Position numbers and translations under genes: made by a program. A stretch of 55,882 nt of DNA, taken from assembly GCA_022841375.1 (NCBI GenBank), contig JALHRQ010000019.1:1-55882 (forward strand), read 5' to 3'. Shown here piece by piece: positions 1 to 55,882 of the stretch. How positions within the stretch are numbered: position 1 is the first letter of the stretch; the number at the start of each line of letters is the position of its first letter. Under the pieces are notes generated by a model. It searched no databases and was not told the origin of the DNA. It saw nothing but the letters and a program-made list of their open reading frames with translations. The stretch comes from Burkholderiales bacterium. Lineage in GTDB: Bacteria; Pseudomonadota; Gammaproteobacteria; Burkholderiales; SG8-41.

Positions 1-1790
<1,790 letters not shown>

Positions 1791-1832
1791 GTAAGTAGGC
1801 TCCGCGGGGCAAGGTTCGGTGAAAAACCGTAA

Positions 1833-1838
1833 ATTATA
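1833..1838 (-). promoter_or_regulatory. possible -10 box ahead of rpoD
   Basis: TATAAT on the minus strand in the 67-nt gap between dnaG and rpoD. No good -35 hexamer is seen 16-18 nt upstream. It would allow rpoD transcription independent of the operon promoter. Weak evidence. Confidence 0.35.
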
Positions 1839-1857
1839 CTTTAAATCGGTCCCGAAC

Positions 1858-3624
1858 TCACTTGCCGGGGGCGACGCTAACTGCTTGTTGCAAAAGACGA
1901 TATTGCGCCTGATCTTCGGTACTCAAGCCCTGCCGGCGGGATTTATCCAATAACGCAGTGATTCTGGCCCTGCGTATCCGGTCCAGCGCCTGCCGCCAGG
2001 CGCCGGAAAACTCCGCCTCCAGCTCCGACGGCTCCAGGGACCGCTCCTGCCAGCGCAAAGCCCCGACCTCGGCATTTCGGACTGCCGCTTCATACGGCGT
2101 ATCGCGAAACGCTTCACCCAGATTGATCCGCGCGTCACCCACGTTGACAGCATCGACCACCGCCAGCAGCGTCTGCAAGTCAGCCTGATCAAGACCCGGC
2201 GCGCCGCTGCCCAATTGCAGATCCTCGTGACCGATCAGCGCGGCAAACCGCGGCTCGGCGACCACCAGTTCGAGCACGGTACGTAAAATCGATTGCGTCA
2301 CCGGTGCCTGCCGGCGGGCCGGCGCTGGTGCGCCACTGAACTGATTTTTGATCTCGAACTCGTTATCCAGTTCCTGCTGCAGCACGCCTGCCACCTGCGC
2401 AAGTTCCTTGCGGATCATCAGCGACAGCATCGGTGCCGCAATCTGTTTCACCAGAGGTTTGGCCTGTTGCAACAGCTTGGCTCTTCCCTCAGGCGCGTTG
2501 ATGTCCACGTTCGAACGCAGTTCATCGATCAGGAAGCGCGACAGCGGATCGGCCTTGACCAGCAGATCCTCAAACGCCGCCTTGCCGTGCTTGCGTACAT
2601 AGGTGTCGGGATCCTCGCCATCGGGCAGGAACAGGAAACGCACCTGCTTGCCGTCAGCAAGCTGGGCCAGACTGTTTTCCAAAGCACGCCACGCCGCGCG
2701 GCGTCCGGCGGCATCGCCGTCAAAACAAAACACTACTTCATCGGACTGGCGCAGCAGTTTCTGCACGTGGATGGGCGTAGTCGCGGTGCCCAGCGTCGCC
2801 ACTGCATATTCAATACCCGCCTGCGCCAGCGCGACAACGTCCATATAGCCTTCGACCACAATCACGCAACCGGCGTCGCGTATCGCGCGCCGCGCATGAA
2901 ACAAACCATAGAGTTCGCGGCCTTTTTCGAACACCGCAGTCTCGGGAGAGTTCAGGTATTTGGGTTCGCCGTCGCCGAGCACGCGGCCGCCGAAACCGAT
3001 GATGTTGCCCTTCACATCGACGATCGGGAACATGATGCGGTCGCGAAACACGTCGTAGCGCCGGCCTTCGTCGTTCTGCTTGACCAACCCGGCGGCTGTA
3101 AGCGCCTTGTCGGCGTAATCCGGGAACACCTGCTCCAGTCCCTGCCAGGCATCGGGGGCATAACCGATGCCGAATTTTTTTGCTATATCGCCGGAAAGTC
3201 CGCGACGCTTGAGGTATTCGATCGCCTGCGGCGCGTCCTTCAGCTGGTTGCGATAGAACTGCGCCGCCTTCAGCAACGCACCGTAAAGATCAGGGCCGTC
3301 CTCGGCGCGGCGCTGCTCGAACTCAGAACGCGGTGCCTCCGGCACCTGCATGCCGACGCCCTGCGCGAGATCCTTCACCGCATCGACAAAACCCATGCCG
3401 CTGTATTCCATCAGGAAGCCGATGGCGGTGCCGTGCGCGCCGCAGCCGAAGCAGTGATAAAACTGCTTGGTCGGACTGACGGTGAACGATGGCGACTTTT
3501 CGGTATGGAAAGGACAGCAGGCGGAATAGTTCGCACCGGCACGCTTGAGTTTCACGTACCGGTCGACCACTTCGACAATGTCGACCCGGCCCAGCAGATC
3601 CTGAATGAACGATTGCGGAATCAT
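1858..3624 (-). CDS. dnaG: DNA primase DnaG
   Basis: Synthesises RNA primers for Okazaki fragments and interacts with the replicative helicase DnaB. The 588-aa length is normal. An N-terminal zinc-binding domain shows ligands C37, H40, C58 and C61 (CPFH ... CFGCG). The catalytic core with TOPRIM motifs follows: [15 protein letters not shown] near 255 and [13 protein letters not shown] near 300, carrying the metal-binding acidic residues. The C-terminal 130 residues are the variable helicase-binding domain. It begins at ATG 3624 with [19 protein letters not shown], the normal family start. It is the third gene of the rpsU-yqeY-dnaG-rpoD operon. A TATAAT (minus strand) lies about 65 nt upstream at 3687-3692, without a convincing -35 box. 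Confidence 0.98.
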
Positions 3625-3767
3625 GCGCTGCGGTTGACCCCACTCCCCGACGGGCGGCGATATGCCGGCCCGGACTTGATTGCTGAATTATAGAGGCGTC
3701 ACAACGATCCTGGCGCCGGCCCGCTTCGCCTGCCCCGGCTCAGCCGGGAAGAGCATTCAAACCAGAA

Positions 3768-4217
3768 TTACGACTTGGTCAGCTGCGCCTTGACCGCGGC
3801 CGATACCTTGCCCATGTCGGCGCGACCCGCCAGTTTCGGTTTCAGCATCGCCATCACCCTGCCCATGTCGGCGGGCCCTGCGGCACCGGTTTCAGTCACC
3901 GCCGCTGCGATCGCCGCAGCGAGTTCGTCTTCGCCCATCGCCTTCGGCATATAGGTCTGCAGCAGCGTCAGTTCCTGCTGTTCCTTGTCGGCGAGATCCT
4001 GGCGGCCGCCCTGCTCGAACTGGCTGATCGAATCGCGCCGTTGCTTGATCATTTTTTCGATCACCGCCAGCACGTCGGCATCGGTCAGCGTCTTGCGTTC
4101 ATCCACTTCGCGCTGTTTCAGCGCAGCGGTCAGCAGGCGGATGGTGTCGCGACGCACGGTTTCACCGCTGCGCATCGCGGTTTTGAGGTCATCGTTAATC
4201 TGTTCACGCAGGGACAT
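3768..4217 (-). CDS. yqeY: GatB/YqeY domain-containing protein
   Basis: 149-aa stand-alone homologue of the C-terminal tRNA-binding domain of GatB, the amidotransferase subunit. The cellular role of the free protein is not settled, although helical tRNA-binding modules are the accepted fold. The family start MSLREQINDDLKTAMRSG is used, at ATG 4217 preceded by GGAG. An in-frame start further upstream would add 22 unrelated residues. Signature stretches include RKTLTDADVLAVIEKMIKQR and, near the C-terminus, GRVMAMLKPKLAGRADMGKV. It lies between rpsU and dnaG, a position conserved in many betaproteobacteria and consistent with a translation-related role in the same operon. Confidence 0.95.
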   Translation of the reverse strand: MSLREQINDDLKTAMRSGETVRRDTIRLLTAALKQREVDERKTLTDADVLAVIEKMIKQRRDSISQFEQGGRQDLADKEQQELTLLQTYMPKAMGEDELAAAIAAAVTETGAAGPADMGRVMAMLKPKLAGRADMGKVSAAVKAQLTKS

Positions 4218-4309
4218 GGCGAATCTCCGGAAATAACCAGGGCCGCACAAAAGACAAAAGGGTGCGAGGCTAGGCCCCTGCACCCTTCAGCAACCCGAAC
4301 CGTACTGAA

Positions 4310-4522
4310 TCAGTACAGTTTCGGCGGCAACAGCTGCGAGCGCAAACGCTTGTGCGTGCGCTTCACGGCGGCGGCAAGCTTGCGCTTGCGTTCGGCGGTC
4401 GGCTTCTCGTAGAACTCGCGAGCGCGCAGTTCAGTCAGCAGACCGGTCTTCTCTACAGTGCGCTTGAAACGGCGCAGAGCCACTTCAAACGGTTCGTTTT
4501 CTTTGACACGTACAGTGGTCAT
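4310..4522 (-). CDS. rpsU: 30S ribosomal protein bS21
   Basis: 70-residue basic protein of the small ribosomal subunit, located near the anti-Shine-Dalgarno end of 16S rRNA and needed for efficient initiation. It begins [20 protein letters not shown] and carries the family pattern [25 protein letters not shown] with an Arg/Lys-rich C-terminus. It is the first gene of the macromolecular-synthesis operon and lies 32 nt downstream of a near-consensus sigma-70 -10 box. The short imperfect palindrome GTACTGAATCAGTAC overlaps its stop codon and may be a processing or attenuation site before yqeY, as seen in this operon in other bacteria. Confidence 0.98.
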
Positions 4523-4554
4523 GAAACCTCAGGGCTGGGTTCGGAAAAACGCGT

Positions 4555-4583
4555 ATTATAACCAGCCCGACCGCTGTTTTCAA
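4555..4583 (-). promoter_or_regulatory. sigma-70 promoter of the rpsU-yqeY-dnaG-rpoD operon
   Basis: On the minus strand TTGAAA (4583-4578), a spacer of exactly 17 nt, and TATAAT (4560-4555). It is followed about 32 nt later by the rpsU start codon. This is the best promoter match noticed in the window and fits the high expression needed for a ribosomal protein operon. Confidence 0.85.
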
Positions 4584-4745
4584 AGGTACACGGGTACAGC
4601 TGCTTAAAAGCGTCCGGACCCATGATCGCAAGCTGCGTCGACCTGGATTCCCGCCCGGTTTTTGCCAATTTTGGCCTGTTTTCACCCTTTTCGCCCTTTA
4701 CCCCACCCATTTTCATGCCTTCTGGCGCAATTTCCGGTTAATCCC

Positions 4746-5762
4746 GTGCTCGTACTCGGCATCGAAACCTCCTGTGACGAAACCGGAATCGCGTTGTATG
4801 ACACGACAAGCGGCCTGCTCGCCCATGCCCTGCACAGCCAGGTCGCTCTGCACGCGGATTACGGCGGCGTGGTTCCGGAACTGGCGTCGCGCGATCACAT
4901 CCGCCGGGTGCTGCCGCTGACCCGTCAGGTGCTGGCGCAAGGCAATGCCAAACTGGCGGAACTCGATGCAGTGGCTTATACCGCAGGTCCCGGACTCGCC
5001 GGCGCCTTGCTGGTCGGCGCCGGTATCGGCGCCAGTCTTGCCCATGCCCTGGGCAAACCGGCCATCGGCGTGCATCACCTGGAAGGCCATCTGCTGTCGC
5101 CGCTGCTTGCCGACCCTGCACCGCAGTTTCCATTTGTAGCGTTGCTGGTCTCCGGCGGACACACCCAATTGATGCGCGTAGGCGGCGTCGGTGACTACAC
5201 CTTGCTCGGTGAAACGGTGGATGACGCCGCCGGCGAAGCTTTCGACAAATCGGCAAAACTGCTGGGCTTGGGTTATCCCGGTGGACCGGCCATCGCAGCA
5301 CTGGCTGAGCAGGGACGCCCCGGCCGCTACACGCTGCCACGCCCGATGCTGCGCAGTGACAATCTGGATTTCAGTTTCAGCGGCCTGAAGACCGCAGTGC
5401 TGACTGCAGTACGCAACCAAGTGCTGGACGAACAAGACCGTGCGGATCTCGCCGCCGAACTGCAGGCGGCCATTGCCGACGTGCTGGTCAGCAAATCACT
5501 GGCGGCACTGGAGCAGACCGCGCTGGAACGTCTGGTTGTCGCCGGCGGCGTCGGTGCCAACCGCCATTTGCGCGAACAACTGACGGCGGCTGCAACACGC
5601 AGAGGTTGCACGGTGTATTACCCGCCGCTGGAATTCTGCACCGACAACGGCGCGATGATTGCGTTTGCCGGTGCGTTGCGCTTGCAGCAGGGCCTGCGCG
5701 AAACCGGTTCCGGATTTACCGTCAGACCGCGCTGGGATCTGGCCAGTCTCCCGGCCGTTTAA
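4746..5762 (+). CDS. tsaD: tRNA N6-adenosine threonylcarbamoyltransferase TsaD
   Basis: Transfers the threonylcarbamoyl group to A37 of ANN-decoding tRNAs together with TsaB and TsaE. The 338-aa ASKHA-fold protein starts at GTG 4746 ([13 protein letters not shown]), the conserved family N-terminus. An ATG at 4662 would add 28 unrelated residues. Metal-binding HxxxH is H111/H115 (HLEGH). Other hallmarks are [47 protein letters not shown] and [10 protein letters not shown] near the C-terminus. It diverges from rpsU across a 223-nt promoter region and converges on plsY, the two stop codons overlapping by 4 nt. No clear Shine-Dalgarno sequence precedes the GTG. Confidence 0.96.
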
Positions 5763-6364
5763 GCCTCAGCCTTGGCGCCGAGCTTGCGCTCCTTGCCGTC
5801 CAGCAAATTGCGGATGTTGGAGCGGTGGCGCCAGATCAGCAGCGCCGCAATCATCGCCACCGACCACACAAACGGGTGCGCGGGGCTATACAGGATCAGC
5901 GCGAAAAAAGCGGCAAACAATGCCGACACCAACGCAGCCAGTGACGAGTATCTGAAAAATACCGCAATGGTGATCCACGTCGTCACCGTGCCTAAAGCGA
6001 GTATCCAGTTCAATCCGAGCAATACGCCCAGCGCGGTCGCCACACCCTTGCCACCCTTGAATTTGTGGAACAGCGGAAACATGTGACCGAGAATGACGGC
6101 AACTGCGGCCAGCGCCATCGCCAGTTCAGGACCTTCGACGTTCCATTGTCGCGCAACGAACACCGCAACCCAGCCTTTGGCGCTGTCGCCGAGCAGCGTC
6201 AGCACCGCCGCCGACTTGCGGCCACTGCGCAAAACATTGGTGGCGCCGGGATTACCCGAGCCGTATACGCGCGGATCAGGCAGCCCGTAAATACGGCTGA
6301 CAATCACTGCGAATGCAACCGAACCCAACAGATAGGCAGCCAACACTGTAATCAATAAAGCCAA
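5759..6364 (-). CDS. plsY: glycerol-3-phosphate acyltransferase PlsY
   Basis: Integral membrane enzyme that acylates sn-glycerol-3-phosphate from acyl-phosphate in the first step of phospholipid synthesis. The 201 residues contain five predicted membrane segments. The three family motifs are visible: [14 protein letters not shown] followed by [20 protein letters not shown], the cytoplasmic [19 protein letters not shown] stretch, and [13 protein letters not shown]. It is convergent with tsaD (4-nt overlap of the 3' ends) and divergent from folB, the classical tsaD/plsY/folB neighbourhood of betaproteobacteria. The ATG at 6364 opens directly into the first membrane helix, as is normal for the family. 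Confidence 0.96.
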
Positions 6365-6435
6365 GGCAATTCTCTCTGGGATAAAATGGCGCGGCCATTC
6401 TAGCGCAAGTCAACCGCAGCCCACCGTACACAGTC

Positions 6436-6792
6436 ATGGACACCATATTCATCAGCGAGCTGCGCATCGAAACCCGCATCGGCATTTACGAACGGGAAAA
6501 ACAGGTGGCGCAGACCATTCAGCTGGATCTGGAAATCGGGCTGCGCGGCGAACACGCTGCGCATAGCGATCGCATCGAAGACACCATCGACTACGCCGAG
6601 GTGGTCGCCGACATCCGCAAGCTTTTTGCGGAGCAGCATTTCGCGCTGCTGGAACACGCAGCGGAATCAATCGCGCAACTGGTCATACGCGACTTCAAGG
6701 CGCCGTGGCTGCGCATCACCATCGCCAAACTTGCGCCGCTCGCCGGCGTCAGGAAACTCGGCGTCACCATCGAACGCGGCAAACGTCAGTAG
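6436..6792 (+). CDS. folB: dihydroneopterin aldolase FolB
   Basis: Cleaves 7,8-dihydroneopterin to 6-hydroxymethyl-dihydropterin and glycolaldehyde in folate synthesis. The 118-aa length is typical for this octameric enzyme. E21 in GIYEREK corresponds to the substrate-anchoring glutamate and K98 (ITIAKLAPL) to the catalytic lysine. TIDYAEVVADI and the ESIAQLV helix are also family features. It begins at ATG 6436 and diverges from plsY. The 3' end converges on xerD with a 23-nt gap. Confidence 0.95.
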   Translation: MDTIFISELRIETRIGIYEREKQVAQTIQLDLEIGLRGEHAAHSDRIEDTIDYAEVVADIRKLFAEQHFALLEHAAESIAQLVIRDFKAPWLRITIAKLAPLAGVRKLGVTIERGKRQ

Positions 6793-6815
6793 CAGCCGCC
6801 GGGCTTTGCGCGGCA

Positions 6816-7715
6816 TCAGCCCCGCGGATGATGACGCGCGTGCAGTTGCTTCATGCGTTCCCGCGCCACATGGGTGTAAATCTGCGTCGTCGAAATATCC
6901 GAGTGCCCGAGCAGCAGCTGCACCACGCGCAAATCGGCGCCGTGATTGAGCAGATGCGTTGCGAAAGCATGACGCAGCGTATGCGGTGAAATCGGTTTGT
7001 GCAGGCCGGCCTGCAATGCATAGCGCTTGATCAGGTGCCAGAACGACTGACGGGTCATCCCGGTTGCGCGCGCAGTCACGAACAATGCATCAGTGACCCG
7101 CTGCCCCAGCAGCGCTGGCCGCGATTCGCGCAGATAACGCTCCAGCCAGTTCAGCGCCTCCTCGCCGAGCGGCACCAGCCGCTCCTTGGAGCCTTTGCCG
7201 AGCACCCGCACCACGCCCATGTCGCGGCTGATCTGCGGGGTTTTCAGCGTCACCAGTTCCGAGACCCGCAGCCCGCTGGCATAAAGCACCTCGAGCATCG
7301 CGCGATCGCGCAAACCCCGCGGTTCGTCCACCGGCGGCGCGGCAAGCAGGCTTTCCACATCCGCCTCGGTCAGGCTTTTCGGCAGCGGCCGCGGCAACTT
7401 CGGCGCCTCGATACGCAGCGTCGGATCAACGGTGATCAGGTTTTGCCGCACCGCGTGGCGGTAAAACCGTTTCAGACTGGATAACAGCCGCGCGGCGGTT
7501 GAAGCACGCGCCTTCGTACGGAACTTGTGTGCCAGATAATCCTGGATCTGTGATTGTTCGGCGGCCAGCAGATCGCGGCCGTCGCGGGACTCCAGCCAAG
7601 CGGCAAACTGCCGCAGGTCGCGGCGATAGCTGTCGAGTGTGTTGCGCGAAAGGCCGTCTTCCAGCCACAACGCATCACAGAACTCGTCAATGCGTTGTGT
7701 GGATGAGGCCTTCAT
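6816..7715 (-). CDS. xerD: site-specific tyrosine recombinase XerD
   Basis: With XerC it resolves chromosome dimers at dif. 299 aa: an N-terminal SAM-like core-binding domain (1-100) and a C-terminal catalytic domain with Arg in ASGLRVSELVTL, Lys in GKGSKERLVPLG, HTLRHAFATHLL (HxxR), LLGHSDISTTQIYTHV (His and the nucleophilic Tyr). This order and spacing, and the length, match chromosomal XerD rather than an integron or phage integrase. Its start overlaps the end of ogt by 29 nt, so it is probably co-transcribed with ogt and perhaps the TRAP permease. Confidence 0.93.
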   Translation of the reverse strand: MKASSTQRIDEFCDALWLEDGLSRNTLDSYRRDLRQFAAWLESRDGRDLLAAEQSQIQDYLAHKFRTKARASTAARLLSSLKRFYRHAVRQNLITVDPTLRIEAPKLPRPLPKSLTEADVESLLAAPPVDEPRGLRDRAMLEVLYASGLRVSELVTLKTPQISRDMGVVRVLGKGSKERLVPLGEEALNWLERYLRESRPALLGQRVTDALFVTARATGMTRQSFWHLIKRYALQAGLHKPISPHTLRHAFATHLLNHGADLRVVQLLLGHSDISTTQIYTHVARERMKQLHARHHPRG

Positions 7716-8175
7716 GTCGCAGCAGCCAGCGTTTGACGCTTAATGGAAAATCATCCTTGCCGCCCATGAATCCGCCGAGCAGGCCGCCAGCGGCCAGCAC
7801 CCGGTGACAAGGCACGAACAACGGCACAGGGTTGGCGCCGCAGGCGCCGCCAACCGCTCGCGCCGCGCTGCCAATGCGCTGCGCGAGATTTCCATAAGTT
7901 ATTGTTTTTATTGGAAATAATTTCTCGATCTCGCGCCAGACGCGCTGCTGGAAAGAGGTCCCTTGCAGCCGATAAGGCAGCCTGAACACATACGCCGGAT
8001 CAGCAAGATAACGTTCGACTTCACGACAGGCGCGCTCCGCCGCACGATCATGCGGCGGCCGTGTCGCGGTATGCCGCGGCAGATAACGCACGCCGGTGAC
8101 CACGGCGCCATCGGTGACGATGCCCAGCACCGCGAACGGCGTGGCATAACGCGTCTCCGGCGGCGCGGCGATCAC
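7687..8175 (-). CDS. ogt: methylated-DNA--[protein]-cysteine S-methyltransferase (Ogt/AGT)
   Basis: Suicide DNA-repair protein that transfers the alkyl group from O6-alkylguanine to its own cysteine. The acceptor is in the PCHRV motif (VPLFVPCHRVLAAGG). The helix-turn-helix with the Arg finger is GTSFQQRVWREIEKL ... TYGNLAQRIGSAARAVGGACGANP. Start chosen is GTG 8175, which shares four bases (GTGA) with the stop of the upstream TRAP permease and gives 162 aa, a normal size. The 3' end runs 29 nt into xerD. The N-terminal 80 residues are poorly conserved. Coupling of a repair gene to a transporter is probably a chance of gene order rather than function. Confidence 0.92.
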   Translation of the reverse strand: MIAAPPETRYATPFAVLGIVTDGAVVTGVRYLPRHTATRPPHDRAAERACREVERYLADPAYVFRLPYRLQGTSFQQRVWREIEKLFPIKTITYGNLAQRIGSAARAVGGACGANPVPLFVPCHRVLAAGGLLGGFMGGKDDFPLSVKRWLLRHEGLIHTTH

Positions 8176-10274
8176 GCGATCGCAGGCGCCCCGGGCCGCA
8201 ATTTCTGCAGCACGACGACTACGGTTACCAGCGCCAATCCCAGCAGATCGGAAAACGTGGTCGGGTAGACCAGCGCCAGCCCGGCGACGATCAGCATCCA
8301 GCGTTCCGGCAATGAGGTCTTGCGCAGCAGCCAGCCCTGCAGGCCGCCGGCGAGTGCGACGATGCCGATGATGGCGGTTACCGAAATTACCGCCACCGCA
8401 CCCCAATCCGCCTGTGCCAGGTTCTTGAACGACCCGCCCAGCAGCAGTGCCACACCGGAAGGGTCGAGCACGAACATGAACGGCACCAGGAATGCCGGCG
8501 CGGTGTATTTCCAGCACTGCAGCGTGGTGCGATACGGTCCGCCGCCGGTGATAGCCGCCGCGGCAAACGGCGACAACGCCGTCGGCGGCGAAACCTCCGA
8601 CAGCACCGCATAATAGAAGATGAACATGTGCGCCGCGAAATCCGGCACACCCAGTTTCATCAACGCCGGCGCGGCAATCACCGCGCAGATGATGTACGAC
8701 GCGGTCACCGGCACTGCCAGACCGACAATCCATACGATCAGCGCGGTATAGACCGCCGTCAGCAGCAGCTTCATGTCATGCAGCAGCTTGGCGGTATCCG
8801 CAGCACCCAGCATCGTCCACAGATTCACCAGCGTCTGAGCGCCGGAATCGGCGTAGTCGAGCACGATGGAACTGAACTTGAGCCCGAGTCCGGTCAGCGT
8901 CACCACGCCGACGATGATGCCGGCGGAAGCGCAGGTCATCGCGACATTGAGCACGCCGACCGATCCGCCTTCCAGCGCCTTGATGAAACCGGATTCCCAG
9001 AAGCCTTTCAGCCACGGCATGCGCCCGCGAAACCAGTCGTACGAAATGATCGCGCAATCTCTCTGGAAAAACGACAGCAGGGCCGTCACGACGGTGGCCC
9101 AGAACACCGACATCACCGGCGAGTAGCCCATCATCATGAACACAACAATCGCCACCAGCGAAACAAAATGAAACCAGTATTTTTTGGCCAGCGCACCGGC
9201 GCGGTGGTGCTTCTCCAGCGCGACAACCTTCATGTTGAATTTGCGCGCGTCGATCTCGACCATCACAAAAATCGCGAGGTAGAACAGCACCGTCGGGATC
9301 GTCGCCATCAGGATCACGTCGAGATACGAGATCTTCAGGAATTCCGCGATCAGGAACGCCGCGGCACCGAGCACCGGCGGCGAAATGATCGCGCCCAGAC
9401 CGCCGGCCGCCAGCAGGCCGCCGGCCGCTTCCTTGCCGTAGCCCGACTTCGCCAGCAGCGGATAAGCGACTGCGCCCAGCGTCACCGTGGTCGCCACGCC
9501 CGAGCCCGACGGCCCGCCGAGCAGGAACGAACCCATCACCACCGCGCGGCCGGCGCTTGATGGTTTGCCGCCCATCGCTGAAAACGAAAAATCGATGAAG
9601 AACTTTCCGGCACCCGAGTACTTCAGGAAAGCGCCGTAGATCGTGAACAGGATGATCAGCGTCGATGACACGTCGACCGCCACACCGAAGATGCCCTCCA
9701 GCGTCATGTACAGCGAACCGGTCAGGCGCGCGATGTCGTAACCCTTATGCGTCCACGGCTGCGGCAGATAGGGCCCGAACATCGCATAGGCGAGGAATGC
9801 CAGCACGATCACCGGCAGGATCCAGGTCGAACTGCGCCGGTTGCCTTCGAGAATCAGCAGGATCAGGCCGACGCCGAACACCTGGTCCATCAGCGTCGGC
9901 GTCACCGCGCGGTCGCCAAACTCATCGCCGAAATAAAGCATGTAGGCCACGACCGCAATCGACAGGATTGCAAAAATCACATCCCACCACATCAGTCGGT
10001 GGCGAAAGCGTTTCGCCGTCGGGAACATCAGGAACACCAGCGCCAGCGCAAACGCGACATGCACAGGTCGCAGGATGTACGCAGGAACTATTTCGACGGC
10101 GGAATAAAGATGGAACAGCGACATCACCACGGCTGCCGCCGTCAGCAATACCGCAAGCACCCCGTGATAACGGTTGTGCGCGCCCTCTTCCTCCTCGATC
10201 AGTTCTTCAACGCGCTTGCGCGCCTCTTCACTGATTCCGTCGAGGCTTACGGCCGGCGTATTGTTATCAGCCAT
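8172..10274 (-). CDS. TRAP transporter fused permease subunit (DctQM-type, TAXI system)
   Basis: Membrane component of a secondary, ion-gradient-driven transporter for organic acids. 700 aa after choosing ATG 10274, which has the strong site GGGGGAG 6 nt upstream. Residues 1-50 are cytoplasmic and acidic. The first four helices form the small DctQ-like part, and the rest is the large DctM-like permease with many helices. Diagnostic segments include MGSFLLGGPSGSGVATTVTLGAVAYPLL and GGLGAIISPPVLGAAAFLIAEFL, plus a C-terminal extension seen in 4TM/12TM fusion permeases. The TAXI binding protein lies directly upstream, separated by a terminator-like hairpin. Substrate is unknown; TAXI systems are associated with dicarboxylates or glutamate-like compounds. 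Confidence 0.93.
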   Translation of the reverse strand: MADNNTPAVSLDGISEEARKRVEELIEEEEGAHNRYHGVLAVLLTAAAVVMSLFHLYSAVEIVPAYILRPVHVAFALALVFLMFPTAKRFRHRLMWWDVIFAILSIAVVAYMLYFGDEFGDRAVTPTLMDQVFGVGLILLILEGNRRSSTWILPVIVLAFLAYAMFGPYLPQPWTHKGYDIARLTGSLYMTLEGIFGVAVDVSSTLIILFTIYGAFLKYSGAGKFFIDFSFSAMGGKPSSAGRAVVMGSFLLGGPSGSGVATTVTLGAVAYPLLAKSGYGKEAAGGLLAAGGLGAIISPPVLGAAAFLIAEFLKISYLDVILMATIPTVLFYLAIFVMVEIDARKFNMKVVALEKHHRAGALAKKYWFHFVSLVAIVVFMMMGYSPVMSVFWATVVTALLSFFQRDCAIISYDWFRGRMPWLKGFWESGFIKALEGGSVGVLNVAMTCASAGIIVGVVTLTGLGLKFSSIVLDYADSGAQTLVNLWTMLGAADTAKLLHDMKLLLTAVYTALIVWIVGLAVPVTASYIICAVIAAPALMKLGVPDFAAHMFIFYYAVLSEVSPPTALSPFAAAAITGGGPYRTTLQCWKYTAPAFLVPFMFVLDPSGVALLLGGSFKNLAQADWGAVAVISVTAIIGIVALAGGLQGWLLRKTSLPERWMLIVAGLALVYPTTFSDLLGLALVTVVVVLQKLRPGAPAIA

Positions 10275-10347
10275 CAGATCTCCCCCGGGATTTTGCCCGG
10301 CGATCATAACATGTGAACTCAGCACTTCGGCGCTTGCGGCCACCCCA

Positions 10348-10373
10348 TAAAAAACCCCGCCACAAGGGCGGGG
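10348..10373 (-). terminator. intrinsic terminator between TAXI binding protein and TRAP permease
   Basis: Seven-bp GC stem CCCCGCC/GGGCGGG with a 5-nt loop (10355-10373), followed on the minus strand by six T (10354-10349). Lying inside the TRAP operon it should reduce permease mRNA relative to the binding protein, a common stoichiometry device. Confidence 0.85.
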
Positions 10374-10397
10374 TCTGTTGCAAAGCGCGCTGCGGAT

Positions 10398-11357
10398 TTA
10401 CTGCAGCTTGACGCCTTTTTCCTTGAAGTATTTCAATGCGCCCGGATGAAAAGGCACCGGCGTTGCCGCCGTCTTCTGGTTCTCCAGCTTGAAGTTCATC
10501 GCTTCCTTGTGCACAGCGATCATGTCTTCGCGCTTGTCGAAAATGGTCTTGACGATGTTGTAGGCGGTCTCGTCGCTCATATTCTCATGAGCCACCAGGA
10601 TGTTCATCACCGTTGCCTGCTTGTTGTCGGCCTGCATGCCGCTGTAGGTCGCTTTCGGAATCACATCTTCGACGTAGAGGTTGCCGTATTTCTTGTTCAT
10701 CGGCGCCACCGTCTCGGCATGGTCGATCATTTTGATCTTGACGCCGGGAGTAGCCGCAAGATCGGTCACCGCCGCCGTCGGCAGACCGCCAACCCAGAAG
10801 AAAGCATCGATCTTTTTGTCTTTGAGCGCATTGACCGATTCCGCGACACCGAGTCGTTCGCGCTTCATGTCCTTGTCCTTGTCGAGACCGGCGCCTTCGA
10901 TGACGCGGAACGCCATCACTTCAGTGGCGCTGCCAGGCGAACCGGTGGACACGCGTTTGCCCTTGAGATCTTTCATGGTGTTGACGCCCGTACCCTCGAC
11001 ACTCACCACATGCATGCGGTTCGGATAAAGGATCATCAGCGTGCGCGTGGGGACTTTCTGACCCTTGAACTTGTCTTCGCCCTTATATGCATCCAGCGTG
11101 GCATCGGTCATTGCAAAGGCCACATAGGGTTTGCCGGTGCCGATCAATTTCAGGTTGTCAACCGAACCGCCGGTGACTTCAGCCGTGGCCGACATGCCGG
11201 GCACGAATTTCGACAGCACATTGGCGAGGCCGCCACCCAAGGGGTAATACACCCCGCCGGTGCCGCCGGTTGCGATCGAGATATTGATTTTTTCCTGCGC
11301 CATTGCCGGTAATGCAATCAACGCGGCAAGCGCCAACATATTGATTAATTTATTCAT
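10398..11357 (-). CDS. TAXI family TRAP transporter solute-binding protein
   Basis: Periplasmic receptor that delivers ligand to the fused TRAP permease downstream. 319 aa from ATG 11357, preceded by GGAGGA. The signal peptide MNKLINMLALAALIALPAMAQ is cleaved before EKINISIATGGTGGVYYPLGGG, the defining TAXI N-terminus. Further family features are FAMTDATLDAY, LMILYPNRMHVVS and a C-terminal PFHPGALKYFKEKG. Order binding protein, terminator, permease is normal for this transporter type. Ligand cannot be deduced from sequence; dicarboxylates and amino-acid-like acids are known for relatives. Confidence 0.95.
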   Translation of the reverse strand: MNKLINMLALAALIALPAMAQEKINISIATGGTGGVYYPLGGGLANVLSKFVPGMSATAEVTGGSVDNLKLIGTGKPYVAFAMTDATLDAYKGEDKFKGQKVPTRTLMILYPNRMHVVSVEGTGVNTMKDLKGKRVSTGSPGSATEVMAFRVIEGAGLDKDKDMKRERLGVAESVNALKDKKIDAFFWVGGLPTAAVTDLAATPGVKIKMIDHAETVAPMNKKYGNLYVEDVIPKATYSGMQADNKQATVMNILVAHENMSDETAYNIVKTIFDKREDMIAVHKEAMNFKLENQKTAATPVPFHPGALKYFKEKGVKLQ

Positions 11358-11446
11358 TTTTCCTCCAATGATTGAAGATTCTGCCTGTGGGCCGATGAGT
11401 GTAGGAACATTCTTGAGGACGGTCAACCGCACCCCTGTCGGGGCAA

Positions 11447-11866
11447 TTATTTGGCAAAAAGCTGCGACATGTCCTCGAAGGCCTTGAATTCCAGCGCGTT
11501 GCCACAGGGGTCGAGGAAAAACATCGTCGCCTGCTCCCCGACCTGACCTTTGAAGCGTACGTGCGGCTCAATCACGAACCGGGTTCCGGCACGCGTCAGT
11601 TTGTCGGCGAGCTTGTGCCATTCGGCCATCGACAGCACTGCGCCGAAATGACGCACCGGCACGTTGTCGCCGTCAACAGCGCTGGTGGTGCGGTGGCCGA
11701 CCTCGGCCGGCGCCAGATGCGCCACAATCTGGTGGCCGTAAAAATCGAAATCCACCCATTCAGGTGACGAACGTCCCTCGGCACAGCCGAGCAGGTCGCC
11801 GTAAAAAGCGCGTGCCTTGGCAAGGTCATCAACGGGAAAAGCAAGGTGAAATGGCGGTTGGTTCAT
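11447..11866 (-). CDS. VOC superfamily (glyoxalase/dioxygenase-fold) protein
   Basis: 139-aa metal-dependent paired beta-alpha-beta-beta-beta fold protein. The N-terminus [22 protein letters not shown] and the C-terminal [15 protein letters not shown] are the two half-site signatures and supply the usual His and Glu metal ligands. The reaction cannot be deduced; relatives include glyoxalase I, fosfomycin-resistance enzymes and extradiol dioxygenases. It diverges from the aldo/keto reductase at 11924, whose promoter region it shares. The ATG at 11866 is the only plausible start because the family motif begins within eight residues of it. Confidence 0.85.
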
Positions 11867-11923
11867 GGCGAATGCGGCGAGCGTCCTGTAGGCAAAATCG
11901 GTATTCTACGGCCTTTCCCCACG

Positions 11924-12763
11924 ATGACTGACCCTGCGATGATCCCCAATCTCACCGCTCACGGCTGCACCATGCCGCAGATCGGCTTCGGCACGTCCCA
12001 GCTCGGCGACTGTGGCGATCAAGTCGCAACCGCGCTGGAACTCGGCTACCGCCATATCGATACCGCATGGAAATACGGTTCTGAAAAAGGCGTCGGTGCC
12101 GGCATCCGCGCCTCCGGCGTGACGCGCAGCGAAATCTTTCTCGTCACCAAGGTGTCGCATGAATATCTGGGCGCAGCCGCTTTCGCCAAATCGGTCGAAG
12201 AAAGCCTGAAGAATCTGCAGGTCGATTATGTCGACATGCTGCACGTGCACTGGCCGAGCATGGACAAGGTGCCGATGGCGGAAACCATGGGTGCGCTGGC
12301 CAAGGCCAAACGCGACGGCCTGACCCGTCATATCGGCGTCGCCAATTTCAACATCGCGCTGCTCGAAGAAGCGCGGCGCAACTGCCCCGAACCGCTGGCC
12401 ACGCTGCAGGCCGAATACCACCCCTATCTTGACCAGTCGAAGGTGCTCGACTACTGCCGCCGCCACGAGATGATTTTCACCGCCTATTGCCCGCTCGCCC
12501 GCGGCCGCCTGTTCAACGACCCGGTGCTCACTGCGATTGCCCGGGCCCGCGGCAAAACCATCGCCCAGATCGTGCTGCGCTGGCTGGTGCAGCAGGGCAA
12601 TGTCGCGCCGATTCCGAGATCCTCGAATTCCGCGCGAATTGCGCAGAATCTTGCGGTCTATGACTTCACCTTGACCGCCGATGAAATGAGCCGCATCCAT
12701 GCTCTGGCCAAACCCGATGGCCGCATCGCCAACCCCCCCGGCCGTGCCCCCGCGTGGGATTAG
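11924..12763 (+). CDS. aldo/keto reductase
   Basis: NAD(P)H-dependent carbonyl reductase with a TIM-barrel fold, 279 aa from ATG 11924 (ATG 11939 is equally possible; neither has a clear ribosome site). The catalytic tetrad is visible: Asp and Tyr in HIDTAWKYGSE, Lys in LVTKVS, His in MLHVHWPS. Cofactor-binding elements are ANFNIALL, YHPYLDQSKVLDYC and PIPRSSNSARIAQNL. Resembles 2,5-diketo-gluconate reductase-type AKR. Followed after 57 nt on the same strand by a Bug binding protein, so the two may act on the same imported compound. Substrate unknown. Confidence 0.9.
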   Translation: MTDPAMIPNLTAHGCTMPQIGFGTSQLGDCGDQVATALELGYRHIDTAWKYGSEKGVGAGIRASGVTRSEIFLVTKVSHEYLGAAAFAKSVEESLKNLQVDYVDMLHVHWPSMDKVPMAETMGALAKAKRDGLTRHIGVANFNIALLEEARRNCPEPLATLQAEYHPYLDQSKVLDYCRRHEMIFTAYCPLARGRLFNDPVLTAIARARGKTIAQIVLRWLVQQGNVAPIPRSSNSARIAQNLAVYDFTLTADEMSRIHALAKPDGRIANPPGRAPAWD

Positions 12764-12820
12764 CCGGCCTGGATTAAAATGGCAACGCAGTCAAAACACA
12801 CGATAACGGAGGATCTTGCA

Positions 12821-13816
12821 ATGAATACTCAATCCATCAAGGCAGTTCTCAGCACTGCCGCCATCGCCGCCGCATCGCTCGGCCTCACCACGGATGTCCA
12901 CGCCCAGGGCGCAGCGTTCCCCACCAAAAACATGGTGATGATCGTGCCCTACACCCCTGCCGGCTCTGCCGATGCGATGAGCCGTGCCATTGCCTCCCGG
13001 CTCGGCACCGCACTGGGGCGCAATATCGTTGTCGATAACCGTCCCGGCGCCAGCGGCATGATCGGCACCGAAATGGTCACCAAGGCCGATCCGGATGGCC
13101 ACACACTGCTTGGTCACACCTCGTCCTACCCGGCCACCGCTGCAGTCCGCGCCAAGCTGCCGTTTGATCCCGCCCGCGCCATCATTCCGATCGGCATGAC
13201 CGCACGCGCGCCGATGCTGTTCGCGATCCATCCGTCGGTGCCGGCGAAAAACATCAAGGAACTGGTTGCACTGGTCAAGAGGGATCCAAAGAAGTATTTA
13301 CTCAACTACGGCTCCTCGGGCACCGGTGGCAACAACCACTTCTCCGGCGCGCTGTTCGCTTCTGCCGCCGGCATCAACATGCAGCACATCCCATACAAGG
13401 GCATTTCCCTCGCCGTTACCGCCATCGCTTCCGGCGAAGTCGAAATCGTCATTGCCAGTTCCTCGGCCCTGCTGCCGCAGCGTGATTCCGGCCGCATCCG
13501 CATCCTCGGTGTGACCAGCGCTGAGAAATCCCCTCTGTTCCCGGATCTGCCCACGGTCGCCTCGCAAGGCGTTCCCGGATATGAGTACGAGCTGTGGTGG
13601 GGTACGTTTGCACCCGCGGGCATGTCACAGGAACGGATCAGCTATCTGTATTCGCTGATCAACAAGATCGTCACCAGCGCCGACATGAAGAAGTTCCTCG
13701 ATACCCAGGGCGCCGAACCATGGCTGATGCCGATGGCGCAACTGCCGGAACTGCTGCCCAAGGAAATCGCGCGCTACAAAAAAGCCGCGCAACTCGCCGG
13801 CATCGAACCGCAATAA
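12821..13816 (+). CDS. Bug/TctC tripartite tricarboxylate transporter binding protein (1)
   Basis: Exported receptor for a small carboxylate. 331 aa from ATG 12821, chosen because GGAGG stands just upstream and because the signal peptide then runs cleanly to TDVHAQ. The ligand-pocket motif is MIVPYTPAGSADAMSR, with the conserved Asp, followed by VDNRPGASGMIGTEMVTKADPDG. It sits in tandem behind an aldo/keto reductase and ends in a strong bidirectional terminator. Neither TctA nor TctB is adjacent, so it is an orphan that must either use a transporter encoded elsewhere or act in sensing. Confidence 0.93.
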   Translation: MNTQSIKAVLSTAAIAAASLGLTTDVHAQGAAFPTKNMVMIVPYTPAGSADAMSRAIASRLGTALGRNIVVDNRPGASGMIGTEMVTKADPDGHTLLGHTSSYPATAAVRAKLPFDPARAIIPIGMTARAPMLFAIHPSVPAKNIKELVALVKRDPKKYLLNYGSSGTGGNNHFSGALFASAAGINMQHIPYKGISLAVTAIASGEVEIVIASSSALLPQRDSGRIRILGVTSAEKSPLFPDLPTVASQGVPGYEYELWWGTFAPAGMSQERISYLYSLINKIVTSADMKKFLDTQGAEPWLMPMAQLPELLPKEIARYKKAAQLAGIEPQ

Positions 13817-13834
13817 GCGATTCCCGACATCTCC

Positions 13835-13874
13835 AAAAAAATCCCGCCGGTATTGCGCCGGCGGGATTTTTTTA
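13835..13874. terminator. bidirectional terminator between Bug gene 1 and pirin
   Basis: Stem CCCGCCGG (13843-13850)/CCGGCGGG (13858-13865), 7-nt loop, with A-rich sequence on one side and seven T on the other, so it can serve both convergent genes. Confidence 0.9.
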
Positions 13875-14732
13875 TGCAGCAGTCAGCTTGCCCGCCTGGT
13901 AGTCGCGCACTGCCTGCTCGAGTTCGGCAGCCGTGTTCATCACGAACGGACCGTACTGCGCCACGGGCTCGTTCAAAGGCCGGCCCGCCAGCAAAATGAA
14001 TCGCGCGCCTTCACCTGCGGCCCTCACCGTCACCGCATCGCCGCCGGACAACACGCCGGCGCTGCGCCGGGGCAATGCACGCGGCGACTCGGTGCCAACA
14101 CTGACATCGCCCTCATAGACGTAAAGAAACGCGTTATGGGCGGCTGGCAGTTGATGCTCGAAGATCCCGTTTGCAGGCAGTTCCACATCAAAATAAAGCG
14201 GCGCCGTGCTGAGCCCCTGGATCGGCCCGGGTGTGGCTTGCGCCTTGATGCGCAATGTCCCGGCAATCACCCGGGCGCACCCGCCGCCGGGCAAATCCAC
14301 CGCAGGAATCGTTGCCGCCGGAATATCTCGATAACCCGCCGGTTTCATTTTTTCCTGTGCCGGCAGATTGATCCACAACTGGAAACCGCGCATGCGCCCC
14401 TCGGACTGCTGCGGCATTTCCGAATGAATGATGCCGCGGCCGGCGGTCATCCACTGCACATCCCCGCTTTTGAGGTCACCGCGATTGCCGAGATGGTCCT
14501 CGTGCAGCATATGGCCGTCGAGCATGTAGGTCACCGTCTCGAAACCGCGGTGCGGATGGCTGGGAAATCCGGCGATGTAGTCATCAGGGTCCTCCGTGCC
14601 GAACTCGTCGAGCATCAGAAACGGATCGAGACGCGTGGCGGGCGACTGGCCGATACTGCGCCGCAGTTTCACGCCGGCGCCGTCAGAAGTCTCCATGGCG
14701 CGGATCACCTGCTGCAGACTGCGTTGGATCAT
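13872..14732 (-). CDS. pirin family protein
   Basis: Bicupin protein of 286 aa. The N-terminal cupin contains the pirin signature with metal ligands in FPSHPHRGFETVTYMLDG, HEDHLGNRG, and WMTAGRGIIHSEMP. Bacterial pirins act as quercetin 2,3-dioxygenases or as redox- or metal-sensitive regulators, and sequence does not decide between these. The start codon ATG 14732 is the family start (MIQRSLQQVIRAMETSDGAGVKLRRSIG). No clear Shine-Dalgarno site is present; the 36-nt gap to the SDR gene upstream is very AT-rich and may hold its promoter. Confidence 0.93.
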   Translation of the reverse strand: MIQRSLQQVIRAMETSDGAGVKLRRSIGQSPATRLDPFLMLDEFGTEDPDDYIAGFPSHPHRGFETVTYMLDGHMLHEDHLGNRGDLKSGDVQWMTAGRGIIHSEMPQQSEGRMRGFQLWINLPAQEKMKPAGYRDIPAATIPAVDLPGGGCARVIAGTLRIKAQATPGPIQGLSTAPLYFDVELPANGIFEHQLPAAHNAFLYVYEGDVSVGTESPRALPRRSAGVLSGGDAVTVRAAGEGARFILLAGRPLNEPVAQYGPFVMNTAAELEQAVRDYQAGKLTAA

Positions 14733-14768
14733 AAAATAATATTCAATTAAAACAATTAGTTATATCAC

Positions 14769-15563
14769 TTAGAATAATGAACGCACAATGCCGCCATCGA
14801 CGCGCTGCGCAGCGCCGTTGACCGCTGCGGCGCGCGGCGAGCACAGGAACACCACCTGCGCAGCGATTTCCTCCGGCGTCGTCCAGCGCTGCAACAATGA
14901 ACTGCGGCCGGGACCGTCAAAATAGGCGGTGCGCATTTCTGCAACGCTCTTGCCCTGTTCAGGGCCGATCTTGCCGAGAAAGGTTTCCACGCCTTCGGAC
15001 CAGGTCGGCGCCACCAGCACGCTGTTGACGGTGACGCCGGTGCCCCGTGTCGATTCGGCCAGCCCTCGGGCCAGCGACACCTGCGCGGTTTTGGTCATCG
15101 CGTAATGCAGCATGTCGGCATTGGGCTTCACGCTCTGCTCACTGGCGATGAACACCACGCGTCCCCAGTTGCGCGTCAGCATGCCGTCGAACAGCGCCCG
15201 GGTCAGGCGCACGCCGCTCATGACATTGAGTTCGAACATGTCGGTCCAGTCGCTGTCGGTGATCGCCGCAAAAGGCTTCACTTCAAAATAGCCGACATTG
15301 TTGACCAGGATGTCCACCGCCCCAATTCCTGCCGCCGCGTCGATGAGCTGCTGCGCGCCGGCGGCAGTAGCCAGATCGGCTGCAACACCCTGCACATCAC
15401 CCTTCGCCGACAGGGCGCGTACCGTCTGCGCCACGCGGGCGGCATCGCGGCCGTTGATGATGACGCGCGCGCCCTCGTCGAGCAGCGCTGCCGCAATCGC
15501 GCGACCGATGCCCTGGGTTGAGCCCGTGACCAGCGCCAGCTTGCCCTTGATCTGCAGATCCAT
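14769..15563 (-). CDS. short-chain dehydrogenase/reductase (SDR)
   Basis: NAD(P)-dependent oxidoreductase, 264 aa. Rossmann glycine motif TGSTQGIGRA, NNVG at the end of beta-4, and the catalytic Ser and YAMTK (Tyr-x-x-x-Lys) are present. The C-terminal VNGAAQRVDGGIVRS follows the classical SDR pattern. Residue order resembles 3-oxoacyl-ACP reductase-like catabolic SDRs. Start ATG 15563 has GGGAG upstream. The 3' relic of a cyclase gene ends 18 nt before this start, suggesting the SDR was once the second gene of a cyclase-SDR operon. Substrate unknown. Confidence 0.92.
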   Translation of the reverse strand: MDLQIKGKLALVTGSTQGIGRAIAAALLDEGARVIINGRDAARVAQTVRALSAKGDVQGVAADLATAAGAQQLIDAAAGIGAVDILVNNVGYFEVKPFAAITDSDWTDMFELNVMSGVRLTRALFDGMLTRNWGRVVFIASEQSVKPNADMLHYAMTKTAQVSLARGLAESTRGTGVTVNSVLVAPTWSEGVETFLGKIGPEQGKSVAEMRTAYFDGPGRSSLLQRWTTPEEIAAQVVFLCSPRAAAVNGAAQRVDGGIVRSLF

Positions 15564-15581
15564 GATTGCTCCCGTTTTAAT

Positions 15582-15647
15582 TCAAACCGTCGCCACCGGT
15601 GTCACTGGCGAACCTGCGGCACCGGGCATCCCCAGCGGCGGCGCAGT
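15582..15647 (-). pseudogene. 3' relic of a second cyclase-family gene
   Basis: Read on the minus strand, 21 codons ending in TGA give TAPPLGMPGAAGSPVTPVATV, matching the C-terminus of the intact cyclase at 16566-17585 in 20 of 21 residues. The nucleotides differ at many third positions, so it is an old paralogue and not a recent copy. An in-frame TAA precedes it and nothing upstream continues the gene. Confidence 0.75.
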
Positions 15648-15788
15648 TTAACGCTGGCGTCATCCGAGGCCGCCTGTGAGGGAATGACGCGTTGCTGGGT
15701 GCGTTGATTTCATGATGGCATCGCCGGAAGAATGGCACTCAAGATTACATCAGCCACACAGATCACGCGATGCTGAAAAAATATCCTT

Positions 15789-15822
15789 CAAAAAACAAAC
15801 GCGGACGGCAATGCCGTCCGCG
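15789..15822 (-). terminator. intrinsic terminator of the RcnB-like gene
   Basis: Perfect 10-bp stem CGCGGACGGC/GCCGTCCGCG (15800-15822) with a 3-nt loop, followed on the minus strand by a T-rich tract (15799-15790). Lies 22 nt after the stop codon of the gene at 15844-16368. Confidence 0.9.
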
Positions 15823-15843
15823 TCTGCAACAAAACAACTGCCT

Positions 15844-16368
15844 TTACATCCGCCCAAGATCGCTGATTGCGTCAACTACCATCGAAGTTCCGATAGCGAT
15901 CAACAGGATGTCGGATGCCACGCGCACATACTTGTGGCCCGACGGCGGCGTCCCGAGTCGCACCACCAGTGGTGACGGCAAGTCGTAAAACACCACATCG
16001 CGGGGCAAAGGTTGGCCTTTATTCCACTTCTTCGCTTGGCCGGGCGGCATGCAACCGTTGTTCTTTTTGGCCAGGCCGGGCGGACATTTGCCCCCCTGAA
16101 ACTCCTGGGTGTAGTACTCGCGCACGACGGTTTGCTGGCGATCGCCGAAATGGCTGCGTCCATCGTGCGAGCGGTCATCGCCGCTGCTTTTGTTGCCGCC
16201 GCCACGGTCATCACGGTCGCGATTTTTCCCGCCGCCACGATCATCCTGTGACTTGCCCCCCTTGCCGGCCCATTCCGGTTTGTCGGCAAATACCGGCGTT
16301 GTGACCAGCACGCCTGCCATAACCAGCGCCATCACTTGACTGATCGACATGGATTTGTTGTTGCGCAT
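15844..16368 (-). CDS. RcnB/CigR-like exported protein
   Basis: 174-aa secreted protein. A signal peptide ends near TTPVFADKPEWAGKGG. Residues 35-85 are a low-complexity, highly charged linker rich in Gly, Asp, Arg, Asn and Ser. The C-terminal domain reads CPPGLAKKNNGCMPPGQAKKW, then VVFYDLPSPLVVRLGTPPSGHKYVRVASDILLI, the pattern of the RcnB family (periplasmic nickel/cobalt homeostasis protein) and of CigR-like proteins. It ends with a hydrophobic stretch IAIGTSMVVDAI. Metal binding is not evident, so an envelope role is all that can be said. Monocistronic, with its own terminator. Confidence 0.8.
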   Translation of the reverse strand: MRNNKSMSISQVMALVMAGVLVTTPVFADKPEWAGKGGKSQDDRGGGKNRDRDDRGGGNKSSGDDRSHDGRSHFGDRQQTVVREYYTQEFQGGKCPPGLAKKNNGCMPPGQAKKWNKGQPLPRDVVFYDLPSPLVVRLGTPPSGHKYVRVASDILLIAIGTSMVVDAISDLGRM

Positions 16369-16565
16369 TAATCATTCCTTTTTTCCTGTTGATCGTGCAG
16401 CCACGTTAACTGAAGGCTGCCTGCTCTACTTGCACGGTGGATCGTATTTCAAAAGCCGCGCCCTGATTGTGCAATTGCGCACGCAGGCAGGGATATAACG
16501 CGGAAAACCGTGCGAACGATCACAACTGATGCGTAACAAAATGTTACCGGACTATCAGGCGTGAT

Positions 16566-17585
16566 TCATACCGTCGCCACGGGCGTTACCGGCGAACCTG
16601 CGGCACCGGGCATGCGCAGCGGCGGTGCGGTGAGCAGAAAGCGGTTGCGCCTGTTTTTGCGCAACCACGCTGCCAGTTCGGTGAAATACCACAATTCGCC
16701 AAGATGAATGCCGAGCTTGACCAGGCAATGCTCGTGCAGCGGCAGTTGCGGGCCGCGATGCGGCATGCGCGGATCGATGCCCAGCGTGCCGGAACGCTCA
16801 ACCGCAAGATTGTCGGCGGCGATCGCGGCGACACCGGTATCGGCAATCCACTCCAGCAGGCGTTTGTCATGGCCGTCGAGCACCGCGCACCGGGTCTTGA
16901 TGGTCTGGTCGAGTTTGCCATTGGCGTCACGGATCAGCTGGCCAAGGCCGGTATGCAAACAAAGAATGTCCCCTTGCTCGACCGTGACCGCATCTTCCTT
17001 CATCACTTTTTCGAGCATTTCGTAAGTAATTTCGGTGCGCGCATCGCCAAAATGATGACGCAGGTCGATCAACACCGCACGCCCTTGCACGCCGGTCTCC
17101 GCCATCGCCGCAACCGACAGCGCCCGGGCGCCGGTTTCGCCGTAAAGCCCCAACCCCTGTTCATCAACCAGGTGAAACCCGTTATAGGACACCTTCTCCG
17201 CCACACCATCGCCATTCGCATCAAAATGGGTGCCCTTGTGCGCGAAACCATCCCAGTGCGTCGAATACTGCGAGTACAGGAATATCGCTTCGTCCGAACC
17301 AACATCGGTAAACCGCGGATTGGTCTCGCCCATATCAAGGTTGAAGTAGACCTTGCCCTCGCGAATGACCGGATGGAACTGCGGCGGCTTGCGGAAGGGG
17401 TTGAGCACGCTGCCGCCGGGTTTGTCGAGCGGATGCGACAGGCAGAATACTTCACCGACCTGGACCTCTTTTAATGCCGCGAGCCGGCGCGCCGGCGTCA
17501 GCAGGTTCAACCGTCCGTGCTGATCGTCTTCGCCGAACTCTCCCCAGTTCGACCCCTCGGGACGCTGCTTCCACCGCTTCGCCAT
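16566..17585 (-). CDS. cyclase family protein (kynurenine formamidase-like)
   Basis: Metal-dependent amide or lactone hydrolase fold of the kynurenine formamidase/isatin hydrolase group. 339 aa from ATG 17585; GGAGG lies just upstream, while an ATG 12 nt earlier would bury that site inside the gene. The metal-binding signature HxGTHxD occurs as GFAHKGTHFDANGDG, preceded by STHWD. The C-terminus APPLRMPGAAGSPVTPVATV is characteristic. It is 27 nt after a Bug gene, which follows an enoyl-CoA hydratase gene, all on the minus strand. This looks like a ring- or amide-opening, uptake and beta-oxidation-type operon. Substrate not known. Confidence 0.9.
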   Translation of the reverse strand: MAKRWKQRPEGSNWGEFGEDDQHGRLNLLTPARRLAALKEVQVGEVFCLSHPLDKPGGSVLNPFRKPPQFHPVIREGKVYFNLDMGETNPRFTDVGSDEAIFLYSQYSTHWDGFAHKGTHFDANGDGVAEKVSYNGFHLVDEQGLGLYGETGARALSVAAMAETGVQGRAVLIDLRHHFGDARTEITYEMLEKVMKEDAVTVEQGDILCLHTGLGQLIRDANGKLDQTIKTRCAVLDGHDKRLLEWIADTGVAAIAADNLAVERSGTLGIDPRMPHRGPQLPLHEHCLVKLGIHLGELWYFTELAAWLRKNRRNRFLLTAPPLRMPGAAGSPVTPVATV

Positions 17586-17612
17586 GCTGGCCTCCATCTG
17601 ATTGACTGCGTG

Positions 17613-18623
17613 TCACTCCAGCGAGATGTTCGCCGCCTTGACTACCTTCGCCCACTTGGCGATTTCGGCCTTCAGCCACACCGCAAATTCCTGCGGCGAG
17701 TTACCCACCGGCACGCCGCCCTCGCTGTCAAAGCGTTTGCGCACTTCCGGCAGTTTCACGATAGCGACGATTTCGCGGTTGAGCAGGCGGATCACCGGCT
17801 CCGGGGTTCCCCGCGGCACAAAAATCCCCTGCCAGGTGCCGGATTGAAACCCCTTGAGCCCTGCTTCGGAAATCGTCGGCACATCCGGAAACAATTGCGA
17901 GCGCTCCAGGCTGGTGACCGCAACGCCGCGCAATTTGGCCGAACGGATATGCGGCATTACCGACGGCATGGTCGCAAACACCACCTGAATGCGTCCGGAC
18001 AGCAGGTCGAGAATTGAACCCGATGCGCCTTTATAAGGCACATGGATCATTTTTGTTTTCGCCATCAGGTTGAACAGCTCGCCTGCCAGATGCGGGCCGC
18101 CACCGTTGCCGGAGGAACCGAAATTCAGTTCACCCGGTTTGGCCTGCGCCAGCTTGATCAGATCCTGCACCGTGTTCACCGGCAGCGACGGATTGACCAC
18201 CAGGATCTGCGAAGCGGTGGAAGCCAGCGTGATCGGCGCCAAGTCGCGCTCCGAATCGTAAGGCAGTTTTTTGTAAAGGCTCGGATTGACACCGAAGGAA
18301 CTGCCGACCAGCAGCATCGTATAACCGTCGGGAGCTGCGCGCGCCACCAGCTCTGCCGCCAGTACACCGCCACCGCCGCCGCCGCGATTGTCGACGACAA
18401 ACTGCTGGCCGAGCTGCTTGGCCAGTTCACCCGCGACCATGCGCGCCACGAAGTCGGCATTGCCGCCGGCCGACTGGGCAACAATGAATCGCACCGGCCG
18501 TGTCGGGTATGCGCCGGTGCGGGCATCGGCAGCCGCCGCAACACTGCCCGCGAGCGCAACCGCGGTTGCAGCAACTGCCATCAGCAACCGGCGTGCGCTG
18601 TTGTTGACCATTGAATTCATCAT
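17613..18623 (-). CDS. Bug/TctC binding protein (2)
   Basis: 336-aa periplasmic receptor. The ATG at 18623 overlaps the stop of the enoyl-CoA hydratase gene (TGATG), which indicates translational coupling; ATG 18620 and 18608 are alternatives. The signal peptide ends near GSVAAAADA. Pocket motif is RFIVAQSAGGNADFVAR with a run of seven Gly in VVDNRGGGGGGVLAAELVAR, longer than in the other copies. It is the middle gene of an enoyl-CoA hydratase, Bug, cyclase operon, the clearest enzyme/receptor pairing in the window. Confidence 0.93.
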   Translation of the reverse strand: MMNSMVNNSARRLLMAVAATAVALAGSVAAAADARTGAYPTRPVRFIVAQSAGGNADFVARMVAGELAKQLGQQFVVDNRGGGGGGVLAAELVARAAPDGYTMLLVGSSFGVNPSLYKKLPYDSERDLAPITLASTASQILVVNPSLPVNTVQDLIKLAQAKPGELNFGSSGNGGGPHLAGELFNLMAKTKMIHVPYKGASGSILDLLSGRIQVVFATMPSVMPHIRSAKLRGVAVTSLERSQLFPDVPTISEAGLKGFQSGTWQGIFVPRGTPEPVIRLLNREIVAIVKLPEVRKRFDSEGGVPVGNSPQEFAVWLKAEIAKWAKVVKAANISLE

Positions 18624-19417
18624 CAACGCCCTTTGAACAGCGGTTTGCGCTTTTCCATGAACGCGCGCCGGCCTTCGATGAAATCCTCACTGGCACCGCA
18701 ATCCCTGACCAGCTGTTCGCACAACTCCACGTCGCGGTCGGCGGGATCCTTCATCAATTCATCGACCACGCGTTTCGCGGTGAGTATCGACAATGGCGCG
18801 TTTTCCGCCATGGTCTGCGCCCAGGAGCGAACGGTGTTTTCCAGTTCTGCCGCCGGCACCACTTCGTTGACAATGCCCATGCGCAAGGCCTGGTCGGCCC
18901 TGTAGCGGCGCGCGGTAAAAATGAATTCCTTGGCGACCGACGGGCCGACCAGCTCAACCAGACGGCGCAGCCCTTCCATGCCGTAACCGATGCCCAGACG
19001 CGCGGCCGGGATGCCGAACTGCGCGTCATCGGAGCAGATGCGCATGTCGCAGCTCAGCGCCAGCGACATGCCGCCGCCGATGCAGTAGCCGCGGATCATC
19101 GCCACCGTCGGCTTGCCGGTGCCGCGCAGGATCGACCGCATGCCGGATGAAACCTTCGAATATTTTTCCTGGGCTTCGGCGTTGGCACGTTCGTCTTCAA
19201 ATTTGGAAATGTCGGCGCCGGCGACAAACGATTTGTCCCCCGCACCGGCGAGCACGATCACACGTACGCTGCCGTCTTTTGCAAACGCCTCCAGCACTTC
19301 GCCGGCGGCCTGCCACATCTCCAGCGATACCGCATTGCGGCGCTCGGGGTTGTTGAAAATCAGGAAGCCGATCGGGCCTTCCTGTTTGGCCACAATCTTG
19401 TCCGTTGTCGTTTTCAT
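18623..19417 (-). CDS. enoyl-CoA hydratase/isomerase family protein
   Basis: Crotonase-fold enzyme acting on acyl-CoA thioesters, 264 aa. The CoA and oxyanion-hole signatures are SFVAGADISKFED and RGYCIGGGMSLALSCDMRICSDDAQFGIPAARLGIGYG. Of the two catalytic acidic residues of enoyl-CoA hydratase, the second position falls in YGMEGLRRLVELVG and carries Glu. Start ATG 19417 has AGGAG upstream. It heads the operon with a Bug gene and a cyclase, consistent with degradation of a carboxylic acid after CoA activation. No CoA ligase is in this cluster. Confidence 0.92.
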   Translation of the reverse strand: MKTTTDKIVAKQEGPIGFLIFNNPERRNAVSLEMWQAAGEVLEAFAKDGSVRVIVLAGAGDKSFVAGADISKFEDERANAEAQEKYSKVSSGMRSILRGTGKPTVAMIRGYCIGGGMSLALSCDMRICSDDAQFGIPAARLGIGYGMEGLRRLVELVGPSVAKEFIFTARRYRADQALRMGIVNEVVPAAELENTVRSWAQTMAENAPLSILTAKRVVDELMKDPADRDVELCEQLVRDCGASEDFIEGRRAFMEKRKPLFKGR

Positions 19418-19544
19418 GTGCAGCTCCTTTGTCGATTCACCCGCCGCGCGTCAAAACGCCCGGCACATTGCAATTTAACCGCATCACAACCAATACCGCG
19501 ACCGCGCCGTCCCGTCCACATGCGTTCCGCATGGTGTGCACTGT

Positions 19545-20528
19545 TCATGCACCCGCACGCACTTCGGGATTGAGAAAATTGCGCGGGTCATGCACTTCTC
19601 CGCGCATCCAGGCGAGGATGTTGTCAGCCGCGATGGTGCCCATGCGCGCCATCGCATCCGTGGTCGCCGCTGCGATATGCGGTGTGACGATCACAGTCGG
19701 CAGCGCAAACAACGGATTCTCGGCCGCCGGCGGTTCGACGGCGAAGGTATCCAGCCCGGCGCCGGCGAGATGCCCCGACTGCAAGGCCGCCACCAGCGCC
19801 GCCTCGTCCACCACCGGGCCGCGCGAAGTATTGATCAGCAAAGCGCCCGGCTTCATGCGCGCAAACTGCAGCGCGCCGATCAGCTTGCGGGTTTTATCCG
19901 TCAGCGGACAGTGCAGGCTGAGGATGTCGATCTGCTCCAGCAATCGATTGAGATCGGGTTCCACGGTCATGCCTTGCGGCGGCGTCAGCGCTGACCGCGT
20001 ATGGATGATCACCGTCGCGCCGCAGGCCTGTGCCAGCCGCGCGGTACGCTCGCCGATCTGGCCATAACCCACAATGCCCACCGTGCGAGTGCGGAAGTCC
20101 CGGATAAACAGATCAAGGTTGCGCCACCCTCCGGCACGCGTCTCGCGATCAAACCGCGGCAACTCCCGCGTCAGCGCCAGCATTAACGCCAGCGCATGCT
20201 CAGCGACGGCGTCTGCATTGGCGCCGCCGGTGACCATCACCGCAATACCCAGCCGGGTGGCTGCAGCAATATCGACCGAATCAACACCGGCACCGTGTTT
20301 GGCAATGATCTTCAGCCCCGATGCGGCCGCAAGAACCCGGGCATTCAAAGGCGGTGAACCGCGCAACAACAGGGCGGCGGGTTGATGACGGGCCAGCGCC
20401 GCAGTCATCGCAGCCTCGTCGATGGAAGTTTCGAGCATGAAGGCCACTTCCATGCCGCCATCACGCAGCAGATTGCGGGCCAGCTCGGAAACGGTCGGCG
20501 CGGTAACCAGAACGAGGGGTTTGCTCAA
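19545..20528 (-). CDS. D-isomer-specific 2-hydroxyacid dehydrogenase
   Basis: NAD-dependent oxidoreductase of 327 aa, related to phosphoglycerate and hydroxypyruvate/glyoxylate reductases. The dinucleotide motif is VGIVGYGQIGERTA. Catalytic Arg is in LLINTSRGPVVDEAAL, Glu in the following segment, and His in VTPHIAA. Start TTG at 20528 is preferred because AGGAG lies 6 nt upstream; a TTG two codons earlier would have no spacing. It diverges from the Bug gene at 20696 across 167 nt, so both may be regulated from a shared region. Confidence 0.9.
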   Translation of the reverse strand: MSKPLVLVTAPTVSELARNLLRDGGMEVAFMLETSIDEAAMTAALARHQPAALLLRGSPPLNARVLAAASGLKIIAKHGAGVDSVDIAAATRLGIAVMVTGGANADAVAEHALALMLALTRELPRFDRETRAGGWRNLDLFIRDFRTRTVGIVGYGQIGERTARLAQACGATVIIHTRSALTPPQGMTVEPDLNRLLEQIDILSLHCPLTDKTRKLIGALQFARMKPGALLINTSRGPVVDEAALVAALQSGHLAGAGLDTFAVEPPAAENPLFALPTVIVTPHIAAATTDAMARMGTIAADNILAWMRGEVHDPRNFLNPEVRAGA

Positions 20529-20695
20529 TGACAACTCCTGATCAGCAACATGACCCCGGTCGGGGCGCTCCCATTATCCCATCACAAACTTGTTGCCCTC
20601 TGTCTGCCCAATGCCACTAAAATGGGTGCGTGGCGATGGGCAAAAAAAATACGCGCACGCCGCACCCGTGTGTATCACGCATTGGAGGAGAAATT

Positions 20696-21658
20696 ATGCA
20701 TTGCACCATCCGTATCATGGCGGGCCTTATCGCAATCCTGCTGTCCGGCCTCGCCGCAGCCCAGCAATACCCCACCCGCCCGATCCGCGTCATCGTGCCC
20801 TTTCCTGCCGGCGGCAACGTCGACGTGTTCTCGCGCGTGCTGTTCCGCCAGGTTGAAACCGAAATCGGCACCACCTTCGTCATTGACAACCGCGGCGGCG
20901 CCAATGGCATCGTAGGCGCCGATACCGTGAAAAACGCAACCCCCGACGGCTACACGGTGATGAACACCTCCTTCGGTTTTGCCGTCAACCCGTCGATTCA
21001 CAAAAAAATGCCGTTCGACATCGTGCGCGACTTCACACCGATCACCAATGTCGCCACCGGTCTCGGCTATATGATGGTGGTGCATCCCAGCCTTCCGGTA
21101 AAAAATACCGCCGAATTACTGGAAGCGGCTAAAAAACAAACCTTGCGTTACAGCACTGCCGGCGTCGGCAACGGCCAGCATCTGGCCGGTGCGCTGCTCG
21201 CCAGCATGGCCAAGGTCGAGATGTTGCATGTGCCGTACAAAGGCGGCGGTCCGGCGATGACGGCGGTGGCCAGCGGTGAAGTACAGCTTCACTTCCCCGC
21301 AGCCTCGGTGGGACAGCCCATGCACAAGGCCGGGCGCGTGCGTGCCATCGCCTTCACCGGCGCCAAACGCCTGTCAACCATGCCGGAACTGCCCACCATC
21401 GGTGAAACCATTCCCGGCTATGTCGGCGATGCCGGCTGGCACGGCATGTTCGGGCCGGCGAAACTGCCCGCGCCAATTACACTCAAGCTGCAAAAAGCCG
21501 TACACAAGGCGCTGCAGGAACCGAAGATTCACGCCCACTTCGTCGACAACGGCTATGAACCCAACGGCGATCCGCCCGAGGTCTGGGCCAAGCAATATCG
21601 CGCGGACGTCAAACGTTTCGCCGAGATCGCCAAAGCAGCGGGAATAGAACCCCAGTAA
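20696..21658 (+). CDS. Bug/TctC binding protein (3)
   Basis: 320 aa, ATG 20696 preceded by GGAGGAG. Signal peptide through SGLAAAQQ. Pocket motif RVIVPFPAGGNVDVFSR, then VIDNRGGANGIVGADTVKNATPDGYTV. Divergent from the 2-hydroxyacid dehydrogenase, which suggests a hydroxy- or keto-acid ligand (inference). Downstream, a perfect 11-bp hairpin (21666-21695) without a U-tract separates it from the selenoprotein pair. Confidence 0.93.
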   Translation: MHCTIRIMAGLIAILLSGLAAAQQYPTRPIRVIVPFPAGGNVDVFSRVLFRQVETEIGTTFVIDNRGGANGIVGADTVKNATPDGYTVMNTSFGFAVNPSIHKKMPFDIVRDFTPITNVATGLGYMMVVHPSLPVKNTAELLEAAKKQTLRYSTAGVGNGQHLAGALLASMAKVEMLHVPYKGGGPAMTAVASGEVQLHFPAASVGQPMHKAGRVRAIAFTGAKRLSTMPELPTIGETIPGYVGDAGWHGMFGPAKLPAPITLKLQKAVHKALQEPKIHAHFVDNGYEPNGDPPEVWAKQYRADVKRFAEIAKAAGIEPQ

Positions 21659-21665
21659 GCCCTGT

Positions 21666-21695
21666 GCAGGCGGTCGTTTTCCGGCGACCGCCTGC
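21666..21695 (+). terminator. strong hairpin after Bug gene 3, possible terminator
   Basis: Perfect stem GCAGGCGGTCG/CGACCGCCTGC with an 8-nt loop TTTTCCGG. No T-tract follows, so termination is uncertain; it may protect the 3' end of the mRNA. Confidence 0.45.
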
Positions 21696-21734
21696 AACAC
21701 GTCCACGACAAAACATTCGCTTCATTGGCCGTCG

Positions 21735-21762
21735 TTGCAAGGCTGCGCAATGACGTTAGAAT
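21735..21762 (+). promoter_or_regulatory. candidate sigma-70 promoter of the selenoprotein operon
   Basis: TTGCAA (21735-21740), 16-nt spacer, TAGAAT (21757-21762), about 40 nt before the start codon. A small stem GATGC/GCATC follows in the leader. Prediction by eye only. Confidence 0.45.
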
Positions 21763-21803
21763 CATCGCAAGATGCTTTCAGGCATCCGCCTAACGGAGGT
21801 TCC

Positions 21804-22328
21804 ATGCGCCCCACCGCACGTCTTGCCGCACTCCTGTTCTCCGGTCTGATGTTGTCAGCAACGACGCTTACGGCCTCGGCCAACACCCTGCAACCGGTTA
21901 CCCCGCCGACGCCGATGCCCGCGTTCAAGATCCCGGGTCTGAACGGCACCAGCGGCAGCGACACCGACCTGCGCAACAAGGTCACGGTGATCCGCTTCTG
22001 GGCATCATGGTGAACAACCTGCGTCAGTGAAATGCCTTCCGTGCAGAGGGCACATAACGAACTGAAAAAAGACGGCATCCAGGTCATCACGGTGTCGATT
22101 GATGGCGTGGGCGAAGCCGCGGTCAAGCCGGTTTTTGCCCGCGGCGGATATACCATGCCCGCGCTGATCGACGCCAACATGGCGGTCGCCCGCGATTTCG
22201 GCGTGCGGGGCGTGCCGACAACGGTGGTGATCGACACCAAAGGCATGATCCGCGCCCGCACCACAGGGCATATCGATTTCGACAGCGCCGAACTTCGGAA
22301 TTACGCACGCAGCCTCAACCGCAAGTAG
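21804..22328 (+). CDS. exported TlpA/thioredoxin-like protein with UxxC active site (predicted selenoprotein)
   Basis: Thiol-disulfide oxidoreductase-like, 174 aa if the TGA at 22011-22013 is read as selenocysteine (residue 70). Start ATG 21804 with GGAGG; signal peptide through TLTASA. Before the TGA: DLRNKVTVIRFWASW. After it: TTCVSEMPSVQRAHNELKKD and, at residue 138, the cis-proline segment GVRGVPTTVVIDTKG. The family motif is WCxxC; here it reads W-U-T-T-C, with the TGA at the nucleophilic Cys and the resolving Cys73 intact. Sequence on both sides is conserved and in one frame, so this is not a frameshift. A 7-bp stem-loop lies 19 nt after the TGA. Probably exported and acting outside the cytoplasm; followed after 21 nt by a peroxiredoxin with the same peculiarity. 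A nonsense mutation is the alternative. Confidence 0.85.
22033..22052 (+). promoter_or_regulatory. candidate bacterial SECIS element, gene 1
   Basis: TGCCTTC (22033-22039), loop CGTGCA, GAGGGCA (22046-22052): 7 bp including one G-U pair, apical loop containing GU. It begins 19 nt after the TGA and the loop starts 26 nt after it, in the range expected for SelB-binding hairpins inside bacterial reading frames. Confidence 0.6.
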
Positions 22329-22349
22329 TACTTCCAACAGGAGACCGTG

Positions 22350-22925
22350 ATGACGACAAGTTCCAGATTGCTCCGCTGGCTGGCTGCAGCGCTGCTCGCT
22401 GCCGCCGCGCTGTTCGCCGCGCCGGCACAGGCCCAGACGCTGAAAGTGGGCGACAAGGCACCGGATTTTTCGGTGATCTCTTCAGCCGGCAAACCGGTCG
22501 CGCTGGCCGACTATCTCGGCAAGAAAAACGTCGTGCTGTTTTTCTACATTGCCGCATTTACCGACACCTGAACCAGCGAAATCGTGGCCTTCCAGCTTGA
22601 TCTTCCCAAGTTCGAGGCCGCCAACGCCCAGGTCCTGGGCGTCAGCGTCGATTTCAACAATGCCAACACTATTTTTGCAGAGCGGCTCGGCCTGCGTTTC
22701 CCGCTGCTCAGCGACACCCGCCGCATCATGACCCGCGAGTACGGGGTTCTCAACGACAATCCGGCGATGGCCAATGACGCCAAACGCATCGCCGGCTATC
22801 TGCGCGCCAAACGCTCCTGGTTCATCATCGACAAGACCGGCGTGATCCGTTACGCCAAGGTCGAAGACCCGCGCGGCATCATGCCCAACGATGAACTGAT
22901 CGAAGCGTTGCAGAAAATCCAGTAA
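22350..22925 (+). CDS. exported peroxiredoxin-like protein with TxxU active site (predicted selenoprotein)
   Basis: Peroxiredoxin of the AhpC/TSA-BCP type, 191 aa with the TGA at 22569-22571 as residue 74. Start ATG 22350 follows AGGAG; signal peptide MTTSSRLLRWLAAALL ... PAQA is cleaved before QTLKVGDKAPDFSVIS, the typical peroxiredoxin N-terminus. Before the TGA: NVVLFFYIAAFTDT; after it: TSEIVAFQLDLPKFEAANAQ. The family motif TxxC therefore reads T71-D-T-U74. The conserved Arg-containing strand is AKRSWFIIDKTGVIRYAK. No Cys occurs anywhere in the protein, so it would be a one-Sec enzyme needing an external reductant, and the upstream UxxC protein is the obvious candidate. Ends before a strong terminator. 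The alternative is a pseudogene, but the rest is fully conserved. Confidence 0.87.
22586..22619 (+). promoter_or_regulatory. candidate bacterial SECIS element, gene 2
   Basis: Lower stem GGCCTT/GAGGCC (22586-22591 with 22614-22619), small internal loop, upper stem AGCTTG/CAAGTT (22594-22599 with 22607-22612), apical loop ATCTTCC. It starts 14 nt after the TGA and the loop begins 28 nt after it. Confidence 0.6.
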
Positions 22926-22942
22926 AGCGTTGCCCGACAATA

Positions 22943-22974
22943 AGGGCAGTGCATCCCTGCACCGCCCTTTTTTT
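22943..22974 (+). terminator. intrinsic terminator of the selenoprotein operon
   Basis: AGGGC-A-GTGCA, loop TCCC, TGCAC-C-GCCCT (22943-22968): ten base pairs with one mismatch, followed by seven T. Lies 17 nt after the peroxiredoxin stop and also faces the convergent Bug gene. Confidence 0.92.
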
Positions 22975-22989
22975 CATACGGAGACCGAA

Positions 22990-23952
22990 TCAGTCGAGCT
23001 TCAGATTCAGCTTCTTGAGGATTTTTTCATTGCGCTGCATCTCATTGCGGATGTAGCCGTCGTAATCGGCCGGTGACATGGTGCCCTCCGAGAACCCCTG
23101 TTTGGTCAGTGTCGCGGCCGCCTCCGGCGCCTTCAGGGCTTTGGCGATTTCAGCCGAAAGTCGCTCCACGATGGGCCGCGGCGTGCCGGCACGAACCATC
23201 ACGCCGAACCAGTTCAGTGACTCAAACCCCGGCCAGCCTGATTCGGCAATGGTCGGCACCTCGGGCAGATTGGACGCGCGCTGTGCCGATGTCACCGCAA
23301 TGCCGCGCAGCCGCCCCGTCGGAATGTAATGCGAGCAATCCAGCACATTGCCAACCAGCAGCGTGATATGACCGCCGAGGATCGCCGTCGTGGCTGGCGC
23401 GCCGCCGCCGAACGGCACATTGACGATATCGATCTTGGCAATATCCTTGAACAGTTCGCCGGCGATGCGTCCGCCGCCGATGATGCTCGACACGCCCCAG
23501 GTGAGTTGTCCGGGCCGCGCCTTCGCCAGCGCCACCAGCTCTTTCATGTTCTTCACCGGCAGCGACGGATGCGCGCAGTAAATCAGCGGGTTGTAGACCA
23601 TCCGTGTCACGCCGTGAAAATCGCGCAGCGTGTCATAGGGCAGTTTGTTGTACGCAAACGGATTCACCGTAAAACTCGTCGCCATCACCAGCATGGTGTA
23701 GCCGTCGGCCGGCGCACGCGACACCACTTCCGTGGCAATCACCGTATTGGCGCCCGGCCGGTTTTCAATCACCAGATTCTGGCCCAGCGCCTTGGATACC
23801 GGAGGTGCAAACAGCCGCGCCATCGTGTCAGCGGCACCACCCGGCGGAAACGGCACGATCACGCGGATCGGTCGCGTCGGATATTCCTGGGCTGCAGCCT
23901 GAAAAGAAACCAGCGCAGCAACGGCGAGCAGCACCTTGGGCAACGACGTCAT
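22990..23952 (-). CDS. Bug/TctC binding protein (4)
   Basis: 320 aa from ATG 23952 (GGGAGG upstream). Signal peptide through SFQAAAQ. Pocket motif RVIVPFPPGGAADTMAR and IENRPGANTVIATEVVSRAPADG. Monocistronic, convergent with the selenoprotein operon. The AT-rich stretch 23953-24093 upstream probably carries its promoter. No enzyme gene is adjacent on the same strand, unlike several other copies here. Confidence 0.93.
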   Translation of the reverse strand: MTSLPKVLLAVAALVSFQAAAQEYPTRPIRVIVPFPPGGAADTMARLFAPPVSKALGQNLVIENRPGANTVIATEVVSRAPADGYTMLVMATSFTVNPFAYNKLPYDTLRDFHGVTRMVYNPLIYCAHPSLPVKNMKELVALAKARPGQLTWGVSSIIGGGRIAGELFKDIAKIDIVNVPFGGGAPATTAILGGHITLLVGNVLDCSHYIPTGRLRGIAVTSAQRASNLPEVPTIAESGWPGFESLNWFGVMVRAGTPRPIVERLSAEIAKALKAPEAAATLTKQGFSEGTMSPADYDGYIRNEMQRNEKILKKLNLKLD

Positions 23953-24093
23953 GTTTCTACCTCCCTGGTGAGAACGGATCAAGGTCCGGATTGTTATTCG
24001 CTACAAGATACCTGCCGCACACCCGGCGGCATAGCCATCCCGGGGGAACAATAAATTTATCTTTAAAAACAGATACTTACGAATATCTTGCGG

Positions 24094-25284
24094 TCATACA
24101 CCGGTACGACTGACAAACTGCATGGCGCGTTTTTTGAATTCTTTGGCTGCCAGAAACAAGCCGCCGTCGGCGCCATCGATGAAATGCAGATGTCGGCCTG
24201 AATAATCAAACACCAGGCAGGTCATGTGCGCACGATCAGCGACATGCAGACCGTAGAGCAGTTGCCGCCGCTTGAAGCGCTCCTGCAGCCAGCCCTCCAG
24301 CGCCAGACGCTGCGCGGATGTGCCGGAGAGGATCTGGCGGTAGACATCGGAAAACTTGCGCACATCCGAATTTCGGGCGAGATCGGGTTTGTAGCGACTC
24401 CAGTCGGTCGCATCGGTACGAACGCCAAACCGCATCAGCACCCAGCCGATGATCACCATCAGCCGCGTATGCATCAGCCACTGCCAGCGGCCGAAAGCGC
24501 TCCGGTCCGCCGCACGAATGCCCGCTTCATCGGCGAGCAGCTTGCCGCTGAACGTCATCGCCAGTTGCGGCAACGATACCGGGTGGCAGGCCTCTTCATC
24601 GCCATAGATTTCATGCACCTTGCGGATCACCTCCCGGTAGACCCCGGCGGCGCGTTCCGGCTCATGATGCAGCGCCAGCACCATCAGGCTGACTGTTTCG
24701 CCATGCCGGCTCGGAATGTCCTGCCAGCGGCATTCAAAACCGTCAAAACTCCCGAGCGGCTCGACGCTGCCCGGCGCAATCAGGTAACGCCCGGCCGTTG
24801 CCGCATCCTTGACGATGCCATCAATACACGCAATGCCGCCGCCCGAAAACACCGCCTGCACATAATTTTCAGACACCCGGTAACGCGCCACCCGCACGCT
24901 GAAACCCGCGGGAATTTCGCAGACCGGCACCGTCGCGATGCGCAGATCAAGGTTAAAGGCATCGCGCGCCACTTCACGGGTCTTGGCGAGCGCCGCGCGC
25001 GTGGCCTCCAGCAGCCGCGGCGGCACGCAGAGCACCGCGCCATCCCCCTCGAAGCTGAAAGGGATGTCGACGCCCTGAGCCGCATTGATCACCGCGGTAA
25101 TCGCCGCGGCGCCGATGGAATTGACGTTGCGGTATTTGCCTGCGGCCACGGCGGCCGTTGAATTGCGCACGTCGCAAAATGCCACGTGCCAGTCCGCCGG
25201 CAAGGTGCCGAAACTTTCAGCTTGCGTTACCGCCTCAAAATCAGTGATGACCGGCAGCGTCGCATAGAAATTTTCCGAACTCAC
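24094..25284 (-). CDS. DUF3095 family protein (nucleotidyl-cyclase-like N-terminus)
   Basis: 396 aa. The opening ENFYATLPVITDFEAV, then WHVAFCDVRNSTAAVAAGKYRNVNSIGAAAITAVINAA and IPFSFEGDGAVLCVPP, is the DUF3095 pattern. It resembles the metal-binding and glycine loops of class III adenylate/guanylate cyclases (Asp-x-x-x-Ser-Thr, then F-E-G-D-G-A). Whether it makes a cyclic nucleotide is unknown. The C-terminal half contains a hydrophobic segment LMVIIGWVLMRFGV and no recognised domain. Start is GTG 25284, 24 nt after the YciI-like gene on the same strand, so a two-gene operon is likely. Relatives are annotated only as hypothetical or adenylate cyclase-like. Confidence 0.8.
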   Translation of the reverse strand: MSSENFYATLPVITDFEAVTQAESFGTLPADWHVAFCDVRNSTAAVAAGKYRNVNSIGAAAITAVINAAQGVDIPFSFEGDGAVLCVPPRLLEATRAALAKTREVARDAFNLDLRIATVPVCEIPAGFSVRVARYRVSENYVQAVFSGGGIACIDGIVKDAATAGRYLIAPGSVEPLGSFDGFECRWQDIPSRHGETVSLMVLALHHEPERAAGVYREVIRKVHEIYGDEEACHPVSLPQLAMTFSGKLLADEAGIRAADRSAFGRWQWLMHTRLMVIIGWVLMRFGVRTDATDWSRYKPDLARNSDVRKFSDVYRQILSGTSAQRLALEGWLQERFKRRQLLYGLHVADRAHMTCLVFDYSGRHLHFIDGADGGLFLAAKEFKKRAMQFVSRTGV

Positions 25285-25308
25285 GGCAGGTCAACGGTTG
25301 CAGACTGA

Positions 25309-25611
25309 TCAGGCGCCTTCGGCCACTTGCGGATTCCACTGCCCCTTGCGCAAACGGGTAATGGTGACGGTCTTGAACACGTTGTTCTGGGTGAACGGAT
25401 CGCCGTCGGAAAACTTTTTGGCTTCAGCACGACTGTTGACGTTGAGCACGAAGGCACTGCCGACGGCTTCGGTACCGTCGTCGTTCTGCGTCGCACCGGA
25501 GAGCACGATGATGCCTTTCTGGCTGGCTAGATAATCGCGATGCGGTTGCAGCACTTTGCTGCGGATTTCAGCGGTGTTCGGATTGTCGACGCAGGTGATG
25601 AGCCAAAGCAT
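25309..25611 (-). CDS. YciI-like (YCII-related) protein
   Basis: 100-aa dimeric alpha/beta-barrel protein of the YciI family, beginning MLWLITCVDNPNTAEIRS. It contains RPHRDYL-like LQPHRDYLASQKG and the Asp of SDGDPFTQNNVFKTVTI, the conserved HxxxxxxL and Asp-Pro-Phe signatures. Family members are small enzymes or binding proteins of mostly unknown role. First gene of a probable operon with the DUF3095 gene. An AGGA lies 8 nt before the ATG. Confidence 0.85.
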   Translation of the reverse strand: MLWLITCVDNPNTAEIRSKVLQPHRDYLASQKGIIVLSGATQNDDGTEAVGSAFVLNVNSRAEAKKFSDGDPFTQNNVFKTVTITRLRKGQWNPQVAEGA

Positions 25612-25646
25612 GAGGTGTTTCCTTGTGGATTTTGGATAGTGGACTA

Positions 25647-25941
25647 AGAGCGCCTAACCTAATGAAACGCGCGATGCGCTGTCACGATTTTGGCTGGAGG
25701 CAAGGAGCAGGCCGCAGCGAATATCGCGAATATTCGCAAGGACTGTGACGCCGCCCCCGGCCAAAATCGCGCCAGCCCGGCGACGCTTCAGAAAATCAAA
25801 ATACTTCAATGGGTTACCGCCAGAATCGGCCCTGACTTTGTCGTGCGGCTTGCTCATATTCGCGATATGAGCTGCGCCGCACTTCGCGTCAGTGCCGATT
25901 CTGACTGTAACGCACGCGTGTTTCATTAGGTTAGGCGCTCT
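25647..25941. mobile_element. 295-bp structured non-coding element with 27-bp terminal inverted repeats (MITE-like)
   Basis: Ends 25647-25673 and 25915-25941 are inverted repeats with one mismatch in 27 (outer sequence AGAGCGCCTAACCTAATGAA). Inside are two long hairpins. Arm 1 has stem CGATTTTGGC/GCCAAAATCG (25685-25694 with 25760-25769) and an inner stem GCGAATA/TATTCGC with loop TCGCGAA (25724-25730). Arm 2 has a 16-bp stem with one mismatch (25821-25836 with 25888-25903), then GTGCGGC/GCCGCAC, then CTCATA/TATGAG with loop TTCGCGA (25859-25865). The two apical loops are reverse complements. TA dinucleotides flank the ends. No credible gene lies within. It occupies most of the 411-nt gap between the YciI-like gene and the hydrolase gene. 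No second copy was found in this window. Confidence 0.75.
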
Positions 25942-26022
25942 AGGTTACGGCCCGTGCGGTACTGGCGCGGGAAGGCTTATGATATGGCCTTTTCGCCACC
26001 CGCACCCGTCCGGAGGAGCACC

Positions 26023-26889
26023 ATGACCGTCCCTTACAATCCCGACAACCTGTTCGCCGTCAAGTGCTGGGAAGTTGAACTGCGCAAGACCGCAAAGCGC
26101 ACACTGCTCGCCCGCATTTACCAGCCACAGGGCAGCGGCCCCTTCCCCGTGCTGATCGACCTGCACGGCGGCGCCTGGAGCCGCAAGGACCGCTACGCCA
26201 ATGAGCCGATGGCCCGCGCCATCGCCGCCTCGGGCATGCTGGTGGTGTCGCCCGACCTGCGCCTCTCGAATGAAGCGCCGTATCCGGCCTGCGTGCAGGA
26301 CGCTCACTATGCGATCCGCTGGCTCAAACACAAAGCCCGCGAATGGAACGGCGACGCTACCCACTTCGGCATTCTCGGCAGCTCCAGCGGCGGCCATGTC
26401 GCCCAGCTGATCGGCATGAAACCGCACGACCCGAAATACGCGGCGATCCCGCTGCCGGAAGCACCGCAGCTCGACGCCACCGCCGTCTACATTGCCACGC
26501 GCTCACCAATCAGCAACCCGGTGGCCCGCCGCGCCCAGGCCGAGAAGAACGGCAACAAGGAAATGATGAAAAAGTCCGACACCTTTTTCACCCCGCCGGA
26601 AACCATCCATGAAGGCAATCCGCAGGAAATCCTCGACCGCAGGGAAAAGGTCAATCTGCTGCCGATGCTGATCATGCAGGGCGGACACGACGATAACGTG
26701 ATTCCCGCAATCCAGGAAAAATTCGCGGCGACCTACCGCGCGGCCGGCGGCGAATGCCAGCTGGAAATTTTCAAGGACAGCGAACACGAGTGGACCGCCG
26801 TGCCGAGCCCGGAAGCCGACCTGTCGCACCAGATGGTCAAGCAGTTCATCGCCAAACAACTGCGCGCGCTGCAGAAAAAAGCTGCGTAA
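26023..26889 (+). CDS. alpha/beta hydrolase (esterase/lipase, HSL-like)
   Basis: Serine hydrolase of 288 aa from ATG 26023 (GGAGGAG upstream). The oxyanion-hole motif is LIDLHGGAWSRKDRY, the nucleophile is the middle Ser of ILGSSSGGHVAQL (near residue 123), the acid is Asp in MQGGHDDNVIPA, and the base is His in DSEHEWTA. No signal peptide, so cytoplasmic. It converges on Bug gene 5 with a shared terminator. Substrate class (short-chain ester, formamide or lactone) cannot be decided. Confidence 0.92.
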   Translation: MTVPYNPDNLFAVKCWEVELRKTAKRTLLARIYQPQGSGPFPVLIDLHGGAWSRKDRYANEPMARAIAASGMLVVSPDLRLSNEAPYPACVQDAHYAIRWLKHKAREWNGDATHFGILGSSSGGHVAQLIGMKPHDPKYAAIPLPEAPQLDATAVYIATRSPISNPVARRAQAEKNGNKEMMKKSDTFFTPPETIHEGNPQEILDRREKVNLLPMLIMQGGHDDNVIPAIQEKFAATYRAAGGECQLEIFKDSEHEWTAVPSPEADLSHQMVKQFIAKQLRALQKKAA

Positions 26890-26904
26890 CGCTGGCACTT
26901 CAGC

Positions 26905-26934
26905 AAAAAGCCCCGCCGCAGCGGGGCTTTTTTA
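26905..26934. terminator. bidirectional terminator
   Basis: Perfect stem AGCCCCGC/GCGGGGCT (26909-26928) with loop CGCA, A-run before and T-run after, between two convergent genes. Confidence 0.92.
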
Positions 26935-26953
26935 TTACTGCAACGGTTTGCGC

Positions 26954-27922
26954 TTATTCCATGCTGATGTTCAGCGGCTTCGCCACCTTGCGCCACTTCT
27001 CGATGTCGGTATCGATCAGTTTGCCGAACTCTGCCGGCGAGACTTCCGTCGCTTCAACCCCAACGCCAAGCAGTTTCTCGCGGATATCCGGGAGTCGCAC
27101 CGCCACCAGTACCGCCGCATGCAGCTTGTCGATGACTGCTTTGGGCGTGCCCGCAGGCGCGACGATGCCATACCACCCGCTGACCGCATAACCGGGCAAG
27201 CCCGACTCAGCAATCGTCGGCACAGTGGGCAGTGCCGGTGTGCGTTTGCCGGTGGTCACCCCCAGCCCCCTGATTTTCCCGGCCTGCAAATGCGGCCGCG
27301 CCACGGCGACGGTCGAGAAAAATACCTGCACGCGTCCGCCGAGCAGATCAGCCATCGCCGGATTGCCGCCTTTATACGGCACATGCAGCATCTTGATGCC
27401 GGCCATTGAATTGAACAGCTCCGCGGCAAGATGCGTCAGATTGCCGGTGCTCGAAGAGGCATAAGACACCTGACCGGGTTTCGACTTGGCCAACGCGATC
27501 AATTCGGCGCTGGTCGACACACCGGCGCCGGGATGCGCAACAAACACATAAGCGCCGTCGCCGAACTGGGCCACCGGCACAAAATCGCGCGCCGTGTCGT
27601 AGGGCAGCTTGGTGTACAGCGCCGGATTGATCGCGTGACCGGCGGCGACTACCAGCAGCGTATAACCGTTGGCTGCAGACTTGGCGACGATCTCCGAACC
27701 AATCAGCGTATTGCCGCCGCCGCGATTGTCGACAATGACTTGCTGGCCGAGCTGCTGGGTCATCGTCGGTGACACCAGCCGCGCCACGATATCGTTCGCA
27801 CCGCCCGCCGGATACGGCACCACCATGCGCACTGGACGCGACGGAAAATTCTGCGCCGCTGCAGGCAACATCGCTGCAAGGATCAATGCGCCGATCCAGC
27901 CATTAACAATTCGGGAATTCAT
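26954..27922 (-). CDS. Bug/TctC binding protein (5)
   Basis: 322 aa from ATG 27922 (GGAGGAG upstream). Signal peptide through AAMLPAAAQ. Pocket motif RMVVPYPAGGANDIVAR followed by VDNRGGGNTLIGSEIVAKSAANGYT, with Asn where most copies have Asp before Gly-Tyr. Convergent with the alpha/beta hydrolase and divergent from the TPP-dependent enzyme at 28139. The 216-nt gap on that side can hold two promoters. Confidence 0.93.
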   Translation of the reverse strand: MNSRIVNGWIGALILAAMLPAAAQNFPSRPVRMVVPYPAGGANDIVARLVSPTMTQQLGQQVIVDNRGGGNTLIGSEIVAKSAANGYTLLVVAAGHAINPALYTKLPYDTARDFVPVAQFGDGAYVFVAHPGAGVSTSAELIALAKSKPGQVSYASSSTGNLTHLAAELFNSMAGIKMLHVPYKGGNPAMADLLGGRVQVFFSTVAVARPHLQAGKIRGLGVTTGKRTPALPTVPTIAESGLPGYAVSGWYGIVAPAGTPKAVIDKLHAAVLVAVRLPDIREKLLGVGVEATEVSPAEFGKLIDTDIEKWRKVAKPLNISME

Positions 27923-28138
27923 CGTTCTCCTCCATCAGGGTTGCCGGTGTCGCCCGGCTTTGCAGTGCATTGGAGCATCGCGCCCCCGGAAACGCAATCA
28001 AATCCCGTCTATGACGCCATTGATTGAGTTCATCATTTCATTTTGTGGACCACGACGCCCCGTACGACACAACTTTTGGCGCATCTTTTGAATTAACATC
28101 CGGGCTCACTCGCAAACACGCACTCAAGGAACCACATC

Positions 28139-29821
28139 ATGGGCTTCAGCACCAGCGATAAAAAATCCGGTCCGACCATCTCCGGCGCACGCGCGCTGGT
28201 CGACGGCCTGCTGCGCGAAGGCATTGACCATGTCTTCGGCATCCCCGGCACGCAGAACCTGGCGATTCTGGACGAACTCCGCGTCACACCGCAGATCCGC
28301 TTCATCCTTACGCGCCACGAACAGGGCGCTGCATTCATGGCCTACGGCTTTGCCCGCGCCGCCAACAAACCCTCGGTGGTCACCGTCACCGAAGGTCCGG
28401 GCATCACCAACATTGTTACTGCCACCGCGGCCGCCTTCAAAGGCAATGTACCGGTGATCAGCATCACCGGCGTGCAGGAAAGCGTGATGCGCGAGCGCGA
28501 CGCCACACAGGACATGGACCAGATCCCGTTCATGAAGCCCATCACCAAATGGGCTTACAGCATTCCCTACCCCGAAAAAATCCAGGAAGCCGTGCGCAAG
28601 GCATTCCGCGTCGCACTGACCGAACCGCAGGGCCCGACGCATATTGAAGCCGCCAGCGAAGTGCTGCTGCAGCAGGTCACTCCGGAAACCACGTTGCCCG
28701 CTGCCTACCGCAGCACCGTGCCGGCGGTGTGCGACCCGGCGCAGATCGACGCAGCCTGGGCGCTGATCAGCAAGGCCGAACGACCGCTGTTCGTCGTCGG
28801 CCGCGGCGTGATGAAAGAGAACGCGGTCACCGCGATGGAGCGACTCGCAACCGCGGCGGGCATACCGGTCACCGTGCTGCAGTATTCGCCCGACGCTTTC
28901 CCCGCGACGCATCCGCTGGCGCTGGGCCCCTTGGGCCGCAATGCTTTCGGCAGCGCCAACAAGAATGCACCCAAAGCCGACGTCATCGTTGCCCTCGGTG
29001 CGCACTTCGACGTGTTCTCGACGATGTATAAATACGGCATCTTCAGCGAGACCGCGAAAATCATTCATAACACTTCAGCACCGGGCCAGATCGGCATCGT
29101 GTTCCCGGTGGAACTCGGGGTCGCCGGCTCCGCGACCAGTTTCATCGAGGGCCTCGCCGAACGTGCGGCCAAAGGCAAGGCGCGCACGCCGTGGGTCGAT
29201 GTCGCCAAAGCCCGCGCCGATTTCGAAGCCGAAATCACTGCCGTGCTCAAACCGGAGATGGAACCGATTCAGCCGCAGTTCGTCGCCCACACCATCCGCA
29301 AGGCACTGCCCAGGGACGGCATCCTCGTCGTTGACGCCGGCAACGGCGGCAAACACGTGCGCACCTACTTCAAGAGTTATTTGCCCAATTCCTTCATGTG
29401 CATTGACGACTGGGCCTCGGTCGGCGGTTCATTCCCGATCGCACTGGGCGCCAAACTGGCGCAGCCGAACCGCCCGGTGCTGTGCGCCTCGGGTGACATG
29501 GGCGCGATGTGCAATATCGGTGAACTGGAAACCGCGGTGCGCGAAAACATCGCCGTCGTCTATGTGGTGTTCAACGACCAGGGCCTGGGCAATGAACGCG
29601 CGTTCCAGAACGAACACTTCGGCGGGCGCTACTTTGCGGTGGATTATAAAAACCCGGATTTTGGTGCGCTCGCTAAAGTGTTCGGCGCCCATGGCGAACA
29701 TGTCACCCGTCCGCAGGATCTCGAAGGCGCCATCCAGCGTGCCTTCGCCAGCGGCAAGCCGGCGATCATTGACGTGATGATCGACCAGAACAATCTGGCG
29801 CCGGTGGTGCATCGGACGTAA
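28139..29821 (+). CDS. thiamine pyrophosphate-dependent enzyme (acetolactate synthase large subunit-like)
   Basis: 560-aa enzyme with the three-domain layout of the acetolactate synthase/benzoylformate decarboxylase family: N-terminal Pyr domain with the activating Glu in ILTRHEQGAAFMAYGFAR, a central Rossmann-like domain, and a C-terminal PP domain with the Mg-TPP motif starting CASGDMGAMCNIGELETAV and ending FNDQG. GPGITNIVTATAAAFKGNVPVISI is also characteristic. True acetolactate synthase seems unlikely because no small regulatory subunit or ilvC is nearby; a catabolic 2-keto-acid decarboxylase, sulfoacetaldehyde acetyltransferase-like or oxalyl-CoA decarboxylase-like role is possible. Diverges from a Bug gene. 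Confidence 0.9.
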   Translation: MGFSTSDKKSGPTISGARALVDGLLREGIDHVFGIPGTQNLAILDELRVTPQIRFILTRHEQGAAFMAYGFARAANKPSVVTVTEGPGITNIVTATAAAFKGNVPVISITGVQESVMRERDATQDMDQIPFMKPITKWAYSIPYPEKIQEAVRKAFRVALTEPQGPTHIEAASEVLLQQVTPETTLPAAYRSTVPAVCDPAQIDAAWALISKAERPLFVVGRGVMKENAVTAMERLATAAGIPVTVLQYSPDAFPATHPLALGPLGRNAFGSANKNAPKADVIVALGAHFDVFSTMYKYGIFSETAKIIHNTSAPGQIGIVFPVELGVAGSATSFIEGLAERAAKGKARTPWVDVAKARADFEAEITAVLKPEMEPIQPQFVAHTIRKALPRDGILVVDAGNGGKHVRTYFKSYLPNSFMCIDDWASVGGSFPIALGAKLAQPNRPVLCASGDMGAMCNIGELETAVRENIAVVYVVFNDQGLGNERAFQNEHFGGRYFAVDYKNPDFGALAKVFGAHGEHVTRPQDLEGAIQRAFASGKPAIIDVMIDQNNLAPVVHRT

Positions 29822-29871
29822 TGCGCCGGAAGTAAATCGCCGCACCGGATTTTGCGGGCCTTCGGCGACGC

Positions 29872-30816
29872 TCAGCCGCCGAAGGCCTTGCGGTGCAGTT
29901 CGAGGTCGACGTATCGCAGCGGATCGGTCAGCGTTTTTTGCGGCACGCCGAAACGCGTGCGCAAGGCCAGCACGGTGCGGATGCCTTCAAGATCCAGCGC
30001 CAGATCGCGCCAGAAACCGCCCTTGTCGTCGAGCAGGATATCCAGCGACAGCCGCGCCAGTTCCGGCGTCACTGACGCGTCATTCGCCATCAGCAGTTCA
30101 GCGGAAGCGCCACGATTGCTGCGGTCATACAGCCAGTTCATCGCATCGCGATAACCGCGCATGAAACCGATCACTGCGGCCTCGTTGTTTTTGATCCATG
30201 CGCGCTGGGCGAAACCGGTGCGGCCCTGGTAGCGGCCGAGAAGGTCACGCGCCGTGCCGAGCTTGGTGAATCCCTGATCGGCGGCAATCTTGTCCAGCGG
30301 TGTCGCCAGCAAACCGGCCGCGTAATTGCCGTCAAGCATCGCCTTGAGCCGCATCGGTCCGCCGCCGGTGCGTTCATAGGTGACGTCGGCATCGGTCATG
30401 CCGGCGCGGGCAATCATCTCGCGCAGGATGAAGGCATAACCGGTGGTCAGCGCATCTACCGCGATCTTTTTGCCGCGCAGATCCGCCACGGAATGAATGT
30501 CGGGGCTGGCCATCAGGCTCTGGAAACTGTCATCGACGCCCATGAAGGCCACGAGGTCGCAGTGGCCTTCATATTCCGCCTCGCCCTGCCCCTCCTGATA
30601 GGCGACGAGGTTGTCCATCGCAGTAACCGTGAGATCGAATTTTCCTTCGATCAGGTTTTTCATCAGGAACACGGAATTGGGGGTGTGCGTGATGTTGACC
30701 TCAATGCCGTGCTGCGCAAAAAACCCCTGGCCCTGCGCCACCCAGGCCGGCAGCGAATAACCGCCGCCGAAAGTAATCATGTTGACGGTCTGCAGCGGTT
30801 TTTTGGCGTTGGACAT
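29872..30816 (-). CDS. NMT1/THI5-like ABC-type substrate-binding protein without signal peptide
   Basis: 314-aa periplasmic-binding-fold protein of the SsuA/THI5/NMT1 group. VNMITFGGGYSLPAWVAQGQGFFAQHGIEV is the family opening, and SVADLRGKKIAVDALTTGYAFILREM is the second-lobe signature. Start ATG 30816; GTG 30819 is possible. The N-terminus MSNAKKPLQTV is short and polar with no export signal and no upstream in-frame alternative that would supply one. No ABC permease or ATPase is nearby. It may act in the cytoplasm as an enzyme or sensor, as known THI5-type proteins do. Its stop lies in a 10-bp hairpin (29857-29887) shared with the convergent TPP gene. Confidence 0.85.
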   Translation of the reverse strand: MSNAKKPLQTVNMITFGGGYSLPAWVAQGQGFFAQHGIEVNITHTPNSVFLMKNLIEGKFDLTVTAMDNLVAYQEGQGEAEYEGHCDLVAFMGVDDSFQSLMASPDIHSVADLRGKKIAVDALTTGYAFILREMIARAGMTDADVTYERTGGGPMRLKAMLDGNYAAGLLATPLDKIAADQGFTKLGTARDLLGRYQGRTGFAQRAWIKNNEAAVIGFMRGYRDAMNWLYDRSNRGASAELLMANDASVTPELARLSLDILLDDKGGFWRDLALDLEGIRTVLALRTRFGVPQKTLTDPLRYVDLELHRKAFGG

Positions 30817-30912
30817 CACGGGCTCTCAAAAAGGAATGCCCGCCACGATACACGACGCGCCGCAGCGTGAGTAGAATGCCCGCTCCGACCTCACCGTGAG
30901 CGATGCCACATC

Positions 30913-32133
30913 ATGAACGCGCCTGTCACCCGCCGCTGGACCGAACAACGCTGGCTGATCGACAACGTCATCCGTTCCGTGGGCATCGACTGGGATCAAC
31001 CGCGCAGCATCAATTACAACGCACCCTGCGGACCCGAAGCCAACGCAGACTTCGCGGCGATCCGCGAGCGAGTCAAGAAATATGCCGACATCTCCCCGGC
31101 TTTTGAAACCGCAGCCAAACGGCGCGAAGCCAAAGCCAAGGCCGCCGAAGATGCCGGCGAAACCGTCACCGCGCGCCAGAATTATTTCATCGCCGCCGTG
31201 CAATACGCCGCTTCGCAGTGGCCTTACGACGAAAACAACGAAAAAAACCTCGCCCTCAACCAGCGCAAGCGTGAGTGTTACCTGAACTACGCGAAACATG
31301 CCGACCACAAGGTCGAAGCGGCATGGATTCCGTTCCAGGGCAAAGCACTGCCCGGCTGGCTGCACCTGCCGCCCGGCTACAGCGGCGGACGGATTCCAGC
31401 CGTGGTGTCGATTCCCGGCATGGACGGCTTCAAGGAAGCCAGCGTCGCCATGTACGGCGACCGCTGGCTGTCACGCGGCATCGCGGTGCTGAGCATCGAA
31501 GGTCCGGGCCAGTATGAAAGCGCCGTCCACAACATCCATGTCAGCATGGAGAACTGGACCGAGGCCGCGACCGCGATCATGAACTGGATGGTCGCGCGTC
31601 CTGAAATCGATGCGCAGCGCATCGGGGTCATTGGCCAGAGTTTCGGTTCGTTTTTTGCGACCATCTCCGCATCCGTCGAACCGCGTTATCGCGCCTGCGC
31701 CGTCACCGCGACCTGCCTCGAACCGGGCTTCCACACCATTTTTGAAGAAGCTTCGCCCACTTTCAAGCAGCGCTTCATGTACATGTCGGGTTACACCGAC
31801 GAGAGCGCCTTCGACCAGTTCCGCAAAACGCTGACCTGGGAAGGTCATGCCAAAAATATCAAAGTGCCGTATTTGTGTGTCGCCGGCGAATCCGATGAGC
31901 TGTCACCGCTGGCGCATACCGAGCGCCTGCTGACGACGTTGCAATGCCCGAAACGGCTGGTGGTGTATCAGGACAGCCGGCACTCCGTCGGCAACGTGCC
32001 CGCCGCAAGCCTGGGGCCGACACCCGCAGTGCTGGTCGCCGACTGGATGAACGCGCGGCTGGCCGGTAAGTCTTTTGAAAGCGAACGGTGGTTTGTCGAA
32101 GCCAGCGGCAAAATCGCCAAAACCCCGTACTAA
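30913..32133 (+). CDS. alpha/beta hydrolase, FrsA / 2,6-dihydroxypseudooxynicotine hydrolase-like
   Basis: 406 aa. An N-terminal helical lid domain (about 1-130) precedes an alpha/beta-hydrolase core. Core motifs are VVSIPGMDGFKEAS, the nucleophile elbow IGVIGQSFGSFFA (Ser near residue 243), Asp in CVAGESDELSP and His in YQDSRHSVGN. The lid plus core arrangement matches the FrsA/DUF1100 and pseudooxynicotine C-C hydrolase families rather than simple esterases. Start ATG 30913; diverges from the NMT1-like gene with a 96-nt gap. A C-C bond hydrolase acting on a ring-cleavage product is possible but unproven. Confidence 0.88.
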   Translation: MNAPVTRRWTEQRWLIDNVIRSVGIDWDQPRSINYNAPCGPEANADFAAIRERVKKYADISPAFETAAKRREAKAKAAEDAGETVTARQNYFIAAVQYAASQWPYDENNEKNLALNQRKRECYLNYAKHADHKVEAAWIPFQGKALPGWLHLPPGYSGGRIPAVVSIPGMDGFKEASVAMYGDRWLSRGIAVLSIEGPGQYESAVHNIHVSMENWTEAATAIMNWMVARPEIDAQRIGVIGQSFGSFFATISASVEPRYRACAVTATCLEPGFHTIFEEASPTFKQRFMYMSGYTDESAFDQFRKTLTWEGHAKNIKVPYLCVAGESDELSPLAHTERLLTTLQCPKRLVVYQDSRHSVGNVPAASLGPTPAVLVADWMNARLAGKSFESERWFVEASGKIAKTPY

Positions 32134-32145
32134 CGAACGCATTAA

Positions 32146-32228
32146 GCCCCTCTCCCGCTTGCGGGACCTCGGTGCCGCTTGACGGTAGAGGGTCGGGGAC
32201 AAGGGAACACTTGGAGCGAAGCAGAGGG
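32146..32228. repeat. left repeat flanking the DUF559 gene
   Basis: GCCCCTCTCCCG opening and a 26-bp end (32203-32228, GGGAACACTTGGAGCGAAGC...) that recurs perfectly at 32648-32673 after the DUF559 gene. The middle, corresponding to the second palindrome arm, is degenerate here. Confidence 0.85.
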
Positions 32229-32231
32229 CAA

Positions 32232-32600
32232 ATGCTCAACAAAGCAAAATCCCTGCGCAGCAACCAGACCGAAGCCGAACGCAAACTCTGGTACCACCTG
32301 CGCGCCCATCGCTTCATGGGCTTGAAATTCAAGCGCCAGAAACCCATCGGCCGCTACATCGTCGATTTCATTTGCATGGACCGCCATCTGATCATTGAAC
32401 TGGACGGGGGACAACATGCGGATCAAGCTAACTACGATCAACAGCGCGACGCATGGCTACGCGCTCAGGGCTATACCGTGCTGCGGTTTTGGAATAACGA
32501 AGTCCTGCAAGAGACTGAAGGTGTTTTGGAACAGATACGACTCACGCTACCTGCCGCCCTCTCCCCCAACCCCTCTCCCGTAAACGGGAGAGGGGAGTAA
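32232..32600 (+). CDS. DUF559 endonuclease-like protein
   Basis: 122-aa protein of the DUF559 family, related in fold to Vsr and other PD-(D/E)XK-like nucleases. Start ATG 32232 (MLNKAKSLRSNQTEAERKLW) is the family N-terminus. Conserved stretches are YHLRAHRFMGLKFKRQKPIGRYIVDFIC (catalytic Asp), LIIELDGGQHADQANYDQQRDAWLRAQGY (Glu and His) and VLRFWNNEVL. Its last ten codons run through the palindrome at 32570-32595, giving the C-terminus NPSPVNGRGE. Lies between direct repeats of 62-83 nt. Function of the family is not established; association with palindromic repeats is commonly seen. Confidence 0.9.
   Translation: MLNKAKSLRSNQTEAERKLWYHLRAHRFMGLKFKRQKPIGRYIVDFICMDRHLIIELDGGQHADQANYDQQRDAWLRAQGYTVLRFWNNEVLQETEGVLEQIRLTLPAALSPNPSPVNGRGE
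32570..32595. repeat. palindrome 1, CCCCTCTCCCG-TAAA-CGGGAGAGGGG
   Basis: Perfect 11-bp inverted repeat, overlapping the DUF559 stop region. Its loop is the reverse complement of the loop of the palindrome at 32613. Confidence 0.9.
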
Positions 32601-32611
32601 TAGCCGGGAAA

Positions 32612-32673
32612 GCCCCTCTCCCGTTTACGGGAGAGGGGTGGGGGAGAGGGAACACTTGGAGCGAAGCAGAGGG
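32612..32673. repeat. right repeat flanking the DUF559 gene, with palindrome 2
   Basis: Contains CCCCTCTCCCG-TTTA-CGGGAGAGGGG (32613-32638) and the 26-bp sequence identical to 32203-32228. Together with the left copy it brackets the DUF559 gene. Confidence 0.88.
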
Positions 32674-32707
32674 AAGCTTGAAGCGAATCCAGGGCGAAGA
32701 AGGAGAA

Positions 32708-33691
32708 TTACTCCGGCTTGATGCCGGCCGCCTTCACCACCTTCGCCCACTTGACGACTTCCGAGCGCACCAGCGTCGAGAATTCTTCCGGCGTATTGCC
32801 GACCGGGTCGGCGCCGCTGGCTAAGAAACGCTCGCGCACGCCGGCGTCCTGCAGCGCAAACACCACGGCCTTATTCAACTTGGCGACGACGTCCCTGGGC
32901 ATGCCCGCCGGTCCCATCAGTCCGTACCATTGCACCGCGTCGTAACCGGTCACGCCCTGTTCGGCGATGGTGGGAATATCCGGCGCAATCTTTGAGCGCG
33001 CGGCGCTGGTGACACCGTAGGCGTGTACGCGGCCGGCCTTCAACTGCTGGGTGCCGACGATCATGTTGGTGACCATGAACGGCACGTAACCGGCGATCAG
33101 GTCGGCCATCGCCGTGTTCGCGCTTTTATACGGCACATGCACCATCTTCAGCCCCGCCATGCTCAGGAACATTTCCATGCACAAATGCAGATTGGAGCCG
33201 GTACCGGCCGATCCGAACTCGAACTTGCCGGGGCGGGCCTTGGAGTACGCAATCAGTTCCTTGACGTTTTTAGGCTGCATTGATGGATGGCCCACCAGCA
33301 TATTGGGCAGCACCACGAACTGGCTGATCGGCGTGAAATCGCGCACCGGGTCGAACGGCAGGTTTTTCTGCATCGACGGCTGGATGGTCATGCTGCTGAT
33401 CGCGGTGAGCAACGTATAACCGTCGGGGGCCGCGCGCGCAACCGCTTCGCTACCGACGATGGAACCGGCCCCGGGACGATTTTCGGCAATCACCCGCTGA
33501 CCAAGGGATTCATCCATCTTCGGCAGGACCATGCGCGTCGTCGAGTCGGTGCCGCCGCCGGCGCCGGAAGGCACGATGATCCTGATCGTCCGCGTCGGGT
33601 AGTTCTGCTGCGCCGCAACTGACAGTGCCGTGCCGAACACCGCAACACCCAACAAAGCGCAAAAACGATGGACCGGGCTGCTGACAGGCAT
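32708..33691 (-). CDS. Bug/TctC binding protein (6)
   Basis: 327 aa from ATG 33691, with GAGGAG upstream. A longer in-frame reading back to 33865 adds 58 residues that would displace the signal peptide, so it is rejected. Signal peptide MPVSSPVHRFCALLGVAVFG ... SVAAQQ. Pocket motif IIVPSGAGGGTDSTTR differs from the usual Pro-Phe-x-x-Gly-Gly in having Ser-Gly-Ala. Monocistronic; diverges from the metallo-beta-lactamase-fold gene. Confidence 0.92.
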   Translation of the reverse strand: MPVSSPVHRFCALLGVAVFGTALSVAAQQNYPTRTIRIIVPSGAGGGTDSTTRMVLPKMDESLGQRVIAENRPGAGSIVGSEAVARAAPDGYTLLTAISSMTIQPSMQKNLPFDPVRDFTPISQFVVLPNMLVGHPSMQPKNVKELIAYSKARPGKFEFGSAGTGSNLHLCMEMFLSMAGLKMVHVPYKSANTAMADLIAGYVPFMVTNMIVGTQQLKAGRVHAYGVTSAARSKIAPDIPTIAEQGVTGYDAVQWYGLMGPAGMPRDVVAKLNKAVVFALQDAGVRERFLASGADPVGNTPEEFSTLVRSEVVKWAKVVKAAGIKPE

Positions 33692-33930
33692 ACGAAGCTC
33701 CTCTTTTTTGACATCCGGATCACGCGCCGGATGAATTATTAAATAATGTAATGATTCTCGCCGTGCACCCTGCGCTTGTAAAGCAAGAAAGCGCGTGGAA
33801 ACACAGGCCGCACACCGGCTATTCCCGCCGACCGCGATATTTTTTAGGCTGTTTTTCCGACACATTCCTTAGGCATAATGGCCGCCTGCAGTAGGGGGAG
33901 GCCCGACTGCCCAAATTCCGGAGGTCATTC

Positions 33931-34830
33931 ATGTTGCGCATCCTGCTTGCCATCATCACCCTGGCATTCGCCACCAGCGCCAGCACCCAGGACAAACCCG
34001 CTGCTGCACCGGCAGAGAAACCACCGATGTTTGCCACCACCAAAGTCGAAGGCACCGACAACGTCTACGTATTCCGTTACGGCAACCATCAGGCGATGTT
34101 CGTCGTCACTTCAGCCGGCGTGATCGCCACCGATCCCATTGGATACGGCCGGCCGCAGGCGGTAACCACCTATATTGATGAAATCAAAAAAGTCACCAGC
34201 CAGCCGATCAAATACCTGATCTACAGCCACCATCACTATGACCATATCGCCGGCGGCAAACCATTCAAGGATGCCGGCGCGATCATCGTCTCCCATCGCC
34301 GCGCCAAGGAACGCCTTGCCCTGTTGAAAGACCCGTTCACCCCGTTGCCTGACGAAGTGATGGAAGACAAACGGGTCATTACCCTCGGCGGCACCTCGCT
34401 GGAACTCACTTATCACGGGCTCAATCACTCCGACAGCACCATTGCAATGCGCCTGCCCAAAGAAAAAGTCCTGTTCGTTGTGGACACACTGCCGGTTGGT
34501 TCGGTGCCGGGCCGCGGCATGATCGACTTTCATCCGCTGGAAGTCGAAAAATCCATCGAATCCATGCTTGCGATGGATTGGGACAAATTGATCCCGGGCC
34601 ATCCCGGCGCCCCCAACGGCCGTCTCGGCACCAAGGACGACGTGCGCGCGCAATTGCAGTTCCTGCGCGACGCTTCCGAAGCCGTAAAAGTCGCCGCGCG
34701 TGAAGGCAAGTGCTGGGAACCGGCGGAAAAAGAAGTCCAGCTGCCGCAATACCAGTCCTGGCCCGGCTACGCCGCAGGCATGCCGTTCGTGATCCGCCGT
34801 TATTGCGGGCTGTGGGGCCGCGGCACCTGA
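33931..34830 (+). CDS. metallo-beta-lactamase-fold hydrolase (exported)
   Basis: 299 aa from ATG 33931 (GGAGG upstream). A short signal peptide ends at TSASTQ, then a Pro/Ala-rich linker. The Zn-binding motif is YSHHHYDHIAGG (HxHxDH), further ligands are the His of HGLNHSDSTI, the Asp of LFVVDTLPVG and the His of IPGHPGAPNG. It is close to the quinoprotein-relay-system type of periplasmic metallohydrolases. The C-terminal third is helical and ends CGLWGRGT. Followed by a strong terminator. Substrate unknown. Confidence 0.9.
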   Translation: MLRILLAIITLAFATSASTQDKPAAAPAEKPPMFATTKVEGTDNVYVFRYGNHQAMFVVTSAGVIATDPIGYGRPQAVTTYIDEIKKVTSQPIKYLIYSHHHYDHIAGGKPFKDAGAIIVSHRRAKERLALLKDPFTPLPDEVMEDKRVITLGGTSLELTYHGLNHSDSTIAMRLPKEKVLFVVDTLPVGSVPGRGMIDFHPLEVEKSIESMLAMDWDKLIPGHPGAPNGRLGTKDDVRAQLQFLRDASEAVKVAAREGKCWEPAEKEVQLPQYQSWPGYAAGMPFVIRRYCGLWGRGT

Positions 34831-34847
34831 TCCCGCCGTTGCTCAAA

Positions 34848-34876
34848 CAAAACCCCGCGTCTGCGGGGTTTTTTTA
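34848..34876 (+). terminator. intrinsic terminator after the metallo-hydrolase gene
   Basis: Perfect stem AACCCCGC/GCGGGGTT (34851-34870), loop GTCT, followed by T-run. Faces the convergent Bug gene 7. Confidence 0.92.
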
Positions 34877-34903
34877 TGGCTTGTTGCCGGTGCGATTCAA
34901 CTT

Positions 34904-35884
34904 TCAGTCCACACGGATTCCCGTGCGTTGCACCACACGGGCCCAGCGATCCATATCGTTGGCCAGCAGTTTGGTCAGTTCCTCCGGCGAACTGGACTGC
35001 ACATCCACACCGAGCCCGGCCAGCCGTTCCCGCACATCGCTCTGTTTAAGCGCCTGCACGATTTCCGTATTGAGCCGGCGCACGATGTCAGACGGCAAAC
35101 GCGCCGGTCCGGCAAACCCGTACCACAGGCTGGCTTCATAACCGGGTACCGCTTCAGCCACCGTCGGCAATTCGGGCAAGGCCGGCGAGCGCTGCGCGCC
35201 GGTGGTCGCCAGCCCGCGCAGCCGCCGCGACTGCAGGTGGGGAATCACCGACAGGCTGGTTGCAAACGCCATCGTCACCTGCCCGCTGACCAGATCGGTC
35301 AAGGCCAGCGACATTCCTTTGTACGGCACATGCGTCATCTGCGTGCCGGTCAGCACTGCGAACAGCGCACCGCCGAGATGTCCGGAAGCACCGATGCCCG
35401 CGGACACATAACTCAGCTGACCCGGACGCGATCGCGCCAGCGCCGTCAGTTCGCGGACATTTCGAACGGGAACGGAAGGATGCACGGCCAACACCAGCGG
35501 ACTGGAACCGGCGAGCGAAATCATCGTGAAGTCGCGGACCGAATCAAAGGGCAGTTTGCTGTGCAGGGCGGCGTTGACCGCATGACCGCTGGGAATCAAC
35601 GCGATGGTGTAGCCATCCGCTGCTGCACGCGCAGTGAACTCGGTGCCGATAATGCCGTTGGCGCCGGTACGGTTTTCGACAATGACCTGTTGCCGAAAAC
35701 TCTCGCTCAATTTTGCCGCGACGGTGCGGCAGATGAGGTCATTGCCACCACCCGCAGCAAACGGTGAAATGATGCGAATCGTGCGCGAGGGGTAGCCCTG
35801 CTGCGCGACGGCAGGCAAGGCTGTTGCAGCCGCGCACAGCAGCGCGACCCACAACAGCGGCTTGCGCGCCGCCCGCTCAGCCAC
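34904..35884 (-). CDS. Bug/TctC binding protein (7)
   Basis: 326 aa from GTG 35884, which overlaps the end of the dienelactone hydrolase gene by 8 nt. This start is preferred over an ATG 63 nt upstream because it gives a clean signal peptide MAERAARKPLLWVALLCAA ... AVAQQ. Pocket motif IISPFAAGGGNDLICR, then VENRTGANGIIGTEFTARAAADGYTI. Translationally coupled to dienelactone hydrolase, so the ligand may be a lactone or a dienoic acid (inference). Confidence 0.9.
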   Translation of the reverse strand: MAERAARKPLLWVALLCAAATALPAVAQQGYPSRTIRIISPFAAGGGNDLICRTVAAKLSESFRQQVIVENRTGANGIIGTEFTARAAADGYTIALIPSGHAVNAALHSKLPFDSVRDFTMISLAGSSPLVLAVHPSVPVRNVRELTALARSRPGQLSYVSAGIGASGHLGGALFAVLTGTQMTHVPYKGMSLALTDLVSGQVTMAFATSLSVIPHLQSRRLRGLATTGAQRSPALPELPTVAEAVPGYEASLWYGFAGPARLPSDIVRRLNTEIVQALKQSDVRERLAGLGVDVQSSSPEELTKLLANDMDRWARVVQRTGIRVD

Positions 35885-36767
35885 GCAGATGCTGGTTGAA
35901 AAAATCCAGCGTACGCTGCCACGACAGCTTGGCAGCCGCTTCGTCATAACGCGGCGTGGTGTCGTTGTGAAACCCGTGCTGGGTATTCGGGTAGATATGC
36001 GTGGTGTAACGCACGTTGTTGGCCTTCAAAGCTTCTTCATACGCCGGCCAGCCCTTGTTGATGTTCTCGTCCTCGCTGGCGTAATGGATCAGCAGCGGCG
36101 CCTTGATCTTCGCCACTTCTGAGGCCGGCACCTGGCGTCCGTAGTACGGGACCGAGGCGCCCAGATCGGGCATGCGCGTCGCCAGCAGGTTGCAGATGCC
36201 GCCGCCGAAACAGAAACCGACTGCACCGATCCTGCCCGTGGTCTCCGCCCGCGCCTTGAGCACCTGAGCGGCCTGGTAAAGATCTTCCTCGCGTTTTTTC
36301 GCATCCTGCGCGGCAAACAATGCACGTGCCTTGTCCTCGTCGCCGGGATAACCACCGACCGGCGTCAGCGCATCCGGGGCAAAAGCCACGAAGTTGGCCA
36401 GAGCGAGCCGCCGCGCGACATCTTCGATATAAGGATTCAACCCGCGGTTTTCGTGAATCACCAGCACTGCCGGCAACTTGCCCTTGGCCTCCGCCGGCTG
36501 GGTGAAATAGCCGCGCATGCGGCCATGACCCTGCGGCGAATCGTATTCCAGGTATTGCGTGCGGATGCGTTTGTCGTCCTTCGCCACCTGCTGCGCCCAG
36601 GCAAAGTTGGGCTTGAGGCTTTCGAGCATTGCGGTCGCGGTGAATGCACCCACCGCAAATCTCGCGGCGCGGTCGAGAAACTCGCGCCGGTCAATGCGGC
36701 CGTGCACATAACCGTCGAACAGCTTCAGCACTTCCGGCGGAAAATCACCGGCTTTTTTGCGCTCCAT
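35877..36767 (-). CDS. dienelactone hydrolase family protein with N-terminal export-like segment
   Basis: 296 aa. Residues 1-60 form an extension with RREFLDRAARFAVGAFTATAML, a Tat-like twin-arginine/hydrophobic segment, although the second residue pattern RREFL is not a perfect Tat motif. The hydrolase core has AVLVIHENRGLNPYIEDVARRLA, the cysteine nucleophile in GAVGFCFGGGICNLLA, Asp in HYASEDENINKGW and His in YPNTQHGFHNDT, the DLH Cys-Asp-His triad. Family members hydrolyse dienelactone in chlorocatechol degradation, but many are general. Upstream gene of a coupled pair with Bug gene 7. Confidence 0.9.
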   Translation of the reverse strand: MERKKAGDFPPEVLKLFDGYVHGRIDRREFLDRAARFAVGAFTATAMLESLKPNFAWAQQVAKDDKRIRTQYLEYDSPQGHGRMRGYFTQPAEAKGKLPAVLVIHENRGLNPYIEDVARRLALANFVAFAPDALTPVGGYPGDEDKARALFAAQDAKKREEDLYQAAQVLKARAETTGRIGAVGFCFGGGICNLLATRMPDLGASVPYYGRQVPASEVAKIKAPLLIHYASEDENINKGWPAYEEALKANNVRYTTHIYPNTQHGFHNDTTPRYDEAAAKLSWQRTLDFFNQHLRG

Positions 36768-36803
36768 CGCAAGATCTCCTTTTAACTGTCGATAAAAACC
36801 AAC

Positions 36804-36892
36804 TCGTCACCCCGGCGTAAGCCGGGGTCCAGAAATCACCGATCATTCCCGTCACGCTCTGACTGGATGCCGGCTTCCGCCGGCATGACGGG
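36804..36892. repeat. REP-like doublet of inverted palindromic units
   Basis: Unit 1 (36804-36832) contains CCCCGGCGTAAGCCGGGG and unit 2 (36863-36892) contains ATGCCGGCTTCCGCCGGCAT. The units are in inverted orientation (TCGTCAC...TCCAG and CTGGAT...GACGGG), the arrangement of REPIN-type elements. Located between the dienelactone hydrolase and amidohydrolase genes. Confidence 0.8.
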
Positions 36893-36946
36893 TTTGCATT
36901 TTCCATCCACCAGCCACGCCCTTCAACCACGTCGTTTAGCCACGCC

Positions 36947-38011
36947 TCACAAAGCAATACCCAGAAGCTTTGCCGCCGTTTCGCTCAACATCGCACGTTT
37001 CTGGTCATCGGTAAAACCGCTGGCGTTGAGGATGTGGTTTACCGAATCCGCCTGCCACGGAATCGGATGGTCGGTACCGATCACCAGCTTGTCGTAACCG
37101 ACTTCCGCGGCCAGATGGCGCAGCGCTTCATCGGTGAACACCAGCGTGTCGTAGTACATGTCACGCATGTATTCGGTCGGTTTTTTCTTCAGCTTCACAC
37201 CGGTGTCCATTTCGGGCGCGACACGCAGGCTGTTATCCGAGCGCGGCGCATACGAAGGCAGGTAGCCGCCGCCATGGGCCGAGCAGATCTTCAGGCCGGG
37301 GAAACGGTCGAGCGTGCCGTCAAAAATCAGGTGCGACAGCGCAATCGTGGTGTCCAGCGGATTGCCGATGGTGTTCGACAGCCAGCCGTTGCCGCCGAAG
37401 CGCGGCTCCAGCTCCGGCGTGCTGCGCGGGTGGATGAAAATCAGCACGCCCAGTTCTTCCGCCTTTTTCCAGAACGGATGCAGGAAGGGATCGGAAAACT
37501 CCTTGCCCGGAATGCTGGTGCCAACGGCGGCGCCACGCAGGCCGAGTTTTTTCACCGCATGTTCCAGCTGCTGCGCGGCGAGTTCGGGGAACTGCAGCGC
37601 CACCGACGCAAACGCGACAAAACGATCCGGATAAGTACCGCACCATTCGGCGAGTTTTTCGTTCTGGATACGCACCACCTCGGCAGCGAGATCACGCTCT
37701 GCTTTGTACCAGAGCGGATTGATGCTCAGCGCCTCGATGTCGATGCCCTGCTCGTCCATCTCGGCGATGCGGCGCGAGCCGACGTCGCCGATGCCCGGTC
37801 CGCGCTGCTCTTCAACCGTCTGCCCCAGCAGCGCCAGCGCTTCGGCCACCACGCAGTGCGCATGCACGTCGATGGTCTTGACCCGTTTGCCACCGACCAT
37901 GACCTGCCTGCGGCGCCCTCCCGCGGGCTGTGCAGCTGCAGCGTTGGTCATGTTGCAGCCCGTGAAGATCAATCCATCGTCGCAGCAGCGCTGCGTGTCG
38001 CGTGTGTTCAT
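36947..38011 (-). CDS. amidohydrolase family protein (ACMSD-like)
   Basis: 354-aa TIM-barrel metal hydrolase or decarboxylase of the amidohydrolase-2 type. Start ATG 38011, preceded by GGGGGAG; an ATG 96 nt upstream lacks a ribosome site. The metal motif HxH is TIDVHAHCVVAEA, followed by barrel signatures LIFIHPRSTPEL, KICSAHGGGYLPSY and the terminal VIGTDHPIPWQADSV. Best matches by pattern are aminocarboxymuconate-semialdehyde decarboxylase and gamma-resorcylate decarboxylase. The first 50 residues before the barrel are poorly conserved. Monocistronic or followed by the REP doublet. Confidence 0.9.
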   Translation of the reverse strand: MNTRDTQRCCDDGLIFTGCNMTNAAAAQPAGGRRRQVMVGGKRVKTIDVHAHCVVAEALALLGQTVEEQRGPGIGDVGSRRIAEMDEQGIDIEALSINPLWYKAERDLAAEVVRIQNEKLAEWCGTYPDRFVAFASVALQFPELAAQQLEHAVKKLGLRGAAVGTSIPGKEFSDPFLHPFWKKAEELGVLIFIHPRSTPELEPRFGGNGWLSNTIGNPLDTTIALSHLIFDGTLDRFPGLKICSAHGGGYLPSYAPRSDNSLRVAPEMDTGVKLKKKPTEYMRDMYYDTLVFTDEALRHLAAEVGYDKLVIGTDHPIPWQADSVNHILNASGFTDDQKRAMLSETAAKLLGIAL

Positions 38012-38175
38012 GTACTCCCCCTTGTTATTGCAAAGAAACAGCGGCGGCATAACCGCTCTGGCCGCAGCCAGCAGCGGCGGCAACGCAGAATACCAGCGCC
38101 GCCGCATTCACACCATGACGGCAATGCCCTCGCACCCGCTAGCGGCCTTACAATCCATGGCAAAGGAGAACGCGC

Positions 38176-38853
38176 ATGGACCACGGCATCTGGGCAATCT
38201 GGTATGACATCGCCGCTGACAGCAAGGCGGAATACCTGAACTGGTTCCACAATGTCCATATCCCGGAGAAATTGTCACGTCCGGGATACCGCTGGGCGGC
38301 CCACTATCAGTTGGGTCACGGCGGACGCGGCGTCGGTTTTGTCGCGCTGTTCGGCGGCGACAGCACCCACACCTTCCTCAATCCCAGTCCCGGCCAGCTC
38401 GCCACGCGACAAAGTCCTGAAACAAAAAGATTCATCGGCATGCGGCTCAACGCCGCCGCCGGCATCTTCGCCGAGGAAATCCGCATCAACGGCGCGGATG
38501 CCGCGCAACGCAGCCCCGGCCTGACCACCGCAGCGGTGATCCAGATCGGCAACTTCAATGCGCCGTCACCGCAGGTCGAAGACGATCTCGGCGGCTGGTA
38601 TGCGCAGGAACGGTTTCCGCTATTGACTACACTGCCGGGTTGCGTCGGCACGCGCAAACTGCTGGCCAGTGTCGGTCTCTACAAACACGCGATCCTCTAC
38701 GAGTTCACCTCGCTCGCCGCGCGCGACAAACACTACGCGCCACTCGAAGCGCAGTCCCACGATCCCGCGTCCTGGATGGGCCGCGTAGTACCGCAACTGC
38801 TCCATGCCCCCTATTCGCCTGCGGTCGGGCAGCGCATCTGGCCTGTGGTCTGA
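38176..38853 (+). CDS. hypothetical protein, probable tandem dimeric alpha/beta-barrel (EthD-like) domains
   Basis: 225 aa, family not recognised with certainty. The first half begins GIWAIWYDIAADSKAEYLNWFHNVHIPEKLSRPGYRWAAHYQ, and the second half has GWYAQERFPLLTTLPGCVGTRKLL and YEFTSLAARDKHY. Both look like one ferredoxin-like repeat of a dimeric alpha/beta barrel (beta strand, helix with W...E..P, second strand). ATG 38176 has GGAG 9 nt upstream. It diverges from the amidohydrolase and is followed by an aldo/keto reductase. No catalytic residues could be assigned. Confidence 0.7.
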   Translation: MDHGIWAIWYDIAADSKAEYLNWFHNVHIPEKLSRPGYRWAAHYQLGHGGRGVGFVALFGGDSTHTFLNPSPGQLATRQSPETKRFIGMRLNAAAGIFAEEIRINGADAAQRSPGLTTAAVIQIGNFNAPSPQVEDDLGGWYAQERFPLLTTLPGCVGTRKLLASVGLYKHAILYEFTSLAARDKHYAPLEAQSHDPASWMGRVVPQLLHAPYSPAVGQRIWPVV

Positions 38854-38913
38854 CGCCATCTTTGAACATTGACGAGCGACGCACCGGCACAGAGCATCAG
38901 AAGATCATAAGCA

Positions 38914-38941
38914 CTTGTTTATATTGGATTATTTGTAATAC
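38914..38941 (+). promoter_or_regulatory. possible promoter of aldo/keto reductase 2
   Basis: TTGTTT (38915-38920) and TAATAC (38936-38941) with a 15-nt spacer in an AT-rich stretch, 13 nt before the ATG. Spacing is short, so low confidence. Confidence 0.35.
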
Positions 38942-38953
38942 ACTGCGGCACTT

Positions 38954-39916
38954 ATGGAATACACCACACTCGGCCGTACTGGTCTGAATGTCAGCGTGGC
39001 CGGGCTCGGCTGCGGCGGCAGCAGCAAGCTCGGCCTGGGTTCGGGACACAGCACTGATCACGCCATTGGCATCGTCCAGCGCGCACTGGATCTCGGCGTC
39101 AATTTCATCGACACCGCGCAGTACTACGGCACCGAACCGGTCGTTGGCGCCGCGATCCGCGGCCGTGCCCGCGACAAACTGGTGATCTCCACCAAACACA
39201 AAACCTCGCTGCTCAACGGCACCGTGTTTTCGGTGCCCGAAATCCTTGCCGGCCTCGACCGCTCGCTGCGTTCCCTGGACACCGATTACGTCGACGTGTT
39301 CTGCCTGCATACCGTGATGCCGCGCGAATACGACCGCGTGATCCAGGAAATCGTGCCGGTGCTGCTGCGCGAAAAGGAAAAAGGCAAATTCCGTTTTCTC
39401 GGCATCACCGAATTCGCCGGCCGCGATCCGCGCCATGAAATGCTCGCACGCGCACTGCAGGATGACTGCTGGGATGCGGTAATGGTCGCCTTTCACATGC
39501 TCAACCAGAATGCACGCCAGCATGTATTCCCCGCAGCGCGCGCCAAAAATGTCGGCACCCTGATCATGTTCGCGGTGCGCGCCATTTTCAGCGCGCCCGG
39601 CCGGTTGCAGGACGACATCCGCGAACTGGTGCGCGAAGGCCGCCTGCCGAAATGGCTGGCCGACAAAAAACAACCGCTGGATTTTCTGCTGGAAAATGCC
39701 GGCGCGCGCGACATCATCGAAGCCGCCTACCGCTATGCCCGCCACGAACCCGGCGCCCATGTCACGCTGTTCGGCACCGGCAATCCGGATCATGTCGAAC
39801 CGAATGTCCGTGCCATCCTGCAGCCGCCGCTGCGCGACAACGACCTGAAAAAACTCGCCGAGCTGTTCGGCAATCTGGTCGGCGTCGGGCTGGACGAAGT
39901 CAGTCCGCTGCGTTGA
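38954..39916 (+). CDS. aldo/keto reductase
   Basis: 320 aa. Opening MEYTTLGRTGLNVSVAGLGCGG is typical for the AKR branch related to L-glyceraldehyde and auxin-type reductases. Catalytic Asp and Tyr in NFIDTAQYYGTE, Lys in VISTKHK, His in DVFCLHTVMP. The C-terminal cofactor-binding region is VTLFGTGNPDHVEPNVRAI. Only about 25-30 nt separate it from the Bug gene that follows on the same strand (depending on the latter's start), so the pair is probably an operon, as at 11924-13816. The N-terminal region is well conserved and the start secure. Confidence 0.91.
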   Translation: MEYTTLGRTGLNVSVAGLGCGGSSKLGLGSGHSTDHAIGIVQRALDLGVNFIDTAQYYGTEPVVGAAIRGRARDKLVISTKHKTSLLNGTVFSVPEILAGLDRSLRSLDTDYVDVFCLHTVMPREYDRVIQEIVPVLLREKEKGKFRFLGITEFAGRDPRHEMLARALQDDCWDAVMVAFHMLNQNARQHVFPAARAKNVGTLIMFAVRAIFSAPGRLQDDIRELVREGRLPKWLADKKQPLDFLLENAGARDIIEAAYRYARHEPGAHVTLFGTGNPDHVEPNVRAILQPPLRDNDLKKLAELFGNLVGVGLDEVSPLR

Positions 39917-39986
39917 ACCATTTGCCGCACAGACTTGCGGCCGGATGACGGATAATCACTTGTCCAACTTTTTCATGAGCCCGCCG

Positions 39987-40955
39987 ATGAACCGCTTCGC
40001 CTGCACTCTCGCTGCCACCCTTCTCGCCATCACCGCCCACACCCACGCGGCAGACAACTATCCGTCAAAGCCGCTGCGCATGGTCATCACCTTCCCCGCC
40101 GGCGGCCCGTCCGACGTCGTGGTCCGGCTGATCTCCCAACGCCTTACCGATGAATGGGGCTACCCGGTGATCATCGATAACCGCGGCGGCGCGGGCGGCA
40201 TTGTCGGCACCGAAATCGTTGCCCGCGCAACACCCGACGCCTACACCTTCCTTGTCGGCACCGCCGGCGGCATGACCATCAATCCGGCCCTGCGCACGGA
40301 TCTGTCGTACAACCCGTTCCGCGATTTCACGCCGGTGGGCATGCTGGTGGTGAATCCGCAGATCCTGGTTGCCCATCCGGCGCTGGCTGCAAAAAACCTG
40401 AAGGAACTGGTGGCGCTGGCCAAACAAAAACCCGGCCAGCTCAACTTCGCTTCGGCCGGCACCGGCACCGCCACCCATCTCGGACTGGAACTGCTCAAGC
40501 TCACCGCAGGCATCGACGTCGTCCATGTACCTTTCAAAGGCGGCGGCCCCGCAACGACCGATCTGATTGCCGGCCACGTGCAACTGCTTTGGGTGAGCAT
40601 CCCGTCCGTATTGCCGCACGTGAAATCCGGCAAGCTGCGCGCGCTCGCGGTCAGCACGGCAAAACGTACGGCCTCCGCGCCGGAAGTACCGACCGTGGCC
40701 GAATCCGGTTATCCCGGCTTTGAATATTCAAACTGGAATGCGTTGTTCGCACCCGCCGGCACACCGCAGCCGCACGTGCGCAAGATCAACGCTCAGGTGG
40801 TTGCTGCGCTGAAAGATCCGGTCGTTGCGCAACGCTTGATGTCGCAAGGCGCCGATCCCGCGCCGGGAACGCCCGAAGAGCTCGGCAAATATATGCGCAA
40901 CGACCACGAACGCTGGAAAAAAGTCATCGCCAGCGCCGGTATCAAGCCGCAATAA
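39987..40955 (+). CDS. Bug/TctC binding protein (8)
   Basis: 322 aa from ATG 39987 (MNRFACTLAATLLAITAHTHA, a clear signal peptide). In-frame ATGs at 39975 and 39945 are alternatives, and none has a good ribosome site; the gene may depend on coupling with the aldo/keto reductase upstream. Pocket motif RMVITFPAGGPSDVVVR, then IDNRGGAGGIVGTEIVARATPDAYT, with Ala in place of the usual Gly before Tyr. Confidence 0.9.
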   Translation: MNRFACTLAATLLAITAHTHAADNYPSKPLRMVITFPAGGPSDVVVRLISQRLTDEWGYPVIIDNRGGAGGIVGTEIVARATPDAYTFLVGTAGGMTINPALRTDLSYNPFRDFTPVGMLVVNPQILVAHPALAAKNLKELVALAKQKPGQLNFASAGTGTATHLGLELLKLTAGIDVVHVPFKGGGPATTDLIAGHVQLLWVSIPSVLPHVKSGKLRALAVSTAKRTASAPEVPTVAESGYPGFEYSNWNALFAPAGTPQPHVRKINAQVVAALKDPVVAQRLMSQGADPAPGTPEELGKYMRNDHERWKKVIASAGIKPQ

Positions 40956-40970
40956 GCGGCGGCGACACCA

Positions 40971-41186
40971 TCAACTGATTCTGAACGAAGGGTTGGTGTT
41001 CACGCCCGATCCGGGCTGCGACGGGGTCTGCGCGGCGGGTGGCAGATCAATGCGAGCAATGACCTTGTTGTTATTGGCCGCCCAAAAGCGGGCCGTATCT
41101 TCGGTCATGGGTGAGCGGACCAGGCGCCAGCGGATGCGCCCGAACTTGTCCTTCTCCTGCACGCGCCACTTGTAGAGGGTTTCCAT
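40971..41186 (-). CDS. small hypothetical protein
   Basis: 71 aa, METLYKWRVQEKDKFGRIRWRLVRS at the N-terminus, rich in Arg, Trp and Lys, with a Pro/Ser-rich tail. GGGAGG lies 4 nt before the ATG, and the reading frame shows normal codon bias. The N-terminal half reads like a conserved small Burkholderiales protein of unknown function. No membrane segment, signal peptide or domain was recognised. Confidence 0.6.
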   Translation of the reverse strand: METLYKWRVQEKDKFGRIRWRLVRSPMTEDTARFWAANNNKVIARIDLPPAAQTPSQPGSGVNTNPSFRIS

Positions 41187-41318
41187 GAAGCCTCCCGGTT
41201 GGAGCCGGGCGTTTTACGCCCGGAGCTGGGCATCTTAGCGCCGTACGCGGCGTACCGCCAAGCCTGCCCCCTCCGCACAACCGCGGCCCCCCGGACAACG
41301 TCAGCCGCGCGCGCTTTT

Positions 41319-42080
41319 TTAACCGCGCGCGCTTTTCAGATAGGTCTTCGCACTGCTCGACAGCAGGCGCGGCAAATGGGTGTAGATATAGCGCACCCCC
41401 TTGTCGAGAACCTCGCGCACATGTTCCGTCGTGGCCGGCGTGCCGGGCGTACGGCCGGCGGCGAGCATTTTGCGGAAGCAGCTGTCGATCGCCTGCGCCA
41501 CCACCGGCGCCTTGGGATTGCCCGGATGGCCCATGGATTGCGACAGGTCCGACGGGCCGATGAAAAACACGTCGATGTCGTCGACCTTGAGCAGTTCGTC
41601 GATGTTGTGGACCGCGGCTTCGTCCTCGATCTGCACCGCGATCAGCGTCGAGTCATTGGCGGCCTTGACGTAATCGGCCAGCGTGCCGTGCGAGTCATAA
41701 ACCGCGGAACGCGTACCCGCCGCCAGCCCGCGCTTGCCCAGCGGGTGATACTTCACGGCAGCGACCGCATCGCGGGCGTCCTGCGCGGTGATCACGTGCG
41801 GGATCTGCACGCCCATCACGCCGCGGTCAAGCACCTGCAGGATGTGCTCCGCGCTGCGGCTGACCGGCCGCGCAATGGCGGTAATGCCGCTGGCCTCGGC
41901 CGCCATCGCCATCAGTTCAACGCTTTCGATGGTCAGCGTGCCGTGTTCGCAGTCGAGCAGCACCCAGTCAAAACCTGCGGCAGCGACCATTTCCACGATC
42001 TGCGGCGACGGAATCATCACCGAAACCCCGAACACCGGCTCGCCGGCGCGCAACTTTTCCTTCATTTTGTTTCGCTTCAT
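41319..42080 (-). CDS. HpcH/HpaI aldolase/citrate lyase family protein
   Basis: Class II, divalent-metal-dependent aldolase with a TIM-barrel fold that cleaves 4-hydroxy-2-oxo acids to pyruvate plus an aldehyde. 253 aa. Motifs include GFDWVLLDCEHGTL, ITAIARPVSR, VMGVQIPHV, the metal ligand Glu in IAVQIEDEAAV and Asp in DVFFIGPSDLSQSMG. Start ATG 42080 (MKRNKMKEKLRAG); MKEKL at 42065 is possible. Its stop lies inside an 18-nt tandem duplication (41305-41340). It is downstream of the NAD-binding dehydrogenase and GntR genes on the same strand, so it could belong to the same catabolic unit. Confidence 0.9.
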   Translation of the reverse strand: MKRNKMKEKLRAGEPVFGVSVMIPSPQIVEMVAAAGFDWVLLDCEHGTLTIESVELMAMAAEASGITAIARPVSRSAEHILQVLDRGVMGVQIPHVITAQDARDAVAAVKYHPLGKRGLAAGTRSAVYDSHGTLADYVKAANDSTLIAVQIEDEAAVHNIDELLKVDDIDVFFIGPSDLSQSMGHPGNPKAPVVAQAIDSCFRKMLAAGRTPGTPATTEHVREVLDKGVRYIYTHLPRLLSSSAKTYLKSARG

Positions 42081-42165
42081 CCTGCCATCCTTTGATTAAA
42101 AGACTAAGGGAAAAACCAAGGGTGAAACCAGGGCCTGACCATTACCGTCCACCGCATCGCACTGG

Positions 42166-43059
42166 TTATTTTGATGGTGCCGGCAAGCGCTCGTTGAAGA
42201 ATCGCACCACTTCATCCATGTCCGTCGGGGTGCTGCTGAATTTGCCCTGCAGTCCCAGCGTCCCCGAGCGCCGGAAAAAAGCCACGGTGGCGTCGGTCAT
42301 CACCGGCTCGATGCCAAGCCCGCGCAGCACATCCGCCACCTGCTCCATCTCGTGGCGCCGGCGCGCATGCGCCGTGGCATGGCTGCGCACCCAGTTGGAG
42401 GCTGTTTTCTCGAAGGGATGGTTGGCCATCAGTTCAGTGACTTCCCGCCACAGGTCACCGCGGATTCCGGCACGCTCACCTGCAGCCAGAAACTCGATCA
42501 GCAGCGCTTCCAGTCCCTTGGAAAAAACGCTGCGCAGCATCTTGAACATGGAGGCCCTGCCGATGTCCTCGCTGTAAAAGCGCACATTGAGCCCCAGCTT
42601 GCCGGCGAGGTCGCCCTCCGCCCGCCTGCCGTGCGGACCGCCGAGCAGGATTTCGGTTTTGGCGCCGGTAACCCCTACCGCGCCGAGCACGGCGCCTTCA
42701 ACAAAGGCCGCGCCCGAGGGCGTGATGATGCCTTCGATTTCAAGCTTGAGCCCGGGTTCGGTGGCATTGAGATCGACATAGGTCTGCCCTGCGACCAGAT
42801 GCGGCACGCAGCGGCGCGCCGCCTCGCAGGCGACGCTGGTGGTGACAGTAGACAGGATGTAATCAGCGCCACGCAGCGCATCGGCGAGGGCGCAGAATTC
42901 GACCCTGGTTCCGGCACTGCGTTCCTGCAGGCGGTGAATGCCGCCCTCCTGCTCGAACAGGACGTCATAGGCAGCCACTGCAACGCCACGCGCAGCGAGT
43001 GCGGCGCTGAAAGCCGACGCCACTTCGCCGTAACCGATGAATGCGACCCGCATGTTCAT
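42166..43059 (-). CDS. 6-phosphogluconate dehydrogenase-like NAD(P)-binding protein with DUF1932 C-terminus
   Basis: 297-aa beta-hydroxyacid dehydrogenase-type protein. The Rossmann motif is MRVAFIGYGEVASAFSAAL. The substrate-binding signature is DLNATEPGLK ... GAAFVEGAVLGAVG, and the C-terminal helical domain SMFKMLRSVFSKGLEALLIEFLAAGERAG is DUF1932. The usual catalytic Lys of the family is expected in this helix (SKGLEAL). Start ATG 43059 shares four bases (ATGA) with the stop of the GntR gene, so the two are co-transcribed and the regulator probably controls it. Confidence 0.9.
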   Translation of the reverse strand: MNMRVAFIGYGEVASAFSAALAARGVAVAAYDVLFEQEGGIHRLQERSAGTRVEFCALADALRGADYILSTVTTSVACEAARRCVPHLVAGQTYVDLNATEPGLKLEIEGIITPSGAAFVEGAVLGAVGVTGAKTEILLGGPHGRRAEGDLAGKLGLNVRFYSEDIGRASMFKMLRSVFSKGLEALLIEFLAAGERAGIRGDLWREVTELMANHPFEKTASNWVRSHATAHARRRHEMEQVADVLRGLGIEPVMTDATVAFFRRSGTLGLQGKFSSTPTDMDEVVRFFNERLPAPSK

Positions 43060-43778
43060 GCAACACCTCCACTGCGCCGCCGGCGCGGTTTGTCGGATGC
43101 CACAGTTTCACGCGCCTGCTGCATGCGCTCGCTGCTGGCCAGAATGTGATCGCGCATGGCCTTGCCTGCCGCATCGCCGTCACCGCGCCGGATCGACTTC
43201 AGGAAACTGCGATGCTCAGCGACCGATCTTTGCATCGCCCCCGGCTGGCCCAGCGAGTGGCGCCGATACAGCGCGAGTTCATTGAGCAGCCTGCGGTAGA
43301 TCTCGAGCAGCTTGCGGTTGCCCGTCATCTCGACCATGCGTTCGTGAAAAACGACATTAAGCTCGTGATAGGCAGTCGCATCGCCCGCCGCGCAGGCCGC
43401 CTCCATTTTTTCGACCATGCGCTGCAGCTCCGACAATTGGCCGGGCTTGATGCTGCGGGCCAGTTCCAGCCCGACGCCGGCGTCGATGCAGGCACGGGCC
43501 TGATAGATCTCGGCCACTTCGTCGATGGAGACTTCGCGCACGAATACGCCGTAGTTCTTCCGGCTCACCACCAGTCCGGCCTGTTCCAGGGTGCGCAGGC
43601 ACTCGCGCACGGGTGCCCGGCTGATGCCCAGTGTGCGGGCGATTTCCAGCTCGTTCAGCCGGTCCCCGGCCGCCAGCTCTCCCGAAAAAATCCGGCGCTC
43701 GATCTCCTGCCGCACCAGGCTCCCGAGGGGCTGGCTGCTCAGAAAACGGATTTTTTCCAGGGTGCTGAGATTGGACAT
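43056..43778 (-). CDS. GntR family transcriptional regulator (FadR subfamily, FCD domain)
   Basis: 240 aa. N-terminal winged helix with GDRLNELEIARTLGISRAPVRECLRTLEQAGLV (positions about 38-72), then VSRKNYGVFVREV. The C-terminal all-helical FCD domain has HELNVVFHERMVEMTGN and SVAEHRSFLKSIRRGD, supplying Asp/His metal or ligand contacts. Ligands of this subfamily are usually carboxylates. It heads the operon with the DUF1932-type dehydrogenase and is divergent from Bug gene 9. The intergenic region contains a perfect palindrome just upstream of its ATG, so autoregulation and control of the Bug gene are likely. Confidence 0.93.
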   Translation of the reverse strand: MSNLSTLEKIRFLSSQPLGSLVRQEIERRIFSGELAAGDRLNELEIARTLGISRAPVRECLRTLEQAGLVVSRKNYGVFVREVSIDEVAEIYQARACIDAGVGLELARSIKPGQLSELQRMVEKMEAACAAGDATAYHELNVVFHERMVEMTGNRKLLEIYRRLLNELALYRRHSLGQPGAMQRSVAEHRSFLKSIRRGDGDAAGKAMRDHILASSERMQQARETVASDKPRRRRSGGVA

Positions 43779-43791
43779 ATGCTGGACATAT

Positions 43792-43805
43792 TATTGTCGA
43801 CAATA
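43792..43805. promoter_or_regulatory. probable GntR operator, palindrome TATTGTCGACAATA
   Basis: Perfect 14-bp palindrome 13 nt upstream of the GntR start codon, in the GntR/Bug intergenic region. TTGT(N)ACAA-type half sites are usual for FCD regulators. Flanked by two direct repeats TGGACATAT (43772-43780, 43783-43791). Confidence 0.7.
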
Positions 43806-43934
43806 TACGATTATTTGCACATCGGGTAAAGGCAGCCCGTCCGATTTCAGTCACCGTTCTGCAACAACCAAGCGTGATACTCCCGGACCTTCGAATACCG
43901 CTGGCCGGCGAAACACACCAAAGGAGAGAAGAAC

Positions 43935-44909
43935 ATGATGATGAAGACCCCTGCCTGGATGGCCGGATTGCTGATGATGGCTTGTGCCCTTGTCGCAAAC
44001 GCGCAGCAGAACTACCCCAGCAAACCGATCCGCCTGATCGTGGCATTTGCACCCGGCGGCAACACCGATACCGTCGGCCGCATCGTCGGCCAGAAACTCG
44101 GCGACAGCATCGGCACCCAGGTGATCGTCGACAACCGCGGCGGTGCGGGCGGGGTGCTCGGCACCGAAATCGCGGCGAACGCCAATCCTGACGGCTATAC
44201 CCTGACCATGGGCACCACCACCACCCATGCCATTGCCGTCGCGGCCTACTCCAAACTGCGCTACGACCCGATCAAGAGTTTTGTGCCCATCGCCCTCGTC
44301 GCCAGCGCGCCCTACCTGCTGGTGGTCAACTCCAAGGTGCCGGCGCGCAACCTCAAGGAATTCATCGCCTACGCCAAATCCCAGCCCGGGAAACTGAATT
44401 ACGGATCGGCGGGACAGGCCACCACCACCCATCTGGTGATGGCGACGCTGGCCGGCCGCGCCGGGATCGACATGACGCACATCCCCTTCAAGGGCAACGG
44501 CCCGGCAACGACCGCCGTGCTGTCCGGCGAAGTGCAGGTACTGTTCGGTGCCGTGCCTCCCCTGCTCGGACATGTCACCGCAAAGCGGGTCACCCCGCTG
44601 GTCATCAGCTCCGGCAAACGCTCGATCACGCTGCCGGAAATACCCACGGTCGCGGAATCCGGATTCCCGGGATTCGACATGGCGCTGTGGCTGGGATTTT
44701 TTGCACCGGCCGGCACTCCGCCAGCCGTGCTGAAAAAACTGGAAACAGCCCTGGTGCAGATCGGCCAGTCGGCCGAGATGAAAGATCTGATGACCAAGCA
44801 GGGCGTCGAACCCTACAGCATGGGATCGGTCGACCTCGCCAAACTGCTCAAGGCGGACATCCAGAACTACCAGTCGGTATTCAAGTCTGCGGGTATCGCG
44901 GTGCAGTAA
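43935..44909 (+). CDS. Bug/TctC binding protein (9)
   Basis: 324 aa, ATG 43935 (or the following ATG) with AAAGGAGAG upstream. Signal peptide through ALVANAQQ. Pocket motif RLIVAFAPGGNTDTVGR. Divergent from the GntR-dehydrogenase operon and likely co-regulated through the palindrome, so ligand, enzyme and effector may be one compound or a derivative (inference). Confidence 0.93.
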   Translation: MMMKTPAWMAGLLMMACALVANAQQNYPSKPIRLIVAFAPGGNTDTVGRIVGQKLGDSIGTQVIVDNRGGAGGVLGTEIAANANPDGYTLTMGTTTTHAIAVAAYSKLRYDPIKSFVPIALVASAPYLLVVNSKVPARNLKEFIAYAKSQPGKLNYGSAGQATTTHLVMATLAGRAGIDMTHIPFKGNGPATTAVLSGEVQVLFGAVPPLLGHVTAKRVTPLVISSGKRSITLPEIPTVAESGFPGFDMALWLGFFAPAGTPPAVLKKLETALVQIGQSAEMKDLMTKQGVEPYSMGSVDLAKLLKADIQNYQSVFKSAGIAVQ

Positions 44910-45109
44910 CAACACCGCCGCCCGCGGGAGCCCCTCCTGTGCGGCGCGCAGTACTGCAGGCCCCATCCGCTGCACTCGACGGTAAACATCCCCGAGTGCA
45001 GCGGCGCTGTTGAACAAGCGCATTGCTTCGTTCATCCGCCCGGAAGAACCGGCAGTTGCATCGCCCCCAGACTGCAGGCGGTTAGAATCCCCGCACTACA
45101 GGAGACCCC

Positions 45110-45727
45110 ATGAAACTCTACGGCACGCCCACCAGCCCCTTCGCGCGCAAGGCGCGCATCATGCTCGCGGAAAAAAACATTGCCCATGAATTCATCGTCG
45201 CGCGGCCGTCGCCGCCGGACTCCCCGGTGCCCCGCTTCAATCCGCTGGGCAAAATCCCCACGTTGGTGCGCGACGACGGCCGGGCCTTGTATGACTCCAG
45301 CGTCATCGTCGAATACCTCGATACCATCGGCAGCGGCCCGAAACTGATTCCCGAAGATTTCGAATCGCGCATCGAAGTGCGGCGCTGGGAGGCGCTGGGC
45401 GACGGCGTCACCGAAGCCACCATCAACATCAACCATGAATACCGCGAACCCGCCGACAAGCAGCGCGGGCCCGAATGGTTCAAGCGCCAGCAGCTCAAGA
45501 TCGACCGCGGTCTCGCCATCATGGAACAGGATCTGGGCGGCAACGAATACTGTTTCGGCAATCGCTTCACGCTGGCCGACCTGGCCAGCGGTTTTGCGCT
45601 GGATTACCTCGACAGCGCACTGCCCGATTACGAGTGGCGCAGCAAACACCCGGCACTGATGAAACTCTCATCGCGGCTGGCGACACGCCCCTCGTTCATC
45701 AGCACCGCGCATCCCGCAAAAACCTGA
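45110..45727 (+). CDS. glutathione S-transferase family protein
   Basis: 205 aa. N-terminal thioredoxin-like domain (1-78) with YGTPTSPFARKARIMLAEKN, the Ser of TSPFAR being the putative glutathione-activating residue, then NPLGKIPTLV and DSSVIVEYLD, the glutathione-binding segments. The C-terminal helical domain contains YCFGNRFTLADLASGFALDYLD, the conserved N-capping Asp motif. Start ATG 45110 has AGGAG. Substrate unknown; proteins of this type are often dehalogenases, isomerases or detoxifying enzymes in aromatic degradation. Confidence 0.93.
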   Translation: MKLYGTPTSPFARKARIMLAEKNIAHEFIVARPSPPDSPVPRFNPLGKIPTLVRDDGRALYDSSVIVEYLDTIGSGPKLIPEDFESRIEVRRWEALGDGVTEATININHEYREPADKQRGPEWFKRQQLKIDRGLAIMEQDLGGNEYCFGNRFTLADLASGFALDYLDSALPDYEWRSKHPALMKLSSRLATRPSFISTAHPAKT

Positions 45728-45881
45728 TACGCCGCAGTCAATTGTTTGTGCGCGTCCGCATCGCGCAACAGCGCGTGAAATCCGCAGCAGACGCCCGTAT
45801 CATGCAGGCCGGTCTGAACATTCGGTCTAACATCAAATAACGCGGCGGCCGAGTCCCGCCGCGCATTCTCTGGAGAATCCC

Positions 45882-46856
45882 ATGCAAGTGATCGTCCGCC
45901 TGGCCGGCATCGCCGCCCTGATTGCCGGTGCCGTCATCCCCGCCACCAGCACTGCCGCCTACCCCGAACGCCCGATCCGCCTGATGCTGCCCTTCCCGCC
46001 CGGCGGCCCCAGCGACATCGTCGGCCGCCTGTTTGCGCAAAAACTCGGCGACTCCCTCGGCCAGCAGGTGGTCATCGACAATCGCGGCGGCGCAGCCGGC
46101 AACATCGCCTGTGAAATCGCCAAAAATGCGGTGCCCGACGGTTACACGCTGATGCAAGCCACCGTCGGCACGATGTCGATCAACCCCAGCCTTTATCTGA
46201 AGCTGCCGTATGAACCGCTGCGCGATTTCGCGCCGATCTCGCTGCTCACTGAAACGCCGTACCTGCTGGTGGTGAATCCGAACGTGCCGGCAAAATCAGT
46301 AAAAGAACTGGTCGCACTCGCCAAATCGCAACCGGGCAAAATGAACTTCGCGTCCGGCGGCGTCGGCACCGGCAATCATTTCTCCGGCGAACTGTTTCGC
46401 ATGCTCGCCGGCATCGACGTCGTGCACATTCCGTACAAAGGCAGTGGCGTCGGCATGAACGATGTGCTCGCCGGCCAGGTGCAGATGATGTTCATCAACC
46501 TGCTGCCCGCGACACCTTTTGTCGCCAACGGCCGCCTGCGCGGTCTCGGCGTCACCAGCGCCAAACGCTCGGTCGCCGCGCCGGACATCCCGACCATCGC
46601 TGAAAGCGGATTCCCCGGTTATCAGTCGACGTCATGGCACGGCTTTGTTGCACCGATCAAAGTACCGGCACCGATCATCAAACAGCTTCACGGCGAACTC
46701 GTCAAAATCACCCAGCAGCCTGATGTCAAAAAACGCATGGTCGGCCAGGGCACCGATGTCATCGGCAGCACGCCGGAAGAATTCCGCAAGGTGATTCAGG
46801 TGGAATCGGCGAAATGGGCCAATGTGATCAAGACCGCCGGCATCAAACCGGAATAA
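45882..46856 (+). CDS. Bug/TctC binding protein (10)
   Basis: 324 aa, ATG 45882 preceded by TGGAGA. Signal peptide through AVIPATSTAA. Pocket motif RLMLPFPPGGPSDIVGR, then VIDNRGGAAGNIACEIAKNAVPDGYT; the Cys and the NIACEIA segment differ from the common VGTEIVA. Follows the GST gene after a 154-nt gap. Confidence 0.93.
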   Translation: MQVIVRLAGIAALIAGAVIPATSTAAYPERPIRLMLPFPPGGPSDIVGRLFAQKLGDSLGQQVVIDNRGGAAGNIACEIAKNAVPDGYTLMQATVGTMSINPSLYLKLPYEPLRDFAPISLLTETPYLLVVNPNVPAKSVKELVALAKSQPGKMNFASGGVGTGNHFSGELFRMLAGIDVVHIPYKGSGVGMNDVLAGQVQMMFINLLPATPFVANGRLRGLGVTSAKRSVAAPDIPTIAESGFPGYQSTSWHGFVAPIKVPAPIIKQLHGELVKITQQPDVKKRMVGQGTDVIGSTPEEFRKVIQVESAKWANVIKTAGIKPE

Positions 46857-47087
46857 CAGTCGCAGCCCACTTACAGCTAACTTCACGGTTTTTATAACTC
46901 TTTGTTTTTATTGATATTTTTATCAGGGTGCTGAGCCTCTCATAAATAGAGGCTAGCCCCCGGGGATATCTGCGACAAACCCCGACCCCGGCCCCATACT
47001 GGTCTGCACTGCCCTCCACCGCCGGCGTGCACCTGCACGGGCAAGTTCCTTCTCTTCTCCGGCGTGCGTTTTTTTCCGGAGCACGCC

Positions 47088-47360
47088 TTGAACATCATGA
47101 TCTGGTTGATTGCCGGCGGCCTTGTAGGCTGGGCCGGTCTGCACTTTTTTGATTTCAACCATCACCGCGGACTGGTTCTTGCATCACTGATTGCCGCAGC
47201 CGGCGGATTCATCGGCGGCAATTCGCTCGCACCGATGCTGACCTCCAGCATCACCGAACCTGTGATCGGCTTCAACCCCTTTGCACTCGTCGTCGCCATT
47301 GCTGTTGCAACGGCAGCGATGTATGTCAGCAATGAAATCTCCAAACGTTACGACATCTGA
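47088..47360 (+). CDS. GlsB/YeaQ/YmgE-like small membrane protein
   Basis: 90 aa. TTG 47088 is chosen as start because GGAG lies 6 nt upstream and the resulting N-terminus MNIMIWLIAGGLVGWAG matches the family. ATG 47097 is the alternative. Three hydrophobic segments (about 3-18, 28-48, 63-80) with Gly-rich GGFIGGNSL in between are typical of transglycosylase-associated/stress membrane proteins. The 231-nt gap upstream holds no recognised gene. First of three tightly spaced small genes, 7 nt before the next. Confidence 0.75.
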   Translation: MNIMIWLIAGGLVGWAGLHFFDFNHHRGLVLASLIAAAGGFIGGNSLAPMLTSSITEPVIGFNPFALVVAIAVATAAMYVSNEISKRYDI

Positions 47361-47367
47361 GGACACC

Positions 47368-47745
47368 ATGAACCATACGCTCAGCTTCAATGAAGGCACC
47401 GCCAGCGCCGTCGAAGGCCTGTCGTTTGCAATGTTCCAGAATGAACTGCGCCATGTTGCGCGCTTCATCACCATCGCCGCACCCGCCAAACCGCTGGACG
47501 CCGTACTCAAGGCCATCCACAACAACCCGGCGATGTCACAGGCCCGGCTGCTCACCCGCATCCTCGCTGCCTACATCGGCCGACAGGTGTCGTTCCGCAG
47601 CACCGAAGTCGCCACCTTCGACCGTGATCACCTGGCCCTGCTGGTGGCGCTGATGGACACCCACGACGCCGGCACCGTGCCCAAAACCGAATGGGTGCGT
47701 GCGGCCGATGAAGCCGACGCCGCCCAGCGCGACATCGGCGGTTAA
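47368..47745 (+). CDS. hypothetical protein
   Basis: 125 aa from ATG 47368 with GAGG upstream. It contains LSFAMFQNELRHVARFITIAAPAKPLDAVLKAIHNNPAMSQARLLTRILAAY, a helical stretch, and a second half with VATFDRDHLALLVALMDTHDAGTVPKTEWVRAADEAD. No domain recognised. It lies between the small membrane protein gene and the GIY-YIG-like gene with gaps of 7 and 32 nt, so a common transcript is likely. Confidence 0.6.
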   Translation: MNHTLSFNEGTASAVEGLSFAMFQNELRHVARFITIAAPAKPLDAVLKAIHNNPAMSQARLLTRILAAYIGRQVSFRSTEVATFDRDHLALLVALMDTHDAGTVPKTEWVRAADEADAAQRDIGG

Positions 47746-47777
47746 ACCCTCATCATCTCCACCCACCAAGGAATCGA

Positions 47778-48110
47778 ATGAGAAAAGGCGCCATCACCTT
47801 CACCGGCAAGTCCGGCGCGCATTATCCCTTCCACATCTGGTCGCTGGATACGCAGTTCAAACCCCTCGGCGGCGTCTACTTCATCACCCAGCGCAAAGCC
47901 GACAAGGCCAAACAACTGCGCGCCACCCACAACGCGATTTTCATCGGCCAGACCGCAGACCTCGCCCTGGCCTTCAATGCGAAGACCCTGTCCGACCGTT
48001 TCATGAAATTCGGCGCCAACTGCCTGTGCGTACACCTCGACGAAGACCCGGAGCGCCGCGCCGGCATCGAAAGAGACCTGCTCAGCGTCTACAGCACCGA
48101 CTGCAACTGA
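47778..48110 (+). CDS. GIY-YIG-like small protein
   Basis: 110 aa, ATG 47778. The pattern is GGVYFITQRKAD, then NAIFIGQTADLALAF, then a Cys-rich NCLCVHLDEDPERRAGIERDLLSVYSTDCN. This resembles the GIY-YIG endonuclease fold: GVYFI for GIYYI, FIGQT for YIGQT, the Glu of ERDLL and the Asn of DCN. The first Tyr is kept in GVY but the second is replaced by Phe (FIGQT), so nuclease activity is doubtful. Last gene of the three-gene cluster. Could be a regulatory or structural derivative. Confidence 0.6.
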   Translation: MRKGAITFTGKSGAHYPFHIWSLDTQFKPLGGVYFITQRKADKAKQLRATHNAIFIGQTADLALAFNAKTLSDRFMKFGANCLCVHLDEDPERRAGIERDLLSVYSTDCN

Positions 48111-48140
48111 AAGGTCCGCCGTAACGGGAAACCGCAGCGG

Positions 48141-49094
48141 CTATTTGCCCAGTCCCGCCTCGCGCGCGGCCTTTGACCACAGCACCGTTTCCGCTGCCAT
48201 GCGTTTGGTCATTTCTTCCGGCGTGCCGCCCACGGTTTCAAGCGCAGCGTCAAACAGGCGCTGCTGGGTTTTCGGATCGGCGAGCGACTTGTTGAAAGCG
48301 ACTGACAGCCGCGTCACCACTTCGGCCGGCATGCCCGCAGGCCCCATTGCGCCGAACCATTGCGAAATATCCATGAACTTGAAGCCCAGTTCGGCCAGCG
48401 TGGGCACATCGGGAAACGCCTTCGAGCGCGTGGCCGAAGTCACTGCAAGCAGTTTCACCCGCCCCGCCTTCACCTGCGGCACCAGCGGCGCCGTGCCCAG
48501 AACCGCCACCGGCACATGGCCGCTGACCAGATCCACCACCGCCTGCCCGCCGCCTTTGTACGGGATGCCGATCATCTTCACGCCAGCGCCCTGGAAAAAA
48601 ATCCCTGCCGCCACCGCCTGAGTACCGGTCGCCGATGACAGCGCATAGGCGATCTGACCGGGCTGGGCCTTCGCCGCCTTCAGCAGATCGCCAATCGACT
48701 TCCAGCCCGGCGCAGGATGCACCGCAACCACGATCGGCTGATTGGTCAGGATGGTGATCGCCTGCAGATCCTTTTCCGCGCGATACGCCAGCGACGGCGT
48801 CAGCACCGGCTGAAAATACGACGAATCGGAATTCACAACGATGGTGTAGCCGTCCTTCGGCCCGCGGATCATCGCCTCGATGGCGACGCTGCCCGAACCG
48901 CCGGGCCGGTTCTCGACGATGACCTGCTGGCCGAGTTCCTTGCTCACCAGGTCCGCCGTCATGCGCGCCGATACATCCGCTGTGCCGCCCGGCGCAAAAC
49001 CCACCAGCACCCGTACCGGTCGCGTTGGCCACTGCTGCGCCCATGCGGCCGAACTCAAGCCCAACACCAGAATCGCGCAGATCAATTTTTGCAT
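48141..49094 (-). CDS. Bug/TctC binding protein (11)
   Basis: 317 aa from ATG 49094 with GGAGG upstream. Signal peptide through SSAAWAQQ. Pocket motif RVLVGFAPGGTADVSAR, then VENRPGGSGSVAIEAMIRGPKDGYTI. It lies 58 nt after the sulfatase gene on the same strand, forming a probable sulfatase-Bug operon. An aryl sulfate or sulfonate derivative as ligand is a guess from this pairing only. Confidence 0.93.
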   Translation of the reverse strand: MQKLICAILVLGLSSAAWAQQWPTRPVRVLVGFAPGGTADVSARMTADLVSKELGQQVIVENRPGGSGSVAIEAMIRGPKDGYTIVVNSDSSYFQPVLTPSLAYRAEKDLQAITILTNQPIVVAVHPAPGWKSIGDLLKAAKAQPGQIAYALSSATGTQAVAAGIFFQGAGVKMIGIPYKGGGQAVVDLVSGHVPVAVLGTAPLVPQVKAGRVKLLAVTSATRSKAFPDVPTLAELGFKFMDISQWFGAMGPAGMPAEVVTRLSVAFNKSLADPKTQQRLFDAALETVGGTPEEMTKRMAAETVLWSKAAREAGLGK

Positions 49095-49152
49095 CGCCAG
49101 CCTCCTCCGGATGTAACGTGCGTTGACCTACTGCTGCAGAACCTGTGAACGA

Positions 49153-50694
49153 CTACGCCATGCCGATCGGCTCCGCGAGATTTTTCTTGATTTCGCCGGG
49201 CCGCGCGCGCATCAGTTCTTCCATTTCCTTGCGCACTTTCGCATAACCCGGATCATCGAACAGATTGTTCATTTCCCCGGGGTCATTCACCAGGTCATAC
49301 ATCTCGCCGGCACCCGAGCCCAGCTCGAAAGTGCACTTGAAGGTCTTGGTGCGCACCGTACGCAACTGCAAGCCGACGCCGCAGCGCGACGGATGCACAT
49401 GCCATTCACTCCACGCCGCATCGCGCGGCGCATCTTTGCCTTCGAGCAGGGGCTTGAGGCTGCGGCCCTGCAGCTCATGGGGCGCGGAAACACCGGCCGC
49501 GTCATAGAAGGTTGCGGCAAGGTCGAGCGTCGACACCGGTTCCTTGACCACGCGGCCGGCGGCGACCCCGGGGCCTCGCGCGACCATCGTCACCCGCATC
49601 AGGTCTTCATAGGGCGTCGGGCCTTTCAGGTAAAGCCCGTGATTGCCGAGCATGTCGCCGTGATCGGTGGTGTAGATGATCAGCGTGTTGTCGTCCATGC
49701 CGAGGTCATGAATTTTGTCGAGGATGCGGCCGACGTTGTGGTCGATCAGCGAGATCATGCCGTAGTAGTTGGCGGTCATCTCCGCCAGCTGGGCGTCGGT
49801 CTGCACCGGCACGCGCGAACCTTCGGCGCGGAACTTGCGCATCTCCGGGTCCGCCAGCTGCGGCGTGCCTTCGAGCTGCGCCTTGTGCCACCACGGCCGG
49901 CGCTCCAGATCCATCGTGCGATGCGCGGGCAGCCTGACGCTTTTCGGATCATAGAGCCGGCTCCACGGTTCCGGGCAGTCAAAGGGATGGTGCGGATCGG
50001 GAAACGATATCCACGCTGCCAGTGGCTTGCTCTGGTCATGGTGCGACAGCAGGTCCATCGCACGATCCGCCGTCCACGTGCTGCTGTGCCAGGCCACCGG
50101 CAGCGCCGAACTCCAGGTTTGCGCGGCGCCGGTCTCGGGGCGCGTCGATTGCGCCCACAGTTTGTAACCTTCTTCATCCTTGCCGCGGCCGACGAACCAG
50201 CGCTCGTAATGGCCCATCGGCGGACGATCCATCGGCCGCGTGCGATGGGTGTGACCGAGCACGGTGAGCTCCACATATTCAAAGCCCATATACGGGCCGA
50301 ACCAGTTCGGGCCGTATTTGGCCTGGCTCTTGTTGCACTCCGGCGTGCCGGTCGGCGCGAAAGTGGACTTGGTCGCGAAATGCGCCTTGCCGATGAACGC
50401 CGTCTTGTAACCGTTCTTCGCCAGCGTGCCGGCAAAACCATCGCCGCCGACCTTGGGTTCCAGATCAACGCCGTTGTCCCACACACCATGTGTCAGCGGC
50501 AGCAGCCCGGTCAGGATCGAAGCCCGCGAGGGCTGGCACACGAGGTTGGGCGTCATGCAGGCATTGAAGCGCGTGCCGTCACGCGCCAGCCAGTCCAGGT
50601 GGGGCGTCTTGAGGTCGGGGTTTTCAAAGCCGTTGCAGTCGGCGCGCTGCTGGTCGGAAGTGATCAGAATGATGTTCGGCTTGCGGCTGCTCAT
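49153..50694 (-). CDS. sulfatase (type I, formylglycine-dependent)
   Basis: 513-aa alkaline-phosphatase-fold hydrolase. Start ATG 50694 (MSSRKPNIILITSDQQRADCNG); an upstream ATG adds 38 residues without homology. Metal residues are in ILITSDQQRAD, and the formylglycine maturation motif CxPSR is LVCQPSRASILTGL. Further motifs are GKAHFATKSTF, FPDPHHPFDCPEPW and DNTLIIYTTDHGDMLGNHGLYLKGPTPYEDLMRV. No signal peptide, so cytoplasmic. The Cys-type needs a formylglycine-generating enzyme or anSME elsewhere. Phosphonate monoester hydrolase is a related alternative. Operon with Bug gene 11. Confidence 0.93.
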   Translation of the reverse strand: MSSRKPNIILITSDQQRADCNGFENPDLKTPHLDWLARDGTRFNACMTPNLVCQPSRASILTGLLPLTHGVWDNGVDLEPKVGGDGFAGTLAKNGYKTAFIGKAHFATKSTFAPTGTPECNKSQAKYGPNWFGPYMGFEYVELTVLGHTHRTRPMDRPPMGHYERWFVGRGKDEEGYKLWAQSTRPETGAAQTWSSALPVAWHSSTWTADRAMDLLSHHDQSKPLAAWISFPDPHHPFDCPEPWSRLYDPKSVRLPAHRTMDLERRPWWHKAQLEGTPQLADPEMRKFRAEGSRVPVQTDAQLAEMTANYYGMISLIDHNVGRILDKIHDLGMDDNTLIIYTTDHGDMLGNHGLYLKGPTPYEDLMRVTMVARGPGVAAGRVVKEPVSTLDLAATFYDAAGVSAPHELQGRSLKPLLEGKDAPRDAAWSEWHVHPSRCGVGLQLRTVRTKTFKCTFELGSGAGEMYDLVNDPGEMNNLFDDPGYAKVRKEMEELMRARPGEIKKNLAEPIGMA

Positions 50695-50995
50695 GAGGGC
50701 CCTCGAATCGCTGAAACCGGTTGAACGACGGCCCGCCGGCAAAAGCTGGCGGGCGGACTGGACCACGATGCCGCAATGCTGCGGCGACTCCTCCGCGGGC
50801 CGGAACATGCTGCCGCGTACGGCGATTGTTGTTGTGCGGCCAGTCTAGCGTCCCGCCCCCCGGCGGGGCAAGGCACCGGGACCACTTGATGGTCCTCCCC
50901 GCAAAATCGCCCGCGCCGGGCGGCCGCCCCGCCGCTACAATGTTCCCACTGTTCCCACAGCCCTCCGGCCCAACTACCACCAAGAGAAAAAGCCC

Positions 50996-52450
50996 GTGAG
51001 CGACACTGGCCACACCCTCGACATCAACGCCACCTTCCGCGGCGGCGGCCGTTCAATTGAATGGCTGGATGAAATCAACAAAGCCTCGATCGTCATGCTC
51101 GCCGAGACCGGCATCGTGCCGAAGGACGTGGCCAAGCGCATCGCCAAGGGCATCGCCCAGGTCATCGAAAATGAAAAGACCGGCGCAAATGGCACGACGC
51201 CGCGCAGTTCTGCTGATTACCTCGATTACGAACCCCGCCTGATCGCCGTCGCCGGACAGGAAGCCTCACGCCTGCACACCGGCCGCAGCCGGCAGGACCT
51301 GGCCTCGACCATTGCGCGGATGAACCTGCGCGACGGCCTGCTGCACACCATCGGCGCGCTGATCGCCGACCGCGAGAAACTGCTCAAGCGCGCGGAAGAA
51401 CACATCGAAACCATCATCCCCGCCTACACCCACGGCGTGCAGGCGCAGCCGACGACGTTTGCGCATCACCTGCTGGCTTTCGAATCTGCCCTCGCGCGCG
51501 CGACCGAGCGCCTGCAGCAGGCCTACACGCGGGTCAACCAATGCCCGCTGGGCACGGCGGCACTGGCGACTTCCAGCTTCCCGCTCGACCGGCACCGCCT
51601 GGCGGAACTGCTGGGTTTTGAAGGGCTTGTTGAAAACGCCTACGACGCCAACCACTTGGCCCCCATCGACAGCGCACTCGACGTCGCCAACGCCTACGCG
51701 ATGACCGCGGTGCAGACCGGCATGTTCGCGCAGGACCTGCACACCCAGTACGCCAACCCCACACCGTGGTTCATCCTTGGCAGCGGCGAACTCACCGGCA
51801 CCAGCAGCATCATGCCGCAGAAGCGCAACCCCGCCGCCCTCGAACAGCTGCGCGCGCAGTCGAGCATCCTGCTGAGTGAAATGCAGACCATGACCTTTGT
51901 CGCGCACAACAACCGCACCGGCATGTTCGATTACCGCATGTATGACCCGGTGCCCTATGCCCGCGCACTGACGGTGTTCAAGCTCTTCGGCAGCGTGGTC
52001 GATGCGGTGGTGGTCAACAAAGCACGCGCGCTGGAAGAAGTGAACGCCGATTACTCCACCACCACCGAAATCGCCGATGCCCTGCTACAAAAAGCCGAGG
52101 TGCCCTTCCGCACCGGCCACCATTTTGCGAGCAAGCTGACGGACTACGGCCGCGGCAAGGGCCTGAAGATCCACGAAATTCCCTATAGCGAAGCGCAGCG
52201 GATTTACGAGGAACAGGCGAAGGACAAACTGCCGTTGACGGAAGCGGAATTCCGCGAGGTGATCAGTGCGGAATATATGGTGTTTGGGAGGAAGGGGTTG
52301 GGGGGGCCGCAAGTTGCCGATGTAAGAAATTCATTGGCGTCGAGTCAAGACCGCGCAAACACAGATCAACATCAGCTTACTCACCGTCAAAATCACATTA
52401 AAGATTCACTCTACAACCTGTCGTCTAGATTTCTTGGGGTGCAAAAATAA
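50996..52450 (+). CDS. argininosuccinate lyase/fumarate lyase superfamily protein with AT-rich 3' end
   Basis: 484-aa class II fumarase/aspartase fold enzyme that eliminates an amine or carboxylate group to give fumarate or an unsaturated product. Signature GTSSIMPQKRNPAALEQ, preceded by ASRLHTGRSRQDLAS and DSALDVANAYAMTAVQ. True argininosuccinate lyase is probably a different gene; this subgroup often acts on other C-N compounds. GTG 50996 is the only start giving the conserved N-terminus. From about 52315 (GGPQVADVRN) codon use shifts from GC-rich to AT-rich, although the C-terminal helix SLASSQDRANTDQHQL ... RFLGVQK still has the family heptad-like spacing, so the 3' end seems to come from another donor. 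Confidence 0.88.
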   Translation: MSDTGHTLDINATFRGGGRSIEWLDEINKASIVMLAETGIVPKDVAKRIAKGIAQVIENEKTGANGTTPRSSADYLDYEPRLIAVAGQEASRLHTGRSRQDLASTIARMNLRDGLLHTIGALIADREKLLKRAEEHIETIIPAYTHGVQAQPTTFAHHLLAFESALARATERLQQAYTRVNQCPLGTAALATSSFPLDRHRLAELLGFEGLVENAYDANHLAPIDSALDVANAYAMTAVQTGMFAQDLHTQYANPTPWFILGSGELTGTSSIMPQKRNPAALEQLRAQSSILLSEMQTMTFVAHNNRTGMFDYRMYDPVPYARALTVFKLFGSVVDAVVVNKARALEEVNADYSTTTEIADALLQKAEVPFRTGHHFASKLTDYGRGKGLKIHEIPYSEAQRIYEEQAKDKLPLTEAEFREVISAEYMVFGRKGLGGPQVADVRNSLASSQDRANTDQHQLTHRQNHIKDSLYNLSSRFLGVQK

Positions 52451-52467
52451 CTTTTCTGCGTTGCGTC

Positions 52468-52486
52468 TACCTATAAATAGTAGGTA
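52468..52486. terminator. weak hairpin between the convergent lyase and ATPase genes
   Basis: TACCTA/TAGGTA (52468-52473, 52481-52486) with a 7-nt AT loop. Only 6 bp and AT-rich; termination is uncertain. Confidence 0.3.
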
Positions 52487-52508
52487 CAAAAATCACACCA
52501 ATAACCAC

Positions 52509-54950
52509 CTAATCGACATTTCTTTTCGCGCTACGAAGGACTCGCAATTTTTCACTATTAAAAGACAACCTCATTCCAGCTGATAGTTTCGGGAGGTCGT
52601 ATATTTTGAACAATTCAACCTCCCTATCCTCCTCCTTCTCCAAGTAACAAATAAATACATCAGCTTTTTCTATCCGGGTTCTAACCCTCTTCATTTTTTC
52701 GTAACTTACATATAGACGGTAATCGTCATTTGAAAGTGCGGCTATTGAGTTAGCCGTGCCCTGATCCGCAATAGCACAATCAGAGCAGATTAATTCAAGA
52801 TAAGTAAATGCTTTAGACAATGCATTCAACATAAACAAACCGTACGCTGTAATTTTTATGCTATCAACTTTAACGCTAAACTCATCGAGTCTATTGTTAG
52901 CCTCGACGAATCCATGTCGCAATAACATATCCAGATTTAACTCAAAGTCCTCTCGCATTCCAAAAATATCCGAAAACTCGGCAAGTAACTTTGCAACCGG
53001 AACAAATGGAGGATTGCTTGCATCATGCCCGGAATGCAAGCGAGAAAGAATTCGCAAAGCCGTAAAATGGGACCCGTGTGCTTTAGAGCGAATTTGTAAA
53101 ACATTGGGTATCTCGCTCACCTTTTCATCGTAGAAAAACCTGCTAGGAATCATGAACGGTTTGATCACCTGGTGTATTTGCAAAGTCCACCTATCAGTGG
53201 CGGTCATTTCCTGAACGTTTGTATAGCCAGAAACAAGAAATCCTCTGAACAAGTGCAGAGCCTGCCTAATATTTCCGTGACTGCAGGCAGTTAAAAAGCT
53301 CCTTAAATGCGATTCACGGCCATTAAACTCCTCCCTAAACACCCTAAAAAGCCGTTGACACACTTGGACGTCTACCCTGCTCGGCAATAACCCTCTCTCC
53401 ACAGCATCGGGCGAACGAAGCAGTTGCTCAACATATTCAACCCTTTTTAGAAAAACCTCCTTCGGCTCCGGTGCTGAAATATGGAATCCGGAGTTCTGAT
53501 ATGCGTCTAAGACACCATGTATAGAAGACTCAAAAAATCTCTCCTCCCTCATGGAAATAACAGCCAAGCACTGCAATAGACTAGAAATTTCCTGAGCCAG
53601 CGCAAAGCAGCTCTCCTGCATTTCAAATTTGAATTGGTCGGTGTTGTCTATAACAACAATTATTGCCTTATGTTTCAGCCTCCAATAGTTAGCAAGCCGC
53701 GAGGCAACATACTTCAGATCACCTTTCCACTCCGCAATTAATTTGTTTAGCGCAATGTTGTATTCGGGGGATGAGGCATCAATATTGAATAGATCTTGCT
53801 TAAGCGCCAAATCAAATCTATCGCTAAACAATTGACATAATTGATCTCTACTCCCGGACAAAACCTTATCTTCATCAAGGCAACCGACGAGGGTCTCAAG
53901 AATTGTCTTCCGAATCTCATTTGCCTCGGGCGCGGCATTCAGAAGGTCAATTAACGCGATAATCGAACTTTTTCTTAAAACTTGTGGGGGCTTATGAAAA
54001 AGTAACTTTCGAAGGAAAGTTGATTTACCCACCCCCTTCCCGCCAAACAAAACAACAACATCGGCGGATTTTGCGCCGATAACACCTTTCTTCAACCTAT
54101 TAGCAAATGCACCGCCAGTATCCCCATCTTTGGTTTGCTGAATATTGTATTGCTCAAGGTATGGAGTTATTGCATCTTCCAAGCGTCTCCTCGCATTCAT
54201 AAATGCAATGTCATACTCCCTGTCACTAACATAGCAGTTATCAATGAGCTGGGAATCATCAACCTCCATGTCCCCAAAATACTTATCAGCTATTGGCCTA
54301 AGACTGGATGCAAATTGATTTGCATTTACCGGCGCCTCATAGCTAGAAATTCTAAGTTTTGGGTAAAACAATTGCCTGTTATGCAATTCAGAATCGAGCA
54401 AAAGCCTGCGAAGCGATCCCTTCTCAGTTATCTCGAGATAAGAGAAAAAATTAATCGCCTCAGAAAAACGCTCCGAAAAGTATCGGGGAGAGGAAATAAC
54501 AAACGCCTTAAGAGACCGCCAGTCTTGCCCCTTCTGAAATGTTTTAAAGAAAATCCACTCATGACCATTAGTGATTGAAGCAATTTCGCAACCAACATTA
54601 AGGCAATACTCTCTCACCTGATTAATTGCATCGCGTATCGCAACGTCTGTTTGAAGTGTTTTTACTTGCACATACGCCGCGAGACTGTCCTGCAAAAGTC
54701 CATGCGGGAGCGTAAAAAAGTGCCCCTCTTTTTTTGCCTCAATTAGCAATATGTTGCTTCCATCAGACCTTTCCAAAACGTAATCCGCGAAACCTGGGGA
54801 AATATATTCTTCGCACTTAACACGCGCACGAGGCCACCCCATCACATCATGCAGCAATGGATCAATTATTTGATGTCTAGTGTTTGCCTCATTCAATGAG
54901 CGCCCTTCAATCGAGGCCACTAATTTCAAAGTCACATCATGTGATGACAT
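52509..54950 (-). CDS. PD-(D/E)XK nuclease-P-loop ATPase fusion, probable antiphage defence protein
   Basis: 813 aa from ATG 54950 (GAGGGG upstream). Residues 20-160 resemble the HsdR-type N-terminal nuclease domain: RHQIIDPLLHDVMGWP, FADYVLERSDG (Asp56), LLIEAKKEG (Glu71, Lys73). The ATPase has Walker A GGKGVGKST (303-311), Walker B IIVVIDNTDQ (430-439), a sensor-like SMRE (466-469) and GNIRQAL (559-565). A winged-helix-like segment follows near 655-710 (LLAEFSDIFGM ... RHGFVEANN). This order (nuclease, STAND/ORC-like ATPase, winged helix) is seen in defence NTPases. Base composition is strikingly AT-rich against the 60% GC flanks. No partner gene or integrase is within the segment. Activity is inferred from motifs only. 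Confidence 0.75.
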   Translation of the reverse strand: MSSHDVTLKLVASIEGRSLNEANTRHQIIDPLLHDVMGWPRARVKCEEYISPGFADYVLERSDGSNILLIEAKKEGHFFTLPHGLLQDSLAAYVQVKTLQTDVAIRDAINQVREYCLNVGCEIASITNGHEWIFFKTFQKGQDWRSLKAFVISSPRYFSERFSEAINFFSYLEITEKGSLRRLLLDSELHNRQLFYPKLRISSYEAPVNANQFASSLRPIADKYFGDMEVDDSQLIDNCYVSDREYDIAFMNARRRLEDAITPYLEQYNIQQTKDGDTGGAFANRLKKGVIGAKSADVVVLFGGKGVGKSTFLRKLLFHKPPQVLRKSSIIALIDLLNAAPEANEIRKTILETLVGCLDEDKVLSGSRDQLCQLFSDRFDLALKQDLFNIDASSPEYNIALNKLIAEWKGDLKYVASRLANYWRLKHKAIIVVIDNTDQFKFEMQESCFALAQEISSLLQCLAVISMREERFFESSIHGVLDAYQNSGFHISAPEPKEVFLKRVEYVEQLLRSPDAVERGLLPSRVDVQVCQRLFRVFREEFNGRESHLRSFLTACSHGNIRQALHLFRGFLVSGYTNVQEMTATDRWTLQIHQVIKPFMIPSRFFYDEKVSEIPNVLQIRSKAHGSHFTALRILSRLHSGHDASNPPFVPVAKLLAEFSDIFGMREDFELNLDMLLRHGFVEANNRLDEFSVKVDSIKITAYGLFMLNALSKAFTYLELICSDCAIADQGTANSIAALSNDDYRLYVSYEKMKRVRTRIEKADVFICYLEKEEDREVELFKIYDLPKLSAGMRLSFNSEKLRVLRSAKRNVD

Positions 54951-55161
54951 AACCACCCCTCAAATGAAACTTTAATAAAAACATCCAGACAAGAAAATTC
55001 CCGCACGTAGCGCCTTTATACGCTTTGCCAACATACCTTAAAATAAAAATAACACTAAAAATTACTGGGTTAACGCTAAAAGGGCCAGGCTCGACGTTCC
55101 ATCTGGCAATATTCATAGACTCGGCAACACCGTCCCTCCACTGTACCTCTGCCCCCTTACA
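54951..55161. other. right end of the AT-rich segment, non-coding
   Basis: AT-rich up to about 55060-55080, then GC-rich. Nothing coding recognised; holds the promoter region of the ATPase gene and the likely right boundary of the insertion. Confidence 0.5.
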
Positions 55162-55308
55162 ATGCCCACCCTGAAAGAATTCTCCATCCTGATCCACCCC
55201 GGCCTCAACAGCTCCGGCCCGGATCACTGGCACATCCACTGGGAACAGGCCTTCCCTGATTTCGTGCGCGTGCAGCAGGCGGACTGGGATCATCCGGTCT
55301 ATGACGCG
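55162..55308 (+). pseudogene. N-terminal fragment of an RBBP9/YdeN-type serine hydrolase
   Basis: MPTLKEFSILIHPGLNSSGPDHWHIHWEQAFPDFVRVQQADWDHPV is the beginning of the RBBP9/YdeN alpha/beta-hydrolase family (ILIHPG and NSSGPDHW...HW). The family protein is about 180 residues, but here homology stops after about 49 codons near DAW, and the frame ends at 55350. The nucleophile region is missing. It directly follows the right end of the AT-rich insert. Confidence 0.65.
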
Positions 55309-55310
55309 TG

Positions 55311-55403
55311 GGCCGCAACACGCCCTTCACCGAGCCGGGGGGCGCGCTGATCGATGTGAAGGTCGGCGCCATCGACGCGCCCTGCATTCCGCTGCCGGGT
55401 TGA
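55311..55403 (+). pseudogene. C-terminal fragment of another gene
   Basis: In a different frame from the preceding fragment: 30 codons ending FTEPGGALIDVKVGAIDAPCIPLPG and TGA. Looks like a genuine C-terminus, family not recognised. The fusion of two gene ends indicates a deletion or recombination junction at about 55309. Confidence 0.4.
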
Positions 55404-55507
55404 GCGAGACCCGGTCGCAGGCTTACCCTGTTGCAGGCTTACAATCGACTGATTCCAGTGTTCCGCAACTTCGCATTCCGCTTCCACCTGAAACTTCCGG
55501 ACCTCCG

Positions 55508-55882
55508 ATGACTGCAAACGATACCCTCACCCCTCAACCGTCCACCGGCAAACTGGTATTCCTTCACTATGATCAGGCCGGGCTGGATGCCGTCTATAAC
55601 CAGTCGGCCTATGCGCCGCATTCGGAACATGTACGCACGCGGATGTCTCTCGCCAGCGCAGCAGTCCGGGCCAGGATCGGACCACCGCAAAGACATGCCT
55701 ATGGCGACGCCCCGATCGAAGGCCTGGATGTCTATCCGGCAGCGGAACGCAACGCCCCGATTGTCGTATTCATCCACGGTGGCGCATGGAGAAGGGGGCT
55801 CGCCAGCCAGAACGCCTTCGCGGCGGAAATGTTCGTCAAGGCCGGCGCCCACTTCATCGTCCCCGATTTTTCCTGGGTGCAG
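55508..55882 (+). CDS. alpha/beta hydrolase, partial at window end
   Basis: 125 codons visible from ATG 55508, running off the edge. The oxyanion-hole motif FIHGGAWRRGLASQNAFAAEMF and the preceding IEGLDVYPAAERNAPIVV match the kynurenine formamidase/carboxylesterase branch of the hormone-sensitive-lipase type. The N-terminus VFLHYDQAGLDAVYNQSAYAPHSEHV also fits the family. The nucleophile lies beyond the window. No clear ribosome binding site was seen in the 104-nt upstream gap. Confidence 0.85.
   Translation, partial: MTANDTLTPQPSTGKLVFLHYDQAGLDAVYNQSAYAPHSEHVRTRMSLASAAVRARIGPPQRHAYGDAPIEGLDVYPAAERNAPIVVFIHGGAWRRGLASQNAFAAEMFVKAGAHFIVPDFSWVQ

Follow-up and report, generated by a model that had tools for sequence, protein, structure and literature searches.

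A probable exported selenoprotein operon of a UxxC TlpA-like protein and a cysteine-less peroxiredoxin in Burkholderiales, with a possible role as a peroxide-reducing relay

Here, we present an analysis of two adjacent genes, tlpA and prx, in a stretch of 55,882 nucleotides (hereafter the window) from the genome of a Burkholderiales bacterium (assembly GCA_022841375.1, contig JALHRQ010000019.1). Judged from sequence, tlpA and prx almost certainly constitute a selenoprotein operon in which an in-frame UGA in each gene is decoded as selenocysteine (Sec). To the complete reading, i.e., that this is an exported selenoprotein operon whose two products would work as a relay, we assign a probability of roughly 60%. 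Taken separately, the proposal that the UxxC TlpA-like protein and the Sec-containing peroxiredoxin (Prx) form a peroxide-reducing relay is one that we favor slightly, and the observation that the pair is kept together in relatives suggests that the two proteins work as a peroxide-removing pair.

Results

Both genes lie on the forward strand. tlpA (21804-22328) extends from the ATG at 21804 to the TAG at 22326-22328 and encodes a TlpA/ResA-like, probably exported thiol-disulfide oxidoreductase of 174 aa, counting TGA as Sec; its TGA (22011-22013, +), codon 70, opens a UxxC motif (Sec70, Cys73). After an intergenic gap of 21 nt, prx (22350-22925) extends from the ATG at 22350 to the TAA at 22923-22925 and encodes a probably exported one-Sec Prx of 191 aa, again counting TGA as Sec, which belongs to the AhpC/TSA family, is predicted to have an AhpE-like fold and lacks Cys; its TGA (22569-22571, +), codon 74, is at the peroxidatic position of a TxxU motif. 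Read directly from the sequence, each frame contains this one TGA and is otherwise open to its TAG or TAA. Standard gene calling stops at TGA, and both genes are broken at their TGA in the stop-to-stop list of open reading frames of the window. The genome that carries the pair comprises 4.08 Mb in 66 contigs and is 99% complete.

A first-pass annotation of the locus had assigned a shared candidate promoter and a strong terminator to the two genes. The promoter stands as a weak candidate: a sigma-70-like element at 21735-21762 (+) has 9/12 matches, a consensus match only, and the scan returned two sites versus 0.4 expected. The terminator at 22949-22962 (+) is a candidate intrinsic terminator that the scan ranks as weak, with two sites found versus 1.7 expected in shuffled sequences, and the description "strong" was not upheld by it. 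Scanning 21500-23200 against Rfam up to an E value of 1 gave four matches, all far under the gathering scores. The pair is flanked on both sides by genes for TctC-like receptors (named by eye; 20630-21658 on the forward strand and 22990-23982 on the reverse strand). These flanks are kept in most of the genus-level relatives fetched and have no match at L059 and L063; because these two loci hold an intact tlpA-prx pair, we rejected the flanking genes as part of the operon unit.

When tlpA is read through its TGA, the motif is RFWASW-U-TTC. The product matches Pfam AhpC-TSA (79.6 bits, E = 2.4e-22) on both sides of the TGA, and also matches Redoxin and Thioredoxin_8. Its score to the NCBIfam family WAxxUGC_long, 74 of 300 bits, is far under the cut-off, as it is under the NCBIfam cut-offs generally, and the assignment to that family was rejected. 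UxxC is present in all 27 distinct TlpA sequences and, in the same 27/27, the Cys of this motif is the only one after residue 30. P138 is invariant in 20 rows and is likely the cis-Pro of the protein. The N-terminus is hydrophobic and ends in AQA-QT; that of Prx is hydrophobic as well and ends in ASA-NT. Based on these N-termini, both judged by eye, the two proteins are probably exported, in line with the signal peptides of the first-pass annotation.

Reading prx through its TGA gives the motif AAFTDT-U-TSE and a match to Pfam AhpC-TSA of 112.5 bits (cut-off 26; E = 1.6e-32), again on both sides of the TGA. The earlier claim that the only in-frame stops are two TGAs inside active-site motifs with homology on both sides is borne out. 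The NCBIfam families PrxU (52.4 of 270 bits) and Prx-SUH (32.5 of 298 bits) were rejected as assignments, the scores being far under both cut-offs. In a structure model with a pLDDT of 85.7, the best fold matches in a PDB search were Sulfolobus Bcp4 and the 1-Cys enzyme AhpE. To describe the residues of the family, we used 30 distinct Sec-Prx that are full length, have at least 170 residues and at least 50% identity, and are not cut by contig ends. L064 and L065, which both have Sec and have Ile at position -7 relative to it, are outside this set, L065 having a Cys near the C-terminus; loci L124-L142 were handled apart. Beyond residue 30, Cys is absent from 29 of the 30 and present only in L036/L063 (Cys78). 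In nine more Prx and eight more TlpA from other loci, which agree with this, any extra Cys is at least 52 residues before Sec, in the signal region, and four Prx of a sibling family have a single Cys at least 52 residues before Sec. By comparison, the Cys-containing homologues of the class have at least two Cys in the aligned part (29/29). The lack of a resolving Cys in the Sec-Prx argues that recycling depends on an outside reductant or partner. Judged from its residue content, and consistent with the best fold matches, the product of prx is predicted to be a one-Sec Prx in need of an outside reductant.

Among the active-site residues, Thr at -3 is kept in 30/30 Sec-Prx, and R155, which the alignment identifies as the probable catalytic Arg, is invariant in 23 rows. 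Position -7 is Ile in 28 and Val in two of the 30 Sec-Prx and Pro in none, versus Pro in all 29 class Cys homologues read. The four Prx of the sibling family have Ile, Val, Thr and Thr at this position, and a Sec-Prx of the window's genome without a signal peptide keeps the Pro (MPFAFTGGU). The Prx motif PxxxTxxU is described as highly conserved in PMC13188914, and a literature search on the motif PxxxTxxC together with selenocysteine found nothing. As a guess, the Pro at -7 may become dispensable once Sec is present.

Both TGAs are conserved in close relatives. Searching 74 genomes of the family at E ≤ 1e-50 gave 43 Prx matches, distributed over 42 genomes, and exactly one TGA is present in each of the 43; weaker matches are to other Prx, some with a TGA and some without. 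For TlpA, the same threshold gave 41 matches, from 40 genomes, with one TGA in 41/41, and seven further matches near 1e-31 to 1e-34 are without TGA. In 30 family loci fetched from among the 43 Prx matches, the catalytic codon is TGA in prx in 30/30 and in tlpA in the 27/27 that reach the position. The argument of the first-pass annotation that chance nonsense mutations are unlikely to hit these very codons gains from this conservation in the close relatives examined. The named close relatives, with Prx 68-96% identical, are metagenome-assembled genomes (MAGs), mostly labeled Burkholderiales or Betaproteobacteria; we take the labels Bordetella parapertussis (two) and Rhizobiaceae (one) to be wrong, as the Prx in question are 75-80% identical and lie among the others. 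Past the TGA, Prx has a median dN/dS of 0.18 and TlpA one of 0.23 (0.085 and 0.21, respectively, before the TGA; 14 sequences compared in 91 pairs, 13 being from the genus and one from a neighboring genus), and these low values support that the downstream part is still under selection as protein.

Farther out, Prx matches at E ≤ 1e-38 are present in 15 of 399 genomes sampled across the order, eleven of these belonging to the same family and four to a single other family. In the class-wide sample of 369 genomes, Prx matches at E ≤ 1e-25 were obtained in 95, counting the window's own genome. In the 29 best-scoring loci from the other genomes, the residue at the position of the Prx TGA is Cys in all 29, which argues that the TGA replaces the peroxidatic Cys; the alignment of the TGA with Cys homologues that the first-pass annotation had proposed as a check on Prx thus came out in its favor. 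The class match listed with a TGA (G310) also has Cys at the catalytic position. For tlpA, the Cys counterparts are a TGC at the position in L064, from a Deltaproteobacterium MAG, and the CxxC in the Cys-type TlpA of L118-L123. Searching 398 genomes of the phylum with a TlpA profile at E ≤ 1e-38 returned the window's own genome only.

The adjacency of the two genes is similarly conserved. For 40 of the 41 TlpA matches, tlpA and prx are on the same contig with tlpA first; in the exception, G011, each gene is located at the end of a different contig. Prx without a TlpA match occurs in two genomes, G013, where the contig ends inside tlpA, and G029, where the contig begins inside prx. In G043, the tlpA-prx pair occurs twice (G043:C114 and G043:C27), with a TGA in every gene of both copies. 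Within the genus, the adjacency counts for little because the outer flanks are conserved too. In the sibling family, a UxxC TlpA is upstream of Prx in all three loci, of four, that have enough upstream sequence.

Putative bacterial SECIS (bSECIS) hairpins follow both TGAs on the forward strand. In tlpA, hairpin 1 (22033-22052) has a 7-bp stem and a 6-nt loop, CGUGCA, that starts 26 nt after the UGA; in prx, hairpin 2 (22584-22621) has two stacked stems (8 + 5 bp) and a 9-nt loop, GAUCUUCCC, that starts 27 nt after the UGA. Both fit the bSECIS model given in Fig. 2 of PMC13188914 (loop of 3-9 nt with a G in the first two bases, 16-37 nt after the UGA, energy ≤ -7.5), with the G at loop position 2 in tlpA and 1 in prx and energies of -12.0 and -14.7 kcal/mol, respectively. 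These energies are unremarkable: with 325 in-frame positions of these genes as controls, folding was equally good at 57% (tlpA) and 30% (prx) of them; accordingly, folding energy, being uninformative alone, was rejected as proof of a SECIS element, and covariation was used instead. For the tlpA hairpin, 98.4% of cells are paired in 27 rows (26 distinct), with compensatory changes at two pairs, and pairing falls to 32-70% when the partner is slid. For the prx hairpin, 93.2% of cells are paired in 31 rows (25 distinct), with compensatory changes at three pairs, and slid versions are 15-59% paired; two of five measures for the prx stem, covarying pairs (158/500) and pair types (468/500), are not above shuffles. 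RNAalifold, run unaided, recovered the tlpA stem and a prx stem almost identical to the one described. A more stable hairpin that fits the model is found elsewhere in 5/28 tlpA rows, and the best prx hairpin is elsewhere in 1/31 rows (L065). Synonymous codon identity in prx is 0.87 versus 0.66 over the first 17 codons (p = 2e-4, relatedness ignored) and equally high (0.87) in a window 82 codons further on; in tlpA, it is 0.75 versus 0.66 over the first 17 codons, which is not significant (p = 0.11, relatedness ignored), and the best window for synonymous conservation begins at codon +9.

The genome encodes the complete Sec machinery. A tRNA-Sec gene at C3:51712-51802 scores 75.9 bits (cut-off 47) and was independently identified by ARAGORN with the anticodon TCA; the same family search gave a weak signal in 14/14 control genomes and passed the cut-off in only five. 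selB is at C3:53498-55381 (421.5 bits) and adjoins selA (577 bits), while selD (L086; 419 bits) is on C15 and itself carries an in-frame TGA, at its GGGUGC loop. Thus, selA, selB, selC and selD, for which the first-pass annotation had proposed a search, are all present, and its selenoprotein reading withstood the refutation that a lack of selB and selC would have meant. Across the family, 65 of the 74 genomes have a selB match at E ≤ 1e-80, including 38 of the 42 that carry Prx; among these 42, it was not found at this threshold in G019, G021, G060 and G061 (84, 74, 99 and 62% complete, respectively). For G060, which is 99% complete and has the TGA pair, candidate readings are a missing contig, a fragment or a recent loss.

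At least five genes of the window's genome have a TGA with homology across it, i.e., the pair, selD and two more AhpC/TSA genes. Sec formate dehydrogenase was not found among the 24 matches to TIGR01553 in this genome, all of which score under the cut-off and are free of in-frame stops; the usual betaproteobacterial selenoprotein thus seems to be absent from it. Side observations in the same genome are a Prx with an in-frame TGA, no obvious signal peptide and the motif FAFTGGU (L075; G000:C4:131379-131756), a Prx-like protein with an in-frame TGA and the motif YRGDWUxxC (L081; G000:C2:208384-208752), a thioredoxin-reductase-like gene between selC and selB (L017:10431-11339; 223.9 bits to TIGR01292, under the cut-off) and, beside selD on C15, an open reading frame that looks like a rhodanese-type tRNA 2-selenouridine synthase (named by eye).

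Discussion

We suggest the following model for the pair. The UGA at each catalytic position would be decoded by SelA, SelB, SelC and SelD, aided by the hairpin just downstream. Peroxide would oxidize the selenolate of Prx to a selenenic acid, which Prx itself could not resolve; most likely, the UxxC TlpA would then attack the oxidized Sec of Prx and thereby return it to the reduced state. TlpA in turn would regain its reduced state in the periplasm, where the DsbD of this genome may be the electron donor. The DsbD gene (C7:112952-113605) adjoins another, Cys-type TlpA and not the tlpA-prx operon; its presence argues that periplasmic reducing power is available, and a tie to the operon is our conjecture. 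In sum, the pair would be an extracytoplasmic relay that reduces peroxide by means of selenium. The proposal of the first-pass annotation that the UxxC protein is the reductant of Prx is in our view plausible, with indirect support from the Cys-less Prx, the conserved pairing and a second type of pair.

This second type was found at L118-L123 (G034, G032, G054, G051, G039 and G036, respectively) and has the reversed order, a Sec-Prx followed by a CxxC TlpA; all six genomes lack the pair of the window. The Sec-Prx of this type have the motif FTPTU, are 41-45% identical, have no Cys in the aligned part and have Val at position -7 in 6/6. All six members of the 41-45% identity class were fetched, and a Cys-type TlpA follows in 6/6. 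In the Deltaproteobacterium MAG L064, a Cys-type TlpA is just before the Sec-Prx and apparently overlaps it, the start codon having been chosen by the script. That the pairing recurs in the other order, and with a Cys or a Sec TlpA, argues for a functional link rather than mere inherited neighborhood.

The alternative that survives best, and that we nevertheless consider rather unlikely, is that the two proteins are separate, co-regulated selenoproteins: TlpA would act on other periplasmic substrates, as in cytochrome c maturation or metal or disulfide reduction, Prx would be recycled by glutathione or another thiol, and the operon would serve joint expression only. TlpA/ResA-like proteins have many substrates, and several Cys-type TlpA-like proteins are encoded in the window's genome, both of which fit with separate functions. 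However, the second pair with its opposite gene order, as well as the intact pair at L059 and L063, where the TctC-like flanks differ, speak against it. Considerably less probable is a flow in the reverse direction, in which Prx and peroxide would oxidize the UxxC protein and, through it, exported thiols, as in a relay for oxidative folding or signaling. A Cys-less Prx must pass its oxidation to a partner, and such a flow would begin with the same chemical step as the peroxide-reducing relay; however, TlpA/ResA-type proteins usually act as reductants.

Two further explanations concern the TGAs themselves, and both have a negligible probability. One is that the genes are decaying and that the TGAs arose as nonsense mutations or assembly errors. 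It is favored only by TGA being, as a rule, a stop codon, and was rejected because the same TGAs are present in dozens of separate assemblies, the sequence downstream is under purifying selection and the Sec machinery is complete. A genome-wide code change, with UGA specifying an amino acid other than Sec, would leave the frames open as well, but was rejected because tlpA ends in TGA in several relatives (e.g., L020, L023 and L025), arguing that the internal and the terminal TGA are read differently, because a tRNA-Sec with a TCA anticodon and SelB are present, and because each frame has a single TGA, at the catalytic position.

The two kinds of protein are already known selenoproteins, and what is new here is a variant and not a kind. 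In mycobacteria, the reductant of AhpE is mycothiol/mycoredoxin. The 1-Cys AhpE (PDB 1xvw, 4x0x and 4x1u) resembles the Prx of the window in fold (TM-score by target of ~0.9) and in having one redox center and an outside reductant; it differs in that it has a Cys in place of Sec and that its reductant is a different one. We take the domain family cd02966 to be TlpA-like. A UxxC thiol-disulfide isomerase-like selenoprotein of cd02966 is listed in Table 1 of PMC13188914 and, with four sequences, in Table 3 of PMC1088965; by its published description, it has the same kind of fold and the UxxC motif, whereas the tlpA studied here is consistently linked with a Sec-Prx gene in one operon in much of a bacterial family. 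The Sec-Prx PF00578 TxxU is listed as an experimentally verified selenoprotein in Table 1 of PMC13188914 and shares with the Prx of the window the AhpC/TSA fold, the peroxidatic Sec, the Thr at -3 and the invariant Arg; in contrast, the latter is probably exported, lacks Cys (29/30) and has replaced the Pro by Ile or Val (30/30). Known adjacent selenoprotein gene pairs with a Prx or Prx-like member have other partner families and come from sequence reads (ten, one and one), whereas tlpA-prx is found in dozens of genomes. A Prx-TlpA pair does not appear in the selenoprotein-operon section of the review PMC13188914, and neither the tlpA-prx operon nor the loss of the Pro in Prx was found in the literature searched, although work on selenoprotein neighborhoods may hold the pair.

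In Sec-decoding Betaproteobacteria described earlier, formate dehydrogenase is given as the only selenoprotein (PMC1794560). Against this background, we tentatively propose, at somewhat less than even odds, that tlpA and prx encode an extracytoplasmic relay that uses Sec in each of its two catalytic steps (the mature pair together having two Sec and one Cys), in which Prx does without both a resolving Cys and the active-site Pro that is conserved elsewhere, and that this relay helps to keep Sec decoding in betaproteobacteria that lack a Sec formate dehydrogenase. If the relay is real, it would provide a simple, testable case of why selenium is used twice in one short electron chain, and it would show which residues of a peroxiredoxin become dispensable after Cys has been replaced by Sec.
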